Positions 1 to 64,000 of a stretch of 64,000 nucleotides of DNA are shown piece after piece. The stretch is from assembly GCF_012844225.1 (NCBI RefSeq), contig NZ_JABAGQ010000012.1, positions 62,001 through 126,000 of the forward strand, written 5' to 3'. This DNA comes from Rhodococcus sp. 105337. Its GTDB lineage: Bacteria; Actinomycetota; Actinomycetes; Mycobacteriales; Mycobacteriaceae. A program made the translations under genes and the position numbers. A model generated the notes under the pieces. The model did no database searches and was not told the origin of the DNA. It saw nothing but the letters and a program-made list of their open reading frames with translations. Each line of letters opens with the position of its first letter. Within the stretch, counting starts at the first letter, position 1.

Positions 1-447
1 ATGTTCGGCGAACTCGGCGACAACGACCTCGAGCACCTGTATCGCCAATCGGCGGTGTACGGAACCGCGCTTCAGGTCAAGGAACACATGTGGCCGGCCA
101 CGCGAGCCGACTTCGAGGCGTACTGGGACGAGAAGATCGCGTCGTTCGAGGTGGACGCGAAGGTTCGTGCCTTCACGCGCCACCTGCTTTCCGGTGGCGA
201 CGCCCCCCTCGCAGTCCGCGCGCTGATGCCCGTGCAGCGGTTCATGACGATAGGCCTTCTGCCGCAACGGTTGCGAGAGGAGTTCGCCCTTCCGTGGAGT
301 CGGCGCGACCAGCGCCGATTCGACCTCTTCTGGAAGGTCTTTCCCCCGCTCTATCGCCTCGTCCCGAGGCCGATCCGGCAGTTGTCGGCGACGTACTACC
401 TGCGCGACATGCGCCGCCGCATGGCAGCGCAGCAGCATCTTATCTGA
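1..447 (+). CDS. Oxygenase MpaB family protein (DUF2236), C-terminal part
   Basis: The reading frame is open from the first base of the window and ends at a TGA at 445-447. The visible 148 residues resemble the C-terminal half of MpaB/rubber-oxygenase-like proteins (DUF2236), including a run near residues 31-45 (WPATRADFEAYWDEK) typical of that family. Full members are roughly 270-300 residues, so the Met at base 1 is probably internal and the gene is cut by the window edge. Family members are haem-dependent oxygenases; the substrate here cannot be inferred. It converges on the minus-strand DUF4334 gene, with only 8 bp between the two stop codons. Confidence 0.7.
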   Translation: MFGELGDNDLEHLYRQSAVYGTALQVKEHMWPATRADFEAYWDEKIASFEVDAKVRAFTRHLLSGGDAPLAVRALMPVQRFMTIGLLPQRLREEFALPWSRRDQRRFDLFWKVFPPLYRLVPRPIRQLSATYYLRDMRRRMAAQQHLI

Positions 448-455
448 CGGAGAAC

Positions 456-932
456 TCAGAGAGCCACGTCGCGCTCGAGTCCGAACCAGTAGTGCTCTCC
501 GCCGTCGAAGACGAGTTTTCCCTTCCCGTTCATCACACCGATCAGTGTGTCGTCGTCGACCTTCTTGAAGTGGTCGAAGACGGGCATGCCGTCGTACACC
601 ATCGTCGCGGTCACCTCGCCCCGGAACACGATTTCCCACAGGCTCGCCTCTCCGCGACCGGTTTCCTTGTCGGAGAACAGTTCCCCGTCCTCACCGCGGC
701 ACACCAGGGGTTGCACCTCGGTCGGTGAGACGAACGTCTTCCCGTACCACCGGGACGCGCCGAGAAGCCCGTGGGTGCGATGGCCGGTATCGAAGCTGAA
801 CCCTTTCCAGCGGAATCCGACGAGATCGTCTATCCGTGCCGGCGTGAGACGCGGCCACAACGCGTCGAGTTCGCGCGGATCGATTGTCTCGGTGCGGGCG
901 CGAAGGTCCGCGACGTGCCGAACTACGTCCAT
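456..932 (-). CDS. DUF4334 / GXWXG domain protein
   Basis: This 158-residue soluble protein carries the N-terminal G-x-W-x-G signature (GFRWKGFSF, about residues 39-47) followed by a DUF4334-like C-terminal half (FDHFKKVDDDTLIGVMNGK). Biochemical function is unknown for the family. The ATG is preceded by a clear AGAGGAG ribosome site. It lies 10 bp downstream of the alcohol dehydrogenase and on the same strand, so it is very probably the last gene of the TetR-ADH-DUF4334 operon. The domain pair often occurs near alcohol or aldehyde oxidation genes, which fits, but a specific role is not supported. Confidence 0.8.
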   Translation of the reverse strand: MDVVRHVADLRARTETIDPRELDALWPRLTPARIDDLVGFRWKGFSFDTGHRTHGLLGASRWYGKTFVSPTEVQPLVCRGEDGELFSDKETGRGEASLWEIVFRGEVTATMVYDGMPVFDHFKKVDDDTLIGVMNGKGKLVFDGGEHYWFGLERDVAL

Positions 933-942
933 GTCGTCTCCT

Positions 943-2055
943 CTAGTTGTCGAAGGTCAGAACTGCCTTGACGACTTCGCCCGAGCGCACGGCATCGAGG
1001 GCGTCGTCGAGTTTTGTGAAGTCGAACGTACGGACCAGTTTCTCGACGGGGAAACGGCCGTCACGCCACAGGTCCGCGAGTTCGGGCAGGAACCGATGAG
1101 GATCCGCGTCACCTTCGATCACTCCGGTCAGCGTGCGCCCGCCGAGCAGATGCGTCTGATCGACCGTGATGGGATTGCGGCCTGCCTGCAGGCCGAGTGT
1201 CGCGCACACGCCGGGACTGCCCAACGACGACAACGCCTGCCGAACAACCGATTCGGTCCCGACGGCTTCGACCGCGAAATCGGCTCCGCCGCCCGTGAGA
1301 CGACGGAGATGACGGCCGAGGTCGTCGTGCTCGTCGGGCGATACCACCTCGGTGGCCCCGAGTTCGCGCGCGAGGTCGTGCCGGCGACGGTTGGGGTCGA
1401 TACCGATGATGGTGGTGCACTCCGCGATGCGGGCGGCCATGATCGCGGCCATCCCGACCGCACCGAGGCCGAACACCACGATCGACGAGTCGGGTTCCGG
1501 CCGAAGAACCCGGAGGACCGTGCCCGCGCCGGTGGCGAGCCCGCATCCGAGAGGTCCCGCGAGAGCGACCGGTACGTCGCAGGGCAGCCGCACCGCATTG
1601 CGCTCGGTGACCACCGCCAGCGACGAGAAGGACGATTGCCCGAACCAGTTGCCGTGCAGGGCACGGCCGTTCGCGTCCTGAAGAACAGTCGTGCCGTCGC
1701 TCCGGGTACCGCCGTAGTTGAGCCCGGCGAAGCGGGCGCAATACGCGGGTCGGCCGCGTGTGCAATTGCGGCACTGCCGACACGAATCGAAACCCAGAAC
1801 CACCGCGTCTCCGACCGCGAGTCGCGTCACCGCCGTGCCGACTTCGGTGACGACGCCGGCGCCCTCGTGTCCGAGGACCGCGGGCACCGGAATGGGGACG
1901 CCCCCGGCCGCCGCGGTGAGGTCGGTGTGACAGATTCCGACGCCGCGAATGCGCACGAGGACTTCGTCGGGACGAAGATCGGGGACGCTGACCTGCTCGA
2001 GTTGCAACGGGGCCCCGTACGTCCGGAGAACTGCTGCCGTCGCCGTGCGCCTCAT
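943..2055 (-). CDS. Zinc-dependent NAD(P)+ alcohol dehydrogenase (MDR family)
   Basis: A 370-residue medium-chain alcohol dehydrogenase. Catalytic zinc ligands are visible as GICHTDL (Cys) and GHEGAGVV (His-Glu). A structural-zinc cysteine cluster follows (CRQCRNCTRGRPAYC), and the Rossmann fold shows GLGAVGMAA. The layout matches the class III / aryl-alcohol dehydrogenase group, which oxidises primary or benzylic alcohols to aldehydes. The start is the ATG at 2055, which overlaps the stop of the upstream TetR gene by 4 nt (ATGA); the longer open frame running into that gene is not needed. Translational coupling to the regulator suggests the TetR protein controls its own operon. The substrate is not determined by the sequence. 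Confidence 0.92.
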   Translation of the reverse strand: MRRTATAAVLRTYGAPLQLEQVSVPDLRPDEVLVRIRGVGICHTDLTAAAGGVPIPVPAVLGHEGAGVVTEVGTAVTRLAVGDAVVLGFDSCRQCRNCTRGRPAYCARFAGLNYGGTRSDGTTVLQDANGRALHGNWFGQSSFSSLAVVTERNAVRLPCDVPVALAGPLGCGLATGAGTVLRVLRPEPDSSIVVFGLGAVGMAAIMAARIAECTTIIGIDPNRRRHDLARELGATEVVSPDEHDDLGRHLRRLTGGGADFAVEAVGTESVVRQALSSLGSPGVCATLGLQAGRNPITVDQTHLLGGRTLTGVIEGDADPHRFLPELADLWRDGRFPVEKLVRTFDFTKLDDALDAVRSGEVVKAVLTFDN

Positions 2056-3314
2056 CCGTGCTGTGCTTCCGGCCGGGGTGTGCCGAGCAGTATCGCGAGC
2101 ATCAACTGCTGCACTCGGCGCCGCGTGGATGCGGTGGACCGGAATCGCAGGAGGTTGCCGGTGTCGAGCACGACGTTGAGGGCCGCGTGCACGAGGAAGC
2201 GGCATTCCACCGGCGACAGGTCGCTGCGCAGTTCCCCGATGAGCCGCGCCCAGTCCTCGATGTTGAGTCGCTGGATGTTCCGCAGGTCGCTGCGGTGATG
2301 GGCCGGAAGGTTCCCGATCTCCGCGAAATACACCGACATCAGGGCGCTGTGCTCGAACGACAGCCGGATGAAGAAGTCGCTGAGGGTCTCGAGCGCCTGG
2401 GCCGGTGTCGTCGACTCGGTCAGGGCCGCGCCCACGGCCACCGCCACCCGATCGGCGGCGCGCCGGAACGCGGCTGCGAGAAGTTCGGCTTTGCTGGGAA
2501 AGTGCCGGTAGACCCCGGAGGCGTTGATGCCCGCCGCCGCCCCGATCTCCTCGATGCTCACCTCGTGGTAACCGCGGGCATCGAACAGCAGCACGGCCTC
2601 GTGGAGCAGCACTTCGCGTTTGTTCGCCATGGTGAGGCCCTGGGGTGCGGGCGCCGGGTCGGCTTCCGGGAGATCCGGTACGAGGGGGACCGCGGCGAGT
2701 GCGCGGCAGGCATCGAGCAGCAACTGCTGGATGCGACGGGTGGACAACGGTGCGCGGTGGGTGGTGATCGAGCCGATGACACTGAGCACGGCCGTGCTGA
2801 GCAACACGTGGTCGGAATCGGAAAGATCGGGTCGCAGACGGGAGAGGGTATGCGCGAGCCGCCTGTTGATCGCCACCATCTTCGAGCGGATCACGCTGCG
2901 GTCGTCGCTGGTGAGGTACCGCCGCTCCCAGCGATACAGACCCCCGGTGCGCCGGTTGTCGACGGTGGTCCGGATGAGCGAGGTGAGCTGCCGGTCGAGC
3001 ACGTCGGCCGGATTCTGGTCGTCCCCCGGATCGAGCTCGTTCAGTGCGCCTTCGAGCGCGTCGGCGAGCGTGGCGACGGCGTGGTGGAAGAGCGCGTACT
3101 TGTTCGGGAAGTGCCGGTACAGCGCGGGACCGGAAATGCCGACTGCGGACGCGATCTCGTCGATGCTCACTCCGTGGTAGCCGCGTTCGCTGAAGGCCTC
3201 GGCGGCAACGGTGGCGATCTGCGCCTTCCGGTTCTTGGGCCGGCGGCGCGGTGCGGGAGTGGCGGAGCCGGCCTCCGCGCGGTTGCGCGCCTCGACCTGC
3301 GCGTGTTCGGGCAC
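2052..3314 (-). CDS. Tandem-domain TetR/AcrR transcriptional regulator
   Basis: The protein has 420 residues, about twice the usual TetR length, because it contains two complete TetR units. The first helix-turn-helix is near residues 45-80 (YHGVSIDEIASAVGISGPAL then YRHFPNK). The second is near 245-280 (YHEVSIEEIGAAAGINASGV then YRHFPSK). I chose the GTG at 3314 because a GAGGAGG ribosome site lies 7 nt upstream; the 34 extra residues of the longer frame look non-coding. Such single-chain double TetR proteins occur in rhodococci and mycobacteria. It is coupled to the downstream dehydrogenase by an ATGA overlap. The divergent gap to the 3569 gene probably holds its operator. Confidence 0.88.
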   Translation of the reverse strand: MPEHAQVEARNRAEAGSATPAPRRRPKNRKAQIATVAAEAFSERGYHGVSIDEIASAVGISGPALYRHFPNKYALFHHAVATLADALEGALNELDPGDDQNPADVLDRQLTSLIRTTVDNRRTGGLYRWERRYLTSDDRSVIRSKMVAINRRLAHTLSRLRPDLSDSDHVLLSTAVLSVIGSITTHRAPLSTRRIQQLLLDACRALAAVPLVPDLPEADPAPAPQGLTMANKREVLLHEAVLLFDARGYHEVSIEEIGAAAGINASGVYRHFPSKAELLAAAFRRAADRVAVAVGAALTESTTPAQALETLSDFFIRLSFEHSALMSVYFAEIGNLPAHHRSDLRNIQRLNIEDWARLIGELRSDLSPVECRFLVHAALNVVLDTGNLLRFRSTASTRRRVQQLMLAILLGTPRPEAQHG

Positions 3315-5337
<2,023 letters not shown>

Positions 5338-5550
5338 CCCGGAATGCTCCAACAGGTCGTGCACTTTCCGACGGTGAGTCGCGGACCGCGACATCACCAC
5401 GCTGCACGGTGCCATTCGGAAAAGCCGCTGTTGAAAGCGGATAACACACGCGTCGTTCGGGTCTGCTCCCTTTCGGGATATCGCGCTCTGTCAGTGTTCG
5501 ACCGTGGAGAATCTACGTTAACAAAACTCTGGTCTTACCACCGTCGCCCC

Positions 5551-5566
5551 TGTAATGTGCCTCACA
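5551..5566. promoter_or_regulatory. Candidate Crp/GlxR box upstream of the mce operon
   Basis: The sequence TGTAATGTGCCTCACA matches the Crp/GlxR half-sites TGTGA-N6-TCACA at 9 of 10 fixed positions. It lies 60 bp before the acyl-CoA ligase start, within the 289-bp gap 5338-5626. A TAATGT hexamer at 5553-5558 could alternatively be a -10 element, so binding there would block or reposition RNA polymerase. The rest of the gap holds nothing else I can name. Confidence 0.4.
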
Positions 5567-5626
5567 CATCGAAGGCTCGGCTTCCCACCGGTTCGCCTTC
5601 CTGTCCCGTCACGAGAGGACCCATCG

Positions 5627-7240
5627 ATGGCGCCCCCCGCAGGCACTCCCGGATCGACCGGCACCCGATCGACTGTCACCGAGTCGATGCGTTTTCGTAG
5701 CAACAACTGGAACAACCAGGTCTCCCGGCACGCGTTGATGATTCCCGACCGCACCGCACTCCGATTCCTGGGCGAATCCATCTCCTGGTCTCAGCTGGAC
5801 GCACGGATCGACAAGCTGGCAGATGCGCTGTCGCGGCGGGGCATCGGCTTCGGCGACCGGGTGATCGTGCTGATGCTCAACCGCCCCGAATACCTCGAGA
5901 CGGTACTGGCCGCCAATGCGCTCGGTGCCATAGCGGTCCCCGTGAACTTCCGCTTGACCGCGCCCGAGGTGGCATTCCTCGTCGCCGATTCCGGTGCGAA
6001 AGCCATTGTCGCCGAAGGGCCACTCGTCCCGCTCGCCGCCGCTGCGCGAGCACAGTCGGAAGGCATCGAACTCTTCGTCACCCTCGGTGCCGAACCCGAG
6101 GGCGACGCCGTGAGTTACGACGACCTCGTCGCCGAGGACGGCGATGCCCGCACGCCGGTGGAGATCCCGAACGACACGCCGGCGCTCATCATGTACACCT
6201 CCGGAACCACCGGCCGCCCGAAGGGCGCTGTGCTCACACATTCGAACATGGAAGCCCAGTCGCTCACGTGCATCCGGGCGTTCCGCCTCTTCGACGAATC
6301 CGGCATCGGGTTCTGTGCGTCGCCGATGTTCCACATCGCGGCGCTCGGTTCGATCGCACCGAGCCTGATGCTCGGCACGACGACGGTGATCCACCCCGTC
6401 GGCGCGTTCGACCCCGAGGTGCTCCTCGACGTACTCGAAGCGGAGCAGGTGACCAGTCTGTTCCTGGTTCCCGTGCAGTGGCAGGCCGTGTGCGCAGCCC
6501 AGCAGTCGAACCCGCGAAAGCTGAAGCTGCGCAACATCTCCTGGGGCGCAGCGCCGAGTTCGGATACCATCCTCCGCGCAATGGCCGAATCCTTCCCGGA
6601 TGCTTTCAATGTCGCGGTGTTCGGGCAGACGGAGATGTCGCCGATCACGTGCGTCCTCGACGGAAACGACGCGATTCGCAAGCTCGGATCCGTCGGCCGG
6701 GTCATACCCACGATTCAGGCGCGTGTCGTCGACGACGAGATGAAGGACGTCGAACCGGGTCAGGTCGGGGAGATCGTCTATCGCGGGCCGACCATGATGC
6801 GCGAATACTGGAACAACCCGTCCTCCACGGCGGACGCGTTCTACGGCGGATGGTTCCATTCCGGAGATCTCGTTCGCGTCGACGACGAAGGTTTCGTCTA
6901 CGTCGTCGACCGCAAGAAGGACATGATCATCTCGGGCGGCGAGAACATCTACTGCGCCGAGGTAGAGAACGTCCTCTTCGGGCACCCGAAGGTTCTCGAA
7001 GCCGCTGTCGTCGGCCGTCCGGATTCGAAGTGGGGCGAGGTCCCCGTGGCGGTGCTCGCGCTCGGATCCGGCACCGACGACCTCACCATCGAGGAACTCC
7101 AGCCCTACCTCGACGACCACTTGGCGCGGTACAAGCACCCCAAGGAAGTCGTGCTCGTCGAGGCGTTGCCCCGCAACGCCAGCGGCAAGGTCGTCAAGGG
7201 CCAACTCCGCGGCGGATTGTCCGCCGTGATTCAAGGCTGA
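5627..7240 (+). CDS. fadD5: Long-chain fatty acid-CoA ligase, FadD5-like, first gene of the mce operon
   Basis: A 537-residue member of the AMP-forming acyl-CoA synthetase family. The ATP-binding motif YTSGTTGRPKGA lies at about residues 190-201. The hinge region DRKKDMIISGGENIY is near 428 and the catalytic-lysine segment NASGKVVKGQL near 518. The ATG at 5627 has a GAGAGGA ribosome site; an upstream frame extension has none. M. tuberculosis FadD5 (554 residues) heads the mce1 operon in the same position. The enzyme would activate imported fatty acids or mycolate-derived acids as CoA esters in the cytoplasm. The yrbE genes follow after 68 bp. Confidence 0.9.
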   Translation: MAPPAGTPGSTGTRSTVTESMRFRSNNWNNQVSRHALMIPDRTALRFLGESISWSQLDARIDKLADALSRRGIGFGDRVIVLMLNRPEYLETVLAANALGAIAVPVNFRLTAPEVAFLVADSGAKAIVAEGPLVPLAAAARAQSEGIELFVTLGAEPEGDAVSYDDLVAEDGDARTPVEIPNDTPALIMYTSGTTGRPKGAVLTHSNMEAQSLTCIRAFRLFDESGIGFCASPMFHIAALGSIAPSLMLGTTTVIHPVGAFDPEVLLDVLEAEQVTSLFLVPVQWQAVCAAQQSNPRKLKLRNISWGAAPSSDTILRAMAESFPDAFNVAVFGQTEMSPITCVLDGNDAIRKLGSVGRVIPTIQARVVDDEMKDVEPGQVGEIVYRGPTMMREYWNNPSSTADAFYGGWFHSGDLVRVDDEGFVYVVDRKKDMIISGGENIYCAEVENVLFGHPKVLEAAVVGRPDSKWGEVPVAVLALGSGTDDLTIEELQPYLDDHLARYKHPKEVVLVEALPRNASGKVVKGQLRGGLSAVIQG

Positions 7241-7308
7241 CCCTCCCGCACCGGCCACCCGGTCGCGTTCGGGACCGGGCCGTGGATCAGTGAAAGGAGA
7301 GGGGGCAC

Positions 7309-8118
7309 ATGACGTTCGAACTGCCCAAACCGAAGGGACCGGCACACGATCTGGCGATCCAGGTCGGTGCGCTCGTCGGCTTCTCTCTCGAAACCCTGGT
7401 TGCCACGGCCCGCGTCCTGTTCCGCCGTCGTCTCTCGCTCGGCGAGACCGTTACCCAGGCGCTGTTCATCGCGAAGGTCTGCAGCGGTCCCGCACTACTG
7501 CTGATGCTCCCGGTCGGTGTACTGATCGCGGTGTCGGTCGGTTCGCTCGCGGGACAACTCGGCGCCGGCGCCTACTCCGGCGCAATCGTCTCGTTCGTCG
7601 TGGTCGGACAGGCCGCCGCGCTGGTGTGCGCTCTCATGCTCGCCGGTGTCGGCGGTTCCGCGATCTGTGCAGACCTGGGGTCGCGCACGATCCGGGAAGA
7701 GATCGAGGCGATGGAGGTGATGGGACTCAACGTGGTCGAACGACTGGTGGTGCCTCGACTGCTCGCCTCGGTACTCGTCTCGCTCATGCTCTGTTCCCTC
7801 GTCACGCTGGTCGGTGTCACCGCGTGCTACCTGTACGAGATCTATCTCAACGACGGGTCCGGCGGGGCGTTCTTGAGAACCCTCGGCGAATACGGTCGAC
7901 TGTCGGATTTCGCGACGGCCATGTTCAAGTCCGCGTGCTTCGGCGTCACGTCCGCGCTGATCGCTTCCTTCAAGGGCCTCCACGCCAAGGGCGGACCGAG
8001 CGGTGTCGCCGACGCCGTCAACGAAGGTGTGGTGCTGGCGTTCGTCATGGTGTTCGTCGTCAATACCGTTCTGTCCCAGATGTACACCGTGCTCGTTCCC
8101 GCGGTGGGCACCTACTGA
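7309..8118 (+). CDS. yrbE1A: YrbE1A-like (MlaE family) permease of the Mce transporter
   Basis: A 269-residue polytopic inner-membrane protein of the MlaE/YrbE family. It has about five hydrophobic segments and the conserved cytoplasmic loop EEIEAMEVMGLN (near residue 130), where the ABC ATPase couples. A strong AAAGGAGAGGG ribosome site precedes the ATG. In Mce systems two YrbE subunits form the permease through which lipids delivered by the Mce proteins enter the cell, powered by an MceG-type ATPase that is usually encoded elsewhere and is absent here. The next gene starts one nucleotide before this one ends (TGATG). Confidence 0.93.
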   Translation: MTFELPKPKGPAHDLAIQVGALVGFSLETLVATARVLFRRRLSLGETVTQALFIAKVCSGPALLLMLPVGVLIAVSVGSLAGQLGAGAYSGAIVSFVVVGQAAALVCALMLAGVGGSAICADLGSRTIREEIEAMEVMGLNVVERLVVPRLLASVLVSLMLCSLVTLVGVTACYLYEIYLNDGSGGAFLRTLGEYGRLSDFATAMFKSACFGVTSALIASFKGLHAKGGPSGVADAVNEGVVLAFVMVFVVNTVLSQMYTVLVPAVGTY

Positions 8119-8981
8119 TGATCTCGTACACCACCTTCACCCGTGCGCGCTCGATGACGCATCGCCCGGTCGCCGCGACCGTCGACGGGTTCGCATCGAT
8201 GGGCCGGCAGGTTGTGTTCGCCGGGAAAGCGGTCGCCGGAATCCCCATTGCGCTGCGGCGGTACTTCCGTCACGTGCTCTACCACATCGGCGATGTCAGT
8301 TTCGGATACGCGTCGCTGCTCGCCGGGGGCGGCACGATCGGAATCGTGTTCGCGATGTCCGCGGTGGCCGCGATGATGGTGGGTGTCGAAACGCAGCGAG
8401 GACTCGAGCTGATCGGCATGACGTCCCTGTCGGGCATGCTGTCCGCGATCGCCAACACCCGGGAACTCGCCCCCGTCGTCGCCTCCATCGCGCTCGCTGC
8501 CAAAGTGGGAACGGGCTTCACCGCACAACTGGGCGCGATGCGTATCTCCGACGAGATCGACGCGCTCGACGCGATGGCCGTCCGGTCGATCCCGTTTCTC
8601 GCCAGCACCCGTCTCGTCGCCGCGGCGGTATGCGTCGTACCGATCTACATGGTGGGGTTGCTCGCCTCGTTCGTCGCCACCCGGCTGGTCGTCGTCAACT
8701 TCCAGGGCAATTCGGCCGGCACCTACGACTACTACTTCCACCTCGCGCTCTCCCCGGCCGACCTCTGGTATTCGCTGATCAAGGCAGTCGTGTTCGCGAT
8801 GATCGTGGCAATCGTGCACTGTGCGTACGGCTTCTACGCCTCGGGTGGACCGGAGGGCGTGGGCCGTGCCGCAGGGCGGGCGTTGCGTACGAGCATCCTG
8901 GCCATCGGGATCACCGACGTCGTGCTCACCTTCGCCCTGTGGGGTCTCGTGCCCACCATCCCGGGGGTGGGAGTCTCGTGA
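8118..8981 (+). CDS. yrbE1B: YrbE1B-like (MlaE family) permease of the Mce transporter
   Basis: A 287-residue second MlaE-family permease. The coupling-loop motif DEIDALDAMAV lies near residue 150. An N-terminal amphipathic stretch (YFRHVLYHIGDVSFGY) is followed by five or more membrane segments. Its ATG shares a base with the stop of yrbE1A and its own stop overlaps the GTG of mceA, so translation of the permease pair and the first Mce protein is coupled. It is expected to pair with YrbE1A at the inner membrane. It is the partner of the six Mce proteins that follow. Confidence 0.93.
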   Translation: MISYTTFTRARSMTHRPVAATVDGFASMGRQVVFAGKAVAGIPIALRRYFRHVLYHIGDVSFGYASLLAGGGTIGIVFAMSAVAAMMVGVETQRGLELIGMTSLSGMLSAIANTRELAPVVASIALAAKVGTGFTAQLGAMRISDEIDALDAMAVRSIPFLASTRLVAAAVCVVPIYMVGLLASFVATRLVVVNFQGNSAGTYDYYFHLALSPADLWYSLIKAVVFAMIVAIVHCAYGFYASGGPEGVGRAAGRALRTSILAIGITDVVLTFALWGLVPTIPGVGVS

Positions 8982-10264
8982 CGTCCGCACGCCTCGTCCC
9001 GCGGCCATTGCCCGCTGCCGCCGCCCCTCGCCGGATAAACAAGATGTCGGGTCCGACCCGCCCGGTCCTCGCTCTGATCGGTGTGGTCTCGACCGCGATC
9101 CTCGTCGTCACCGGGGTGTTGCTCGTCGCTTCCGGTGCCGGGTCCTTGTCACGGGATCCGCGCATCACCGCCACACTTCCCGCCGACGCCGGACTGATCT
9201 TCGGTTCCGCGGGGGTGCAGTACCAGGGTGTGCACGTGGGAAGCCTCACCGGAATCGACGCCGGCGTCACCAGTTCCCGTCTGACGATGCAGATCGACGC
9301 GGCGCAGATGTCCGAGATTCCGGCATCGGTACGGGTACGCGTCGTGCCGCGCACGCTCTTCGGCGACGTGTTCCTCGAGTTGGTGCCGCCGGAGGAACCC
9401 GAGCGCGGACCGCGACTCGAGCCGGGGGCGGAACTGAGCGTCGATACCTCCTCGGAGTCCGTGCAACTGGCGAACCTGTACTACCGGGCCGCCGAGTTGA
9501 TGGAACAGCTTCGGCCCGAGCAGCTTTCGGTCGCGCTCGACGCCATGAGTCAGGCATTGCAGGGACGGGGAACAGCCCTGGGGGAGACGATCGACCGCAT
9601 GGCCACGCTGACAACCGATCTCGGCCCGCTCGTCGATTCGGGTATCGCCGCGGCCCCCCAGCTCGCAACTGTGAACGAAGCGATCTCCGCAGCCACCGAC
9701 GATGTCGTCGCCATCATGCAGAACGCGTCCGAACTGTCCCAGGTCGTGCTGGACCGGGAGGACGGTATCCGCCGACTGCTGTCCGGGGGCGCGTCACTCG
9801 GGCAGGAAGGCGCGGCTGTGCTGTCCGCCAACACCGGCAACATGATCGCGGTGGTCCGGAACGGGGCACCGGTGATGGGCGCGTTCGCAGGCAACACCAC
9901 AGGCCTCGACGAGACCCTTCGCTACCTGTCCGTCTTCGGTGGTGCCGGCGCCCGGGTGTTCTCGACCGGCCGGTTCGACATCACCGCAGTTCCGGATTTC
10001 GCCGACCCGATGCCGTACACAGCAGCGGACTGCCCGAGGTACCCGGGCATGGACGGCGCGAACTGCGGTGATCCGGTCCGGACGCCTGCGCCGAACCCCT
10101 CCTCGATTCGGTCCGCATCGGCCGAGCGCGCACCGCTCCGTTACCTCGAGCAGATCGCCGCGGGTATCGCGCCCGACGCGGCGGAGTTCGGTGACGACCC
10201 GTCGGCAGCCGCGTCGATGCTGCTCGCGCCGTTCGTTCGTGGAGCGGAGGTGAGCATCCCGTGA
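8978..10264 (+). CDS. mceA: MceA family lipid-transport protein
   Basis: A 428-residue Mce protein. A single N-terminal membrane anchor (about residues 30-52) is followed by the MCE/MlaD beta-barrel domain (about 60-140, around YQGVHVGSLTGIDAG and GDVFLELVPP) and a long helical region rich in Leu/Ala heptads. That helical part forms the periplasm-spanning tube in characterised Mce complexes. The C-terminus has a Cys pair (CPRYPGMDGANC) typical of MceA. I take the GTG at 8978, which overlaps the previous stop (GTGA); an ATG 22 codons later is possible. Its substrate is presumably a fatty acid or mycolic-acid-type lipid, by analogy with mce1. Confidence 0.9.
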   Translation: MTSARLVPRPLPAAAAPRRINKMSGPTRPVLALIGVVSTAILVVTGVLLVASGAGSLSRDPRITATLPADAGLIFGSAGVQYQGVHVGSLTGIDAGVTSSRLTMQIDAAQMSEIPASVRVRVVPRTLFGDVFLELVPPEEPERGPRLEPGAELSVDTSSESVQLANLYYRAAELMEQLRPEQLSVALDAMSQALQGRGTALGETIDRMATLTTDLGPLVDSGIAAAPQLATVNEAISAATDDVVAIMQNASELSQVVLDREDGIRRLLSGGASLGQEGAAVLSANTGNMIAVVRNGAPVMGAFAGNTTGLDETLRYLSVFGGAGARVFSTGRFDITAVPDFADPMPYTAADCPRYPGMDGANCGDPVRTPAPNPSSIRSASAERAPLRYLEQIAAGIAPDAAEFGDDPSAAASMLLAPFVRGAEVSIP

Positions 10265-11283
10265 GTGCCCTGACCGGACCGATGCTGCGCCTGGGCGCGT
10301 TCTGCGTCGTAGGAGTGCTCGCCGCTGTCGTCGTGGGGAACACCCTCGACCAGCCCGTCGTCGGATCCACCCGCGAGTACTCAGCCGAGTTCACCGATGT
10401 CGAGGGGCTCACTCCCGGCAGCGACGTGACACTCGCCGGAGTCCGTGTCGGCAAGGTCGCGCGTGTGGAGTTCGCACCGCAGGACGACGGAAGCTCGCGT
10501 GCGCGAGTGCACTTCGACATCGAATCCGGTCGGCAACTGACGACCGACGTCACCGCGAAAGTCAATTACGGCGACATGATCGGCGTACGCTACGTCGCGC
10601 TGCGCCTGCCCGCCGACACGACAGGGGTGGTGCTCGAGGAGAACGCGACCATCCCCCTCGAGCAGACCGCCCCGCCGGTCGATCTCACCGCGCTGGTCAA
10701 CGGCTTCAAGCCACTGTTCGAGGCGATCGATCCCGCCCGCATCAATTCCCTCGCGGTCTCCGTGGTGGAGGCGTTCCAGGGGCAAGGCGGAACACTCGAA
10801 TCCCTGCTTCTGCACATCGCCTCGGTGAGCGCGGACGTCGTCGAACAGGAGCAGGTTTTCAACGAGGTGATCGCCAATCTCGAGCAACTCGTCACCGTCG
10901 TCGACCGGCGCAACGAGGAGGTCTCGTCCCTGATCTCCGGGATGGCGGTCGTGAGCCAGGCACTCGCCGGCGACGAGGCGCAACTCGCGGCACTCGTCGA
11001 TCGAGGTAGTTCGGCCGTACGGGCCACCGCTGCACTGATGTCCGGCGCCGTCACCCCACTCGATACCGCGGTGACGGATCTGCGGGTGATGACCGACGCG
11101 TGGATTCCGCAGACCGACAACTTCGACGAGGCGATGGCGGGGCTGCCCGCGCTCGCCGGCAGCCTCAATCGGATCGGCGACTACGGCGGCTGGCTCAACC
11201 TCTACATGTGCAACTTCACGGTCCTGTCGGGAGACTTCGAGACGAACCTTCTCGGCACCGCCTACTCGGAGGTGTGCCGATGA
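10261..11283 (+). CDS. mceB: MceB family lipid-transport protein
   Basis: A 340-residue Mce protein. It has an N-terminal membrane anchor (residues 8-26), an MCE domain around EGLTPGSDVTLAGVRVGKV (residues 49-67), and a helical C-terminal half ending in the small Cys-containing module YMCNFTVLSGDF...SEVCR seen in MceB proteins. The GTG start overlaps the mceA stop by 4 nt. It would be one of six non-identical subunits of the Mce hexamer that carries lipid across the periplasm. No unusual residues are seen. Confidence 0.9.
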   Translation: MSALTGPMLRLGAFCVVGVLAAVVVGNTLDQPVVGSTREYSAEFTDVEGLTPGSDVTLAGVRVGKVARVEFAPQDDGSSRARVHFDIESGRQLTTDVTAKVNYGDMIGVRYVALRLPADTTGVVLEENATIPLEQTAPPVDLTALVNGFKPLFEAIDPARINSLAVSVVEAFQGQGGTLESLLLHIASVSADVVEQEQVFNEVIANLEQLVTVVDRRNEEVSSLISGMAVVSQALAGDEAQLAALVDRGSSAVRATAALMSGAVTPLDTAVTDLRVMTDAWIPQTDNFDEAMAGLPALAGSLNRIGDYGGWLNLYMCNFTVLSGDFETNLLGTAYSEVCR

Positions 11284-12317
11284 GCGCGACACGCGAGACG
11301 CGGGACGCGATCGCGGCGATCTTCTCCGGACGGCACGACCGGAATGCGAATCCGATCCTTCTCGGTGTGATCGGCATGGTCGTCGTCGCGGTCGTGATGG
11401 TCGGTGCACTGGCGCTTCCGCAGTTGACGTATCTGGTCAGGACACAGTCGTATACCGCCGAATTCGCCAACGCGGCGGGCCTCGCTCCCAACGACCCGGT
11501 CTACGTCTCCGGTGTCCCGGCGGGCCGCGTCGAGGGCCTGGAGATGGCAGGCGACCACATACTGGTCGACTTCCGGATCGACCGGAAGCAGGATCTCGGC
11601 GACCGCACCACGGCGGAGATCAAACTCAAGACCATCCTGGGTAAGCGCTATCTCTCGGTGACACCCGCGGGTGCCGGCGAACTCACGGGCGGCCGTGTTC
11701 CGTTGTCCCGCACCGCAGTGCCCTACAGCCTCGACGAATTGACCACGGACGCACAGGCGGTGAGCGAAGGACTCGATATCGAATCCGTCGAAACGATGAT
11801 GCAGACGCTGACCGACGCCATGCCCTCCGACTCCCGGCACATCACCGACGCACTGGCAGGCGTCGAAGCGACGTCGCAGATGATCGTGCGCAACGATGCG
11901 CGGATCACGTCGTTGCTGCGTTCCGCGAAGTCGCTCACCTCGGTGGTCGCCACGCAGAGCGAGGACGTCTCGGTTCTGGTCCGCAATGCCACGACGGTGG
12001 TGGACATCCTCGCCGCGCGCAAGGAGGCCCTGGTCCGTCTCGTCGAGGATCTGCGCGGCCTCGCCGCCACCACGGCAGCGTTCCTCACCGACAACTCGTC
12101 CGAGGTCGACGCGCTGCTCGTGAATCTGGAATCCGTCACCGCGACGCTCGCGGCCAACGCCGCGAACATCGACCGGATTCTCGCGACGCTGCCTGCGGGC
12201 CTCCGCGCCGCGACCGATGCGTCCGGCAACGGGAACTGGGTCGACGTGCACGCCCCTGCCGGGCCGATTCCCGACAACGCGTTGTGCGCCGTCGGCGTGA
12301 TGGAGGGGTGCAATTGA
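11280..12317 (+). CDS. mceC: MceC family lipid-transport protein
   Basis: A 345-residue Mce protein. A membrane segment lies near residues 26-48, then the MCE domain (AGLAPNDPVYVSGVPAGRVE near 66-84), then a helical tail with repeated hydrophobic heptads up to residue 310. The ATG overlaps the mceB stop (ATGA), and its own stop overlaps the TTG start of mceD. The short C-terminal Cys pair (ALCAVGVMEGCN) is typical of the MceC position. It is a component of the hexameric lipid shuttle encoded by this operon. Confidence 0.9.
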   Translation: MSATRETRDAIAAIFSGRHDRNANPILLGVIGMVVVAVVMVGALALPQLTYLVRTQSYTAEFANAAGLAPNDPVYVSGVPAGRVEGLEMAGDHILVDFRIDRKQDLGDRTTAEIKLKTILGKRYLSVTPAGAGELTGGRVPLSRTAVPYSLDELTTDAQAVSEGLDIESVETMMQTLTDAMPSDSRHITDALAGVEATSQMIVRNDARITSLLRSAKSLTSVVATQSEDVSVLVRNATTVVDILAARKEALVRLVEDLRGLAATTAAFLTDNSSEVDALLVNLESVTATLAANAANIDRILATLPAGLRAATDASGNGNWVDVHAPAGPIPDNALCAVGVMEGCN

Positions 12318-13429
12318 GTGGGACGGGAAGAAGGTGGCTGACACGCGTTATCGCGATCGTGGCCGTCCTGGGTCTGTGCGCGGCCGGTGCCTGGTACGTC
12401 GTAGGACCCGACCGCACCAGAACCGTGGTCGCACAGTTCGCGTCGGTGAACGGCATCTATCCGGGGAGCAAGGTGGCCGTTCTCGGCCTGCCCCTCGGCA
12501 CGGTCGAAGAGGTGCGGCCGGCGGGGCGCGTCGTCGAGGTCACGATGACGGTCCCGACCGACGTCACTCTTCCTGCCGACGTGTCGGCCTTCGTCATGAA
12601 CCCGGCGGTGATCAGCGACCGCTTCATCGAACTGGGGCCGGCGTATCAGGACGGCCCCACCCTGCAGGACGGCGACGTCATCCCAGTCGAACGCAGTCAC
12701 GCCCCGATCAACTGGGACGAGTTGCTCGAAAGCGTCGACATGCTCGCCGGTGCGCTCGGCCCCGACGGAGGCGAACTCGGCCGGACCCTCGAGGTCGCGG
12801 CGGACGCGACCGCCGGAACGGGCGAGGACATGAACCGCGCGATCGTCGCCTTGAGCCAGGCCACCTCGGTCGTCGGCGCCAAGTCCGACGACATCGGCGG
12901 GGTGATCGACGACCTCGCGGTCGCGCTCGGGGCAGTCCGTTCGAAGGAGGGAGATCTCGCCACCCTCGTCGAGGGGATGGGCGAACTGGGCGAGGAATTG
13001 CAGCGCGCAGATCTCGACGTCGCCGCCCCGGTCGATCAACTCACCGTCGTGCTCGACCGACTCGACGTCCTGCTCGCCGACCGCGGCGGCGACATCGAAC
13101 AGATCATGTCGAATGCGCAGACGCTCACCGACACATTTGCGCTCCACGAGGTCGGGCTCGCCGAGATCTTCGACGTACTGCCTCTGACCATGCAGAACAT
13201 CGACAACGCCATCGGACCCGACGGCCGGGCACGTATCCGGCTCAACATCTCCACGCAGATCGGCCAGTTCCCGCGCGCACAGGAACTCTGTGCGCAGGAA
13301 CCGTTACCGCTGTGCACCGGCGCGGGATTCACCAACCCCATCACCGTGCCGTTCGATCTCTCCGACCCCTACGAAGATCTCGTACCCGAAGCACTCGACC
13401 GTGCCCTGAACGAAGGCGGCACCCGATGA
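12314..13429 (+). CDS. mceD: MceD family lipid-transport protein (TTG start)
   Basis: A 371-residue Mce protein. The start appears to be TTG at 12314, overlapping the mceC stop (TTGA), with a GGAGGGG ribosome site 5-11 nt upstream. A longer frame would begin in out-of-frame mceC sequence. It has one N-terminal membrane helix (about residues 10-30), an MCE domain (NGIYPGSKVAVLGLPLGTVEEV near 43-64, interrupted here for length), and a helical region. The C-terminus carries a Cys pair (ELCAQEPLPLC). It is translationally coupled to both neighbours, as are the other Mce genes here. Confidence 0.88.
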   Translation: MSGTGRRWLTRVIAIVAVLGLCAAGAWYVVGPDRTRTVVAQFASVNGIYPGSKVAVLGLPLGTVEEVRPAGRVVEVTMTVPTDVTLPADVSAFVMNPAVISDRFIELGPAYQDGPTLQDGDVIPVERSHAPINWDELLESVDMLAGALGPDGGELGRTLEVAADATAGTGEDMNRAIVALSQATSVVGAKSDDIGGVIDDLAVALGAVRSKEGDLATLVEGMGELGEELQRADLDVAAPVDQLTVVLDRLDVLLADRGGDIEQIMSNAQTLTDTFALHEVGLAEIFDVLPLTMQNIDNAIGPDGRARIRLNISTQIGQFPRAQELCAQEPLPLCTGAGFTNPITVPFDLSDPYEDLVPEALDRALNEGGTR

Positions 13430-14481
13430 TCGGGCGTCTCCGCGTGGCCGGGGCACTGGCGTCGATCACGGTGCTGTCCGGGTGCGGTCTCAGCCTGCAC
13501 GAACTCCCGCTCGGCCGGACCGCAGCCGGCGAGACGTACACGGTGACGGCGGTCTTCGAGAGCGCCGACCGGATCGACCCGGGAGCGGAGGTGCGTGCCG
13601 GGCAGGCCGTCGTGGGCCGTGTCCACACGCTGCGGACGGACGGCACACGCGCGTACCTGGATCTCAGCATGTCGGCGTCTGCCGAGCTCCCGTCGAATAT
13701 CGGCGCGTCCGTGCGACTTCCGTCCGCGCTGGGCAGCCCTTTCGTGCAGATCGACATGCCGGAGGACCCGTCACCCGAGCCGCTGTCCGACGGCGACACG
13801 ATCGAGCGGACGGAGGTGGGTCCGGACATCGAGGCAACCTTCGCGATGCTCGGTCAGGTGGTCAACGGCAGCGGGCTCGACCAGCTCCGCACCATCACCA
13901 CGGAACTCGATGCCGCGTTCGGCAACCGCGGGGAGAAGATCCGCGACATGCTCACCCGCCTGGACTCCACGATGGCGCTGGCCGATGAGAACAGCGTGCA
14001 CTTCGAGCGCACTTTCGTCGCGGTGGAGTCGGTGTCCGGGCGTCTTGCGCAGCAACAGGAATTGCTCGACCGCAGTATCGACGACAGCTCGCGCATGGTC
14101 ACCTTGCTCGCCGAGCAGCAGCAGGATCTGACGACGCTCGTGTCGAGTACCGCGGCGGTGTCCGCGTCGGTCGATGCCGTGATGCAGGACTCCGGCACGA
14201 TCGGGGGAGCGGTCTCCGACCTCGCCGACATCACTTCGGGTATCAAGGATTTCAACAACACCGTGGAGGCGGCGCTCGTCAACATGACGGGGTTCATGGA
14301 CGGCTTCCGCCGCGCGACACCCGGCGACTACTTGATCTTCGACGGCGCCTTCGACATTCCCGCAGCCATCGACCTGCTCGTGACCGGAGGGGTACCGCTC
14401 GACGGCGGGCCGGCGGTGCCGTTGCCGCAGGCGGACATCGCGACGGGATTGCAGGACCTGCTCCGAGGCGGTGTCCGGTGA
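13426..14481 (+). CDS. mceE: MceE family lipoprotein (LprK-like)
   Basis: A 351-residue Mce protein that starts with a lipoprotein signal. The hydrophobic segment LRVAGALASITVLSGC ends in a lipobox with Cys20 as the probable acylated residue. The equivalent in the M. tuberculosis mce1 operon (LprK) is also the lipidated subunit. The MCE domain follows (ADRIDPGAEVRAGQAVVGRV), then an extended helical part. It is expected to be anchored at the outer face of the plasma membrane. The ATG overlaps the mceD stop; the stop overlaps mceF. Confidence 0.9.
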   Translation: MIGRLRVAGALASITVLSGCGLSLHELPLGRTAAGETYTVTAVFESADRIDPGAEVRAGQAVVGRVHTLRTDGTRAYLDLSMSASAELPSNIGASVRLPSALGSPFVQIDMPEDPSPEPLSDGDTIERTEVGPDIEATFAMLGQVVNGSGLDQLRTITTELDAAFGNRGEKIRDMLTRLDSTMALADENSVHFERTFVAVESVSGRLAQQQELLDRSIDDSSRMVTLLAEQQQDLTTLVSSTAAVSASVDAVMQDSGTIGGAVSDLADITSGIKDFNNTVEAALVNMTGFMDGFRRATPGDYLIFDGAFDIPAAIDLLVTGGVPLDGGPAVPLPQADIATGLQDLLRGGVR

Positions 14482-15689
14482 ACCGCTCGGTGAAAGTGCA
14501 GGTCACCTTGTTCGTGATCGTCGGCCTCCTCGCGACGGTCTTCGGTGTCCGGTACGTGCTGGGACCGCAGAGTCTCGGCGGGGCGATCGACATCCGGGCA
14601 CACCTGTCCGACGCGCGGGGGATCGGTCCGGGCACATCCGTGACGTACCGAGGTGTCGCGGTGGGGGAAATCGACTCCATCGAGGTTGCACCGGGCGGAC
14701 GCGGGTCAGACGCGGTGCTCTCTCTGGACCCGGGGACGCAGATTCCGGTCGGCAGTACTGCGCGGGTGGTCACCGCAACAGCGATCGGCATTCTCACTCT
14801 CGACATCGAACCCGAGACGGACGAGGGCCCGTACCTCGTTGCCGGCGACGAAATCCTCGTACCGGTCGAGGAACAGAGTCTTCGGCTGGACCAGATGCTG
14901 ATCCGGATGACGTCGCTGATCGAGAGTCTGGACGCAGACTCTCTGGTCACCCTCGGCGAGACCTGGGGAACCGCCCTCGAAGGGACGGGTCCCGAACTGC
15001 AGGCGTTGCTCGAGAACGCCGACGCGTTGTCGCGGATGGTGGAAGAACGGGCGCCGGCCCTCACGACGCTGCTCGACGAGGGACTCGGTCTCGTCGACGC
15101 ACTGGCCGCCAACTCCGAGTCGTTCCCCGGCACGGTCGGGGCGGTGCGCGACGTATCCGACCAACTGGTGGGCAGCAAGGACTCGCTCGTGTATCTGCTC
15201 GATCGCTCGCCGGAGGCCCTGTCCCGCGTCGAAGCGCTGTTCGCGGCGACCGAGGACAATTTCGGTGTCCTGCTCACCAACCTGGTGACGGTCGGCGAGG
15301 TGCTGGGACCACGGACCCCGGCGTTGGAGGCCGGACTCGTGTCGATTCCGGCGGCTTTGAAGGATCTCGACCGGGTTGTCGTGGGTGACCGGGGCAACTT
15401 CTCGCTCGTGGCCACGCAGGGGCCGGTGTGTTACTACGACACCCCGCGCCGCACCATCCCGGACTACGGCCCCCGGCAGCCGAACCTTTCGCTCTACTGC
15501 CCACCGGGCGAAGGCCATGCTCAGCGCGGCGCGCGGGTGGCCCCGAGACCGAACGACCTCGGCTTGCAGAACCAGACCACGCCGGGTGCGGTGACCGGCC
15601 CGGACATCGCCGACGACCCGCTCCTCATTCCGACCGGGGTGGAAGCACTCAACTACTGGCAGCAGCTGTTGGAAGGATTGGGCAACTGA
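14478..15689 (+). CDS. mceF: MceF family lipid-transport protein
   Basis: A 403-residue sixth Mce subunit. An N-terminal anchor (residues 9-29) is followed by an MCE domain around ARGIGPGTSVTYRGVAVGEI and a helical region. The C-terminal module has Cys pairs (GPVCYYDTPRRTIPDYGP and LSLYCPPGEG) typical of MceF. The GTG overlaps the mceE stop. Its presence completes the A-F set, so the locus can encode a full heterohexamer. One base separates its stop from the start of the Mce-associated protein. Confidence 0.9.
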   Translation: MNRSVKVQVTLFVIVGLLATVFGVRYVLGPQSLGGAIDIRAHLSDARGIGPGTSVTYRGVAVGEIDSIEVAPGGRGSDAVLSLDPGTQIPVGSTARVVTATAIGILTLDIEPETDEGPYLVAGDEILVPVEEQSLRLDQMLIRMTSLIESLDADSLVTLGETWGTALEGTGPELQALLENADALSRMVEERAPALTTLLDEGLGLVDALAANSESFPGTVGAVRDVSDQLVGSKDSLVYLLDRSPEALSRVEALFAATEDNFGVLLTNLVTVGEVLGPRTPALEAGLVSIPAALKDLDRVVVGDRGNFSLVATQGPVCYYDTPRRTIPDYGPRQPNLSLYCPPGEGHAQRGARVAPRPNDLGLQNQTTPGAVTGPDIADDPLLIPTGVEALNYWQQLLEGLGN

Positions 15690-15690
15690 G

Positions 15691-16266
15691 ATGACGCAAC
15701 CTGCCGAAACGTCGGAAGGCACGACCGCGACGGACGTCGACGCGGGAGACGACACCCCGGCGCTGTCGCCGGACGCGCGGGGCGCATCCCGGAGGGGCGG
15801 GCCCGCACGATGGGCGGTAGTCGCGTTGATCGTTGCGCTTCTCGCCGCCGCGGCATTCCTCGGGTTCCGGTGGTGGCAGGCGGAGGAAGTTGCCGCGCTG
15901 CGCGCCGAAGCCGTGACGAAGGCGCGGGAGTACGCGGTCATGCTGGGCACGTACGACTACCGCACCTTCGACGAGTCGCTGGCTGCGGTCACCGCGAATT
16001 CCACCGCCGAGTTCGCGGCGAAGTACGAAGGTGTGGCGGGCGATCTGCGTGGACTGGTCGAGAACGGGCAGGGCACGTCCGTCGCCCGCGCCGACCACGC
16101 CGGACTCGAGAGCTTCGACGGTGAGACCGCCACGGTGCTCGTCTTCCTCGACCAGGACGTCACGAATGCGGTGGTGCCAGACGGCCGCACCGACGCGACC
16201 CGGTTCATCGTCACGGTCGAGCGCGTCGACGATCGGTGGCTGCTCGACGGCGCCGACGCCGCGTAA
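15691..16266 (+). CDS. Mce-associated membrane protein
   Basis: A 191-residue protein with an acidic, low-complexity N-terminal cytoplasmic tail (about 38 residues), one membrane helix (about 42-60) and an extracytoplasmic NTF2-like domain. The latter contains TYDYRTFDESLAAVTANST and ends in DRWLLDGADA, the signature of Mam/Mce-associated proteins such as Rv0175-Rv0178. Members stabilise or assist Mce complexes. It starts 1 bp after mceF and is the last clear gene of the operon. M. tuberculosis mce1 has four such genes; only one is seen here. Confidence 0.85.
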   Translation: MTQPAETSEGTTATDVDAGDDTPALSPDARGASRRGGPARWAVVALIVALLAAAAFLGFRWWQAEEVAALRAEAVTKAREYAVMLGTYDYRTFDESLAAVTANSTAEFAAKYEGVAGDLRGLVENGQGTSVARADHAGLESFDGETATVLVFLDQDVTNAVVPDGRTDATRFIVTVERVDDRWLLDGADAA

Positions 16267-16319
16267 CCGGATCCTTCCACCGCTCCGAAGCCTCGCCGTT
16301 GCATCCTGAGACAATCTGA

Positions 16320-16336
16320 CTATCTTTTGAAGATAG
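16320..16336. repeat. Small perfect inverted repeat in the 144-bp gap after the mce operon
   Basis: CTATCTT and AAGATAG face each other across TTG. There is no T-run behind it on the plus strand, so it is a weak terminator candidate. An operator for the downstream oxidoreductase pair is equally possible. Nothing else is visible between 16267 and 16410. Confidence 0.35.
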
Positions 16337-16410
16337 GAAAGTTCTCACAAACCAGAATCCCGTTTACGCGGGTGGAGCAACGGCAGACGGCTCGCCGGAA
16401 AGGCGCACAG

Positions 16411-17316
16411 GTGACAATGCGGTTCATCTTCCACTACCCCGAGATCAACGGCCCCGAGGGCGATGTACTCGACCCCGGGCCCGTCCGCGAGGTCGCGGTG
16501 GCTGCCGAGCGTGCCGGATTCGACGCCTTCTCCTTCAGCGAGCATCCCGCTCCGGGCGCGCGCTGGCTCTCCGCCGGTGGGCATCAGACTCTCGACCCGT
16601 TCGTTGCTCTCGGTTATGTGGCCGGCGCGACCGAGCGTCTCCGTCTGCTCACCTACCTCGCGGTGGCGCCGTACCGGAACCCGTTCCTGCTCGCCAAGGC
16701 AGCGGCATCGCTCGACAAGATCTCCGGGGGACGCTTCATGCTCGGAATCGGCACGGGCTACCAGAAGAGCGAGTTCCATGCGCTCGGCGTCGACTTCGAC
16801 GAACGCAACGCACTGTTCGACGAGGCGCTCGACGTCCTTCCGCTGCACTGGAGCGGTGAACCCTTCAGCTACGACGGCCGTCACTTCAGTGCGCACAACA
16901 TCGTGGCGAGGCCACGCCCGGTGCAGAATCCGATCCCGATCTGGATCGGGGGCAACTCGGCACTGACCCGCCGTCGCGTCGCGCAGCGAGCGCAGGGGTG
17001 GATGCCGATGTCCGGTGGCGCCCAGCTCAGTGCGACCGCGCGCACGCAGGAACTCGGCCCCCTCGATCAGCTTGCGGGCCAGATCACCGACGTGCGCGAG
17101 GCGGCGGTCGCCGCGGGCCGCACCGACCACATCGACGTCGTCTATTCGTACAGCGGTGAGATCGGTTCGGCGGACGTCCACCCCGACCGGCACCGCGAGG
17201 TCTTCGCAGATCTCGAGAAGGCCGGTGTGGACTGGGTGACCGTCTCCTGCCCCATCGAGGGACTGTCGGCCACCGTCGACTTCCTCGAATCCTTCGGCAC
17301 CACGTACCTGTCGTGA
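16411..17316 (+). CDS. LLM-class (F420-dependent type) oxidoreductase
   Basis: A 301-residue luciferase-like monooxygenase family TIM barrel. Typical segments are FSFSEHPAPGARW (near residue 43), the SxxRFMLGIGTGYQ turn (near 110) and PIPIWIGGNS (near 175). Many actinobacterial members use F420, others FMN, and the sequence alone does not decide. I take the GTG at 16411 with AAAGG nine bases upstream; an ATG two codons later is the alternative, and the longer frame has no ribosome site. It overlaps the following SDR by 4 nt, so the two probably act in one pathway. Location after the mce operon makes a lipid substrate possible but unproven. Confidence 0.8.
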   Translation: MTMRFIFHYPEINGPEGDVLDPGPVREVAVAAERAGFDAFSFSEHPAPGARWLSAGGHQTLDPFVALGYVAGATERLRLLTYLAVAPYRNPFLLAKAAASLDKISGGRFMLGIGTGYQKSEFHALGVDFDERNALFDEALDVLPLHWSGEPFSYDGRHFSAHNIVARPRPVQNPIPIWIGGNSALTRRRVAQRAQGWMPMSGGAQLSATARTQELGPLDQLAGQITDVREAAVAAGRTDHIDVVYSYSGEIGSADVHPDRHREVFADLEKAGVDWVTVSCPIEGLSATVDFLESFGTTYLS

Positions 17317-18230
17317 AAGGTCCCGCAGCCGTGCAGAACACCACCGCGAACGCCTCGCCCGGAGGATGGTTCGAGGAGCGGGCCCGACTTGCCGGCACCG
17401 TCGCCGTGATCACCGGAGGGGCAGGCGGTCTCGGTGAGGCGATCGTCCGGGACCTCGCCGCCAACGGCGTGCGTCCCGCCGTCCTCGACATCGACCGTGC
17501 CGCAGTCGATGCACTGGATTCGTCGCTGCGGGAGGCGGGCGTCGACGCCGTCGTCCGGCACGGTGACGTCCGGGATCCGGAGACGCTCGAGGCCTTGTTC
17601 GACGCGGCCGACGAGCGATGGGGGAGACTCGACACCCTCGTGAACATCGTCGGTGGCACGTTCCGGTCACCGTTCGTCGATACGACCCCGAAGGGGTGGG
17701 ACGCGCTCGTCCGCACCAACCTCTCGCATGTGTTCCACGCGTGTTCCCTGGCGGTGCCCCGTATGCAGCGTGGTGGTCGCGGGGGGAGCATCGTCAACCT
17801 CACCACCATCGAAGCGCACCGTGCCGCACCCGGATTCGCCGTCTATTCGGCGGCGAAGGCTGCCGTGGAGCAGTTCGCCCGCACCCTTGCCGTCGAGGTG
17901 GCGCCTGACGGCATCCGGGTGAACAACGTGGCCCCGGACTTCGTTCCGACGCCCAACCTCGACAAGCTGGCCGTGGGCGAGCACGCGCTGGCGGATCCAC
18001 GCAGCGCGGCTGTCGCGATCCCGATGGGGCGGGTCGGTCACGTCCACGACGTGTCCCATTGCGTCGTGTTCCTCGCGTCGGGCCTGTCGTCGTTCGTCAC
18101 CGGGACCACGCTCCACCCCGACGGCGGCACACTCGCGTCGTCGGGGTGGTTCAACTGGCCTGGGACGGGCTGGGCCAACTATGCGCCGGAGAGTGTTCTC
18201 GCGCGAGCGTCGTCGACGCTCGACGAGTAG
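17313..18230 (+). CDS. Short-chain dehydrogenase/reductase
   Basis: A 305-residue classical SDR. The cofactor motif TGGAGGLGEA lies at about residues 33-42, the NIVGG segment near 110 and the catalytic YSAAK near 178-182, with the C-terminal substrate loop DGGTLASSGW. It starts at GTG 17313, overlapping the LLM stop; GTG 17331, preceded by GAAAGG, would also work. The family oxidises or reduces hydroxy/keto groups with NAD(P)H. Its 3' end overlaps the 3' end of the convergent membrane-protein gene by 52 bp, which is unusual but both frames look genuine. Confidence 0.85.
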   Translation: MKGPAAVQNTTANASPGGWFEERARLAGTVAVITGGAGGLGEAIVRDLAANGVRPAVLDIDRAAVDALDSSLREAGVDAVVRHGDVRDPETLEALFDAADERWGRLDTLVNIVGGTFRSPFVDTTPKGWDALVRTNLSHVFHACSLAVPRMQRGGRGGSIVNLTTIEAHRAAPGFAVYSAAKAAVEQFARTLAVEVAPDGIRVNNVAPDFVPTPNLDKLAVGEHALADPRSAAVAIPMGRVGHVHDVSHCVVFLASGLSSFVTGTTLHPDGGTLASSGWFNWPGTGWANYAPESVLARASSTLDE

Positions 18231-19345
18231 CTGCGTGGGATCGTGAAGGTCGCTGCCACAACGAGTATCGCCGCTACGAAGCACGCCGCCGTGTACCAGA
18301 GGCTGCCGACGGGATCGCCGTCGGCGGTCACGCCGTCGGTGGCCGCGAAGTAGTCGGGCAGCGCACTTGCCCACAACACCGCCATCACCAGCAGGTACAC
18401 GATGCTGAAATACCTGACGAAGTCGTTGGAATACGCCGGTGTCGCCGGTGAACCGGTCGTGCCCTGCACGGTGCGCAACCGGCGCCACTGGCGTGCGAGC
18501 ACATAGATCGCCACGGCGGAGACGAGGACGAGTTCGGCGGCGTAGATGGTCGCGCGGACCGTCGTGCTGCCCATCCCGATGACGGTCGCGGGTGCCGGGA
18601 GGATCACCGTTCCCAGAGCGGCCAGAAGCCCGACGACCACTGTCCGCCAGACCAGTTCGAGACCTCCGAAGGTGCGGCCCGCGTCGGCGTGGCGGCCGAC
18701 GAAGTACTGGACGCAGAACGCCAGGGACATCGGCCACAGGGCGGCGAAGACGACCACGCTCGGCAGCGGAACCGACTCGAAGAACGGCTGGTTGACCGGA
18801 TTGTCGAGCGACCACTCCCACCACCGCAACTGGGGGCCGAGATGATCGAAGATCTCGTAGAAAGCGTGGTGGACGAAACCGACGCAGGCGGCGCCGACGA
18901 GGGTGCCGTACTGCCGGAACACGCCGAGCATCCGGACGATCTCGAACGCGATCGTCGCCATCAGCGGGTAGATCGCGATGATGTACAGGGGCAGACGCCC
19001 CCACATGAATTCGACCGTGAACACGTTGTGCGCGAACATCGTGTCCACGTATTCCTCGACGCCGAAGGCGTCGGGGAAGTACAACAGCGGTTCGATGATG
19101 AACAGGAACGCGAGCGTTCCGAGCCACACGACCAGATTGGTGGGATCACCGGTGCGGCGGAGCCGGACGATCGCGTAGATCAGCGCCAGGAGCGCACCGA
19201 TCACGATCGTCGCTTCGAGCACCGGAAGGGTCCAGTTCTCCAGGGCGAACGGGCTGCGCAGTTCGAAGAGCCCGCCGGCTTCGGCACACGAGAACCCCAG
19301 CCGCGTTGCGAGATCCTCGAACGTGGGGGAACAGAGATCCGACAT
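18179..19345 (-). CDS. Unrecognised polytopic membrane protein
   Basis: A 388-residue protein that I cannot assign to a family. It has a short N-terminal soluble part (about 35 residues with two Cys) followed by roughly nine to ten hydrophobic helices. Charged or aromatic motifs lie between them (EFMWGRLPLYII, FVHHAFYEIFDHLGP, RWWEWSLDN). The histidines in VHHAFYEIFDH sit at a membrane boundary and could bind metal. The ATG at 19345 has GGGAGG seven bases upstream and overlaps the stop of the metal-hydrolase-like gene by one base, so the two form an operon. A partner role, such as lipid handling with that enzyme, is inference only. The C-terminus overlaps the convergent SDR. Confidence 0.75.
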   Translation of the reverse strand: MSDLCSPTFEDLATRLGFSCAEAGGLFELRSPFALENWTLPVLEATIVIGALLALIYAIVRLRRTGDPTNLVVWLGTLAFLFIIEPLLYFPDAFGVEEYVDTMFAHNVFTVEFMWGRLPLYIIAIYPLMATIAFEIVRMLGVFRQYGTLVGAACVGFVHHAFYEIFDHLGPQLRWWEWSLDNPVNQPFFESVPLPSVVVFAALWPMSLAFCVQYFVGRHADAGRTFGGLELVWRTVVVGLLAALGTVILPAPATVIGMGSTTVRATIYAAELVLVSAVAIYVLARQWRRLRTVQGTTGSPATPAYSNDFVRYFSIVYLLVMAVLWASALPDYFAATDGVTADGDPVGSLWYTAACFVAAILVVAATFTIPRSYSSSVDDARARTLSGA

Positions 19346-20283
19346 CACTCGGCCTCCCGCGCGGACACGGTCTCGGCGGTGTACCAGTGCGAGACGTCGT
19401 AGCCGGCGTCGAACCGTTCGAACCAGACATCGGCGAGCGCGGGAAGCTTCTCGTGATCGGGATTGTGCTTGGGCAGCTGGCTGCGCACGACACCCGCAAG
19501 TGCGACGAGTTGCTCGCGCAAGGGCAGCACGTCGAACGCCCGCGGCATCGGCCCGTGGTCCTCGGCGTCGAGGAACGGCAGGCGTTTGCGCAGGATCTGC
19601 TTACGCCGGTACGACGCGAACATCGACATGGCGTCGATCTTCCGGTCCTCGATCGGGACATGCTTGTTGAAGCCGTCGCACGCGATGGCGATGACGTCGA
19701 GCACGTGCTTGAACACCGAAGGTGCCATGCGCATCCGGTAGAGGTCGCTGCCGACGACCGCATCGAAGATGATGAGCGCGGAGCTGCGGTGCTCGACCTC
19801 TTCCACGAAATGCCAGATGAACAGCGATGCGACACGGTCGTCGCCGGGCCGGAACAGGTGCGAGTCGTTGTCGAGCATCAGCTTGAAGACCGGAGTGAAG
19901 GTCGCTTCCAGATCCGCCGTGTAGGCGAGGCGGTACTCGAGGGATTTCTCCGCCGTGAGCCGGTCGAACGCAGCGACGACCTCGTCGAGCGTTTCCTGCA
20001 GACCCGGGTACCGCTTGATCAGCCCTTTGACGTGTTGCCGGTGGGCGGTGGAGTGCTGGCCTTCCTGGTACATGAAGGCATTGGCTTCCTCGACCACCTT
20101 CGGGTCGGCGATCCGGTGCACGACCTCCTGGACCATGTTCACGATCATCTTCTCGAAGCCGATCGCGAGGAACGACACCGCGTTGGCCATGCTCGAGAAG
20201 GCCGGGTTCTCCTCGTTCCACAGGAATGGCACGTCGTAGTCCGCGAATGCGAAGCGCATCTTCCGGACCTGCAGGTTCGTCAT
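19345..20283 (-). CDS. Predicted metal-dependent hydrolase (PF10118-like)
   Basis: A 312-residue helical protein resembling the putative metal-dependent hydrolase family PF10118. It has an N-terminal RKMRFAFADYDVPFLWNEENPA block and paired Glu/His motifs in helices (FMYQEGQHSTAH near residue 70 and HFVEEVEHRSSA near 160) that could hold a di-metal site, as in ferritin-like proteins. Catalytic activity is not established for the family. The ATG at 20283 fits the conserved N-terminus; a longer frame reads into the promoter region. It is the first gene of a two-gene operon with the membrane protein and is divergent from a TetR regulator, which is the likely controller. Confidence 0.8.
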   Translation of the reverse strand: MTNLQVRKMRFAFADYDVPFLWNEENPAFSSMANAVSFLAIGFEKMIVNMVQEVVHRIADPKVVEEANAFMYQEGQHSTAHRQHVKGLIKRYPGLQETLDEVVAAFDRLTAEKSLEYRLAYTADLEATFTPVFKLMLDNDSHLFRPGDDRVASLFIWHFVEEVEHRSSALIIFDAVVGSDLYRMRMAPSVFKHVLDVIAIACDGFNKHVPIEDRKIDAMSMFASYRRKQILRKRLPFLDAEDHGPMPRAFDVLPLREQLVALAGVVRSQLPKHNPDHEKLPALADVWFERFDAGYDVSHWYTAETVSAREAE

Positions 20284-20365
20284 CGTGGCGCTACCTCGTC
20301 TCATGCCGGCCCTGGGAGGCCGGGCGGGTGGGGCCCCGGGTGACGAGGCCTCGGTTCGGCGTGAC

Positions 20366-20391
20366 CATACATCAGTGCGCTCATTTGTATG
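20366..20391. promoter_or_regulatory. Inverted repeat, candidate TetR operator
   Basis: CATACA and TGTATG are perfect inverted arms 14 nt apart, in the 228-bp gap between the divergent metal-hydrolase operon and the TetR gene. The position suits an operator controlling both directions. The short arms make this tentative. Confidence 0.35.
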
Positions 20392-20511
20392 ATAGGAATC
20401 CCGGCGCCGATGCGGAAGGCCCCGCGACGCGCACACGGGCCCGGTGTGCGGACGTGCGCCGTGTTACCGTCGGGTTCTTGTTGCAGGTCGTGGTACCCGA
20501 GGAAGCAGATT

Positions 20512-21144
20512 GTGGCGCGGAGACGTGGGTGGGGCGGGCGTCCTCCCGTCGACGACGAGGAGGCCACGCAGCGGATAGTCGCGGCGGCGGTCGAGCTGAT
20601 CGCGCAGTCCGGAGCCGAAATCAGCATCGCCGATGTGGCTCAGTCGCTGGGGGTCATCCGCCAGACGGTGTACCGGTACTTTCCCGGCGCCGACGCGCTG
20701 ATGCGCGCGGCGGCGATCGCGTCGGTCGAAGGATTCCTGGATCGGCTGGCCGACGAAGTGAGCGGCATCGGTGATCCGGCGGACGCGATGGTCGCGGGGG
20801 TCGTGTTCACGCTCGCGGAAGTCCGTCGCACCCCGCACCTGGGCATTCTGCTGTCGAGTACGTATTCGGACCCGCATCCGGAAGTGATCGCGTCGGGTGA
20901 GGCGCGCGCCTTCGGCATGACCATGATCCGGCGGTTCGACGTCGACTGGGAGAGCTACGGCTACGACGACGAGTCGCTCGGCGAACTGGTCGAATTCGTC
21001 CTGCGGACGATGCAGTCGTTCTTCGTCTCCCCGGGGGATCCTCCGCGCAGCGACGACGAACTGCGCCGATATCTGCGCCGGTGGATGGGTACCGCGATCC
21101 TCGCGCAAAAAGCTCCTGGGGTTGCACCCGTCGATGTGACCTAG
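20512..21144 (+). CDS. TetR/AcrR family transcriptional regulator
   Basis: A 210-residue regulator with a basic N-terminus and a TetR helix-turn-helix (EISIADVAQSLGVIRQTVYRY, about residues 35-55, followed by FPGADALM). The GTG at 20512 has a GAGGA ribosome site about 11 nt upstream; the longer frame begins in the promoter. The ligand domain is not diagnostic. It is divergent from the PF10118/membrane-protein operon, which suggests local control, and lies 141 bp upstream of the epoxide-hydrolase-like gene. Confidence 0.85.
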   Translation: MARRRGWGGRPPVDDEEATQRIVAAAVELIAQSGAEISIADVAQSLGVIRQTVYRYFPGADALMRAAAIASVEGFLDRLADEVSGIGDPADAMVAGVVFTLAEVRRTPHLGILLSSTYSDPHPEVIASGEARAFGMTMIRRFDVDWESYGYDDESLGELVEFVLRTMQSFFVSPGDPPRSDDELRRYLRRWMGTAILAQKAPGVAPVDVT

Positions 21145-21285
21145 GTAACATCGGTCTTGCGAATCGAGCCGGAGACGTCCGCGGACGACAGAGAAGTGCT
21201 CGTGAAGCAGAGATCCGGCCCGGTACACGCGAGAGCGGAACCGGGCCGAACCCCTGTCGGGGGGCCTGCGACGAAAGGGAACAGG

Positions 21286-22131
21286 GTGGGGGAACGCATC
21301 ACGACCGTCGTCCACAACGGATTGACGTTCGACATCCGGGACGACGGACCGATCGACGGCGAACGTGTCGTACTGCTCCACGGGTTCCCGCAGGATTCAC
21401 GATCGTGGGACGGCGTGGCCGCGTGGCTGCACGAGGCCGGATACCGCACCTTCGCGCCGGACCAGCGCGGGTATTCACCGGGCGCGCGTCCGGCCCGTCG
21501 CCGCGACTACCGGATTCCCCTGCTCGTCGGGGATGCCGTCGCGATCATCGAGCAGGTCGGCGACGGGTCGCCCGTCCACCTCGTCGGGCACGACTGGGGT
21601 GCGATAGTCGCGTGGGGAGTAGCTGCCCAGCACCCGGACCTCGTGCGGTCCCTCACCGCAGTGTCGGTGCCCCACCCCGCGGCGTTCCTTCGCGCGTTCG
21701 CCACGAGCACCCAGTTGTTCAAGTCCTGGTACATGCTCGCATTCCAGATGCCGTGGGTCCCGGAACTCCTGCTGAGCAACGAGTCGGTCGGACGCTTCGT
21801 TCTGAGCCGGTCGGGCCAGCCCGACGCTGCGGTGACGCGCGACGCGGCCCGTCTTGCCGACCGATCCGCGGTGCGCGGTGGGGTGAACTGGTACCGGGCG
21901 ATGCCGTGGAGCGATCCCAAAGCGACGCTCGAGTCCGTCACGGTGCCCACGCTCATGGTGTGGAGCGACGGTGACGTCGCCGTCGGGCCCGCCGGGGTCG
22001 AGGCCACGCCGCGCTACGTCTCCGGTCCGTACCGGTCGGAGACGCTCGCCGGCGTCAGCCATTGGATACCGGACGAAGTCCCCGACGAACTCGCGCGCCT
22101 GGTCGTCGAGCACGCCTCCGCCCACAGCTGA
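21286..22131 (+). CDS. Alpha/beta hydrolase, epoxide-hydrolase-like
   Basis: A 281-residue alpha/beta hydrolase. The oxyanion motif HGFPQ lies near residue 32. The nucleophile elbow GHDWGA (about 101-106) has Asp, as in epoxide hydrolases and haloalkane dehalogenases rather than esterases. The C-terminal GVSHWIPDE (about residue 257) gives the catalytic His. The GTG at 21286 follows GAAAGGGA at good spacing. Substrate unknown. It converges on gatD with a 24-bp gap. Confidence 0.88.
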   Translation: MGERITTVVHNGLTFDIRDDGPIDGERVVLLHGFPQDSRSWDGVAAWLHEAGYRTFAPDQRGYSPGARPARRRDYRIPLLVGDAVAIIEQVGDGSPVHLVGHDWGAIVAWGVAAQHPDLVRSLTAVSVPHPAAFLRAFATSTQLFKSWYMLAFQMPWVPELLLSNESVGRFVLSRSGQPDAAVTRDAARLADRSAVRGGVNWYRAMPWSDPKATLESVTVPTLMVWSDGDVAVGPAGVEATPRYVSGPYRSETLAGVSHWIPDEVPDELARLVVEHASAHS

Positions 22132-22155
22132 CGGAGACGCTCTCTCGACGGAGTC

Positions 22156-22866
22156 CTAGGCGCGCAGGCGCTCGCGTCGCAGCAGGTCGACTTCCGGAAG
22201 ATCGAGCGGCGGAAGTGAATTCACGCCGAGTGCCTGCGCGATCAGGTGGTCGGCGAGTTCGGGATTGCGCGCCAGCACCGGTCCGTGCAGATAGGTGCCG
22301 ATCACCGAACCCTGGACTGCTCCTTCGAATCCGTCGCCGACACCGTTGCCGACGCCGCGGGACACGCGTCCCAGACCTGTCGCACTCGACCCGAGAGTTG
22401 TTCCGCCTCGGTGGTTCTCGAAGCCGGTCAGCGGCTGCGTGAGACCGCCGACGACGGGCTGTGTGACGATCTCCCCGATCGAACGGACCTCTTGCGGCGA
22501 GGTTGTCACGTCGAGGAGGCCGACACCGTCGACGCGTTCTCCCGACGAGGTCTCGTACCAGTGGCCGAGCACCTGGATGGCGGCGCAGATCGCGAGCACG
22601 GGTGCACCGCGCCCGGCGGCCTGCTGCAGACCCGGATAACGCTGGAGATGCCGCGTGGCGAGTCGCTGCGCGGCATCTTCGGCTCCGCCGAGTGTGTACA
22701 TGTCGAGCGACTCGGGCACCGGGTCGCTCAAACCGATCTCGATGACTTCGGCGTCATAGCCGCGCATGCGCAGGCGCTGCCGCAGCACGAGGGCGTTTCC
22801 GCCGTCGCCGTAGGTGCCCATGACGTCGGGCAGCACCAGCCCGATCCGAACGGTCGAGTCAGACAT
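22156..22866 (-). CDS. gatD: Lipid II isoglutaminyl synthase, glutaminase subunit GatD
   Basis: A 236-residue class I glutamine amidotransferase of the CobB/CobQ-like GatD type. Cys94 in AICAAIQVLG is the nucleophile, Arg128 sits in EVRSIGE, and His194 lies in TYLHGP. The Cys and Arg positions equal those known for Staphylococcus aureus GatD. It supplies ammonia to MurT for amidating the D-Glu of the peptidoglycan stem at lipid II. Its start overlaps the end of murT by 8 bp, so the pair is co-translated. The order MurT-GatD matches Rv3712-Rv3713 of M. tuberculosis. Confidence 0.92.
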   Translation of the reverse strand: MSDSTVRIGLVLPDVMGTYGDGGNALVLRQRLRMRGYDAEVIEIGLSDPVPESLDMYTLGGAEDAAQRLATRHLQRYPGLQQAAGRGAPVLAICAAIQVLGHWYETSSGERVDGVGLLDVTTSPQEVRSIGEIVTQPVVGGLTQPLTGFENHRGGTTLGSSATGLGRVSRGVGNGVGDGFEGAVQGSVIGTYLHGPVLARNPELADHLIAQALGVNSLPPLDLPEVDLLRRERLRA

Positions 22867-24112
22867 TGGCCGTCCTCCTGGAGATTTCGGTGTTGAGATC
22901 CCGGAACGCGGTGTAGTTGGCGAGCACCTCCACCCGCCCGGGCGGGCAGGAGGCGATGGCTTTCAGCGGGTCCGGAACGAGAGTGTGGTCGACGCCCGCG
23001 TAGGTGAGGCGCACCGCAAGGTCGGTGCCGCGCTCGCCCGCCGCGACCACCTGTACTCCCTCGAAGTGTTCGAAGCGCACATCCCACAGCCAGGACAGGT
23101 CTTCGCCGTCGGGCACCTGACCGTTGACGGCGATGACGAGTCCGTCGACGGTCGGATCGATCATCGACAGCGCTTCCTGCCAGCCCGCCGGGTTCTTGGC
23201 GAGCAGCATGTGGACGGAATGCGGGCCGACCTGGACGGTCTTGTACCGGCCCGCGACCTCGTCGACAACTGCTGCTGCGGCGACCGCGTCGGCAGGGTCG
23301 GCGCCCAACGCGACCGCGGCCGCGACCGCCTGGGCGGCGTTTCCGCGGTTGGCTTTGCCGGGCAGTGTCAGCTTCAACGGCAGCACAAGACCGTCGGGCC
23401 CGTACAAGTTGTCGTCGTCGACCCACCAATCAGGTTGGGGCCGAGCGAAATCGGATCCCGTGCTGTACCAGTGGACGCCCTCGCGGGCGATGGGTTCCCC
23501 GGTGCGGGGGCAGCTCACCGAATCGTTCGCCCATCCTGCGCCGGCGGCCACCCACACGACGTTGGGGTTGTCGTATGCGGCCGACGTGACGAGCACATCG
23601 TCGCAGTTGGCGATGATCACGGCCTCGGGGTGCCGCTGAAGACCCGCGCGTAGCTTGCGCTCGATCATGTTGATCTCGCCCACGCGGTCGAGCTGATCGC
23701 GGCTGAGATTGAGCAGGACTATCGCTTCGGGGGCGAGGGCGTCGGCCACGTGCGGGGTGTGAAGCTCGTCGACCTCGATCGCGGCGAGAGGCGCGCCGAG
23801 ATCGGAGGCGAGGGCCGCCACGATGCCCGCGTCCATATTCGCGCCGTCCGCCTGCGTGACGGTCTTGTCGATCGTCTCCAGGGCGGCGGCGGTCATCCGC
23901 GTCGTGGTCGACTTGCCGTTGGTGCCGGTGACGAGCACCGTGCGGCGCCCGTGACCGACCTGCTTCATCAGCGTCGGCTCGATCTTCAGGGCGATGAGCC
24001 CGCCGATCATCGACCCCTTGCCGCGTCCGGCCTTCTGGGACGCCCAGGCGGCAGCTTTCGCGGCGCGCAGGGCGAACCGGCCGCGCGCGGTGATTTCAGT
24101 GCTAGTTCCCAC
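22859..24112 (-). CDS. murT: Lipid II isoglutaminyl synthase, Mur ligase subunit MurT
   Basis: A 417-residue Mur-ligase-fold protein with the ATP-binding P-loop VTGTNGKSTTTRM (near residue 60), the central ligase domain and the C-terminal DUF1727 domain (EDLSWLWDVRFEHFEG near residue 335). With GatD it converts D-Glu to D-isoglutamine in lipid II. S. aureus MurT has a four-cysteine zinc ribbon inserted in the central domain. The matching region here (SCPRTGEP then HWYSTGSD) keeps only one Cys, so the ribbon looks lost. The N-terminal 106 bp of the gene overlaps the 3' end of the EamA gene on the same strand. Confidence 0.92.
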   Translation of the reverse strand: MGTSTEITARGRFALRAAKAAAWASQKAGRGKGSMIGGLIALKIEPTLMKQVGHGRRTVLVTGTNGKSTTTRMTAAALETIDKTVTQADGANMDAGIVAALASDLGAPLAAIEVDELHTPHVADALAPEAIVLLNLSRDQLDRVGEINMIERKLRAGLQRHPEAVIIANCDDVLVTSAAYDNPNVVWVAAGAGWANDSVSCPRTGEPIAREGVHWYSTGSDFARPQPDWWVDDDNLYGPDGLVLPLKLTLPGKANRGNAAQAVAAAVALGADPADAVAAAAVVDEVAGRYKTVQVGPHSVHMLLAKNPAGWQEALSMIDPTVDGLVIAVNGQVPDGEDLSWLWDVRFEHFEGVQVVAAGERGTDLAVRLTYAGVDHTLVPDPLKAIASCPPGRVEVLANYTAFRDLNTEISRRTANV

Positions 24113-25020
24113 GTCGGCGAGTGTTCCACAGGCCCGGGAGCGGCGCTCCGCCGACTCGGTGCCACCTGGGCAGCCAGTGCCCCTGCGATGACGACGGCAC
24201 CTCCGAGCAGGGTCAGGAGAGCCGGCTCCTCACCCAACGCGAGTCCCGCTGCCGCGAATCCCACGATCGGCACCATCAGCGAGAGCGGAGCGACGGTGCT
24301 CGCCGGATAACGCGACATCAGCGCTACATAGATGCCGTTACCGACGATCGTGGCGAGCAGGACGATGTAGGTCAGACCGGCAAGCGCGAGCGCTCCGTCG
24401 GCCGTCGTGAACGCGGTGCCGAGGGTGGCCCACGCCGACGGACCCTCGACGACCCACGACACGGCGAGCAACGGAAGGACCGGGACGACGCACATCCACA
24501 GCATCAGGCGCATCGGTTCGCGCGACGCGGCCTTGCGCGTCGCAATGTTGCCGATCGCCCACGACAGCCCGGCGAGCAACGCGAGCATCATCGGGACCAG
24601 GCTCGCGTCGGCGGCGCCGTGTGCGAATGCGACCACCACCATCCCGGCGACGGCGGTGAGTACGCCGGCGATCCGAATGCCGCCGAGCCGCTCGCGCAAC
24701 AGCACTGCACCCAGCACGACCGTCAGCGGCGCCGAGGCTTGGAGAACCAGCGAAGCCAGGCCGGTGGGCAACCCGGATTCCATGGCCCAGAACAGGAATG
24801 CGAATTGTCCGAACCCGAAACCGGCACCGTAGAGCACGAGCCACCGCAGGGGCACCACGGGTCGCGGTACGAACAGCACCACGGGAATCGCGATCACGGC
24901 GAAGCGGAGTGCTCCGAAGAAGAACGGTGGGAAATGGTCGAGCCCGACCCGGATGGCAAGAAAATTGCAGCCCCAGAGAACGACCACGGTGAGAGCGAGA
25001 AGGCGGTCGCGGGGAGTCAT
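24007..25020 (-). CDS. EamA/DMT family transporter
   Basis: A 337-residue drug/metabolite transporter with ten predicted helices in two EamA repeats (repeat 1 from about residue 8, repeat 2 from about 150, opening with LLAGLSWAIGNIATRKAA). After the last helix (VVIAGALAAQVAP) the frame continues for about 50 polar, Pro/Arg-rich residues into the start of murT. That tail resembles read-through rather than conserved protein. The start ATG has no good ribosome site and the divergent LysR gene begins 72 bp away. The pair looks like a regulator controlling its exporter. Substrate unknown. Confidence 0.85.
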   Translation of the reverse strand: MTPRDRLLALTVVVLWGCNFLAIRVGLDHFPPFFFGALRFAVIAIPVVLFVPRPVVPLRWLVLYGAGFGFGQFAFLFWAMESGLPTGLASLVLQASAPLTVVLGAVLLRERLGGIRIAGVLTAVAGMVVVAFAHGAADASLVPMMLALLAGLSWAIGNIATRKAASREPMRLMLWMCVVPVLPLLAVSWVVEGPSAWATLGTAFTTADGALALAGLTYIVLLATIVGNGIYVALMSRYPASTVAPLSLMVPIVGFAAAGLALGEEPALLTLLGGAVVIAGALAAQVAPSRRSAAPGPVEHSPTWELALKSPRAAGSPCAPRKLPPGRPRRPDAARGR

Positions 25021-25092
25021 ACGGATATTGTTCGCAGGAAGAAACGTCCAGAACAATCGAATCTTTCCGAACGCTACATTTAGAATATCTTC

Positions 25093-25992
25093 ATGGATGT
25101 CGCGAGATTGAGGATCCTGCGCGAACTCGCAGACCGTGAGACCGTCGCCGCCACCGCAACGGCACTGTCGATGACACCGTCTGCTGTGTCGCAGCAGCTC
25201 AAGATCCTCGCGCGCGAAGCGGGCGTGCCACTGCTCGAACCCGACGGCCGGCGCCTGCGATTCACCGACGCGGGCAGGGCCCTCGTGCTGCGCGCCGACG
25301 AGGTCGTCGACGCGCTCGAACGGGCCGATGCAGAAATGGCGGCCTACCGGCAGTCGCCGACCGGCCGGGTCCGCGTGGCGGTGTTCCCGTCGGGAGCCGC
25401 GTTGCTGCTCCCTGCCGTCCTCGCGTCGGCAACCGCGCTCGGTGTCGAACTCGACGTCAGCGACGAGGACGCGCCCGCGTCCGCAGTGCCGGGGCTCCTC
25501 GCCGACTACGACGTGGTACTCACCCACCGCGACGAGCGCGGCGCGCCGCTCACCGCGCCGCGGGTGGTCGTCGATGCGCTCATGCGGGAGCCGATCGATA
25601 TCGTGCTCGCACCCGGACACCGCCTGGCGGCACGTTCCGAGGTGCGACTCGACGACCTCGCCGGGGAGAGCTGGATCAGCGTGCGGGGCGGTTTTCCGGT
25701 CGACGACGTCCTACTGTCCGTCGCGGCCGTCACGGGGATACGGCCACGGGTCATACACCGCATCAACGACTTCCGCGTGATCGAGGAATTGGTTGTCGCG
25801 GGTCGTGGTGTGGCTCTCCTGCCACGGTATTCGATCCTGAATCCACGGCTGGAGCGGCGTCCGCTGGCCGGGGTTCGCGCGGGACGGATCTACGACCTGG
25901 TGACCCGGCCGGGTGCGGAACGGCGACCCGCCGTCGCTGCGGTGATGGAGAGCTTTCGTGCCGCAGCGGCGGCGGTACTCGGATCGCAGTGA
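25093..25992 (+). CDS. LysR family transcriptional regulator
   Basis: A 299-residue LysR regulator with an N-terminal winged helix (TVAATATALSMTPSAVSQQL, about residues 19-38) and a C-terminal ligand-binding domain ending at RPAVAAVMESFRAA. Its 72-bp shared, relatively AT-rich promoter with the EamA transporter gene is the classic LysR arrangement. It therefore probably senses the exported metabolite and activates the transporter. Start at ATG 25093, 8 residues before the first conserved helix position. Confidence 0.88.
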   Translation: MDVARLRILRELADRETVAATATALSMTPSAVSQQLKILAREAGVPLLEPDGRRLRFTDAGRALVLRADEVVDALERADAEMAAYRQSPTGRVRVAVFPSGAALLLPAVLASATALGVELDVSDEDAPASAVPGLLADYDVVLTHRDERGAPLTAPRVVVDALMREPIDIVLAPGHRLAARSEVRLDDLAGESWISVRGGFPVDDVLLSVAAVTGIRPRVIHRINDFRVIEELVVAGRGVALLPRYSILNPRLERRPLAGVRAGRIYDLVTRPGAERRPAVAAVMESFRAAAAAVLGSQ

Positions 25993-26020
25993 ACCGGCAT
26001 CGTTTTCGAACGGAAGCGAC

Positions 26021-26395
26021 TCAGGCGAGGGCTTTCGACTTCAGCACCCGGTACTCGTCCTCGTCGATCGTGCCGGCGTCCAGCAGCGCCTTCGCGTCGG
26101 CGATCTGGTCGGCCGGGGACTTGCCCGCGACCTCGCGGATGTAGTTGTCCTGCGCGGATTTGATCTGCGCGGCCTCTCGCGCCGACCGCTCGGCCATACC
26201 GCGACCGTGGACCACCAGGTACACCAGGCCGGTGAGCAGCGGGAAGATGAAAAGGAATACGATCCAGATCGCCTTCACCCATCCGGACTGGTCGCGGTTG
26301 GCGAACAGATCACTGATGATCAGCCACAGCATGATCAGATACGCGATGAACGCGAAGCACACGATGATGTACCACATGATGTCCCAGAACTCCAC
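26021..26395 (-). CDS. SHOCT/PLDc_N domain membrane protein
   Basis: A 124-residue protein with two N-terminal membrane helices (about residues 8-28 and 40-62) of the phospholipase-D-nuclease N-terminal type (GWVKAIWIVFLFIFPLLTGLVY). A charged linker and a C-terminal SHOCT motif (ADQIADAKALLDAGTIDEDEYRVLKSK, quoted here only by position: about residues 93-120) follow. SHOCT modules are thought to mediate oligomerisation. Function unknown. It lies 134 bp downstream of leuA but is separated from it by a strong hairpin. Confidence 0.82.
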   Translation of the reverse strand: MEFWDIMWYIIVCFAFIAYLIMLWLIISDLFANRDQSGWVKAIWIVFLFIFPLLTGLVYLVVHGRGMAERSAREAAQIKSAQDNYIREVAGKSPADQIADAKALLDAGTIDEDEYRVLKSKALA

Positions 26396-26449
26396 GGCGA
26401 TCCCCTTACTCGTAGGACGAGCTCAGTGGTCCGGGGATGCGTACCGAAC

Positions 26450-26505
26450 CGACCACGCGGCGGTACCCCGGGAACTTCCCGCAGAGTACCGCCGCGTGGG
26501 TCGGG
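26450..26505 (-). terminator. Hairpin terminator downstream of leuA
   Basis: Arms CCGACCACGCGGCGGTAC (26450-26467) and GTACCGCCGCGTGGGTCGG (26487-26505) pair over 18 bp with a single bulged base. The hairpin starts 25 bp after the leuA stop on the minus strand. There is no marked U-run, as is common for high-GC actinobacteria. Confidence 0.65.
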
Positions 26506-26529
26506 ACATCGGCCGAATCGGCCGACTGA

Positions 26530-28425
<1,896 letters not shown>

Positions 28426-28467
28426 TCAGATCCCGCCGCGGCGGCCGAGGAGAAGCGCGCGCTGCAT
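28426..28467 (-). CDS. leuL: Leucine leader peptide (13 residues, three Leu in a row)
   Basis: The ORF reads M-Q-R-A-L-L-L-G-R-R-G-G-I-stop, with Leu codons CTT-CTC-CTC. A -10-like hexamer TACACT lies at 28480-28475, exactly 7 nt before the ATG, so the transcript would begin at or next to the start codon and the peptide would be translated leaderless. The peptide ends 87 bp before leuA. The Leu run upstream of a leucine-biosynthesis gene is the hallmark of ribosome-mediated attenuation, as described for other actinobacterial leuA genes. Confidence 0.65.
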   Translation of the reverse strand: MQRALLLGRRGGI

Positions 28468-28552
28468 GCCAAGCAGTGTAACGCCACGACACTTCATTGC
28501 ACCGCCGGCCCCCGCTTTGTCCGAAAGGGCTCCGATTGTTCGTCGTCTTTGC

Positions 28553-28573
28553 AAAGGGGCTTCCCGCCCCTTT
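28553..28573. repeat. Perfect 8-bp inverted repeat before the DGPF gene
   Basis: AAAGGGGC and GCCCCTTT flank TTCCC. The repeat ends 21 bp before the DGPF start codon, just upstream of its ribosome site. It would sit in the promoter or 5' leader, so it is an operator or RNA-hairpin candidate. Confidence 0.5.
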
Positions 28574-28594
28574 CCGAGACGAGAGGATAGCGAG

Positions 28595-29299
28595 ATGAAG
28601 TACTTGGCGTTGCTGGCGGAACCGGAAAGCGGGCCCGCCTCCATCCCGGGCACCCCGGAGTTCGAGGAATCGGTGGCGCATCATGCGGTCTTCGACGCGT
28701 ACGCCGGTCCGGCGATCGTCGGCGGCGGTGCGCTGCATCCGGTGGCCGAAGCGGCGACCGTCAGGAACACCGGCGGCACCCCGCTGGTGACGGACGGTCC
28801 GTTCGCCGAGTCGAACGAGGTCGTCGGCGGGTTCTACATCTTCGAGGCGGACGATGTCGATGCCGCACTCGACCTTGTGCGCCGGATTCCCGACATGGAC
28901 AACGGCTACATCGAGTTGTGGCCGATGGTGGAGTGGTTCTCCACGCCGCGCAGCGCCGGATGCTGGCTCGCACTGCTGCGCGAACCCGCCGGCGGCGCGG
29001 ACGATCCGGGTACCCCGGCCTGGGACGAGGGTGCGGCCGCGCACGCCCGATTCACGGAAGCGGCCGGCTCGGCGGTGCGCGCGGGAGGAGCACTCCGCCC
29101 CCCGGCCTCGGCGACCACGGTTCGCACGAAGGGCGGCGAGGTGATGCTGACGGACGGGCCGTTCTCCGAATCCACCGAGATCGCCAACGGCCTGTACGTG
29201 TTGTCCGCGCCCGATCGCGCCACCGCAGTGGGACTCGCGCTGCAGATCCCGGTGGGCCCCCGGGGATGCGTCGAACTACGCCGCATGGTCGACGAGTAG
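28595..29299 (+). CDS. Two-domain DGPF/YCII family protein
   Basis: A 234-residue protein made of two YCII-like repeats. Each carries the DGPF signature: LVTDGPFAES near residue 64 and MLTDGPFSES near 186. Most family members have one such domain. Catalytic function is unproven. The ATG has GAGAGGA upstream. The gene lies 12 bp before an ECF sigma factor of the ECF42 type, whose genes are regularly next to DGPF genes that they transcribe. An autoregulated unit is therefore likely. Confidence 0.87.
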   Translation: MKYLALLAEPESGPASIPGTPEFEESVAHHAVFDAYAGPAIVGGGALHPVAEAATVRNTGGTPLVTDGPFAESNEVVGGFYIFEADDVDAALDLVRRIPDMDNGYIELWPMVEWFSTPRSAGCWLALLREPAGGADDPGTPAWDEGAAAHARFTEAAGSAVRAGGALRPPASATTVRTKGGEVMLTDGPFSESTEIANGLYVLSAPDRATAVGLALQIPVGPRGCVELRRMVDE

Positions 29300-29311
29300 C
29301 GGAGTGGCCGC

Positions 29312-30544
29312 ATGGACGTCGCCCGGGTGTTTCGCGCGGAGCACGGCCGCGCGGTAGCAGCGGTGACGCGATTCACCGGCGATCTCACCCTTGCGGAGGA
29401 CGCCGTTCAGGACGCCTTCGTCGACGCATTGCGGACCTGGCCGGAGCGGGGCGAACCCGCGAATCCCGGCGCGTGGATCACCACCGTTGCGCGTCGGCGT
29501 GCCCTGGACAGGATCCGCCGGGAGGCGGCCCGCGACGGAAAGGAGGTCGCGGCTGTGCGACGCGGCGACGTACCGGGGGCGCTCGACGACGAGGTGCCGC
29601 GGGTGCGTGACGACGAACTGCGGTTGCTGTTCACCTGCTGTCACCCGGCGCTCGCGCCCGACGCCCAAGTCGCTCTCACGCTCCGTCTGGTGTGCGGGCT
29701 GACGGCCGCCGAAATCGCCCGGGCGTTCTTGCAGACCGAGTCGGCCGTGACGCGGCGTCTCAGCCGCGCGAAGGCGAAGATACGGGATGCAGGGATACCG
29801 TTCCGGTCACCTCCGGAACACCTTCTGCCCGAACGTGTTCCGCAAGTCACGACCTGCATCTACCTGGTCTTCACCGAGGGTTATTCCGCGACATCCGGTG
29901 ACGCACCGGTCCGAGAGGACCTGTGCGCGGAGGCGATTCGGCTCGGGCGGTTGCTGTGTGACCTGATGCCCGACCAGCGGGAGGCGTGGGCACTCCTCGC
30001 GCTGATGCTCCTGCACGACAGCCGGCGTCACGAGCGAGTCGGCGCCGACGGAGCGGTGCGACCGCTCGAGGAGCAGGATCGCGGGCGCTGGGACGGGAAC
30101 CGTATCCGGGACGGCCTCGACGCGCTCGATCGCGCGGGTGGCTCCGCGGGGCCGTACCTGCCCCAGGCGGTGATCGCCGCCGTCCACGCCTGCGCTCCGA
30201 CCTGGCACGCGACCGACTGGGTCACCATCGTCGGTGCGTACGACCGCCTGCTGGAGTTGTCGGGATCTCCCGTCGTGGCGGTCAACCGCGCGGTTGCCCT
30301 CGGGTTCCGGGACGGGTGGGAGGCGGGGCTCGCAGCACTCGAGGCGCTGCCCGAAGACCCACGATTGCGCAGGTTGATCGAGCCTGCCCGCGCAGATCTG
30401 CTGCGGCGCGCCGGGCGCCGGGCCGACGCCGCCGACGCGTACCGCGCCGCACTGAAGACCACGGGCAACGAGGCAACGGCCCGGTTTCTGCGGCGAAGGC
30501 TCGAGGAAGTAGACCGGTCGAACATTCGGGCGGCCGGTTCGTGA
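29312..30544 (+). CDS. ECF42-type RNA polymerase sigma factor with C-terminal extension
   Basis: A 410-residue ECF sigma factor. The sigma-2 region ([19 protein letters not shown]) and sigma-4 region ([20 protein letters not shown]) occupy the first 165 residues. A 240-residue C-terminal extension follows, with the DUF6596/TPR-like features of ECF42 ([14 protein letters not shown] and [14 protein letters not shown]). There is no anti-sigma gene next to it; in ECF42 the extension itself is required for control. The neighbour DGPF gene is the expected target. The start ATG is 12 bp after the DGPF stop. Confidence 0.88.
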
Positions 30545-30665
30545 CGCCGACGGCGACCGCCCGTTGTTGCGCACGACACTTTCCCGATGGGCCCGACCGA
30601 CCCCCACACAGCCATCGGTAAGCTTGGCCCCTGGACTTGTTCCCAAGACCCGGAGGTTCGACAGC

Positions 30666-32965
<2,300 letters not shown>

Positions 32966-32986
32966 GCTCCGGCATCTCGGTACTCG

Positions 32987-33022
32987 AGCGAGTGGATCAT
33001 CCCCAGGGGTGGTCCACTCGCT
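32987..33022 (+). terminator. Intrinsic terminator after ask-asd
   Basis: AGCGAGTGGA and TCCACTCGCT pair perfectly, and the pairing continues imperfectly inward through CCCC/GGGG. The hairpin is followed by GCTTTTCG, one of the few T-runs behind a hairpin in this window. Confidence 0.75.
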
Positions 33023-33061
33023 GCTTTTCGTCCGAGGGTTCGCTGTGAGCGCCCACCTAGG

Positions 33062-33508
33062 ATGGCCGCTGTGACGTCCATTCGTTCCGCGACCCTCGAC
33101 CGCATCGCACCGGCGACCCTCTACCGCATCGTGCGGTTGCGCACGGAAGTGTTCGTGTACGAGCAGGGGATCGTGTCCGAGCCCGAACTCGACGGCCTCG
33201 ACCTCGAGCCCGGCACGACGCACTACTGGGTCGAGGAGGGCGACGATGTGGTGGCGACCCTCCGGGTCCTCGACGCCGACGGACCGGTCATCCACATCGG
33301 GCGGGTCGCGACCGCGAAGCAGGCCCGGGGCAGGGGTCTCGCTGCCCGCTTGATCGAGTCGGTGATCGACGACCATCCGCAACCCGTCGAGATCCTGGCA
33401 CAGGCATATCTCGAGGACTGGTACGGCCGCTTGGGTTTCGAGCGCACCGGCCCGAATTGCGTCGAGGCGGGTATCGACCACCTGCCCATGAGACGGCCCG
33501 GTCGCTGA
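33062..33508 (+). CDS. GNAT family N-acetyltransferase (ElaA-like)
   Basis: A 148-residue GNAT protein of the ElaA group. The N-terminal RLRTEVFVYEQG matches the ElaA start and the acetyl-CoA motif A is IGRVATAKQARGRGLAARLI (near residue 80). The C-terminus has DWYGRLGFERTGP. The substrate is unknown for this group. Start ATG 33062; GTG 33071 is an alternative. It stands alone between the ask-asd terminator and the TetR-BVMO operon. Confidence 0.85.
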   Translation: MAAVTSIRSATLDRIAPATLYRIVRLRTEVFVYEQGIVSEPELDGLDLEPGTTHYWVEEGDDVVATLRVLDADGPVIHIGRVATAKQARGRGLAARLIESVIDDHPQPVEILAQAYLEDWYGRLGFERTGPNCVEAGIDHLPMRRPGR

Positions 33509-33531
33509 ACCGTCCCTAAAGGGGTTTACAT

Positions 33532-33545
33532 ACAGTCTGGACTGT
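33532..33545. promoter_or_regulatory. 14-bp palindrome, probable autoregulatory TetR operator
   Basis: ACAGTC and GACTGT are perfect arms separated by TG, with partial symmetry beyond (CAT...TTG). A -10 hexamer TACGAT lies at 33561-33566, seven bases before the GTG start at 33574. The palindrome therefore overlaps the -35 position. This is the standard layout for repression by the TetR protein encoded immediately downstream. Confidence 0.65.
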
Positions 33546-33573
33546 TTGTTGGTTTACCGTTACGATCCGTAGC

Positions 33574-34152
33574 GTGATCCACGACACTGTGTCCGGCGCC
33601 ACACGAACTCAGGCGCAACGAACAGCGGCCACTCGCGCGAAACTGCTCGACGCAGCCGTGGAATCCCTGGTCGAGCAGGGATACGCGGGCATCAGTACGC
33701 AGGGCATCGCCACCCGTGCCGGTGTCTCCCGTGGCGCACAGTTACACCACTTTCCCACCAAGGAATCTCTGGTCGTGGCGGCGATCGAGCATCTGGTGGA
33801 AAAGCGGTTGCAAGAGATCCTCGAATCCGACCCCGACCCGGAGTACGGATTCGAGGCATTGTTCGACGCGTTCTCCGGACCGTTGTTCGACGCGGCACTC
33901 GAACTGTGGGTCGCGGCCCGGACCGATCCGTCGCTCCACGCAGCGATGATCCCGCTGGAACGCAAGGTGTCCGACGCGCTGCGCACCGGTTGCCTCGAAA
34001 TCATGGGCGACCGGGTGAGTCCCGACATCATCGACCTCGCCATAGAACTGGCGCGAGGTTTCGCCGTCTCCGCCCTGATGCGTACCCCTGAATCCGATCG
34101 AGAGTTCCGGGAGCGTCTCCTCCCGGTTTGGAAGGCCCTGGTGTCGAAATGA
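33574..34152 (+). CDS. TetR family regulator of the BVMO operon
   Basis: A 192-residue TetR regulator with helix-turn-helix ISTQGIATRAGVSRGAQLHH (about residues 40-59) followed by FPTKESLV. The GTG start lacks a ribosome site but has TACGAT ending 7 nt upstream, so the mRNA is probably leaderless. It overlaps the BVMO gene by 4 nt (ATGA). Its own promoter contains a 14-bp palindrome. It most likely represses the whole operon until a ketone or steroid-like ligand binds. Confidence 0.88.
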   Translation: MIHDTVSGATRTQAQRTAATRAKLLDAAVESLVEQGYAGISTQGIATRAGVSRGAQLHHFPTKESLVVAAIEHLVEKRLQEILESDPDPEYGFEALFDAFSGPLFDAALELWVAARTDPSLHAAMIPLERKVSDALRTGCLEIMGDRVSPDIIDLAIELARGFAVSALMRTPESDREFRERLLPVWKALVSK

Positions 34153-35654
34153 GTCTCGCGATGCTCCCCGACCACGTGCACACGCTTGTCGTGGGCGCCG
34201 GCTTCGGCGGAATCGGAACGGCCGCTACCTTGCTGCGCCAGGATCCGGCCGCAGATGTTCTCGTCCTCGAAAGGGGAGACGACGTAGGCGGTACGTGGCG
34301 GGCCAACACCTACCCGGGCGCGGCATGCGACGTCCCGAGCGCGCTGTACTCGTTCTCCTTCGCGCCCGAACCCGATTGGTCGCGTGCCCACGGCACCCAG
34401 GAAGAGATCTACGCCTACCTCCGGCGCGTGGCTCGCGACGAGGGTGTCACCCAGCGCACGGTGTTCGGATGTGAGCTGCGGGAGGCGCAGTGGGACGCCG
34501 CCCGCGCAGTGTGGTCGGTGTCGACGTCCCGCGGCGACCTCACCGCAGACGTGCTCGTCGCCGCAACCGGTGCCCTCTCGACGCCCACCTACCCGAAGGT
34601 TCCCGGACTCGAGTTGTTCCGGGGCAAGACCTTCCACTCCGCCGAATGGGACCACGACCACGACCTCGCCGGTGAACGCGTCGCGGTGATCGGCACCGGG
34701 GCATCGGCCATCCAGTTCGTTCCCGCGATCGTCGATCGCGTCGCCCACCTCACCCTGTTCCAGCGCACCGCGTCGTGGGTCATGCCCAAGCACGATCCCG
34801 CCATCGCGCGCTCGGTCCGGTCGTTGTACCGCCGCTTCCCCTTCACCCAGAAGCTCATGCGGGGCGCTGTATACGGGCAGAAGGAAATCTATGTCGTGGG
34901 CATGACGAAGCCGTTCGCCCGCAAATACCTCCTGCCGTTGTTCGAGCGCCGCGCCCGGCAGGTGCTCCGCAAGCAGGTGCAGGACCCGACGCTGCGCGAG
35001 CGGCTCACGCCCGATTTCGCGATCACCTGCAAGCGGATCCTGCTGTCCAACGAGTGGTTCCCCACCATCACGCGGTCCGATGTGAGCGTGGTGTCGTCCG
35101 GGCTGACCGCGGTGACGGAGAACGGCGTCGTCGACAAGGACGGCAACGAGTACCCGGTGGACACCATCATCTTCGGTACCGGCTTCACGCCGACCGAACC
35201 TCCCGTCGCCCACCACATCCGCGGAACCGACGGTCGCACACTCGCCGAGACGTGGGACGGCAGCCCCGCGGCCCACCTGGGAATCTCGGTACACGGGTTC
35301 CCCAACCTGTTCCTCGTCTACGGACCCAACACCAACCTCGGACACAGCTCGATCGTGTACATGCTCGAATCGCAGGCTGCATATATCGCCGACGCGTTGC
35401 GCACCATGCGATCCCGCGGGATCGCCGCCCTCGAAGTGACCGGGGACGCGCAGCGCCGCTACACCGACGAACTCGATCCGATCCTCGAGGGGACGGTCTG
35501 GAACGCCGGAGGTTGCAGTAGCTGGTACATCGACGAGAAGGGCCGCAACTCCGTGATGTGGCCGACGTTCACCTGGCATTACCGTGCGCGCACGAAGCAG
35601 TTCGATCTCGAGAACTACACGCAGCGGACCGCCGCGGCAGGAGCAACAGCATGA
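34149..35654 (+). CDS. Flavin-dependent Baeyer-Villiger-type monooxygenase
   Basis: A 501-residue class B flavoprotein monooxygenase. The FAD-binding GAGFGGIG lies at residues 16-23, and the BVMO fingerprint FRGKTFHSAEWD (about 157-168) matches FxGxxxHxxxW. The NADPH-binding GTGASAIQ is near 183. Typical reactions insert oxygen next to a ketone, giving an ester or lactone. It is translationally coupled to the TetR gene before it and the GMC oxidoreductase after it. The substrate cannot be read from the sequence; ketones or steroids are likely by family. Confidence 0.9.
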   Translation: MSLAMLPDHVHTLVVGAGFGGIGTAATLLRQDPAADVLVLERGDDVGGTWRANTYPGAACDVPSALYSFSFAPEPDWSRAHGTQEEIYAYLRRVARDEGVTQRTVFGCELREAQWDAARAVWSVSTSRGDLTADVLVAATGALSTPTYPKVPGLELFRGKTFHSAEWDHDHDLAGERVAVIGTGASAIQFVPAIVDRVAHLTLFQRTASWVMPKHDPAIARSVRSLYRRFPFTQKLMRGAVYGQKEIYVVGMTKPFARKYLLPLFERRARQVLRKQVQDPTLRERLTPDFAITCKRILLSNEWFPTITRSDVSVVSSGLTAVTENGVVDKDGNEYPVDTIIFGTGFTPTEPPVAHHIRGTDGRTLAETWDGSPAAHLGISVHGFPNLFLVYGPNTNLGHSSIVYMLESQAAYIADALRTMRSRGIAALEVTGDAQRRYTDELDPILEGTVWNAGGCSSWYIDEKGRNSVMWPTFTWHYRARTKQFDLENYTQRTAAAGATA

Positions 35655-37366
35655 CCCACTTCGACGTTCTCGTGATCGGCTCCGGTTTCGGGGGCAGTGT
35701 CGCCGCGTTACGGCTGACCGAAAAAGGCTACAAGGTAGGCGTTCTCGAAGCGGGCCGTCGCTTCTCGGACGAGGATCTGCCGAAGACCAGCTGGCGGCTG
35801 CGCAAGTACCTGTGGGCACCGGCGCTGGGGTGTTACGGAGTGCAGCGCATGCACCTGCTTCCCGACGTCCTGGTGATGGCCGGGGCAGGCGTCGGCGGTG
35901 GCTCGCTCAACTATGCGAACACGCTGTACAAGCCGCCCACACCCTTCTTCCGGGACCCTCAGTGGGGGCACATCGACGACTGGGAGGCCGAGCTCTCCCC
36001 GTACTACGATCAGGCCGCCCGGATGCTGGGCGTGCGCCCGAACCCCACCACCTCTCCCGCCGACAAGGTGATGCGCGAGGTCGCCGAGGAGATGGGCGCC
36101 GGTGAGACCTTCGTGACCACGCCGGTGGGCGTGTTCTTCGACGAGCCCGGCAAGACCGTGGCGGATCCCTACTTCGGAGGTGCCGGACCCGAGCGCACCG
36201 GCTGCACCGAATGCGGAAGCTGCATGACCGGGTGCCGGGTCGGGGCAAAGAACACCCTGGTGAAGAACTACCTGTACCTCGCGGAACGTGCGGGCGCAGT
36301 GATCCACGCACTGACCACGGTGACTCGGGTGGTTCCCCGCTCCGGTGGTGGCTACGAGGTCCACACCCGGAGCACCGACGGCATTCGTAAGCGCCGCACC
36401 GTGTTCACCGCCGACCACGTGGTCGTCGCCGCCGGCACCTACGGAACCGCGCGCCTGCTTCTCGCGAGCCGCGAGACCGGGGATCTGCCCAATCTGTCGA
36501 GCACCCTCGGAACGGTCGTGCGTACCAACTCCGAGGCGGTACTCGCGGCGACCGCCCGGAATCGCGACGTGGACTACACCGGCGGTGTGGCGATCACGTC
36601 GTCGTTCCATCCCGACGATCACACCCACATCGAACCGGTGCGGTACGGCAAGGGAAGCAATCTCATCGGGATGATCCAGGCGATGCTCGTCGACGGTGGC
36701 GGCCGGGTGCCCCGCCTGGTGAAATTCTTCGGTGTCGCGGCCCGGAATCCGGGTGCGTTCCTGCGGAATCTGTCCGTGCGGAACTGGTCGGAACGTACCG
36801 TGATCGCGCTGGTGATGCAGACGGACGACAACTCCCTCGAACTGAAGACCAGGCGCACCCCGCTCGGTCGCGGGCTGACCAGCAAGCCGGGACCGGGGGA
36901 GCGGCCTCCGGAGTGGATTCCGGTCGGGCACGAGGCGATCCGCCGCATCGCGCAGAAGATCGGAGGCGACCCGGGCGGTTCGATCGTCGACCTGGTCAAC
37001 ATCCCGATGACGGCGCACTTTCTCGGCGGCTGTGCGATCGGTGATTCTCCCGAACGCGGCGTCGTCGACCCGTACCTGCGTGTCTACGGGCACGACGGTC
37101 TGCACGTCGTCGACGGGTCTGTCGTCAGTGCCAACCTCGGGGTCAACCCGTCGCTGACGATCACCGCGCAGGCCGAGCGGGCGATGGCGTTGTGGCCGAA
37201 CAAGGGCGCGAACGACACCCGGCCTCCACTCGGCGCACCCTACGAACCGGTGACGGCGGTTCCTCCCGTGAAGCCCACGGTCCCTGCCGGTGCTCCTGCT
37301 GCGCTCCGACTCCCGATCTATCCGATTCGACGAAAGGACGCAGACCGTGCTGTGGAAAGTGCCTGA
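35651..37366 (+). CDS. GMC oxidoreductase, ChoD/cholesterol-oxidase-like
   Basis: A 571-residue GMC flavoprotein. The FAD-binding GSGFGGS lies at residues 10-16, a cysteine cluster CTECGSCMTGC near 185-195, and the C-terminal active-site region HFLGGCAIGDSPERG near 456, followed by NPSLTITAQAERA. The size and cysteine cluster resemble mycobacterial ChoD (Rv3409c), a putative cholesterol oxidase whose activity is debated. It probably oxidises a secondary alcohol to a ketone, possibly feeding the BVMO. It starts by a 4-nt overlap and itself overlaps the next gene by 20 bp. Confidence 0.87.
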   Translation: MTHFDVLVIGSGFGGSVAALRLTEKGYKVGVLEAGRRFSDEDLPKTSWRLRKYLWAPALGCYGVQRMHLLPDVLVMAGAGVGGGSLNYANTLYKPPTPFFRDPQWGHIDDWEAELSPYYDQAARMLGVRPNPTTSPADKVMREVAEEMGAGETFVTTPVGVFFDEPGKTVADPYFGGAGPERTGCTECGSCMTGCRVGAKNTLVKNYLYLAERAGAVIHALTTVTRVVPRSGGGYEVHTRSTDGIRKRRTVFTADHVVVAAGTYGTARLLLASRETGDLPNLSSTLGTVVRTNSEAVLAATARNRDVDYTGGVAITSSFHPDDHTHIEPVRYGKGSNLIGMIQAMLVDGGGRVPRLVKFFGVAARNPGAFLRNLSVRNWSERTVIALVMQTDDNSLELKTRRTPLGRGLTSKPGPGERPPEWIPVGHEAIRRIAQKIGGDPGGSIVDLVNIPMTAHFLGGCAIGDSPERGVVDPYLRVYGHDGLHVVDGSVVSANLGVNPSLTITAQAERAMALWPNKGANDTRPPLGAPYEPVTAVPPVKPTVPAGAPAALRLPIYPIRRKDADRAVESA

Positions 37367-37976
37367 GAGCGCAGACGAGCGCACCGAATGGCCGACGTCG
37401 CCGCCCCCGCCGTGGCCGGCAGCGGTGCGGGCGACGTTGTGGTGGCACCGCAGTACGCCTGTCGCCGCGGAATACGGGCCCGAGGGCCCGACTCTCCCGA
37501 TCACTCTCGCGATGATGGTCGACTACCTGGATTCCCCGGTGGGGCCCTATCGCGAGATCCTGGCCAGTCCGGTGTTACGACGGGGACTGATCCCGGCGAT
37601 GGCGGTGCCGTTCATCGCGGTCGATTCCGAACCGTCGGTGCACGGCGGCCGGGCGCACTGGCGACTGCCGAAGGTGCTGGCGACGTTCTCGGGCGATGTG
37701 CTCGGCGACTTCTCCGCAGCCGGGGGCGGATGGAAGGTCGCGACCTCGGCTCGCCCGCGCGGCCCGGAACTGCCGATCATCGGTGGCCTCACCTTCGCAC
37801 AGCCCGGTGACGACGGTTCGATCTCTCGCGCGACCGCACGACTGCGGGGCAAGTTCCGGTACGCACGTGTCGGGGTGGAGGCGGAAGGGCCGACGCTGAG
37901 CCGCTGGCTGCGTCCGGGAACCCACCACGGCATCGTCATCACCTCCGGACAGATGAGCACCGGACCTGCGAAGTAG
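37347..37976 (+). CDS. Acetoacetate decarboxylase-like protein
   Basis: A 209-residue protein resembling the acetoacetate decarboxylase beta-barrel family, with conserved blocks YREILASPVL, MAVPFIAVDSEPSVHGGRAHW and LPKVLATFSGDV. The Schiff-base lysine of true decarboxylases aligns with the KVLATF region, but I cannot confirm it by eye. The GTG at 37347 follows CGAAAGGA; the longer frame lies wholly inside the GMC gene. It closes the TetR-BVMO-GMC operon. A decarboxylase, hydrolase or lactone-binding role is possible. Confidence 0.7.
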   Translation: MLWKVPESADERTEWPTSPPPPWPAAVRATLWWHRSTPVAAEYGPEGPTLPITLAMMVDYLDSPVGPYREILASPVLRRGLIPAMAVPFIAVDSEPSVHGGRAHWRLPKVLATFSGDVLGDFSAAGGGWKVATSARPRGPELPIIGGLTFAQPGDDGSISRATARLRGKFRYARVGVEAEGPTLSRWLRPGTHHGIVITSGQMSTGPAK

Positions 37977-37980
37977 ACCG

Positions 37981-38021
37981 GTATGCCCCTTTTCTTGACT
38001 AATTCCAGAAAAGGGGCATAC
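37981..38021. promoter_or_regulatory. 14-bp inverted repeat over the fur promoter (autoregulatory operator)
   Basis: GTATGCCCCTTTTC (37981-37994) and GAAAAGGGGCATAC (38008-38021) are perfect arms around 13 bp that include a -35 TTGACT (37995-38000). A -10 CATACT (38017-38022) overlaps the right arm. The start codon follows 7 nt later at 38030. A protein bound here would cover the whole promoter. Confidence 0.75.
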
Positions 38022-38029
38022 TGGGTCCC

Positions 38030-38458
38030 ATGCAACGAATGGACGGGCACCACTTCGACCCCACGGAACAACTGCGTTCCGCGGGCCTGCGGGTGACGGC
38101 TCCGCGAGTTGCCGTGCTGGGAACGGTTGCCGAGCATCCTCATTCGGATGCCGACCACATCGCCGCCCGAGTGCGGGAGACTCTCGGATCCGTGTCCACC
38201 CAGGCTGTATACGACGTTCTGAAGGCGTGTGTGGGTGCCGGACTGCTCCGGCGAATCGAACCTGCCGGATCGGCGGCCCGGTACGAGACGCGCATCGGCG
38301 ACAACCACCACCACCTCGTCTGCAGGAACTGCGGTTCGGTGGTCGACATCGACTGCGTCGTCGGCGCGGCGCCGTGCCTGACCCCATCCGACGACCACGG
38401 TTTCGTCGTCGACGAAGCCGAAGTCACCTTCTGGGGCCTGTGCGCGAACTGCCGCTAG
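38030..38458 (+). CDS. Fur family regulator (FurA/CatR type), probable catalase repressor
   Basis: A 142-residue Fur protein with a winged helix (residues 14-85), a metal-site region [10 protein letters not shown] (near 95) and a second CxxC (LCANC) that together form the structural zinc site. The N-terminal [10 protein letters not shown] is typical. The mRNA is probably leaderless. It is followed 116 bp later by a catalase gene. This is the FurA-KatG / CatR-CatA arrangement in which the regulator represses itself and the peroxidase until oxidised. The large palindrome in its promoter is the likely target. Confidence 0.9.
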
Positions 38459-38574
38459 CCGTTCCCTGCACCCCCGCTCATCTTTCATCGCTTCACCAGC
38501 ACGGACTCGCTTCTCGCGGCCCGTGCCGATCACGCACACCCGAAATCCGGGCATGCAATTCGGAGGACACTGAT

Positions 38575-40032
38575 ATGTCGAACACCCGGTTCACCACCAA
38601 CGACGTCGGTATTCCCGTCGCCAGCGACAACGAATCGCTCACCGCGGGAACCCAAGGGCCGATTCTCCTGCACGATCACTACCTGATCGAAAAGCTCGCA
38701 CACTTCAACCGTGAGCGGGTGCCGGAGCGTGTCGTGCACGCCAAGGGCGGCGGAGCATTCGGCGAACTGGTGGTCACGGAAGACGTTTCCGCGTACACCA
38801 AGGCAGCACTCTTCCAGCCGGGTGCGAAAACCGAGTCGCTCGTGCGCTTTTCCACGGTTGCGGGCGAGCAGGGCAGTCCCGACACCTGGCGTGACCCCCG
38901 CGGTTTCGCCGTGAAGTTCTACACCGAAGACGGCAACTACGACATCGTCGGTAACAACACCCCGGTCTTCTTCATCAAGGATCCGATCAAGTTCCCGGAC
39001 TTCATCCACTCCCAGAAGCGGTTGCGTGGCTCGGGTCTTCGCGACCACACGATGCAGTGGGACTTCTGGACCCTGCGGCCGGAGTCGGCACATCAGGTGA
39101 CCTGGCTCATGGGCGACCGCGGCATCCCGCGCTCGTGGCGGAACATGGACGGTTTCGGTTCGCACACGTACCAGTGGATCAACGCCGCCGGTGAGCGGTT
39201 CTGGGTGAAGTACCACTTCAAGACCGATCAGGGCATCGAGTTCCTGACCCAGGCGGAAGCCGACACCCTTGCCGGCACCGATCCGGACTTCCACCGGGCC
39301 GACCTGTACAACGCGATCGAGCGGGGCGACTTCCCCAGCTGGACGCTGCACGTGCAGATCATGCCGGTCGCCGAGGCGGAGACCTACCGTTTCAACCCGT
39401 TCGATGTCACCAAGGTCTGGTCGCAGAAGGACTACCCGCTCGTCAAGGTCGGCACCTGGACCTTGAACCGCAACCCGCGCAATTTCTTTGCCGAAATCGA
39501 GCAGGCGGCGTTCGCGCCCTCGAACGTCGTTCCCGGAATCGGGTTGTCGCCCGACAAGATGCTGCTCGGCCGCGTGTTCTCCTATGCCGATGCGCATCGC
39601 TACCGGATCGGCGCCAACCACGCCCAGCTTCCGGTGAATGCACCGAAGAACACCGTCGACTCCTACTCGCAGGACGGCACCATGACGTACCGGTTCAACG
39701 ACCCGGACACGCCGGTGTACGCGCCGAACAGTTTCGGTGGGCCGCACGCCGATCCCGAGCGTGCCGGCGACGACGGGCTGTGGACGTTCGGTACCGAAGC
39801 GGTGCGCGCCGGATACATCGAACACCCGGAAGACGGTGACTTCGTTCAGGCCGGCATCCTCGTCCGCGAGGTTCTGGACGACGCGGCGCGCGACCGGCTG
39901 GCGAACAACATCATCGGCCACGTGCTGGGCGGGACCTCGGAGGCACTCTACGAGCGCATCTTCGAATACTGGCGCAACGTCGACGCGGAACTCGGCAAGA
40001 AGGTCGAGGAAGGCGTGCGCGCGGGAGCGTAA
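38575..40032 (+). CDS. katA: Monofunctional haem catalase
   Basis: A 485-residue small-subunit catalase. The distal His lies in [12 protein letters not shown] (near residue 56), the distal Asn in [11 protein letters not shown] (near 128), and the proximal haem-ligand Tyr in [15 protein letters not shown] (near 340). It degrades hydrogen peroxide in the cytoplasm. The ATG has CGGAGGA upstream. Expression is probably controlled by the upstream Fur-type repressor, either by read-through or from its own promoter in the 116-bp gap. A strong hairpin follows at 40109. Confidence 0.96.
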
Positions 40033-40108
40033 GCGCTCCTCGTCTGCCTTTCGGCGCATTCGAACATCCGTGTGACGGGTGGGTCGGGTGTGATTGCTAG
40101 GTTGATAG

Positions 40109-40141
40109 TCCGGCCCCGGTGGCTCGTCCACCGGGGCCGGA
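40109..40141 (+). terminator. Strong hairpin after katA
   Basis: TCCGGCCCCGGTGG and CCACCGGGGCCGGA form a perfect 14-bp stem with a 5-nt loop, 76 bp after the catalase stop. There is no U-run. It probably ends the fur-katA transcript before the YdjM-like gene. Confidence 0.7.
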
Positions 40142-40174
40142 CTCGATTCCGTGCGTCGAAAGGTGTTGTGCGAG

Positions 40175-40984
40175 ATGGTGATGGGCCCAACCCATGCAGT
40201 GTCAGGGGCGCTCGTCGGCCTCATCGTCGCCGATGTGCTTCCCCGCGAATGGGGCGGGCCGACCTCGACGGCCGAGGCCTTCGCGTTCGCGGCCGTCTGT
40301 TCCGGCGCAGCACTGTTACCCGACCTCGACACGGCGCAATCGACCGTGTCGCGTTCGTTCGGCCCGATCAGTCAGGTCGCGGCGCGAGGGATCGACAAGG
40401 TGTCGCTGGGGTACTACTCGATCACCAAGGGCCGGCGCGACGGAAAGCGTCGTGGGGGGCACCGCACGATGACCCACACCGCGCTGTTCGCTGCTCTGCT
40501 CGGTACGGGGGTGTCCCTGCTCGTCGCGCGATTCGACCGGGCAGCAGTCATCGCGGTCCTCTTTGTGACCCTGGGCCTGGCATTGCGGGGGTTGTTCGGT
40601 AACTGGGCGAAGAAGAACGGGTGGTTCACCGTCACGGCTGTCGCGGCGGTGCTGTCGATCCTCACGTGGCGGTGGTTCCCGGGGGAGGTGGGGTCGACCG
40701 GGCTCGGTGTCGCGGTGGCGCTGGGATGCGTGACGCACTGTATCGGCGACGCCATCACGAAGGAGGGGATTCCCTTCCTTGCACCGTTCGTCCCGTGGAG
40801 AGGTTCCCGATGGTGGGAGATCAAACTCCCGAAGATGATCGCGATCAGGGCCGGAGGGCCGTTCGAAATGGGGATCCTCGGTCCCGCACTGACCCTCGCG
40901 ACCGTGGCTTTTGCCGTGTGGTCCATCGACGGTGCTCCCGAGTACATCATGGAGACCCTCGAGGCTTCCGGTCTCGCGTTCTAG
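40175..40984 (+). CDS. YdjM-type membrane-bound putative metal-dependent hydrolase (PF04307)
   Basis: A 269-residue membrane protein. The motif MGPTHAVSGA at the N-terminus, LLPDLDTAQSTVSR (near residue 50), GGHRTMTHT (near 98) and THCIGDAITKEGIPFLAPF (near 190) give the His/Asp pattern of the LexA-regulated, membrane-bound hydrolase family PF04307. Catalytic activity is predicted only. Several hydrophobic segments lie between the motifs. Start at ATG 40175, with AAAGG 11 nt upstream; ATG 40181 is also possible. No SOS-type operator is apparent before it. Confidence 0.85.
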   Translation: MVMGPTHAVSGALVGLIVADVLPREWGGPTSTAEAFAFAAVCSGAALLPDLDTAQSTVSRSFGPISQVAARGIDKVSLGYYSITKGRRDGKRRGGHRTMTHTALFAALLGTGVSLLVARFDRAAVIAVLFVTLGLALRGLFGNWAKKNGWFTVTAVAAVLSILTWRWFPGEVGSTGLGVAVALGCVTHCIGDAITKEGIPFLAPFVPWRGSRWWEIKLPKMIAIRAGGPFEMGILGPALTLATVAFAVWSIDGAPEYIMETLEASGLAF

Positions 40985-41041
40985 CCTCGCGTCCTGACGA
41001 GGTAGCGCCGCCTCACAACCGGGCGGTCCGAACTCGGGGAA

Positions 41042-41117
41042 CTGTCGGGCTGCCGGGCTATGGCCTAAAAAGAGAACTTGTTCTATTTTTAGGCCATAGC
41101 CCGGCTCGTCCCGACAG
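41042..41117. promoter_or_regulatory. Long hairpin with a central KstR-like box before the cholesterol oxidase
   Basis: CCGGGCTATGGCCTAAAAA (41053-41071) and its exact complement (41086-41104) form a 19-bp stem. An inner palindrome AGAAC-TT-GTTCT (41073-41084) lies inside, and outer arms CTGTCGGG / CCCGACAG (41042-41049, 41110-41117) outside. The centre GAGAACTTGTTCTA (41072-41085) matches the KstR consensus TnnAACnnGTTnnA except for the first base. KstR represses cholesterol-degradation genes in rhodococci and mycobacteria. The hairpin ends 16 bp before the start codon. Confidence 0.65.
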
Positions 41118-41133
41118 AACGGAGCTCGCCACC

Positions 41134-42882
41134 GTGAGCATTCGCGCCTCTGGCCCCATCCTCAGTCGCCGTGGTCTTCTCGGTGCCGCGGCCGGCGCCG
41201 CGCTCGTGATGGGGACAGGGTGGAGCCGCGCGGGTGCTGTGCCGCTCGGCGATCCGGCCGCGACCATCGCGGCGCCCCCGAACTTCCCCGCGGACATTCC
41301 GCTCGCGCAGCAGCGATTCGTCAACTGGGCGAAGACGATCGAATTCGACGCAGTGTGGACCGCGACTGCCCGTGACGCCCAGGACATCGTGCGGCTGGCC
41401 GACTGGGCGCGGATCCACGGCTTCCGGATTCGGCCGCGCGGCTCCATGCACAGCTGGAGCCCCCTCACCCTCGAAGCCGGGCAGAACGTCGAGAAGGTCG
41501 TCCTGGTGGACACCATGTCGCAACTGAATTCTGTATCGGTCGATCCCACCGGCGATCCGGCGACGGTCACCGCCGACGCCGGCGCGAGCATCGAAGCCAT
41601 CCTGAGCGCCCTCCAGCAGGAGGGGTTCGGCTGGGCGAATTCCCCGGCCATCGGGGATATCTCGATCGCCGGTGCGCTGTCGATCGGAGCACACGGCTCC
41701 ACGTACCCCGCCGCGGGTGAGACGGTCGTTCCCGGCCAGTCGTTCGGGTCGCTGTCGAACCTCGTGCTCGCCCTCACCGCCGTTGTATGGAACGACGCCG
41801 CGGGGTCTTACGAACTGCGCGAGTTCCGTCGCTCCGACGCCGAAATCACGCCCCTGCTCGCGCACCTCGGACGAACCTTCGTCACCTCGGTCACGTTGCA
41901 GGCCGGCGCGAACTACCGCGTGCGCTGCCAGAGTTCCACCGACGTGCCGTGGCGCGAACTCTTCGCCCCGCCCGGTGCGCCGGGCCGCACGTTCGAAAGC
42001 TACGTCGAACAACACGGACGCGTCGAAGCGATCTGGTTTCCGTTCACGGAGACGCCGTGGCTCAAGACCTGGTCGGTCAGTCCGGAGAAACCGGCAGAGT
42101 CGCGTGAGGTCTTCGGTCCCTATCCCTACGTGTTCTCCGACTCCATCCCCGAACCGGTGACCGATGCGCTCGCTCAGGTGGCGAGCGGCAACCAGGCCAT
42201 CACCCCCGCGTTCGGTGCCTCTCAGTTCGGCGCCGTCGCAGCCGGACTCGTAGCCACCGACACCAGCGATCTGTGGGGATGGTCGAAAGACCTGATGTTC
42301 TACCTTCGTGCCACCACGTTGCGGGTCGTCGCCGGTGGAGGCGTGGTGGTGACCCGGCGCGAGAACATCGCGCAGGTCATCCACGAATTCACGACGTGGC
42401 TGCACGAGCGGATGACGTACTACGCGTCGCTCGGGCAGTATCCGGTCAACATGCCGTTCGAAGTCCGGTTGTGCCGTGTCGACGACCAATCAGAGGTCCT
42501 CACCGATTCGGCAGGGGCTCCGAATCTTTCACCGGTGCGTCCCCGGCCCGACCGTCCGGACTGGGACACCGCGATCTGGATGAACGTCGTGTCGATTCCG
42601 GGCACCGCGGGACTGTCCGCCTTCTTCCGCGAGATGGAACAGTGGATGGCCGACCGCTACTCGGGCGACTACGCGACCTTCCGATCCGAATGGTCGAAGG
42701 GGTGGGCCTTCGACAACGAGGGCGGGTACCGCGACGCCGGTTTCCTCGGCGGCACCATCCCCGCGATGTATCGCGAGGGCTTGTCGTCCGACGAGGGCTG
42801 GGACGCCGCCCTGGCGGCGTTCGATCGCCACGACCCCCATCGCGTGTTCAGCAACGACTTCCTCGACCGTCTGCTGCCCTGA
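41134..42882 (+). CDS. Secreted type II (VAO-family) cholesterol oxidase
   Basis: A 582-residue protein beginning with a Tat-type signal (SRRGLLGAAAGAALVMG after nine residues). A VAO/PCMH FAD-binding domain follows with RPRGSMHSWSPLT (about residues 100-112), whose His is the covalent FAD attachment residue in Brevibacterium type II cholesterol oxidase. A large cholesterol-oxidase substrate domain runs to the C-terminus. The enzyme oxidises and isomerises cholesterol to cholest-4-en-3-one outside the membrane. Start GTG 41134 with CGGAG nine bases upstream. The promoter carries a KstR-like box, supporting a role in sterol catabolism. It is unrelated to the GMC-type oxidase at 35651. Confidence 0.9.
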   Translation: MSIRASGPILSRRGLLGAAAGAALVMGTGWSRAGAVPLGDPAATIAAPPNFPADIPLAQQRFVNWAKTIEFDAVWTATARDAQDIVRLADWARIHGFRIRPRGSMHSWSPLTLEAGQNVEKVVLVDTMSQLNSVSVDPTGDPATVTADAGASIEAILSALQQEGFGWANSPAIGDISIAGALSIGAHGSTYPAAGETVVPGQSFGSLSNLVLALTAVVWNDAAGSYELREFRRSDAEITPLLAHLGRTFVTSVTLQAGANYRVRCQSSTDVPWRELFAPPGAPGRTFESYVEQHGRVEAIWFPFTETPWLKTWSVSPEKPAESREVFGPYPYVFSDSIPEPVTDALAQVASGNQAITPAFGASQFGAVAAGLVATDTSDLWGWSKDLMFYLRATTLRVVAGGGVVVTRRENIAQVIHEFTTWLHERMTYYASLGQYPVNMPFEVRLCRVDDQSEVLTDSAGAPNLSPVRPRPDRPDWDTAIWMNVVSIPGTAGLSAFFREMEQWMADRYSGDYATFRSEWSKGWAFDNEGGYRDAGFLGGTIPAMYREGLSSDEGWDAALAAFDRHDPHRVFSNDFLDRLLP

Positions 42883-43099
42883 CCTCAGCACCCCGTGTGC
42901 GAGAGGCGCGCACGTAGCCGGCGGTCTGGTCGCGTACGTCCATGCCCAGTACGAGAGGGATGTCCTCGGGGCTGGAAGCCATGATGAGCTCGCCGTCGAA
43001 GCAGCGGTCGAGAATGAATCGCGCCCGCGAGATGTGCGGTACGGACGTGACCACGATGACCCGCTTCCAGCCGTAGTTTTTGAAAACCCGCCAAAACAA
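42848..43099 (-). pseudogene. DUF218 (SanA/YdcF-like) gene remnant
   Basis: The 83-residue frame contains only the C-terminal half of a DUF218 domain, with the recognisable GWKRVIVVTSVPHISRARFI and then DIPLVLGMDVRDQTAGYVRA. Full proteins are about 200 residues or more, and the N-terminal nucleotide-binding half is missing upstream. It has only a TTG start, without a ribosome site. It sits between the cholesterol oxidase, whose last 35 bp it overlaps on the opposite strand, and a tRNA gene, so it is probably the leftover of a rearrangement at the tRNA. Confidence 0.6.
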
Positions 43100-43136
43100 A
43101 CTGCGAGTATGCGGCTACGAAGGGGGTGGAATGCAC

Positions 43137-43172
43137 TCAGGGCACCTTCTCCGTGAGGAGAAGATGCCCTGA
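43137..43172 (-). terminator. Hairpin downstream of tRNA-Pro
   Basis: TCAGGGCA-C-CTTCTCC and GGAGAAG-A-TGCCCTGA pair over 15 bp with one mismatch around GTGA. It begins 17 bp after the tRNA 3' end on the minus strand. Confidence 0.65.
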
Positions 43173-43188
43173 TGAGTCCTTCTACGAG

Positions 43189-43262
<74 letters not shown>

Positions 43263-43316
43263 TGATGAACCTCGGCTAGCTTACATCACGACTCGGGCGA
43301 AGGTTAAATCTGCTGG

Positions 43317-44270
43317 TCAGCGGTGAGATCGTGCGCTTTCGGCCGCGCTGTCGAGATCCCGGTGCCGGGTCTCGCGCGGAGCCGGGACGAGCGTCAGCAG
43401 CGTGGCCTCCGGACGGCAGAAGAACCGTGCGGGGACGAACGGCGACGTGCCGAGGCCGGCGGACACGTGCAGCTGCATGTGCGAGCCCCACCGGGACGGG
43501 CCCTTCACCCGCGACCGGTCGATACCGCAGTTGGTGACCAACGCGCCGACGAACGGGAGGCACAGCTGACCGCCGTGGGTGTGACCGGCGAGCACCAGGT
43601 CGTAGTTGTCGGCCGCGAAGCGATCCAGCACGCGCGGCTCGGGGGAATGCGTCAAACCGAGGCGAAGGTCGGCGGACGGGTCTGCCGGGCCGGCGATCGT
43701 CTCGTACCGGTCGCGCTCGAGGTGCGGGTCGTCGACTCCGGCGACGGCGATACGGACGCCGCCCACCTCGATGTCGCGACGCACATGCGTCATGTCGTGC
43801 CAACCGCGTTCGGTGAACGCGGCCCGCAGATCGCCCCACGGCAGCGGCGCGCCGTAGACGCGGTCGTGGTTCTTGTCGAAGTACGCGAACGGGTTCTTCG
43901 GGACCGGCCCGAAGTAGTCGTTGCTCCCGAACACGAACAGACCGGGACGTGCGAGCAGACCACCGAGCGCCTGAACCACGGCCGGCACCGACCGCGGGTG
44001 GGACAGGTTGTCCCCGGTGTCGACCACCAGGTCGGGCTCGAGCAAGTCGAGTTCGCGCAACCAGTTCTGCTTGAGACGCTGGTTGGGCATCATGTGCAGG
44101 TCGCTGATCTGGAGAACGCGGAGGGTCGATGCGCCCGGTGCAAGCACCGGGACCGTCACCTCTCGCAAAGTGAAGGCGTTGCGTTCGATCAGAGTCGCGT
44201 AGCCGAGGCCGAGGGCAGAAGCTCCGGCGGCGCCGACTGCGACGCGGCGAAGAGCAGAAACATCAGGCAC
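43317..44270 (-). CDS. Calcineurin-like metallophosphoesterase, membrane anchored
   Basis: A 317-residue phosphoesterase. An N-terminal hydrophobic stretch ([17 protein letters not shown]) is a signal anchor. The metal motifs follow in order: [30 protein letters not shown] and AGHTHGGQ. It resembles Rv3683 (319 residues) and the YkuE/LpxH-like extracytoplasmic phosphoesterases. The start is taken at GTG 44270; the longer frame runs antisense through the divergent YqeY gene. Its substrate is unknown, with a lipid phosphate being plausible. Confidence 0.88.
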
Positions 44271-44337
44271 TCGTCCAGGGTACCGCCGCGATCGGTCCGC
44301 GCGCCGTGTTCGTGGTCTCGGGCGTAGCGTTTCCTCC

Positions 44338-44814
44338 ATGACCGACACCACTCCCTCGCTCAAATCCACACTGCGCGCGGACCTCACCGCGGCAATGAAG
44401 GACAAGGACAAGCTGCGCACGGCGACGATCCGCATGATGCTGTCCGCGATCCAGACCGAAGAGGTGGCGGGTAAGGAAGCTCGCGAACTCTCCGACGAGG
44501 ACATCCTCAAAGTTCTGGCGCGCGAATCCAAGAAGCGCGGCGAAGCAGCCGAGGTGTACACGGAGAACGGCCGCGGTGAACTCGCCGCCAAAGAGCATGC
44601 CGAGGGCCGGATCATCGACGAATACCTCCCGACGCCGTTGACCGACGCGGAACTCGTCGACGTCGTCGACACCGCGATCGGGCAGGTCGCCGAGGAGATC
44701 GGTGAGCGTCCCGGGCCCAAGAACATGGGGCAGGTCATGAAGGCTGCGACGGCGATCGCCGCGGGGAAGGCAGACGGCAAACGGCTCTCGGCGGCGGTCC
44801 GTTCGCGGCTGTAG
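44338..44814 (+). CDS. GatB/YqeY domain protein
   Basis: A 158-residue YqeY protein, entirely helical, with the tail-domain motif GPKNMGQVMKAATAIAAGKADGK quoted by position (about residues 125-147). The domain resembles the tRNA-binding tail of GatB, but standalone YqeY function is unclear. It is divergent from the metallophosphoesterase (67-bp gap) and converges on ponA across a strong bidirectional hairpin. Confidence 0.93.
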   Translation: MTDTTPSLKSTLRADLTAAMKDKDKLRTATIRMMLSAIQTEEVAGKEARELSDEDILKVLARESKKRGEAAEVYTENGRGELAAKEHAEGRIIDEYLPTPLTDAELVDVVDTAIGQVAEEIGERPGPKNMGQVMKAATAIAAGKADGKRLSAAVRSRL

Positions 44815-44838
44815 TTTTCGCCCACTCCACCGAAGAGA

Positions 44839-44873
44839 ATCAGGGCGCGACCTCGTGGAGGTCGCGCCCTGAT
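44839..44873. terminator. Bidirectional terminator between YqeY and ponA
   Basis: ATCAGGGCGCGACCTC and GAGGTCGCGCCCTGAT form a perfect 16-bp stem with loop GTG. It lies between the stop codons of two convergent genes. Confidence 0.8.
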
Positions 44874-44886
44874 CTATCGGGACCGG

Positions 44887-47331
44887 TCAGTTGTCGGGTC
44901 TGCTCGGAGTGGTGGTCGCCGACGAATCTTCGTCCGGCGGCGGCGACGATTCGGATTGCTCCGGTTCCCGGCCCGGAATAGGCGCCGGAGTGGAACGGCT
45001 GGTGGTGTCGGGCACCTCCCGGCCGTCGGGCCGGGCGGGGGTGGCACTGGCCGACGGCACGGCGCGCACCGAGCCGTCACTGACGAAGATCGTCACCGTG
45101 CTGCCCGGGACGGCCGAACCCGAGGGGGAACTGCTCGTCACGGTGCCGGCGCGCTGCTCGGCTTTCACCGTCGCCTCCGTCACCGAGAATCCGGCGTCCT
45201 GAAGCTGCTGCGTGGCGCGCTCACGAGGGAGCCCCGCCACGTCGGGCACCTGGGCGTTGCCGGCACCGCGCACGTAACGCGGGTCTACCGGCGGAAGTTC
45301 GATCGAGCCGAATCGTGTCGCCACCGGCAGCATCGCGGAGAACCAGGTTCGCGCCGGCTCGGTGCCGCCGAAGAGGTTGCCGTCGTAGCAGGGCCGGACG
45401 GGACCGGAGCAGATCTGGCCGGGCGTGGGGGAGTCACCGTAGGTGTAGACGACGCCCGCGTACCGGTTGGTGAAGCCGAGGAATGCGGACGACATGTGGG
45501 ACTCGGTGGTACCTGTCTTGGCCGAGACGGGCAGGTTCCATCCCACGGATCCGGCGGCACCCGCTGCCGTGCCACCGCCCGAGGTGTCCTTGCTCAGTGC
45601 GTTGGCGAGGGTATCCGCCAGGCCGGGCTCGACGACCTGCTCGCAGGCCTCCTGGGTGATCGGAACAGGCTTGCCCTCGCGGTCGAACACGCCCTCGATA
45701 GGCGACGGGGGGCACCACTTGCCGTGCGACGCGAGAGTTGCCGCGACATTCGACAGTTCGAGTGGATTGACCCAGGTCGGCCCGAGTGTGTACGACCCGA
45801 GGTGCTGATCCTTCTGCATGTCCGACATCGACTGGTCGCCGAATCCGGACGTGCGGGGCTGCAGGTACGAGCGCAGGCCCAGTCGCACGGAGATGTCGAC
45901 GACGGACTCGACGCCGGTGGCCTCGATCAGCTTCACGAACGCGGTGTTCGGTGACTGGGCGAGCGCATCGCTCACCGACAGGCTCGCCGGGTAGGGGGCG
46001 GCGTTCTCGACGCAGTAGTAGTTCGGCGGGCAACCGCGGGCACCACCGTCGCCGAGTCCGCGAGCGTTGTACCGGTTGGGGACGTCGAGTACTGCCGACG
46101 TGCCGAGGCCCCGCTCCATCGCCGCGGCGACGGTGAAGACCTTGAAAATCGACCCGGCGCCGTGACCGGTGAGCGAGTACGGCTGCGGCTGGACGGTTTC
46201 CTTGTTGTCGCCGTTGAGGCCGTACGTGCGGCTCGAACCCATCGCGAGGACCTTGTGCGTGTCCTGGCCGGGTTCGATCACATTCATCACGGAGGCGACG
46301 TCGTCGACGGTGGGGCTGGTGAACTTGTCGAGCGACGATTTCACCGACGACTGGACCTCGGGGTCGAGCGTGGTGCGGATGACGTATCCGCCCTTGTCGA
46401 TCTGCTCGCGCGAGATCCCGGCGTTTTCGAGGTACTGCAGCGCGTATTCACAGAAGAAGCCACGATCACCTGCGGAGATGCAGCCGCGAGGCAGGGTGTT
46501 GGGTTCGGGGAGGACACCGAGGGGGAGTTGCTTGGCTTCGCGGATCTCCGCGGCACGCTCGGGAATGTTCTCGATCATGGTGTCGAGAACGATGTTGCGA
46601 CGCTCGAGGACGCCCTCGGAGTTGGTGTAGGGGTTCAGTGCGGAACTGGACTGCACCATGCCGGCGAGCATCGCGGACTGCGGGATGTTCAGGTCCTTGG
46701 CGTCGATGCCGAAGTACGTCTGCGCAGCGTCCTGGATTCCGAAGGAACCGTTGCCGAACGGCACCAGGTTGAGATACCGGGTGAGGATCTCGTCCTTGGT
46801 CAGCTTCTCGTCGAGTGTGAGCGCCATCCGGATCTCACGGATCTTACGAGCCGGAGTGGTTTCGATGGCGGCACGGCGCTCGGCGTCGGTCTTGGCGACG
46901 ACGTGCAGCATGTAGTTCTTCACGTACTGCTGGTCGATCGTCGATGCACCCTGCTCGACCTGACCGCTCGTGGTGTTGGTGAGGAACGCGCGCATCGTGC
47001 CCTGCCAGTCGACACCCCGGTGTTCCGGGAAGCGCTTGTCCTCGATCGAGACGATCGCAAGTTTCATCTCGTTGGAGATCTGGTCGCTGGGCACCTCGAA
47101 CCTGCGCTGCTCGTACAGCCAGGCGATGGGGTTGCCCGCGTTGTCCACCATCGTCGTCACCGCGGGGACGACACCCTCCACGAGTTCGGCAGAACTGTTG
47201 TCCACGGTGTCGGCGGCGCGGTTGGAGACGTACCCGAAACCCCCTGCGGCCGGGAACAGCATCCCTGCCACGAGAACGCCGCCGAGGGCGGTACAACCAA
47301 CAAGCTTCGCCACCGTGCTTCGGATCGACAC
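44887..47331 (-). CDS. ponA2: Bifunctional penicillin-binding protein PonA2 with PASTA domain
   Basis: An 814-residue class A PBP. The membrane anchor lies at about residues 10-30. The transglycosylase domain has the catalytic EDKRFPEHRGVDWQG (near 115). The transpeptidase has SxxK (AGSIFKVF, near 410), SPN and KTGTT. One PASTA domain follows (VPDVAGLPRERATQQL onward), then a Pro/Ser-rich tail. It polymerises and cross-links peptidoglycan outside the membrane. I choose the GTG at 47331 (the longer frame would add 40 residues). The -10 TACTGT is 7 nt upstream, giving a leaderless mRNA, and the size then matches Rv3682 (810). It is divergent from whiB4. Confidence 0.95.
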   Translation of the reverse strand: MSIRSTVAKLVGCTALGGVLVAGMLFPAAGGFGYVSNRAADTVDNSSAELVEGVVPAVTTMVDNAGNPIAWLYEQRRFEVPSDQISNEMKLAIVSIEDKRFPEHRGVDWQGTMRAFLTNTTSGQVEQGASTIDQQYVKNYMLHVVAKTDAERRAAIETTPARKIREIRMALTLDEKLTKDEILTRYLNLVPFGNGSFGIQDAAQTYFGIDAKDLNIPQSAMLAGMVQSSSALNPYTNSEGVLERRNIVLDTMIENIPERAAEIREAKQLPLGVLPEPNTLPRGCISAGDRGFFCEYALQYLENAGISREQIDKGGYVIRTTLDPEVQSSVKSSLDKFTSPTVDDVASVMNVIEPGQDTHKVLAMGSSRTYGLNGDNKETVQPQPYSLTGHGAGSIFKVFTVAAAMERGLGTSAVLDVPNRYNARGLGDGGARGCPPNYYCVENAAPYPASLSVSDALAQSPNTAFVKLIEATGVESVVDISVRLGLRSYLQPRTSGFGDQSMSDMQKDQHLGSYTLGPTWVNPLELSNVAATLASHGKWCPPSPIEGVFDREGKPVPITQEACEQVVEPGLADTLANALSKDTSGGGTAAGAAGSVGWNLPVSAKTGTTESHMSSAFLGFTNRYAGVVYTYGDSPTPGQICSGPVRPCYDGNLFGGTEPARTWFSAMLPVATRFGSIELPPVDPRYVRGAGNAQVPDVAGLPRERATQQLQDAGFSVTEATVKAEQRAGTVTSSSPSGSAVPGSTVTIFVSDGSVRAVPSASATPARPDGREVPDTTSRSTPAPIPGREPEQSESSPPPDEDSSATTTPSRPDN

Positions 47332-47476
47332 GAAGTACACAGTACGGGCAGCCGTCCTCCGCGGTCGTATTGAGGGCGGCGGCATGCCGCGCGACGTGCA
47401 GCTATGCACGTACGTACCAGAAAAGGTTTTCCTCGCCTTGCGCCCGGGCATCAGGTTACCTAGATTGAGACATCAG

Positions 47477-47492
47477 TGTGATGCAGGTAACA
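47477..47492. promoter_or_regulatory. Candidate Crp/GlxR box between ponA2 and whiB4
   Basis: TGTGATGCAGGTAACA matches TGTGA-N6-TCACA at 9 of 10 positions. It lies 103 bp before whiB4 and 146 bp before ponA2. Crp itself is encoded 4 kb away. Confidence 0.4.
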
Positions 47493-47594
47493 CCTTGACA
47501 GGGGAGATTGCGTTATAGAGGAAGCGCTACGGCGCGACTCCTACGCAATATCGGACACCGCGTAGCGGTGTTCGGAGAGTAGAGGGGCAACTGA

Positions 47595-47918
47595 ATGCAC
47601 ATGACCACCCCGACGGCCCGGCTCGACGTCGACCAAGCGGAAGCACGCATTGCCTGGGTTTCCCGGGCACGGTGCCGCGAAGTCGATCCCGATGAACTGT
47701 TCGTGCGAGGCGCTGCACAGCGCAAAGCCGCGGTCATCTGCCGACATTGCCCTGTGATGCTCCAGTGCGGTGCTGACGCACTCGACAATCGAGTGGAGTT
47801 CGGTGTCTGGGGAGGCATGACCGAGCGCCAGCGCCGAGCACTTCTCAAGCAGCACCCCGAGGTCGAATCCTGGGCAGACTTCTTCGCAGCGCAGCGTCAC
47901 CACCAGAACGCGGTCTGA
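47595..47918 (+). CDS. whiB4: WhiB family iron-sulfur regulator, WhiB4-like
   Basis: A 107-residue WhiB protein. Four cysteines (one in RARCREVD, then CRHCPVMLQC) ligate a [4Fe-4S] cluster, followed by the GVWGG turn and a basic C-terminal segment (TERQRRALLKQHP) for DNA binding. Context (beside ponA2 and the paired ATPases) matches Rv3681c, which senses oxygen and redox state. Start ATG 47595 has GAGGGG upstream. A Crp-like box lies in its promoter. It converges on the ArsA-like ATPase gene. Confidence 0.93.
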   Translation: MHMTTPTARLDVDQAEARIAWVSRARCREVDPDELFVRGAAQRKAAVICRHCPVMLQCGADALDNRVEFGVWGGMTERQRRALLKQHPEVESWADFFAAQRHHQNAV

Positions 47919-47938
47919 CGCCGCCCACCCGCAGAGGT

Positions 47939-49075
47939 TCAGGCCTCACGGGTGAGCTGGTCGGCCACGGCCCTCAGCGCCTCGAGGTCCGACACCTCGA
48001 ACGGCAACGAGGGCACGCCCACCACGGGCACGCGCGGGTTCGCGGCGGTGAAACTCCGCAGCAGACGTAGTTCCCGCTTGGCTGTGACTGCGCGGTGCGC
48101 GTGGATACGCAGGACGGCTTCGGCAGCCTCCGCGTCGTCACCGCCCTGCTCGGCAAGTGCGTCGGCCGCGGTCAGCGCATGGTCCGGGGGCATCTTCGAC
48201 AGGGTCGGATGCGTTCGGTTGAGCACCAGGCCCGCGAGCGGCATCCGGTCCTCGCCGAGCCGCTCGACGAAGTAGGAGGCCTCCCGGAGCGCGTCCGGTT
48301 CGGCGGACGCCACCACCATGAAGTGGGTGCCGGGCTGCTGGAGCAGCTGATAGGTCCGGTTGGCGCGCTCGCGGAACCCTCCGAACATGGAATCGAGCGA
48401 CTGCACGAACGCGGACGCGTCCGACAGCATCTGGCTGCCCACGATCGTCGACACGGCCTTGAGAGCGATGCCCATCGCTCCGGTGACCAGACGCCCGATG
48501 CCCCGGCCGGGAGCGGTGAAGATCCGGATCATCCGGCCGTCGAGGAACGCGCCGAGCCGTTGCGGAGCGTCGAGGAAGTCCAGCGCATTCCGGGACGGCG
48601 GTGTGTCGACGACGATCAGATCCCACTCGTCGCTCTGCGCGAGCTGTCCGAGCTTCTCCATCGCCATGTACTCCTGCGTACCGGAGAACGACGACGCGAC
48701 GGTCTGATAGAAGGGATTGTCCAGAATCTGCTGGGCTTTGTCGGGCGTCGAATGCTCGAGGACCATGTCGTCGAACGTGCGACGCATGTTGAGCATCATC
48801 GCGTGCAATTCGCCGGTGGATCCGGCCGGGAGTTCCACCTTCTGCGGCGAATTGTCGAGACTCTGCACCCCGAGGGCCTGCGCGAGCCGACGCGCCGGGT
48901 CGATCGTCAGGACCACCACGCTGCGCCCCTTCTCGGCAGCGCGCAACGCCAGCGCGGCAGCAGTGGTGGTTTTCCCCACGCCTCCGGATCCGCAGCACAC
49001 GATCACCCGCGACGACGGATCGGCCAGGATTCCGCCGACATCGAGCGGAGTGGCGACGCGCGCCTTCCCGGTCAT
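47939..49075 (-). CDS. ArsA/Get3-like ATPase, second subunit (Rv3680-like)
   Basis: A 378-residue deviant-Walker ATPase with P-loop [14 protein letters not shown] (about residues 28-41), switch regions LTIDPARRL and [15 protein letters not shown], and a long helical C-terminus. It pairs with the preceding gene by a 4-nt overlap. In M. tuberculosis Rv3679-Rv3680 form a heteromeric complex needed for growth on glycerol, not an arsenite pump. The same function is plausible here. Confidence 0.9.
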
Positions 49076-50091
49076 CGGACGCCCTGCTCGGTCAGTGCCT
49101 GGGCAAGCTCGTACAAGCCGCCGAGGTCGATGCCGTCGGCCATGGAGGGCAAGGACATGCGCGCCACCTTCACGTCGTCGAGTTGAGCGGCGCTGACCTG
49201 CTGTGCCTGCAAGGTTGCAGCGTGCTCGATGGCTTCGGTGAGCAGCCCGGCAAAATCTTCGTCGGAGAGCTTCACCCCGACCCGGCCGAACGCGGCGCGG
49301 ATCGATTCTCCGGGTACCCGCCCGCCGGCAAATTCATCGACGAGATTTTCGGGCAGATGTTCGGGCGCGGTGCGGTTGACGATCACGGTGCCCAGGCGCA
49401 GATCTGCTGCCTGCAATTCCTCGACCGCGTCCGCGGTTTCCTGAACGGGTAGCGCTTCGAGCAGAGTGACAAGGTGCACGACCGTCTCGTCGGAGTGCAG
49501 CAACCGCACCACGCCTTCGCTCTGCGACCGGATCGGGCCGGACTTCGCGAGGTCCGCCATGGCCTTGGTGACGTCCAGGAAACTGCTGATTCGTCCCGTG
49601 GGCGGCGCGTCGACCACCACCGCGTCGTATACGCGGCGTCCCGACGCGTCGGTGCGCACCACGGTTTCCTTGATCTTGCCGGTGAGAATCACGTCACGCA
49701 GACCCGGTGCGAGGGTGGTCGCGAACTCGACGGCACCGATCCGCCTCATCGCACGGCCCGCGAACCCCAGGTTGTAGAACATGTCGAGGTATTCGAGGAA
49801 CGCCGCCTCGATGTCGATGGCGAGCGCGGAGACGACTCCGCCGCCCTCGGCGGAGGCGATCTTCGTCTCTACCGGCGGTAACGGCGGAACGTCGAACAAC
49901 TGCGCGATTCCCTGCCGGCCTTCCGTCTCGACGAGCAGGACCTTGCGGCCGCCCGCGGCGAGCGCGAGCGCGAGCGCTCCCGCGACCGTCGATTTGCCGG
50001 TACCGCCCTTGCCGGACACGAAGTGCAGTCGCGCCTGTGCGGCGCCGGCCGGCCACTCGCCGGAATGAGATGTCGGTGTTGCCACGACCAC
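49072..50091 (-). CDS. ArsA/Get3-like ATPase, first subunit (Rv3679-like)
   Basis: A 339-residue ATPase with P-loop [16 protein letters not shown] (near residue 24), [16 protein letters not shown] and [17 protein letters not shown]. The signature lysine in GKGGTGKS is present, unlike in its partner, whose P-loop has CGSGG. The two subunits are therefore likely asymmetric. The start is GTG 50091; GTG 50085 is better spaced from the -10-like TATAGG (50100-50095) if the mRNA is leaderless. It is divergent from the small DUF4177 gene. Confidence 0.88.
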
Positions 50092-50138
50092 GAGCCTATA
50101 AGTCGTGCGCTCGTTAAGGCGGCGGATAGGGTCATGAC

Positions 50139-50303
50139 ATGAGTGAAACGACTACGTGGGAGTACGCGACCGTGCCCCTGCTCACACACGCGACCAAGCA
50201 GATTCTCGATACCTGGGGTTCCGACGGGTGGGAACTCGTCACCGTCCTGCAGGGACCCACCGGCGAACAGCACGTTGCCTACCTCAAGCGTCCGAAGGGC
50301 TGA
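50139..50303 (+). CDS. Small DUF4177-like protein (54 residues)
   Basis: A 54-residue ORF (starts MSETTTWEYATVPLL; middle GSDGWELVTVLQ; ends AYLKRPKG) of the DUF4177 type found as Rv3678A next to the RidA gene. The motif GWELVTV is diagnostic. It has no ribosome site but TAGGGT (50127-50132) lies 6 nt before the ATG, so it is probably leaderless. It is the first gene of a unit with the RidA protein, whose GTG is 5 nt downstream. Function unknown. Confidence 0.82.
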   Translation: MSETTTWEYATVPLLTHATKQILDTWGSDGWELVTVLQGPTGEQHVAYLKRPKG

Positions 50304-50307
50304 CGCG

Positions 50308-50769
50308 GTGGCACAACAGTGGTCCGCACGCCTCGCCGAGTTGGGGCTCAGCTTGCCGCCGATCGCCAAGCCGGTGGCGGCGTATGTGCCCGCCGTCCGT
50401 TCCGGTGACATCGTCTACACCTCGGGCCAGCTGCCGCTCGTCGACGGCACCCTCACCCACACCGGCAAGGTCGGCGCCGAGGTCTCGCCCGAGGACGCGA
50501 AGCAGGCGGCACGTACCGCCGCGCTCAACGCGCTGGCGGCAATCGATGGACTCGTCGGCCTGGACAACATCGCCAGCATCGTGAAGGTGGTGGGATTCGT
50601 GGCCTCGGCCGAGGGTTTCACCGGCCAGCCCGGCGTGATCAACGGCGCGTCGGAATTCCTCGGTGAGGTGTTCGGCACCGTCGGTGCGCACGCCCGCTCC
50701 GCCGTGGGCGTCGCGGAACTGCCGCTCGGGGCTCCCGTCGAGGTCGAACTCATCGTCGAGGTGCGCTGA
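50308..50769 (+). CDS. RidA family protein (Rv3678c-like)
   Basis: A 153-residue YjgF/YER057c/UK114-type protein. The fold features are DIVYTSGQLPLV (near residue 36), DAKQAARTAALNAL and the C-terminal ELPLGAPVEVELIVEV. RidA proteins hydrolyse reactive enamine/imine intermediates; the catalytic Arg of the canonical group is not obvious here, so activity is uncertain. Start GTG 50308, 5 nt after the DUF4177 stop; the longer frame lies inside that gene. Confidence 0.88.
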   Translation: MAQQWSARLAELGLSLPPIAKPVAAYVPAVRSGDIVYTSGQLPLVDGTLTHTGKVGAEVSPEDAKQAARTAALNALAAIDGLVGLDNIASIVKVVGFVASAEGFTGQPGVINGASEFLGEVFGTVGAHARSAVGVAELPLGAPVEVELIVEVR

Positions 50770-50873
50770 CCTCGGCGGTGACCCGATCTACGGGGGTCGT
50801 GGCCCGGGACATCGATCCGCGGCCCTCGTAGAGTGGGATCGACCACGACGTCCCTGTCAGGAAAGGCAAGAAC

Positions 50874-51662
50874 ATGGCGCTGGTCCACCCCGCGTACGGC
50901 CGGCTGCGGCAGATCACGGAGAACGCTGCCGTGGTTCTGGCAGAGAACCCCTCGGTCATGTCCTTGGAGGGCACCAACACGTGGATCCTCCGTGCGCCCG
51001 GGGCAGACGAGTGCGTCGTGGTGGATCCGGGCCCGCTCGACGAAGCGCATCTCGCGCGCGTCGCGCAGGTTCCTGTCGCCGCGACACTCATCAGTCACCG
51101 GCACTTCGACCACACCGAAGGTGCGGGCCGGTTCGCCGAACTCGCCAACTGCCCCGTGCATGCGTCGTCGGCCGATCACCGGCACGGCGGCGGGAACGAA
51201 CTTTCCGACGGTGACGTCGTCGAAGCCGCCGGGCTTCGCATTCGCGTACTCGCGACACCGGGCCATACCGCGGATTCGCTGTCCTTCGTCGTGGAGGACG
51301 ACAACAGTGTCCTGACCGCGGACACCATCCTCGGACGCGGCACCACGGTGCTCGACGACACCGACGGCGATCTCGGCGACTATCTCCGCTCGCTGCGTGC
51401 ACTGATCGGCTTGGGGCCGGGTTACACGGTGTTGCCCGGGCACGGCCCCGAACTGGACGACCTGGAGACGATCGCGCGGGACTACCTCGCCCATCGTGAG
51501 CAGCGCCTCGAACAGGTGCGTGGCGCGGTGCGCACCCTCGGTGAGGACGCGACAGCGCGCCTCGTCGTCGAGCACGTGTATGCGGATGTCGACCGGTCGT
51601 TGTGGGACGCGGCGGAGAAGTCGGTGAACGTGCAACTCGAATACCTGAGGAGCTTCGCCTGA
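50874..51662 (+). CDS. MBL-fold metallohydrolase (Rv3677c-like)
   Basis: A 262-residue metallo-beta-lactamase-fold hydrolase with metal motifs SHRHFDHTEG (near residue 76), ATPGHTADS, a later TADTILGRG and LPGHGPELDD. A C-terminal winged-helix-like tail (VEHVYADVDRSLWDAAEKSV) is typical of the LACTB2/glyoxalase-II-related group, members of which act on RNA or thioesters. A GAAAGG ribosome site precedes the ATG. It ends at the terminator 51690-51724, converging on crp. Confidence 0.9.
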   Translation: MALVHPAYGRLRQITENAAVVLAENPSVMSLEGTNTWILRAPGADECVVVDPGPLDEAHLARVAQVPVAATLISHRHFDHTEGAGRFAELANCPVHASSADHRHGGGNELSDGDVVEAAGLRIRVLATPGHTADSLSFVVEDDNSVLTADTILGRGTTVLDDTDGDLGDYLRSLRALIGLGPGYTVLPGHGPELDDLETIARDYLAHREQRLEQVRGAVRTLGEDATARLVVEHVYADVDRSLWDAAEKSVNVQLEYLRSFA

Positions 51663-51689
51663 CGGCGATACCTCATAACCCGTAAACGA

Positions 51690-51724
51690 GCGAGCCCGGG
51701 ACGCGTGTCGCGTCCCGGGCTCGC
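51690..51724. terminator. Bidirectional terminator between the MBL gene and crp
   Basis: GCGAGCCCGGGACGCG and CGCGTCCCGGGCTCGC form a perfect 16-bp stem around TGT. It serves both convergent genes. Confidence 0.8.
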
Positions 51725-51746
51725 CCGTGTGTCGTGATGCCGCGTG

Positions 51747-52421
51747 TCAGCGGGCGCGACGCGCCAGACGCTCCGAGTCGGAGATCAGGACGCTCTTGCC
51801 TTCGAGGCGCAGCCAGCCGCGGTGCGCGAAGTCGGCGAGAGCCTTGTTCACGGTCTCGCGCGACGCACCGACGAGCTGGGCGATCTCTTCCTGCGTCAGG
51901 TCGTGCGTGACGCGCAGAGCGCCCGCCTCCTGCGTGCCGAAACGCTGCGCGAGCTGCAGCAGAGCCTTGGCGACGCGACCGGGAACATCGGTGAAGATGA
52001 GGTCGGCGAGGCTGTTGTTCGTGCGGCGGAGCCGGCGGGCCAGCACGCGGAGCAGCTGCTCGGCGATCTCGGGACGCTGGTCGATCCACGCCTTGAGTGC
52101 CTCGCGGTCCATGCTCACGGCACGCACCTCGGTGACGGTCGTCGCGGTGGACGTACGGGGGCCCGGGTCGAAGATGGACAACTCGCCGAACATGTCGGAC
52201 GGGCCCATGATGGTCAGCAGGTTCTCGCGACCGTCGGGCGAACGCCGACCGAGCTTCACCTTGCCGGAGACGATGATGTACAGGCGGTCGCCGGGCTCAC
52301 CTTCGTTGAAGATGACATGGCCACGGGGAAAATCGACCGGCTGAAGCTCTTTGACCAGCGCCGCAACCGCAGAGGGCTCGACTCCTTGGAAGATGCCTGC
52401 TCTGGCCAGGACCTCGTCCAC
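51747..52421 (-). CDS. crp: Crp/Fnr family cAMP receptor protein (Rv3676/GlxR-like)
   Basis: A 224-residue Crp. The cyclic-nucleotide pocket has [18 protein letters not shown] (about residues 78-95). After the central helix comes a winged helix with [20 protein letters not shown] (near 175). It binds TGTGA-N6-TCACA-type sites and regulates central carbon genes. The GTG has an AAAGGAG ribosome site 6 nt upstream. Three near-consensus boxes lie in this window (before fadD5, whiB4 and acs). Confidence 0.95.
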
Positions 52422-52617
52422 GTGCGCTCCTTTTGGGAAATGAAAAAACGTTGTCTTGCTGCTGTGTCGGCACGTCTACGGGCATCCGACGGAGGTCACC
52501 TGTCAGGCGTACGACTCCCCAGTCTACTGTGCCGAGGTCAGGCGTGAGTGACCGACACCACGGATCGGGTGTTTTGCTTCCGAAAACCTTCTCGCAGGCT
52601 ACCGGCGAGTATGTGGG

Positions 52618-52890
52618 TCAGCTGGCGCGACGAGTCCCCAGACCGTGATGTGAGGTGCTGCCGTCCGACTCGGTCGACCCCCGGCGCCGACGGCGGTGGA
52701 ACCGGGCGAGAGCCCCGGGGAAACCTTCGCGAGCGAGCGCGGCGACATCACCCTGGTCGGCTTGGTCGAGGAATTCCTCGACCTCGTCCTCACGGACGGA
52801 AAGCCGACTCAGGCGGGACTCGACACGCTCCATGGCGAGTGCGAACAGCGTCAGCAGCACTGGGAAAAGCACCACAGCGAGAGCTTGCAT
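52618..52890 (-). CDS. Small membrane protein (Rv3675-like)
   Basis: A 90-residue protein with one N-terminal membrane helix (LAVVLFPVLLTLFALAM) and a charged helical tail (RVESRLSRLSVREDEVEEFL). No function is known. The start ATG 52890 is favoured because TTTACT lies 7 nt upstream (leaderless) and the helix begins at once; the longer frame would add 13 residues. It is divergent from nth and upstream of crp, from which it is separated by 196 bp that must contain the crp promoter. Confidence 0.65.
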   Translation of the reverse strand: MQALAVVLFPVLLTLFALAMERVESRLSRLSVREDEVEEFLDQADQGDVAALAREGFPGALARFHRRRRRGSTESDGSTSHHGLGTRRAS

Positions 52891-52971
52891 ACCGGGAAGT
52901 AAACACGGGTTAGGTCTCAGATGAGACACGGGGGCGGATTGATGCGGAGGGGTTTACGTACAGTGGTCCAG

Positions 52972-53757
52972 GTGCATGCGACCCCGTCCGAGAGCTCAGA
53001 TCAGGCTCCCCGTCGTGACTCGGGCGCGGCCCCCCGCTCCGAATCCCGGCTCGCCCTGGTGCGCCGCGCGCGACGGATGAATCGGCGGCTCGCCGAGGCT
53101 TTTCCCCACGTGTACTGCGAACTCGATTTCACGACGCCGCTCGAACTGGCGGTCGCGACGATCCTGTCCGCTCAGTGCACGGACGTGCGCGTCAACCAGG
53201 TGACTCCCGCGTTGTTCGCCCGGTACCCCGATGCCCGCGCCTACGCCGAAGCGGACCGGACGGAGCTCGAAGAGTTCATCCGATCCACCGGCTTCTTCCG
53301 CAACAAGGCGAACGCACTCATCGGTCTGGGCCAGGCTCTGCTCGAGCAGTACGACGGCGAGGTGCCGGCTCGGCTCGACGACCTCGTGAAGCTGCCCGGC
53401 ATCGGGCGCAAGACCGCGAACGTCATTCTCGGCAACGCCTTCGATGTGCCGGGAATCACCGTCGATACGCACTTCGCGCGCCTCGTCGGACGCTGGAAGT
53501 GGACCACGGAAACCGACCCCGTGAAGATCGAGCACGCCGTCGGAACGCTCATCGAACGCAAGGAGTGGACGCTGCTGTCCCACCGGGTGATCTTCCACGG
53601 CCGTCGGGTCTGCCACGCACGCAAACCCGCCTGCGGAGTGTGCGTGCTCGCCAAGGATTGCCCGTCCTACGGGATCGGACCCACCGACCCGCCGACCGCC
53701 GCCGCGCTGGTGAAGGGACCGGAGACCGAGCATCTGCTCGAGCTGGCCGGTAGGTGA
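52972..53757 (+). CDS. nth: Endonuclease III
   Basis: A 261-residue base-excision-repair glycosylase/AP lyase. The helix-hairpin-helix [14 protein letters not shown] carries the catalytic Lys (near residue 146) and VDTH the catalytic Asp. The [4Fe-4S] ligands are C-x6-C-x2-C-x5-C ([17 protein letters not shown]). I choose GTG 52972 because TACAGT (52959-52964) ends 7 nt before it, a leaderless pattern; the longer frame from 52921 adds 17 unlikely residues. It overlaps the thioredoxin-like gene by 4 nt. Confidence 0.95.
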
Positions 53758-54440
53758 CGCCGGTGCACCCTTCCTCAGCAGGCCGTTGGAGCCTGGCAGC
53801 ACTGGTCGTCGTGATCGCCTTGATCGTCGCCATCTGGCCGCGCGGCAACGATGACGCACCGGCTCCCTCGGCGACCGGCGCTGCGACCTCGGCCGCACCC
53901 GTCGACCGGCGAGCGCAGGACAACCCGCAGGCTCTCGCGCCCCTCCGGGAAACCGCCGCTCTGGATCCCTGCCCGCCGGCAGCGGGAACGCCTGCAGCGG
54001 GAGCGTCTGCCGGCAGCCCGCTCGCGGGGTTGACGTTCGAATGCGTCGGCGACGGTTCCACGGTGGACCTGGCCGCCGCACTCGCGGGCAAGCCGGCTGT
54101 GGTGAATCTGTGGGCGTGGTGGTGCGGCCCGTGCGCCGAAGAACTGCCCGTGCTCGAGGAGTTCGCCGAACGAGCCGGAGATGCGGTGACCGTGGTGACG
54201 GTGCATACCGATCCCAACGAGGCCAATGCGCTGAGCAAGCTGACGGACTACGACGTGCATCTGCCCGGAGTGCAGGACGGCTCCGGACGAGTCCAGGCCG
54301 CGGTCGGAGCCCCGGCGGTGCTGCCGGTGACGATCCTGCTGCGAGCCGACGGCTCGGTGGCCAAAGTGCTGCCTCAGCCCTTCCGCTCCGCCGACGAGGT
54401 CGCCGCCGTGGTCGACGAATACCTGGGGGTGGCGGTATGA
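53754..54440 (+). CDS. Membrane-anchored thioredoxin-like protein (TlpA type)
   Basis: A 228-residue protein with an N-terminal signal anchor (residues 12-28), a Pro/Ala-rich linker, and a thioredoxin fold with active site [13 protein letters not shown] (near residue 120) and cis-Pro segment VLPVTILL. It likely acts as an extracytoplasmic thiol-disulfide reductase. The GTG overlaps the nth stop, and its stop overlaps the Nudix start, matching the Rv3674c-Rv3671c operon. Confidence 0.92.
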
Positions 54441-55135
54441 CGCCGTACTGGTTGCGGAAGGTCACGACCCTCGAGCCGAAGGACCCGCACGACGACAATC
54501 CGATCATCAACCGGCGCGCGCCCTCCGGGCTCCCGGTCCGGCAAGCGGCGGTCCTGGTGTTGTTCGGTGGTTCGCCGACGCCTGACCCGCTCGCCCGTGG
54601 CGGCCTGCCGGCCGACGCGGATGTGCTGCTCACCCAGCGTGCGGCGACCCTGCGCCAGCACAGCGGACAGGTCGCGTTTCCCGGTGGCGCCGCCGATCCC
54701 GACGACGAGGGTCCCGAACACACCGCTCTGCGCGAAGCGCAGGAGGAAACGGGCCTGGACCCCGCCGGGGTACGTCCGCTCGCTGTGCTCCCCGAACTGT
54801 TCATCCCGCCCTCGGGCTTCGACGTGACACCCGTGATCGCGTACTGGGAGCGTCCGAGCCCCGTCGGTGTGGTCAATCCCGCCGAGGCTTCCCGCGTGGT
54901 GCGCGTGTCGCTGCACGACTTGCTCGACCCGCGGAACCGCTTCCAGGTACGGCACGCCCTCGGGTATCGCGGACCGGCCTTCCGGGTCGAAGGGATGCTC
55001 GTGTGGGGTTTCACCGCGGGAGTGCTCGCAGGCCTGTTCGCCGTCTCCGGATGGGAAATCGAATGGGATCACCACGACATTCGTGACCTCGATGTCGTAC
55101 TCGCCGAAATGGAGACCGAGGTGGTCGAACCGTGA
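54437..55135 (+). CDS. Nudix hydrolase, CoA pyrophosphatase-like (Rv3672c)
   Basis: A 232-residue Nudix enzyme. The Nudix box is GGAADPDDEGPEHTALREAQEETG written by position (about residues 82-105): G-x5-E-x7-REUxEExGU is satisfied. The upstream segment LLTQRAATLRQHSGQVAFP is the CoA-pyrophosphatase motif. It probably hydrolyses CoA or acyl-CoA to phosphopantetheine derivatives. It is coupled by 4-nt overlaps to the thioredoxin-like gene and marP. Confidence 0.9.
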   Translation: MTPYWLRKVTTLEPKDPHDDNPIINRRAPSGLPVRQAAVLVLFGGSPTPDPLARGGLPADADVLLTQRAATLRQHSGQVAFPGGAADPDDEGPEHTALREAQEETGLDPAGVRPLAVLPELFIPPSGFDVTPVIAYWERPSPVGVVNPAEASRVVRVSLHDLLDPRNRFQVRHALGYRGPAFRVEGMLVWGFTAGVLAGLFAVSGWEIEWDHHDIRDLDVVLAEMETEVVEP

Positions 55136-56322
55136 CCGGATCCGGCTGGCTCGACCTGATCATCGTGCTGATCGTCGTCATCGCGGCATCGTCGGGACTG
55201 AGGCAGGGCGCGGTTGCGTCGGCCCTCGCGTTCCTGGGTGTACTGCTCGGTGCGATCGCCGGCATTCTCATCGCGCCGCACGTGCTCGTGCACGTCGAAG
55301 AGGGGCGAATGCGGATCCTGGCGGGGATCGCGTTGATCGTGGTGCTCGTCGTGATCGGCGAGGTGGCCGGGATGGTGCTCGGCCGGGCTGCCCGCAGTGG
55401 CATCCACAGTCCCGGCGTCCGGGCGGTCGACAGCGTCGTGGGCGCGGGTCTGCAGGCCGTCGCCGTGCTCGTCGCCGCCTGGCTTCTCGCCATTCCGCTG
55501 ACGGCCACCACTCAGCCCGTGGTGTCCGCAGCGGTGCGGGGTTCTCATGTCCTCGGCACCGTCGACGAATTCGCTCCCGAGTGGATGCGGGCGATACCCA
55601 ACGAATTCTCGGCTCTGCTCGACACGTCCGGGCTACCCGAGGTGATCGGACCGTTCGGAAGGACCCCGATCGCCGAGGTCGCGATCCCCGACGCTTCGTT
55701 GCTCGACAGCCCGGTGGCGGCAGATCTCCATCCGAGCGTGCTCCGCATCAACGGACTCGCGCCGAGTTGCCAGAAGGCACTCGAAGGGTCCGGCTTCGTC
55801 GTGGCGCCGGAACGGGTCATGACGAACGCGCACGTCGTGGCGGGCACTGCCGCCGTGACCGTCGACACCGAACAGGGCGCACTCGACGCCTCCGTGGTGC
55901 TGTTCGACCCGGCCGTGGACGTCGCGATCCTGTCGGTGCCCGGGCTCACGGCCCCGCCGCTGGCATTCGCCCCCGTGCCCGCGGACTCGGGTGAGAACGC
56001 GATCGTCCTCGGCTATCCGGGTGGCGGGCCGTATACGGCGAGCGCCGCACGGGTCCGCGAAACGCTGGATCTGCAGGGACCCGACATCTACCGCAGCGGA
56101 ACGGTCGAACGCGAGGTCTACACCGTGCGCGGTCTGATCCAGCAGGGCAACTCCGGTGGACCACTCGTCGACGCGCAGGGTCTCGTCCTCGGCATGGTGT
56201 TCGGGGCGGCCATCGACGACTCCGATACGGGATTCGTGCTCACGGCCGGGGAGATCAGCCGTCAACTCGCACTGGCCGGGTCGGTGTTCGAACCCGTGGA
56301 AACCGGCGTCTGCATCGTCTGA
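55132..56322 (+). CDS. marP: Periplasmic serine protease MarP with CvpA-like membrane domain
   Basis: A 396-residue protein with four N-terminal membrane helices (CvpA-like, about residues 5-130) and a chymotrypsin-fold protease. The triad is visible: His234 (MTNAHVVAG), Asp263 (PAVDVAIL) and Ser341 (QGNSGGPLV). Cysteines near 213 and 394 match the regulatory disulfide of M. tuberculosis MarP (triad 235/264/343), which is needed for acid resistance and cleaves a peptidoglycan hydrolase. GTG start overlapping the Nudix stop. Confidence 0.94.
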   Translation: MTGSGWLDLIIVLIVVIAASSGLRQGAVASALAFLGVLLGAIAGILIAPHVLVHVEEGRMRILAGIALIVVLVVIGEVAGMVLGRAARSGIHSPGVRAVDSVVGAGLQAVAVLVAAWLLAIPLTATTQPVVSAAVRGSHVLGTVDEFAPEWMRAIPNEFSALLDTSGLPEVIGPFGRTPIAEVAIPDASLLDSPVAADLHPSVLRINGLAPSCQKALEGSGFVVAPERVMTNAHVVAGTAAVTVDTEQGALDASVVLFDPAVDVAILSVPGLTAPPLAFAPVPADSGENAIVLGYPGGGPYTASAARVRETLDLQGPDIYRSGTVEREVYTVRGLIQQGNSGGPLVDAQGLVLGMVFGAAIDDSDTGFVLTAGEISRQLALAGSVFEPVETGVCIV

Positions 56323-56357
56323 CGCCGGCGCCCGGCCCGTGCGGTTGTCCGTCGGAG

Positions 56358-57290
56358 TCAGAGACCCCGCACGAAGCCGAGTAGTTGCGACGTCACGACG
56401 TCGGGCTTCTCCTGATGCGCGTAATGACCCGCGCCGTCGACGAACTTCAGGACGCGTCCGGGCGCGTGACGCTTGCACCGGCGCAGCGTCGCGGCCAGTA
56501 CGTACGGATCGAGCACGCCGTGCAACTGGAGGACGGGCAGCGAGAGGGTGACGTCCATCGCCTTCATGAAACGTCGCCCGTCGGGCCGCCACTGGCTCCG
56601 GAACGCCCACCGCTGGTATTCCAGCGTGCAGTGCGCGACCCCCGGGATACGGATTGCCGAGCGGAGGCGCTCGACGACGTCGGAGAATTCCGGCGTGGCC
56701 TGCCACTCCGGCCCCGAGCGCAGGCGCGCGAGCCGTTCGATCTCGCGACTCTCGTCGCGAACCAGCCGACGTTCGGGCCGCCACGGCACCTGATACGACA
56801 GGAACGTCGGCAGGAGTGCTTTTCGCTGCGCCTTGTCGCGCAGTGCCCCGTCGCGCAGAGAGATCGGGTGGGGTGAATCGACGACGGCGATGGCACGCAC
56901 GAGCCGAGGATGCAGAACCGCCGTCGCCCAGCAGACCAGCCCGCCGTCGGCGTGCCCGACGAGGATCGCCTCGCTGTGCCCGAGCGCGCGGACGAGACCC
57001 GCGATGTCGTTGGACAGGGTCCAGCCGTCGTATCCGCGCGGGGGCTTGTCCGAATCGCCGTAGCCGCGCAGGTCCACCGACACGGCTCGGTAGCCCGACT
57101 CGGCGAAGGCGGTGAGCTGGTGACGCCAGGACCACCACAGGTCCGCGAAACCGTGCACGAAGAGTACGAGCGGGGTGTCCGGATCGTGCGGGCCGGTTTC
57201 GACCGCGTGGAACCGGATTCCGTTCGCGTGGATGTCACGATGCGTCCACGGCCCGGGATAGCGGGCCGTGGACGGGTCGGGTGGAGCCAC
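56358..57290 (-). CDS. Alpha/beta hydrolase, EphE-like epoxide hydrolase
   Basis: A 310-residue alpha/beta hydrolase. HGFADLWWSWR forms the oxyanion region, GHADGGLVCW the nucleophile elbow with Asp, and GAGHYAHQEKP the catalytic His. The Asp nucleophile indicates an epoxide hydrolase, and the position matches Rv3670 (EphE). The start is at 57290; it lies 19 bp downstream of the holin-fold gene's stop on the same strand, so it may be the last gene of the nhaA unit. Confidence 0.88.
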   Translation of the reverse strand: MAPPDPSTARYPGPWTHRDIHANGIRFHAVETGPHDPDTPLVLFVHGFADLWWSWRHQLTAFAESGYRAVSVDLRGYGDSDKPPRGYDGWTLSNDIAGLVRALGHSEAILVGHADGGLVCWATAVLHPRLVRAIAVVDSPHPISLRDGALRDKAQRKALLPTFLSYQVPWRPERRLVRDESREIERLARLRSGPEWQATPEFSDVVERLRSAIRIPGVAHCTLEYQRWAFRSQWRPDGRRFMKAMDVTLSLPVLQLHGVLDPYVLAATLRRCKRHAPGRVLKFVDGAGHYAHQEKPDVVTSQLLGFVRGL

Positions 57291-57309
57291 CTCTATATCG
57301 CTCGGCGCA

Positions 57310-57810
57310 TCAGCGCGCTGCGTGATGACGACCGGCGGGAGCCTGGTCGTCCTGGTGGTTCGGCAGGACCGACTTCGTCTGCTTGAGCGAGTCGATCGTC
57401 TTGCTCGGTGCGCGCACCTTGCGCACGCGCATATATCCGATCAACGCGAGGAGCGCGGTCACCACGACCATGATCAGGAAGACGATGAGGAAGGCGAGCC
57501 AGCGCGGAACCCAGACGTCGAGGAGTTCGGCGAGGAAGAAGAAAAAGAAGAAGGAGCTGAAGGTGAGGACGGCGAGCGCCAGGACGAAGAAGAGGCTGCC
57601 CTGCAGGCCCTTCTTGACCTCACCGGTCACTTCCGCCTTCGCGAGCTGCACTTCGGCGCGGAAGAGCGTCGACACCTGAGTGGCCACGTCACGGACAAGA
57701 TCACCGACGCTGGCATCCCGCGGCGTCGGAGCGTCCACCTTCGTCAGCGGAATGCCCGAGATACTCGTCGGCACACCGTCCCCGGGACGGTTCCCGTTCG
57801 TCACGCTCAC
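57310..57810 (-). CDS. Phage-holin-family membrane protein (Rv3669-like)
   Basis: A 166-residue protein. A cytoplasmic N-terminal helix (SVGDLVRDVATQVSTLFRAE) is followed by two membrane helices, the first extremely Phe-rich (FSSFFFFFFLAELL), and a basic tail (IDSLKQTKSVLP). The domain belongs to the actinobacterial holin superfamily 3.6 group, a name only: no lysis gene or phage gene is nearby. The GTG overlaps the nhaA stop (TAGTG), so it is coupled to the antiporter. Function unknown. Confidence 0.85.
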   Translation of the reverse strand: MSVTNGNRPGDGVPTSISGIPLTKVDAPTPRDASVGDLVRDVATQVSTLFRAEVQLAKAEVTGEVKKGLQGSLFFVLALAVLTFSSFFFFFFLAELLDVWVPRWLAFLIVFLIMVVVTALLALIGYMRVRKVRAPSKTIDSLKQTKSVLPNHQDDQAPAGRHHAAR

Positions 57811-59027
57811 TAGTCGACCCCTTTGGTTGGTTCGTTCTGCTTGCGGTGGGCTCGCCCACGCCGTAACAGTAGCGCCGAACCGAGTATCGACGCGATCAAC
57901 GAGGTAACCAGGACGGCAGCTTTGGCGATCTCGGCGGCGGCGCCACCGTCGACACCCCCGAGCGAAAGTTCCGCGATGAGCAGGCTGACGGTGAACCCGA
58001 TCGCGCCGAGCACCGCCAGCGCGAACAGATCTCCCCACATCAGACCGGTCGGGCGGGTCGCGATACCCACCCGGATCGCGAGCCAGGCGCTGCTGAAGAT
58101 TCCCACCGTTTTGCCGATGAGCAGACCGAGGACGATGGCAAGACCGACCGGGTCGGTGAAGACGTTGCCGATCATCTCCGCGCCGAGAGGCACCCCGGAG
58201 GCGAAGAGCGCGAAGACGGGCACGCAGAATCCTGCCGACCAGGGTTGGATCCGGTGCTCGAGACGCTCGGAGGGTGCGTAGTCCTCGCCGGGGTCGGTGC
58301 GGACGCGTGTGAGCAGACCCAGAACGACTCCGGCGACCGTCGCGTGGATCCCGGCTTGGTGCATGGCGTACCAGGTGAGCAGCGCGAGCGGCACGTACAG
58401 CCATGCCGTGGTGATGCGGCGCTGCTGGGCAACCCAGTACGCCGCGGCGAGGACCACGGTCGCCACCAGCCACATCAACGCGAGTCCCGAGGTGAACAGC
58501 ACCGCGATCAGCGCGATACCGATCAGGTCGTCGACCACCGCGAGACTGAGCAGGAAGACTCGTGCACTGGTCGGTATGCGAGAACCGGTGAGAGCCAGGA
58601 CGCCCAGTGCGAAGGCGATGTCGGTCGCGACGGGAATCGCCCAGCCGCGATCCATTCCGGGCGTGCCCCAGCCGACGGTCGCGGCAATGACAGCGGGCAG
58701 GACGACGCCTCCGCACGCCGCGATCACCGGGAGCAGGGCTTTCTTGCGGTCTGCGAGTTCGCCGACCACGAGTTCGCGTTTGAGTTCGAGTCCGGCGACG
58801 AAGAAGAACACCGCCAGAAGCCCGTCTTTGGCCCACGTCCCCAGCGACAGGTGCAGGTGCAGCGACTCCGGACCGATCTGGAAGTCGCGCAGGGCGGTGT
58901 AGGAGTCGCCGAGGGGGGAATTGACCCAGATCAGGGCCAGCGCGGCGGCAAGAAGGAGAAGGGATCCGCCCACGGTTTCGGTACGGAGGAAACGGGCGAG
59001 CGAGGTGCTCCAGGCGGGGTTGGACAA
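57810..59027 (-). CDS. nhaA: Na+/H+ antiporter NhaA
   Basis: A 405-residue NhaA with about 12 helices. The ion-binding Asp pair is VVDDLIG (Asp166-Asp167) and the assembly Asp136 lies in ATDIAFALGV. LELKRELVVGE is the conserved loop. It exchanges internal Na+ for external H+ and protects against alkaline or salt stress. The start is TTG at 59027 with only a weak GAAAG before it; the first helix starts 12 residues in, which fits. It forms a unit with the holin-fold gene. Confidence 0.93.
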   Translation of the reverse strand: MSNPAWSTSLARFLRTETVGGSLLLLAAALALIWVNSPLGDSYTALRDFQIGPESLHLHLSLGTWAKDGLLAVFFFVAGLELKRELVVGELADRKKALLPVIAACGGVVLPAVIAATVGWGTPGMDRGWAIPVATDIAFALGVLALTGSRIPTSARVFLLSLAVVDDLIGIALIAVLFTSGLALMWLVATVVLAAAYWVAQQRRITTAWLYVPLALLTWYAMHQAGIHATVAGVVLGLLTRVRTDPGEDYAPSERLEHRIQPWSAGFCVPVFALFASGVPLGAEMIGNVFTDPVGLAIVLGLLIGKTVGIFSSAWLAIRVGIATRPTGLMWGDLFALAVLGAIGFTVSLLIAELSLGGVDGGAAAEIAKAAVLVTSLIASILGSALLLRRGRAHRKQNEPTKGVD

Positions 59028-59178
59028 CGGGCGGCTTTCGGTTCGGCGGATTCCGGTAGGGTCGAGCGCTCGCCGACCAGACTTCCCGGCACACCGTCGA
59101 AAATTGTAGACCTGCCGGAGCGCCCGCCCCTGAGTGACCGATCGGGCGCGACCGCAAACCCGCGCTGCCCGGAGACGA

Positions 59179-59220
59179 GTGCGGCCCCTCCCGGGACACG
59201 AAGTCCGGAAGGGGCCGCAC
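59179..59220 (-). terminator. Hairpin terminator after acs
   Basis: GTGCGGCCCCTCCCGGGAC and GTCCGGAAGGGGCCGCAC pair over 17 bp with one mismatch and one bulge. It lies 11 bp after the acs stop. The rest of the 204-bp gap up to nhaA shows nothing further. Confidence 0.7.
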
Positions 59221-59231
59221 CCTTTGTGGAG

Positions 59232-61163
59232 CTACTTGCCCCGGATTGCGTCGAACACCGCGGGATCGACGAGGGTCGAGGTGTCACCGAGTTCGCGGCC
59301 TTCGGCCACGTCGCGCAGCAACCGTCGCATGATCTTGCCGGAACGCGTTTTCGGCAGTTCCGGTACGACCGTGATCTGACGCGGCTTCGCGATCGGGGAG
59401 ATCTCCACCGCCACGTGCTCGCGGAGTTCCTTGATCAGCGCGTCACCGGTGTTCTCCACGTTCTCCCGCAGAATCACGAAGGCGACGATGCCCTGACCGG
59501 TGGTCTCGTCGGCCGCGCCCACGACGGCGGCTTCGGCGACGGTCTGGTGGCTCACCAGCGCCGACTCCACCTCGGAGGTGGAGATGCGGTGGCCGGAGAC
59601 GTTCATGACGTCGTCGACACGGCCGAGTACCCAGAGGTCCCCGTCCTCGTCGTAGCGCGCACCGTCGCCGGCGAAGTACCAACCCTGGTCTTCGTAGCGT
59701 GACCAGTACGTTTCGCGGTACCGCTGCGGATCACCCCAGATGCCGCGCAACATGGCCGGCCACGGCTGGTCGAGTACCAGGTAGCCGTTCCCGCCGGGAC
59801 CGAGCGGACGGGCTTCGTCGTCGACGATCTTCGCGGAGATGCCCGGCAGCGGCGCCATCGCCGAGCCCGGCTTGGTCGCGGTGATCCCGGGCAGCGGGGA
59901 AATCATGATCGCACCCGTCTCGGTCTGCCACCACGTGTCGACGATCGGAGCCTTGCCCCCGCCGATGACGTCGCGATACCAGCGCCACGCCTCGGGGTTG
60001 ATCGGCTCGCCGACACTGCCGAGCACGCGGATGGACGAGAGGTCGTGCGCGTCGGGGATCGCCCGTCCCCACTTCATGAAGGTGCGGATCAGCGTGGGAG
60101 CGGTGTAGTAGATGCTCACCCCGTACTTCTCGATGATCTCGAAGTGCCGGTGCTGGGTCGGTGAGTTCGGGGTGCCTTCGTAGACGACCTGCGTCACGCC
60201 GTTCGACAGCGGTCCGTACACGATGTAGGTGTGTCCGGTGACCCAGCCGATATCGGCGGTGCACCAGTACACGTCCTCGCCCGCTTTGTGGTCGAACACG
60301 TTGTGGTGGGTGTACGACGCCTGCGTGAGGTAGCCACCCGACGTGTGGATGATTCCCTTCGGCTTACCCGTGGTGCCGGAGGTGTAGAGGATGAACAGCG
60401 GGTGCTCGGCGTCGAACGGCTGCGCCTCGTGCTCGGGCGATGCCTGCTCGACGGTGTCGTGCCACCACAGGTCCCGGCCCTCGGTCCACTCGACGTCGAT
60501 GCCGGTGCGCCGAACCACGAGAACGTGCTCGATCGACGCGGCACCGGCGGTCGCCTCGTCGGCCGACGCCTTGAGCGGCGCGGCGGCGCCGCGGCGCCAC
60601 TGACCGTCCACGGTGACCAGAAGCTTCGCCTCGGCATCGTCGATACGTGAGCGGAGCGCCGTCGCGGAGAAACCTGCGAACACCACGGAGTGCGTCAGGC
60701 CCAGACGAGCGCAGGCGAGCATCGTGACGATCGCCTCGGGAATCATCGGCATGTAGATGGCAACGCGATCGCCGGCCACCAGGCCCAGTTCCGTGAAGGT
60801 GTTCGCGGCGCGGGAGACCTCCGCCAGCAGGTCGTTGTACGTCAGTGCTCGCGTGTCGCCGGGTTCACCTTCGAAATGAATGGCGACGCGGTCACCGTTG
60901 CCGGCGAGTACGTGCCGGTCCACGCAGTTGTAGGCGACGTTCAGTTGCCCGCCGACGAACCACTTCGCGAACGGTGCGTCCGACCAGTCCAGCACCTCGG
61001 TCCACGGGGAGGCCCACTCGAGTCGTTCGGCCTGGGTCGCCCAGAATCCGAGGCGATCGGCGTCGGCAGCAGCCTGCAACTCCGGACCGGCGTTGGCGGT
61101 GGCTGTGAACTCGGCACTCGGAGGAAAGGCCTGCTGTTCGTGGTCCGGAGCTGCGCTCGTCAT
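59232..61163 (-). CDS. acs: Acetyl-CoA synthetase
   Basis: A 643-residue AMP-forming acetate-CoA ligase. It has the ATP motif YTSGTTGKPKGI (near residue 258), WWQTETGAIM (acetate pocket), VDDVMNVSGHRIS and KTRSGKIMRRLLR, whose Lys is the regulatory acetylation site. It assimilates acetate. I prefer ATG 61163, with GAAAGG 11 nt upstream, over GTG 61175. A near-consensus Crp box lies about 56 bp upstream. In actinobacteria Acs is known to be controlled by cAMP through Crp and by lysine acetylation. Confidence 0.96.
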   Translation of the reverse strand: MTSAAPDHEQQAFPPSAEFTATANAGPELQAAADADRLGFWATQAERLEWASPWTEVLDWSDAPFAKWFVGGQLNVAYNCVDRHVLAGNGDRVAIHFEGEPGDTRALTYNDLLAEVSRAANTFTELGLVAGDRVAIYMPMIPEAIVTMLACARLGLTHSVVFAGFSATALRSRIDDAEAKLLVTVDGQWRRGAAAPLKASADEATAGAASIEHVLVVRRTGIDVEWTEGRDLWWHDTVEQASPEHEAQPFDAEHPLFILYTSGTTGKPKGIIHTSGGYLTQASYTHHNVFDHKAGEDVYWCTADIGWVTGHTYIVYGPLSNGVTQVVYEGTPNSPTQHRHFEIIEKYGVSIYYTAPTLIRTFMKWGRAIPDAHDLSSIRVLGSVGEPINPEAWRWYRDVIGGGKAPIVDTWWQTETGAIMISPLPGITATKPGSAMAPLPGISAKIVDDEARPLGPGGNGYLVLDQPWPAMLRGIWGDPQRYRETYWSRYEDQGWYFAGDGARYDEDGDLWVLGRVDDVMNVSGHRISTSEVESALVSHQTVAEAAVVGAADETTGQGIVAFVILRENVENTGDALIKELREHVAVEISPIAKPRQITVVPELPKTRSGKIMRRLLRDVAEGRELGDTSTLVDPAVFDAIRGK

Positions 61164-61218
61164 GATGCGGGGCACCTTTCGGGTCGTCTATCGTCGGGCT
61201 CCTGAGAGCGTAATCATC

Positions 61219-61234
61219 TGTGACGCGCATCGCA
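61219..61234. promoter_or_regulatory. Candidate Crp/GlxR box upstream of acs
   Basis: TGTGACGCGCATCGCA matches TGTGA-N6-TCACA at 9 of 10 positions and lies 55 bp before the acs start in the 221-bp divergent gap. Crp control of acetate assimilation is established in related bacteria. Confidence 0.5.
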
Positions 61235-61384
61235 CCGTTGCGCCTGTATATGGTCACGCCACAGTCGCCCATCGGTCGGTTTCGAGCGACGGGTGGTCTG
61301 CGGCGGGGACGAGTGGTGTGGTGCGGTGCGTACGCCCGGTCCCACCGGCGGTCGCCGGGAACACCGGCGGTACCGTCGGAGACT

Positions 61385-62134
61385 GTGACCGACCCGCTTG
61401 CACCGCTCCTCGACCTCCCCGGCGTGCGCGACGCCGCCGACCGTGCGCGCGACGCGCTCGCGGAGGTCCATCGCCATCGCACGAACCGGCGGGGCTGGGC
61501 GAACACCGCAGCCGAGGCGTCGGTGCGCGCGGCACGAGCCTCTGCCGCGATCGACGGTGGGTCGATGGAGCTGCCGCAGCCCGGTGAAGCCGGTGACCCG
61601 ATCCTCGCCGGTGCGCTGCGTGTCGCGCAGACGCTCGACGGTGACGCGCTGGGCAACATGGTGTCGACCTGGCGCCGCGCGCCTCTGCAAGCCCTGGCCC
61701 GGTTGCATCTGCTCGCGGCGGCGGACCTCGTCGAGGACGCGGGTCAGCTCGGGCGGCCACGTACCGGGAGCGGGGTCGGAGAACGTCTGGACGCGTTGGC
61801 GCAACTCGTGACAGGTGGGTCGGACGCACCCGCGCCGGTGCTCGCGGCGATCGTGCACGGCGAACTGCAGGCATTGAAGCCGTTCGGCGTCGCGGACGGC
61901 GTGGTCGCACGGGCGGCGTCGCGGCTGGTGTGTGTGGCGACCGGTCTCGACACCCGGAACCTCGGAGTGCCCGAGGTCCACTGGATGCGCCGGCTCGACG
62001 CGTATCGCAGCGGGATCGACGGTTTCGCCGGTGGTACCGCCGAGGGCGTCGGCGGGTGGGTGATCTTCTGCTGCGGGTCGCTCGAGGCGGGAGCGCGCGA
62101 AGCCACCTCGATCGCCGAGGCGTTCGCGGGCTGA
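61385..62134 (+). CDS. Degenerate Fic-like protein of unknown function
   Basis: A 249-residue helical protein. The segment ASVRAARASAAIDGGSMELP resembles the inhibitory/N-terminal helix of Fic proteins. The segment LKPFGVADGVVAR, preceded by HGELQA, aligns with the Fic core HPFxDGNGRxxR. Of the core, P, F, one G and the last R remain, but the catalytic His is Lys and the N-G-R anion hole is lost, so AMP transfer is unlikely. Start GTG 61385, with TACCGT 8 nt upstream (leaderless). Divergent from acs. The assignment is by pattern only; a helical protein unrelated to Fic is the alternative. Confidence 0.55.
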   Translation: MTDPLAPLLDLPGVRDAADRARDALAEVHRHRTNRRGWANTAAEASVRAARASAAIDGGSMELPQPGEAGDPILAGALRVAQTLDGDALGNMVSTWRRAPLQALARLHLLAAADLVEDAGQLGRPRTGSGVGERLDALAQLVTGGSDAPAPVLAAIVHGELQALKPFGVADGVVARAASRLVCVATGLDTRNLGVPEVHWMRRLDAYRSGIDGFAGGTAEGVGGWVIFCCGSLEAGAREATSIAEAFAG

Positions 62135-62198
62135 TCGGCCCGGCACTCGGGAGATTCGACGGAGGCCACCGGGCCGCAGCGACAAGCGCTGGACACAG

Positions 62199-62502
62199 GA
62201 AAAGCGGGTGACGCGTCGATATAGAATCGGCGTACCACCCGCTGACACGGTGAACCGCGTTACCATGCGTGCTGAAATGGGTTGTGTCTCAACGGCCTCG
62301 GCGACGGTGCGATTATCTCGGCTCGGCCTCGCAACGGGTGCGGGGTCTTTACCTTCGAAGAGTCACATCTCGCAAGCCCACAACGCTTCTGCCCTTATAG
62401 TGGCACCTGCTCCGCGTGGGTACTCGGCTTCCGTGCTGGGAACTCCGGTCGGGAGATCGAATCTTCTCTTCTGATTCGCTCTTGGCCTTCCGTCGTTCCG
62501 TA
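62199..62502 (-). ncRNA. ms1: Candidate Ms1 (6S-like) small RNA, about 300 nt
   Basis: The 526-bp gap 62135-62660 has no convincing gene. On the minus strand TTGCCT (62538-62533) and TAGAAA (62514-62509) are 18 nt apart and would start a transcript near 62502. The strong hairpin with T-run at 62243-62203 would end it, giving about 300 nt. In mycobacteria the RNA-polymerase-binding RNA Ms1/MTS2823 is about 300 nt and lies downstream of the Rv3661 homologue in the same orientation; that homologue ends at 62661 here. Exact ends are estimates. Confidence 0.6.
62203..62243 (-). terminator. Intrinsic terminator of the candidate Ms1 RNA
   Basis: AGCGGGTG and CACCCGCT close the stem, with inner pairs ACGC/GCGT and CGAT/ATCG, followed by TTTCC on the minus strand. 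The T-run is only on the minus side, so the transcript comes from the right, not from the Fic-like gene. Confidence 0.7.
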
Positions 62503-62660
62503 GTTCCTTTCTACCCCCCTTGCGGTGGCGTAGGCAAGCCCCATGCCGGCTTCGCGTCGCATCTGTGCCGTTCGGCGAAATCGTGTTGTGCAGTGCGATA
62601 TTCGGGTGGCACGGAGGGCCGCGGACGCGGTGTGCGCCATCCGCCGCGGGTCGCCCGGAA

Positions 62661-63521
62661 TCAGTACCGCAGCGAAGCGTGCGACCGGCGCGCGAGACGG
62701 CTCGAAACACCGATGATCAGGGCGAGTGCGCCGGCGATCCCACCCGCCATCCAGAGTGCGCGAGGCGACGTCGGAATACGTCTTTTCAACGGCACGGGAA
62801 GTGTGAATCGCAGTATCGGCCAATGGTTCTCGGTCGCGACACGTCGCAACGCCCGACCGGGGTTGACGACACGGGGATTGCCGACCGCCAGGAGCATCGG
62901 CAGGTCGGTCGCGGAGTCGGAGTAGGCAAAGCTCTGTGCCAGGTCGTACCCGTACCGGTCCGACAGTTCGCGGATCGCGACGGCCTTGGCCTCCCCGAAG
63001 CAATAGAACTCGAGTTCACCGGCGTACCGTCCGTCGACGATCCGCATGCGGCTACCGACGCTGTGGGAGGCACCGAGTGCCTGCGCGATCGGCGTGACGA
63101 CCTCCTCGCCCGAGGCCGACACGATGATCACGTCGTGACCACGCGCCCGGTGATCGGCGATGAGGTCCTTCGCTTCGGCGTAGACGAGGGGAGTGACCAC
63201 TTCCTGCAGAGTCTCGTCGACGATCGATTTGATCTGCTCGACGTCCCAGCCCTCACACATGTGCGCGATGTGCTCGCGCATCCGCTCGATGCGGTCCTGA
63301 TCCGCGGCGGACAGCACGTACAGCAACTGGGCGTAACTGCTCTCGAGCACGGCACGGCGGCTGAGCAGTCCTTCGTTGAAGAACGGGCGCGTGAAGGCGA
63401 GAACGCTCGACTTCGCGATGACGGTCTTGTCGAGGTCGAAGAAGGCGGCGATGCGGCCACTTCCTGCCGGATGATCCACTGTCGAGATGCCGGTGCTCGT
63501 GTTCCCGGACGCGTCAGTCAC
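62661..63521 (-). CDS. HAD-IB family phosphatase with C-terminal membrane helix (Rv3661-like)
   Basis: A 286-residue HAD hydrolase of the SerB-related IB subfamily. Motif I is FFDLDKTVI (near residue 28), motif II VSASGEEVV and motif III YSDSATDLPML. A C-terminal membrane helix (LWMAGGIAGALALIIGV) ends in a basic tail. It would dephosphorylate a small phosphomonoester or lipid phosphate at the membrane. The GTG at 63521 is chosen because TATTGT (63534-63529) ends 7 nt upstream (leaderless). The longer frame adds 26 residues. Size matches Rv3661 (287). Confidence 0.9.
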   Translation of the reverse strand: MTDASGNTSTGISTVDHPAGSGRIAAFFDLDKTVIAKSSVLAFTRPFFNEGLLSRRAVLESSYAQLLYVLSAADQDRIERMREHIAHMCEGWDVEQIKSIVDETLQEVVTPLVYAEAKDLIADHRARGHDVIIVSASGEEVVTPIAQALGASHSVGSRMRIVDGRYAGELEFYCFGEAKAVAIRELSDRYGYDLAQSFAYSDSATDLPMLLAVGNPRVVNPGRALRRVATENHWPILRFTLPVPLKRRIPTSPRALWMAGGIAGALALIIGVSSRLARRSHASLRY

Positions 63522-63618
63522 GAGCACCACAATAGGTGCCCGGAGGCGGACTGTGGGGGTCGCGCGTGGCCCTCGCCACGCCGGTCCGCTCAGTTGCAAA
63601 CAGCGTGCACGTTCGGTG

Positions 63619-63720
63619 TACTATCACGATTGCCCGGATCCGTCCGGGTTGTGTTCAGCCCGACCCCCCCGGGGCTGAACACAGACGACCCTCGCCTCCT
63701 CCCCCCTGGCGAGGGTCGTC
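63619..63720 (+). ncRNA. Two tandem perfect hairpins behind a promoter-like element
   Basis: TACTAT (63619-63624), with TTGCAA 19 nt upstream, could start a transcript near 63631. Two perfect hairpins follow directly: TGTGTTCAGCCC/GGGCTGAACACA (63650-63661, 63672-63683) and GACGACCCTCGCC/GGCGAGGGTCGTC (63684-63696, 63708-63720). The gap 63522-63878 lies between divergent genes, so ordinary terminators are not expected. It could be a small structured RNA or the 5' leader of ssd. The rest of the gap shows nothing I can name. Confidence 0.35.
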
Positions 63721-63878
63721 CTCGTTCCGGGGGTTCCCGCCGGCCCTCGCGGCGGCGTTCCCTCCCCGAAAGCCCGCAGGTGACGGGGTTTGTCCACAGG
63801 CGTTCCGACGATCCCCAGATTCGGCGTCGCACGCAGTTCTGCGGTCCCGCCGGAGCGTTCACCCCGCACGCTCAGCAC

Positions 63879-64000
63879 ATGACCCACGTTCTCGGGCTGA
63901 CCGACGATACCGCTCTGATCGCGGCGTTGCGCCGCGTCGCTGCGGCCGCCGATCGCGAACTCCACGAAGCCGTCGCGCCGCCGTCCCGCCGTTCCTGGAC
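63879..64000 (+). CDS. ssd: Septum site-determining protein Ssd, N-terminal fragment
   Basis: The ATG at 63879 opens a frame that runs off the window after 40 codons (MTHVLGLTDDTALIAALRRV and then AAAADRELHEA). The start and its position beside the HAD-IB gene match Rv3660c, a MinD/CpaE-like ATPase implicated in septum site control, whose N-terminal receiver-like domain begins in this way. The P-loop lies beyond the window, so the call rests mainly on gene order. Confidence 0.65.
   Translation, partial: MTHVLGLTDDTALIAALRRVAAAADRELHEAVAPPSRRSW

Follow-up and report, generated by a model that had tools for sequence, protein, structure and literature searches.

The oxidase gene and the palindrome in front of it

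The locus lies in a 64-kb stretch of Rhodococcus sp. 105337 DNA (the window), where a gene on the forward strand encodes a product that is, by family, a VAO-type cholesterol oxidase. Both the substrate-binding domain (PF09129, 489.7 bits) and the FAD-binding domain (PF01565, 44 bits) are present, and the protein matches cholesterol oxidase structures (1i19_A, E = 7.3e-210). The features considered in this study are as follows, in window coordinates.

40151-40984, forward: gene for a YdjM-type membrane protein, upstream neighbor of the oxidase gene (reading frame and family search)
41042-41049, forward: outer left arm of the palindrome, CTGTCGGG, pairing at 8 of 8 positions with the outer right arm
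41049-41071, forward: position of the CCACTGG dyad (putative TetR operator) in nine of 18 genus promoters; lost here, the center keeping only TGG
41052-41077, forward: inner left arm; R. coprophilus has the same bases from CGGGCTATGG inwards as far as AGAAC
41072-41085, forward: KstR-like box, GAGAACTTGTTCTA; core kept in 17 of 18 genus genomes
41080-41105, forward: inner right arm, 26 nt, pairing with 41052-41077
41084-41089, forward: putative -10 element, TATTTT, at the palindrome center; invariant in 18 of 18 orthologous promoters
41110-41117, forward: outer right arm, CCCGACAG, common to R. coprophilus and R. yananensis
41121-41124, forward: GGAG, likely ribosome-binding site (by eye)
41134-42882, forward: VAO-type (type II) cholesterol oxidase, 582 amino acids, likely orthologue of R. 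erythropolis ChoRII (domains, structures, relatives)

An orthologue of the oxidase is present in all 18 genomes of the genus that we compared (in pieces in G005, a genome that is 75% complete), and the R. coprophilus protein is 93% identical to it. The gene is likely orthologous to that of ChoRII (RER_04530) from R. erythropolis PR4, a member of the same VAO family whose oxidase activity has been shown (PMC7588053, available portions). The oxidase of R. erythropolis NBRC 15567 (L108) is 67% identical to the window protein; its mature part starts with VPWGSAS, as the published ChoRII primer encodes, and both it and ChoRII are 588 amino acids long. The available portions of that paper contain no word beginning 'promoter' or 'regulat' and leave promoters and regulators untreated.

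The genome of the window species contains a VAO-type paralogue (C8:89112-90854; 57% identity to the window oxidase), upstream of which are two reading frames on the same strand and an exact KstR box that lies in the first part of a crudely called frame. With its upstream frames known by position only, the paralogue's locus resembles the R. ruber kstD3-hsd4B-choG operon, for which KstR boxes are described in the accessible text of PMC5348764; the window gene differs in being the other paralogue, with its own promoter. A GMC-type oxidoreductase frame (window 35558-37366), ChoD-like by eye only, is 4 kb from the VAO-type enzyme.

Directly upstream of the oxidase gene is a palindrome of 76 nt (41042-41117), which we read directly and checked base by base. 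Its 3' end is 16 bp before the GTG start codon at 41134, in agreement with an earlier note on this DNA made from the letters alone. The inner arms are 26 nt each and 25/26 complementary around a TT loop (41078-41079). Their outer section pairs perfectly over 20 bp (41052-41071 with 41086-41105), so that the earlier note was right about the palindrome and one base pair short in giving a perfect stem of 19 bp. Inside this section come a single mismatch, G41072 against A41085, and then 5 bp of AGAAC/GTTCT; the inner AGAAC-TT-GTTCT palindrome and the outer 8-bp arms (8/8 pairs) had been correctly seen. The spacers between inner and outer arms are unequal, CT on the left and TCGT on the right. The sole inner-stem mismatch falls on the base at which the KstR-like box departs from its consensus, and A41085 is also the second base of the putative -10.

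No other near-perfect inverted repeat in the window is as long as the palindrome, which ranks first among the 27 inverted repeats found there (best 25 of 27 listed). One other of those listed is equally long (26 nt), but it is 77% complementary. With up to one mismatch and loops no longer than 8 allowed, no other place in the window had more than 19 pairs (scan in 150-base stretches). As DNA, the palindrome folds at -37.9 kcal/mol, compared with -11.2 +/- 2.23 for shuffled sequences (z = -11.97; 0/200 shuffles as good). The next longest near-perfect hairpin in the window is at 51686-51728 (20-nt arms, 95%, 3-nt loop). Separately, the GTG start and some of the likely ribosome-binding site fall inside a small predicted hairpin (41122-41139, GAGCTCGCCACCGTGAGC) whose sequence is common to R. 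coprophilus.

A conserved core and the case for KstR

The box at 41072-41085 fits TnnAACnnGTTnnA, the operator consensus given for KstR in sterol catabolism genes (PMC5348764 and PMC8228715, available portions), at every position except the first, which is G; the single departure had been noticed previously. Because six places in the 64 kb match this consensus with at most one mismatch, such sequences are not rare, and we dropped the consensus as a sole test as too weak.

The core GAACTTGTTCTATTTT is conserved at the oxidase gene, once per genome, in 17 of the 18 genus genomes: the pattern RAACWTGTTCTATTTT gave one match per genome, always in the oxidase promoter, and its reversed control gave none. 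The exception is R. yananensis (G010), which has AAC-TTT-GTT instead of AAC-N2-GTT. We aligned and then anchored the 18 promoters, taking that of G005 from a second contig; the block AGAACTTGTTCTATTTT has a mean column identity of 0.95, against 0.52 and 0.59 for the flanks and 0.65 for the region of a second dyad discussed below. AAC is 94-100% conserved across the 18 promoters, as compared with 56% for the pair of bases preceding GAAC.

In the R. erythropolis group (seven promoters from six genomes), AAC-N2-GTT is lost in five promoters and kept in two, both of which carry the full KstR consensus (TAGAACTTGTTCTA and TGGAACTTGTTCTA). All seven retain TTGTTCTA or TGTTCTA. Because these bases persist in promoters without the AAC half, the promoter itself may account for some of the conservation. 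AAC-N2-GTT was absent from four of four more distant promoters (L129, L130, L131 and L141). Outside these counted groups, none of the oxidase loci examined, 47 of 66 (paralogues and distant oxidases), had the core within 200 bases; several of the 47 come from the same genomes as G001-G017 and therefore add no extra evidence. The loci left out of the 66 were L102, L118, L121, L124-L126, L128, L133, L134, L136, L144, L146-L150, L154, L157 and L158. Thus the comparison with related genomes that the earlier note had proposed as a check found the core in 17 of 18 orthologous promoters of the genus, 2 of 7 in the next group and 0 of 4 beyond.

KstR itself is encoded in the genome (NF033703, 333.4 bits, cut-off 280), and the nearest solved chains to this protein are KstR. 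Its gene has its own exact box, TAGAACACGTTCTA, located between it and an acyl-CoA dehydrogenase gene. The exact consensus TNNAACNNGTTNNA occurs at 33 places in the genome, compared with 13 for its reversed control, and GAACNNGTTCTA gives 21 strand matches (18 places), compared with 2 in the control. Nine of these 18 places, the oxidase box among them, are without T at position 1. Three of the nine precede, by 48-78 bp, reading frames for an MlaE-family permease (GTGAACACGTTCTA), an SDR (AGGAACACGTTCTA) and an FMO (GAGAACGTGTTCTA), and a G at position 1 therefore does not by itself exclude KstR. The other places without this T are G000:C1:279117, C1:617247, C10:21964, C10:35683 and C22:198684.

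The box nevertheless scores low. It reaches 16.8 bits, whereas twelve exact boxes score 20.7-24.7 (leave-one-out) in a comparison that favors them through preselection by the consensus; its center TT is unlike any of theirs. Some of the twelve fall inside crudely called reading frames, so not all of them are placed in promoters. The oxidase box ranks 21st in the 339,864 bases (approximately 340 kb) scored with our own weight matrix, a measure that is biased because the twelve sites were picked by exact consensus and the scored region was chosen around such sites.

Compared with the KstR operators in the accessible text of PMC5348764 and PMC8228715, the oxidase box is alike in its AAC-N2-GTT core, in its position in the promoter of a sterol gene, and in a genome that encodes KstR. 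It differs by the G at position 1, by its TT center, by the invariant TATTTT on its 3' side and by being a once-per-genome sequence, and it is known by sequence only. The proposal in the earlier note that the gene belongs to the KstR regulon thus gains from the 17 of 18 conserved promoters, the encoded KstR and the family of the gene, and loses from the low box score and from the 2 of 7 and 0 of 4 promoters in the more distant groups. On balance, control of the oxidase gene by KstR is plausible and, strengthened by the conservation, seems to us rather probable. The KstR-like box overlaps the putative -10, and KstR would repress the oxidase until sterol degradation products appear.

A second dyad and a candidate TetR-family regulator

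The aligned promoters of relatives show a second dyad, WTTCGNNGCCACTGGYATCGAAW, with a CCACTGG core, just upstream of the box. Of its 13 possible pairs, nine of the 18 genus promoters form 7-11, and every one of the 11 promoters from two other groups forms 9-11. In the seven further genus promoters with CTGG the count is 3-4, about what chance would give, and the window and R. coprophilus keep only TATGG at this position. The dyad arms vary by group and are mostly paired (TTTCG/CGAAA, TTCCGA/TCGGAA, ATTACG/CGTAAT, GATGCC/GGCATC). The C of CTGG is 21 nt before TTCTA in all of the promoters with CTGG, 16/16 in the genus and 7/7 in the R. erythropolis group.

We searched the 18 genomes with a 23-base pattern of the dyad, built from the nine oxidase promoters that it matched. 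At up to two mismatches there were 24 places, comprising those nine promoters and 15 places beside one TetR gene. A third mismatch added three further TetR places and 13 scattered ones, and the reversed control gave one match in all. We rejected the idea of a widespread motif, since a 13-base form of the dyad was near its control (37 and 27 matches), whereas the 23-base pattern was specific. The dyad is about 63-80 bp from the start of the TetR gene in 18 of 18 genomes (three with three mismatches), some of these starts being corrected for residues missing at the match end. At the three TetR loci compared (G000, G011 and G010), the gene on the other side is the same one, as judged by its start; in the genome of the window species (G000) it encodes an old-yellow-enzyme family protein (PF00724). 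There the two genes are divergent with the CCACTGG dyad between them (G000:C30:226712-228559; L237:4713-6560), the TetR gene occupying C30:228005-228556. The window species thus retains the TetR gene and its own dyad (C30:227920-227942), and its oxidase promoter, when tested for the dyad present in 9 of 18 genus promoters, is without the site. The protein reached the Pfam cut-off only for TetR_N and no NCBIfam cut-off.

The association extends to further genomes. In strains EPR-157 and BP22 a TetR orthologue (54-56%) is encoded next to and divergently from the oxidase gene, and the dyad lies in the interval; R. erythropolis and R. globerulus have the dyad at both the TetR and the oxidase promoters. 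A shorter, 14-base dyad pattern gave 15 matches in eight other genomes, 7 of them away from these promoters. At E up to 1e-20, neither G067 nor G068 yielded a TetR orthologue; the short pattern had no match in G068 and two in G067, away from the oxidase gene. These absences say little, as the oxidases of the two genomes are only 57-58% identical. R. equi (G066) has a TetR orthologue (70%) but no CCACTGG dyad beside its gene; by eye, another dyad-like stretch, ACCAACACCGTGTCGGT, is found upstream of the TetR gene there (L256).

From its position and uniqueness, the CCACTGG dyad is very likely the operator of this old-yellow-enzyme-linked TetR protein, with the oxidase gene as one of few targets. 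A TetR gene that controls few genes, one of them divergent from it, is a known arrangement. The pair described here is alike, with the TetR gene divergent from the old-yellow-enzyme gene and the dyad between them; it is different in that the second target would be a distant sterol oxidase gene. In the open-licence PMC literature searched, we found no description of the oxidase promoter, the palindrome or the TetR protein, which looks like an undescribed regulator. Regulators besides KstR and KstR2 have been proposed to act on kshA1 and kshA2 in R. ruber (PMC8228715, accessible text). The TetR protein is a concrete candidate for a sterol-oxidase regulator beside KstR, and we believe that this link is the part most worth following. 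A KstR-type operator, a template-switch palindrome and a TetR-divergent pair are all known kinds of element.

The putative TetR operator would have decayed at the oxidase promoter in the window species and eight congeners. The site may have been lost in the group containing the window species, R. coprophilus and R. gordoniae, and the KstR half-site in most of the R. erythropolis group. A fuller account, to which we give an even chance, is that TetR has a small regulon (the old yellow enzyme and the ChoRII-type oxidase), that ancestral promoters had both sites and lineages lost one of them, and that in the window species a template switch later copied the decayed element in inverted form across the promoter, a mutational process thereby rebuilding a promoter-operator in one or two steps.

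Origin of the arms and alternative readings

The long arms were found only in the window species among those compared. The longest stem with one mismatch has 25 pairs here and 13 in R. coprophilus NBRC 100603 (G016); nine other promoters also have their longest stem across the box, with 6-9 pairs, and the other 16 promoter stretches have no stem longer than 11 pairs anywhere. R. coprophilus keeps the left arm CGGGCTATGGCCTAAAAAGAGAAC without change and has a different right arm: where the window reads AGGCCATAGCCCGGC (41091-41105), reverse-complementing its left arm, R. coprophilus has AGGGACCTGGTACCGGC. CCATAGC in the right-arm position was absent, by eye, from the other aligned promoters. 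The left arm is the same in R. coprophilus from CGGGCTATGG inwards, its outermost two bases differing; at the outer left arm R. coprophilus has GTGTCGAT, which shares 5/8 bases (TGTCG), and the flanks of the palindrome align to that species.

A template-switch extension is most likely the best reading of these arms, with its polarity coming mainly from one sister species. The right arm reverse-complements the left over the changed bases while the source arm is unchanged in the sister, and an imperfect inverted repeat is already there in relatives. The starting state would have been a short, imperfect palindrome surrounding the box, such as the 6-9 pairs seen in nine relatives or the 13 in R. 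coprophilus, and a replication template switch in the lineage of the window species would have copied the left arm into the right, giving 25 pairs. The unequal outer spacers mean that a single switch cannot account for all 76 bases; for the outer arms, a second event or coincidence has to be assumed. Quasipalindrome mutations by template switching are known in E. coli (PMC7202029, accessible text) and are alike in that an imperfect inverted repeat is made more perfect by copying arm into arm; those cases occurred in a reporter, whereas the present one would have arisen between species at a natural promoter-operator. Because the polarity comes mainly from one sister, there is some room for an ancestral long palindrome that was lost in the relatives. 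A repeat-family or mobile origin was rejected: at E up to 0.001, a 106-base stretch matched only the oxidase promoter, in 11 of 61 genomes.

Taken together, we somewhat favor an explanation in which the center (41072-41089) is an old KstR-like promoter-operator, the long arms are young and of template-switch origin, and the TetR dyad has decayed here and been kept in about half of the relatives. Core and arms would then differ in history, and the arm symmetry beyond the box would not be part of the KstR switch. Alternatively, the center may be only a promoter (a -35 like CTGGCA, 17-18 nt, then TATTTT), with AAC-TT-GTT a site for some regulator that is not KstR, or for no regulator at all. This is unlikely, though it draws on the persistence of TGTTCTA in the R. 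erythropolis group, in which most promoters have lost the AAC half, on the fixed CTGG-TTCTA spacing and on a box that scores under the exact ones; it sits poorly with the much stronger conservation of AAC than of the bases before GAAC, with the full consensus in two R. erythropolis-group promoters, and with a sterol gene in a genome that encodes KstR. As a consensus scan found no sigma-70 promoter, the -10 that both readings use is an assignment from conservation and spacing.

The remaining alternatives concern the arms. That they are under selection, either as binding sites (for a further factor or another KstR dimer) or as a promoter-tuning cruciform, with the right arm as an inverted second upstream element, would suit the very strong symmetry and the fact that the right arm inverts the region that holds the second dyad in relatives. 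We regard it as improbable given that the arms are present in 1 of 18 genus promoters, that the element copied was already a decayed dyad, and that in the 61 genomes the 106-base stretch matched at no other kind of place. Still less probable is an RNA hairpin that limits translation or ends upstream transcripts. The RNA of 41036-41150 does fold strongly (-71.2 kcal/mol, z = -9.04), but the putative -10 is at the loop, so that a transcript would begin in and hold only the right arm, which makes a hairpin unlikely, and RNA 41095-41170, as it would start from this -10, folds like shuffled sequence (z = -0.09; 80/200 as good). The full stem is present in only 1 of 18 promoters, being missing in the relatives. 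We rejected a terminator or RNA element, since the terminator scan found no terminator and no Rfam family reached its gathering score; the six Rfam matches were miRNA precursors below gathering scores, as long hairpins tend to give. The arms thus probably do not act as RNA, and the full hairpin would form only through read-through from the YdjM-type gene ending at 40984. Accordingly, the earlier suggestion that the extra arms may bind a further factor or form an RNA hairpin was not supported, the right arm being absent even from the nearest relative compared and the putative -10 falling inside the palindrome. An assembly artefact (a foldback chimera) is hardly credible: the palindrome is known from one assembly of the species, but its arms are 26 nt, it lies mid-contig (C4:103042-103117 of 145,940), it is imperfect at G41072/A41085 and in the outer spacers, and its flanks align to R. 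coprophilus.

The favored explanation separates an old regulatory core from a young symmetry that looks functional and probably is not, and it cautions against reading long palindromes as operators. Elsewhere in the window, a 21-nt inverted repeat (90%; 37978-38024) directly 5' of a Fur-family frame at 38030 is also present in R. coprophilus (L190:7006-7052).
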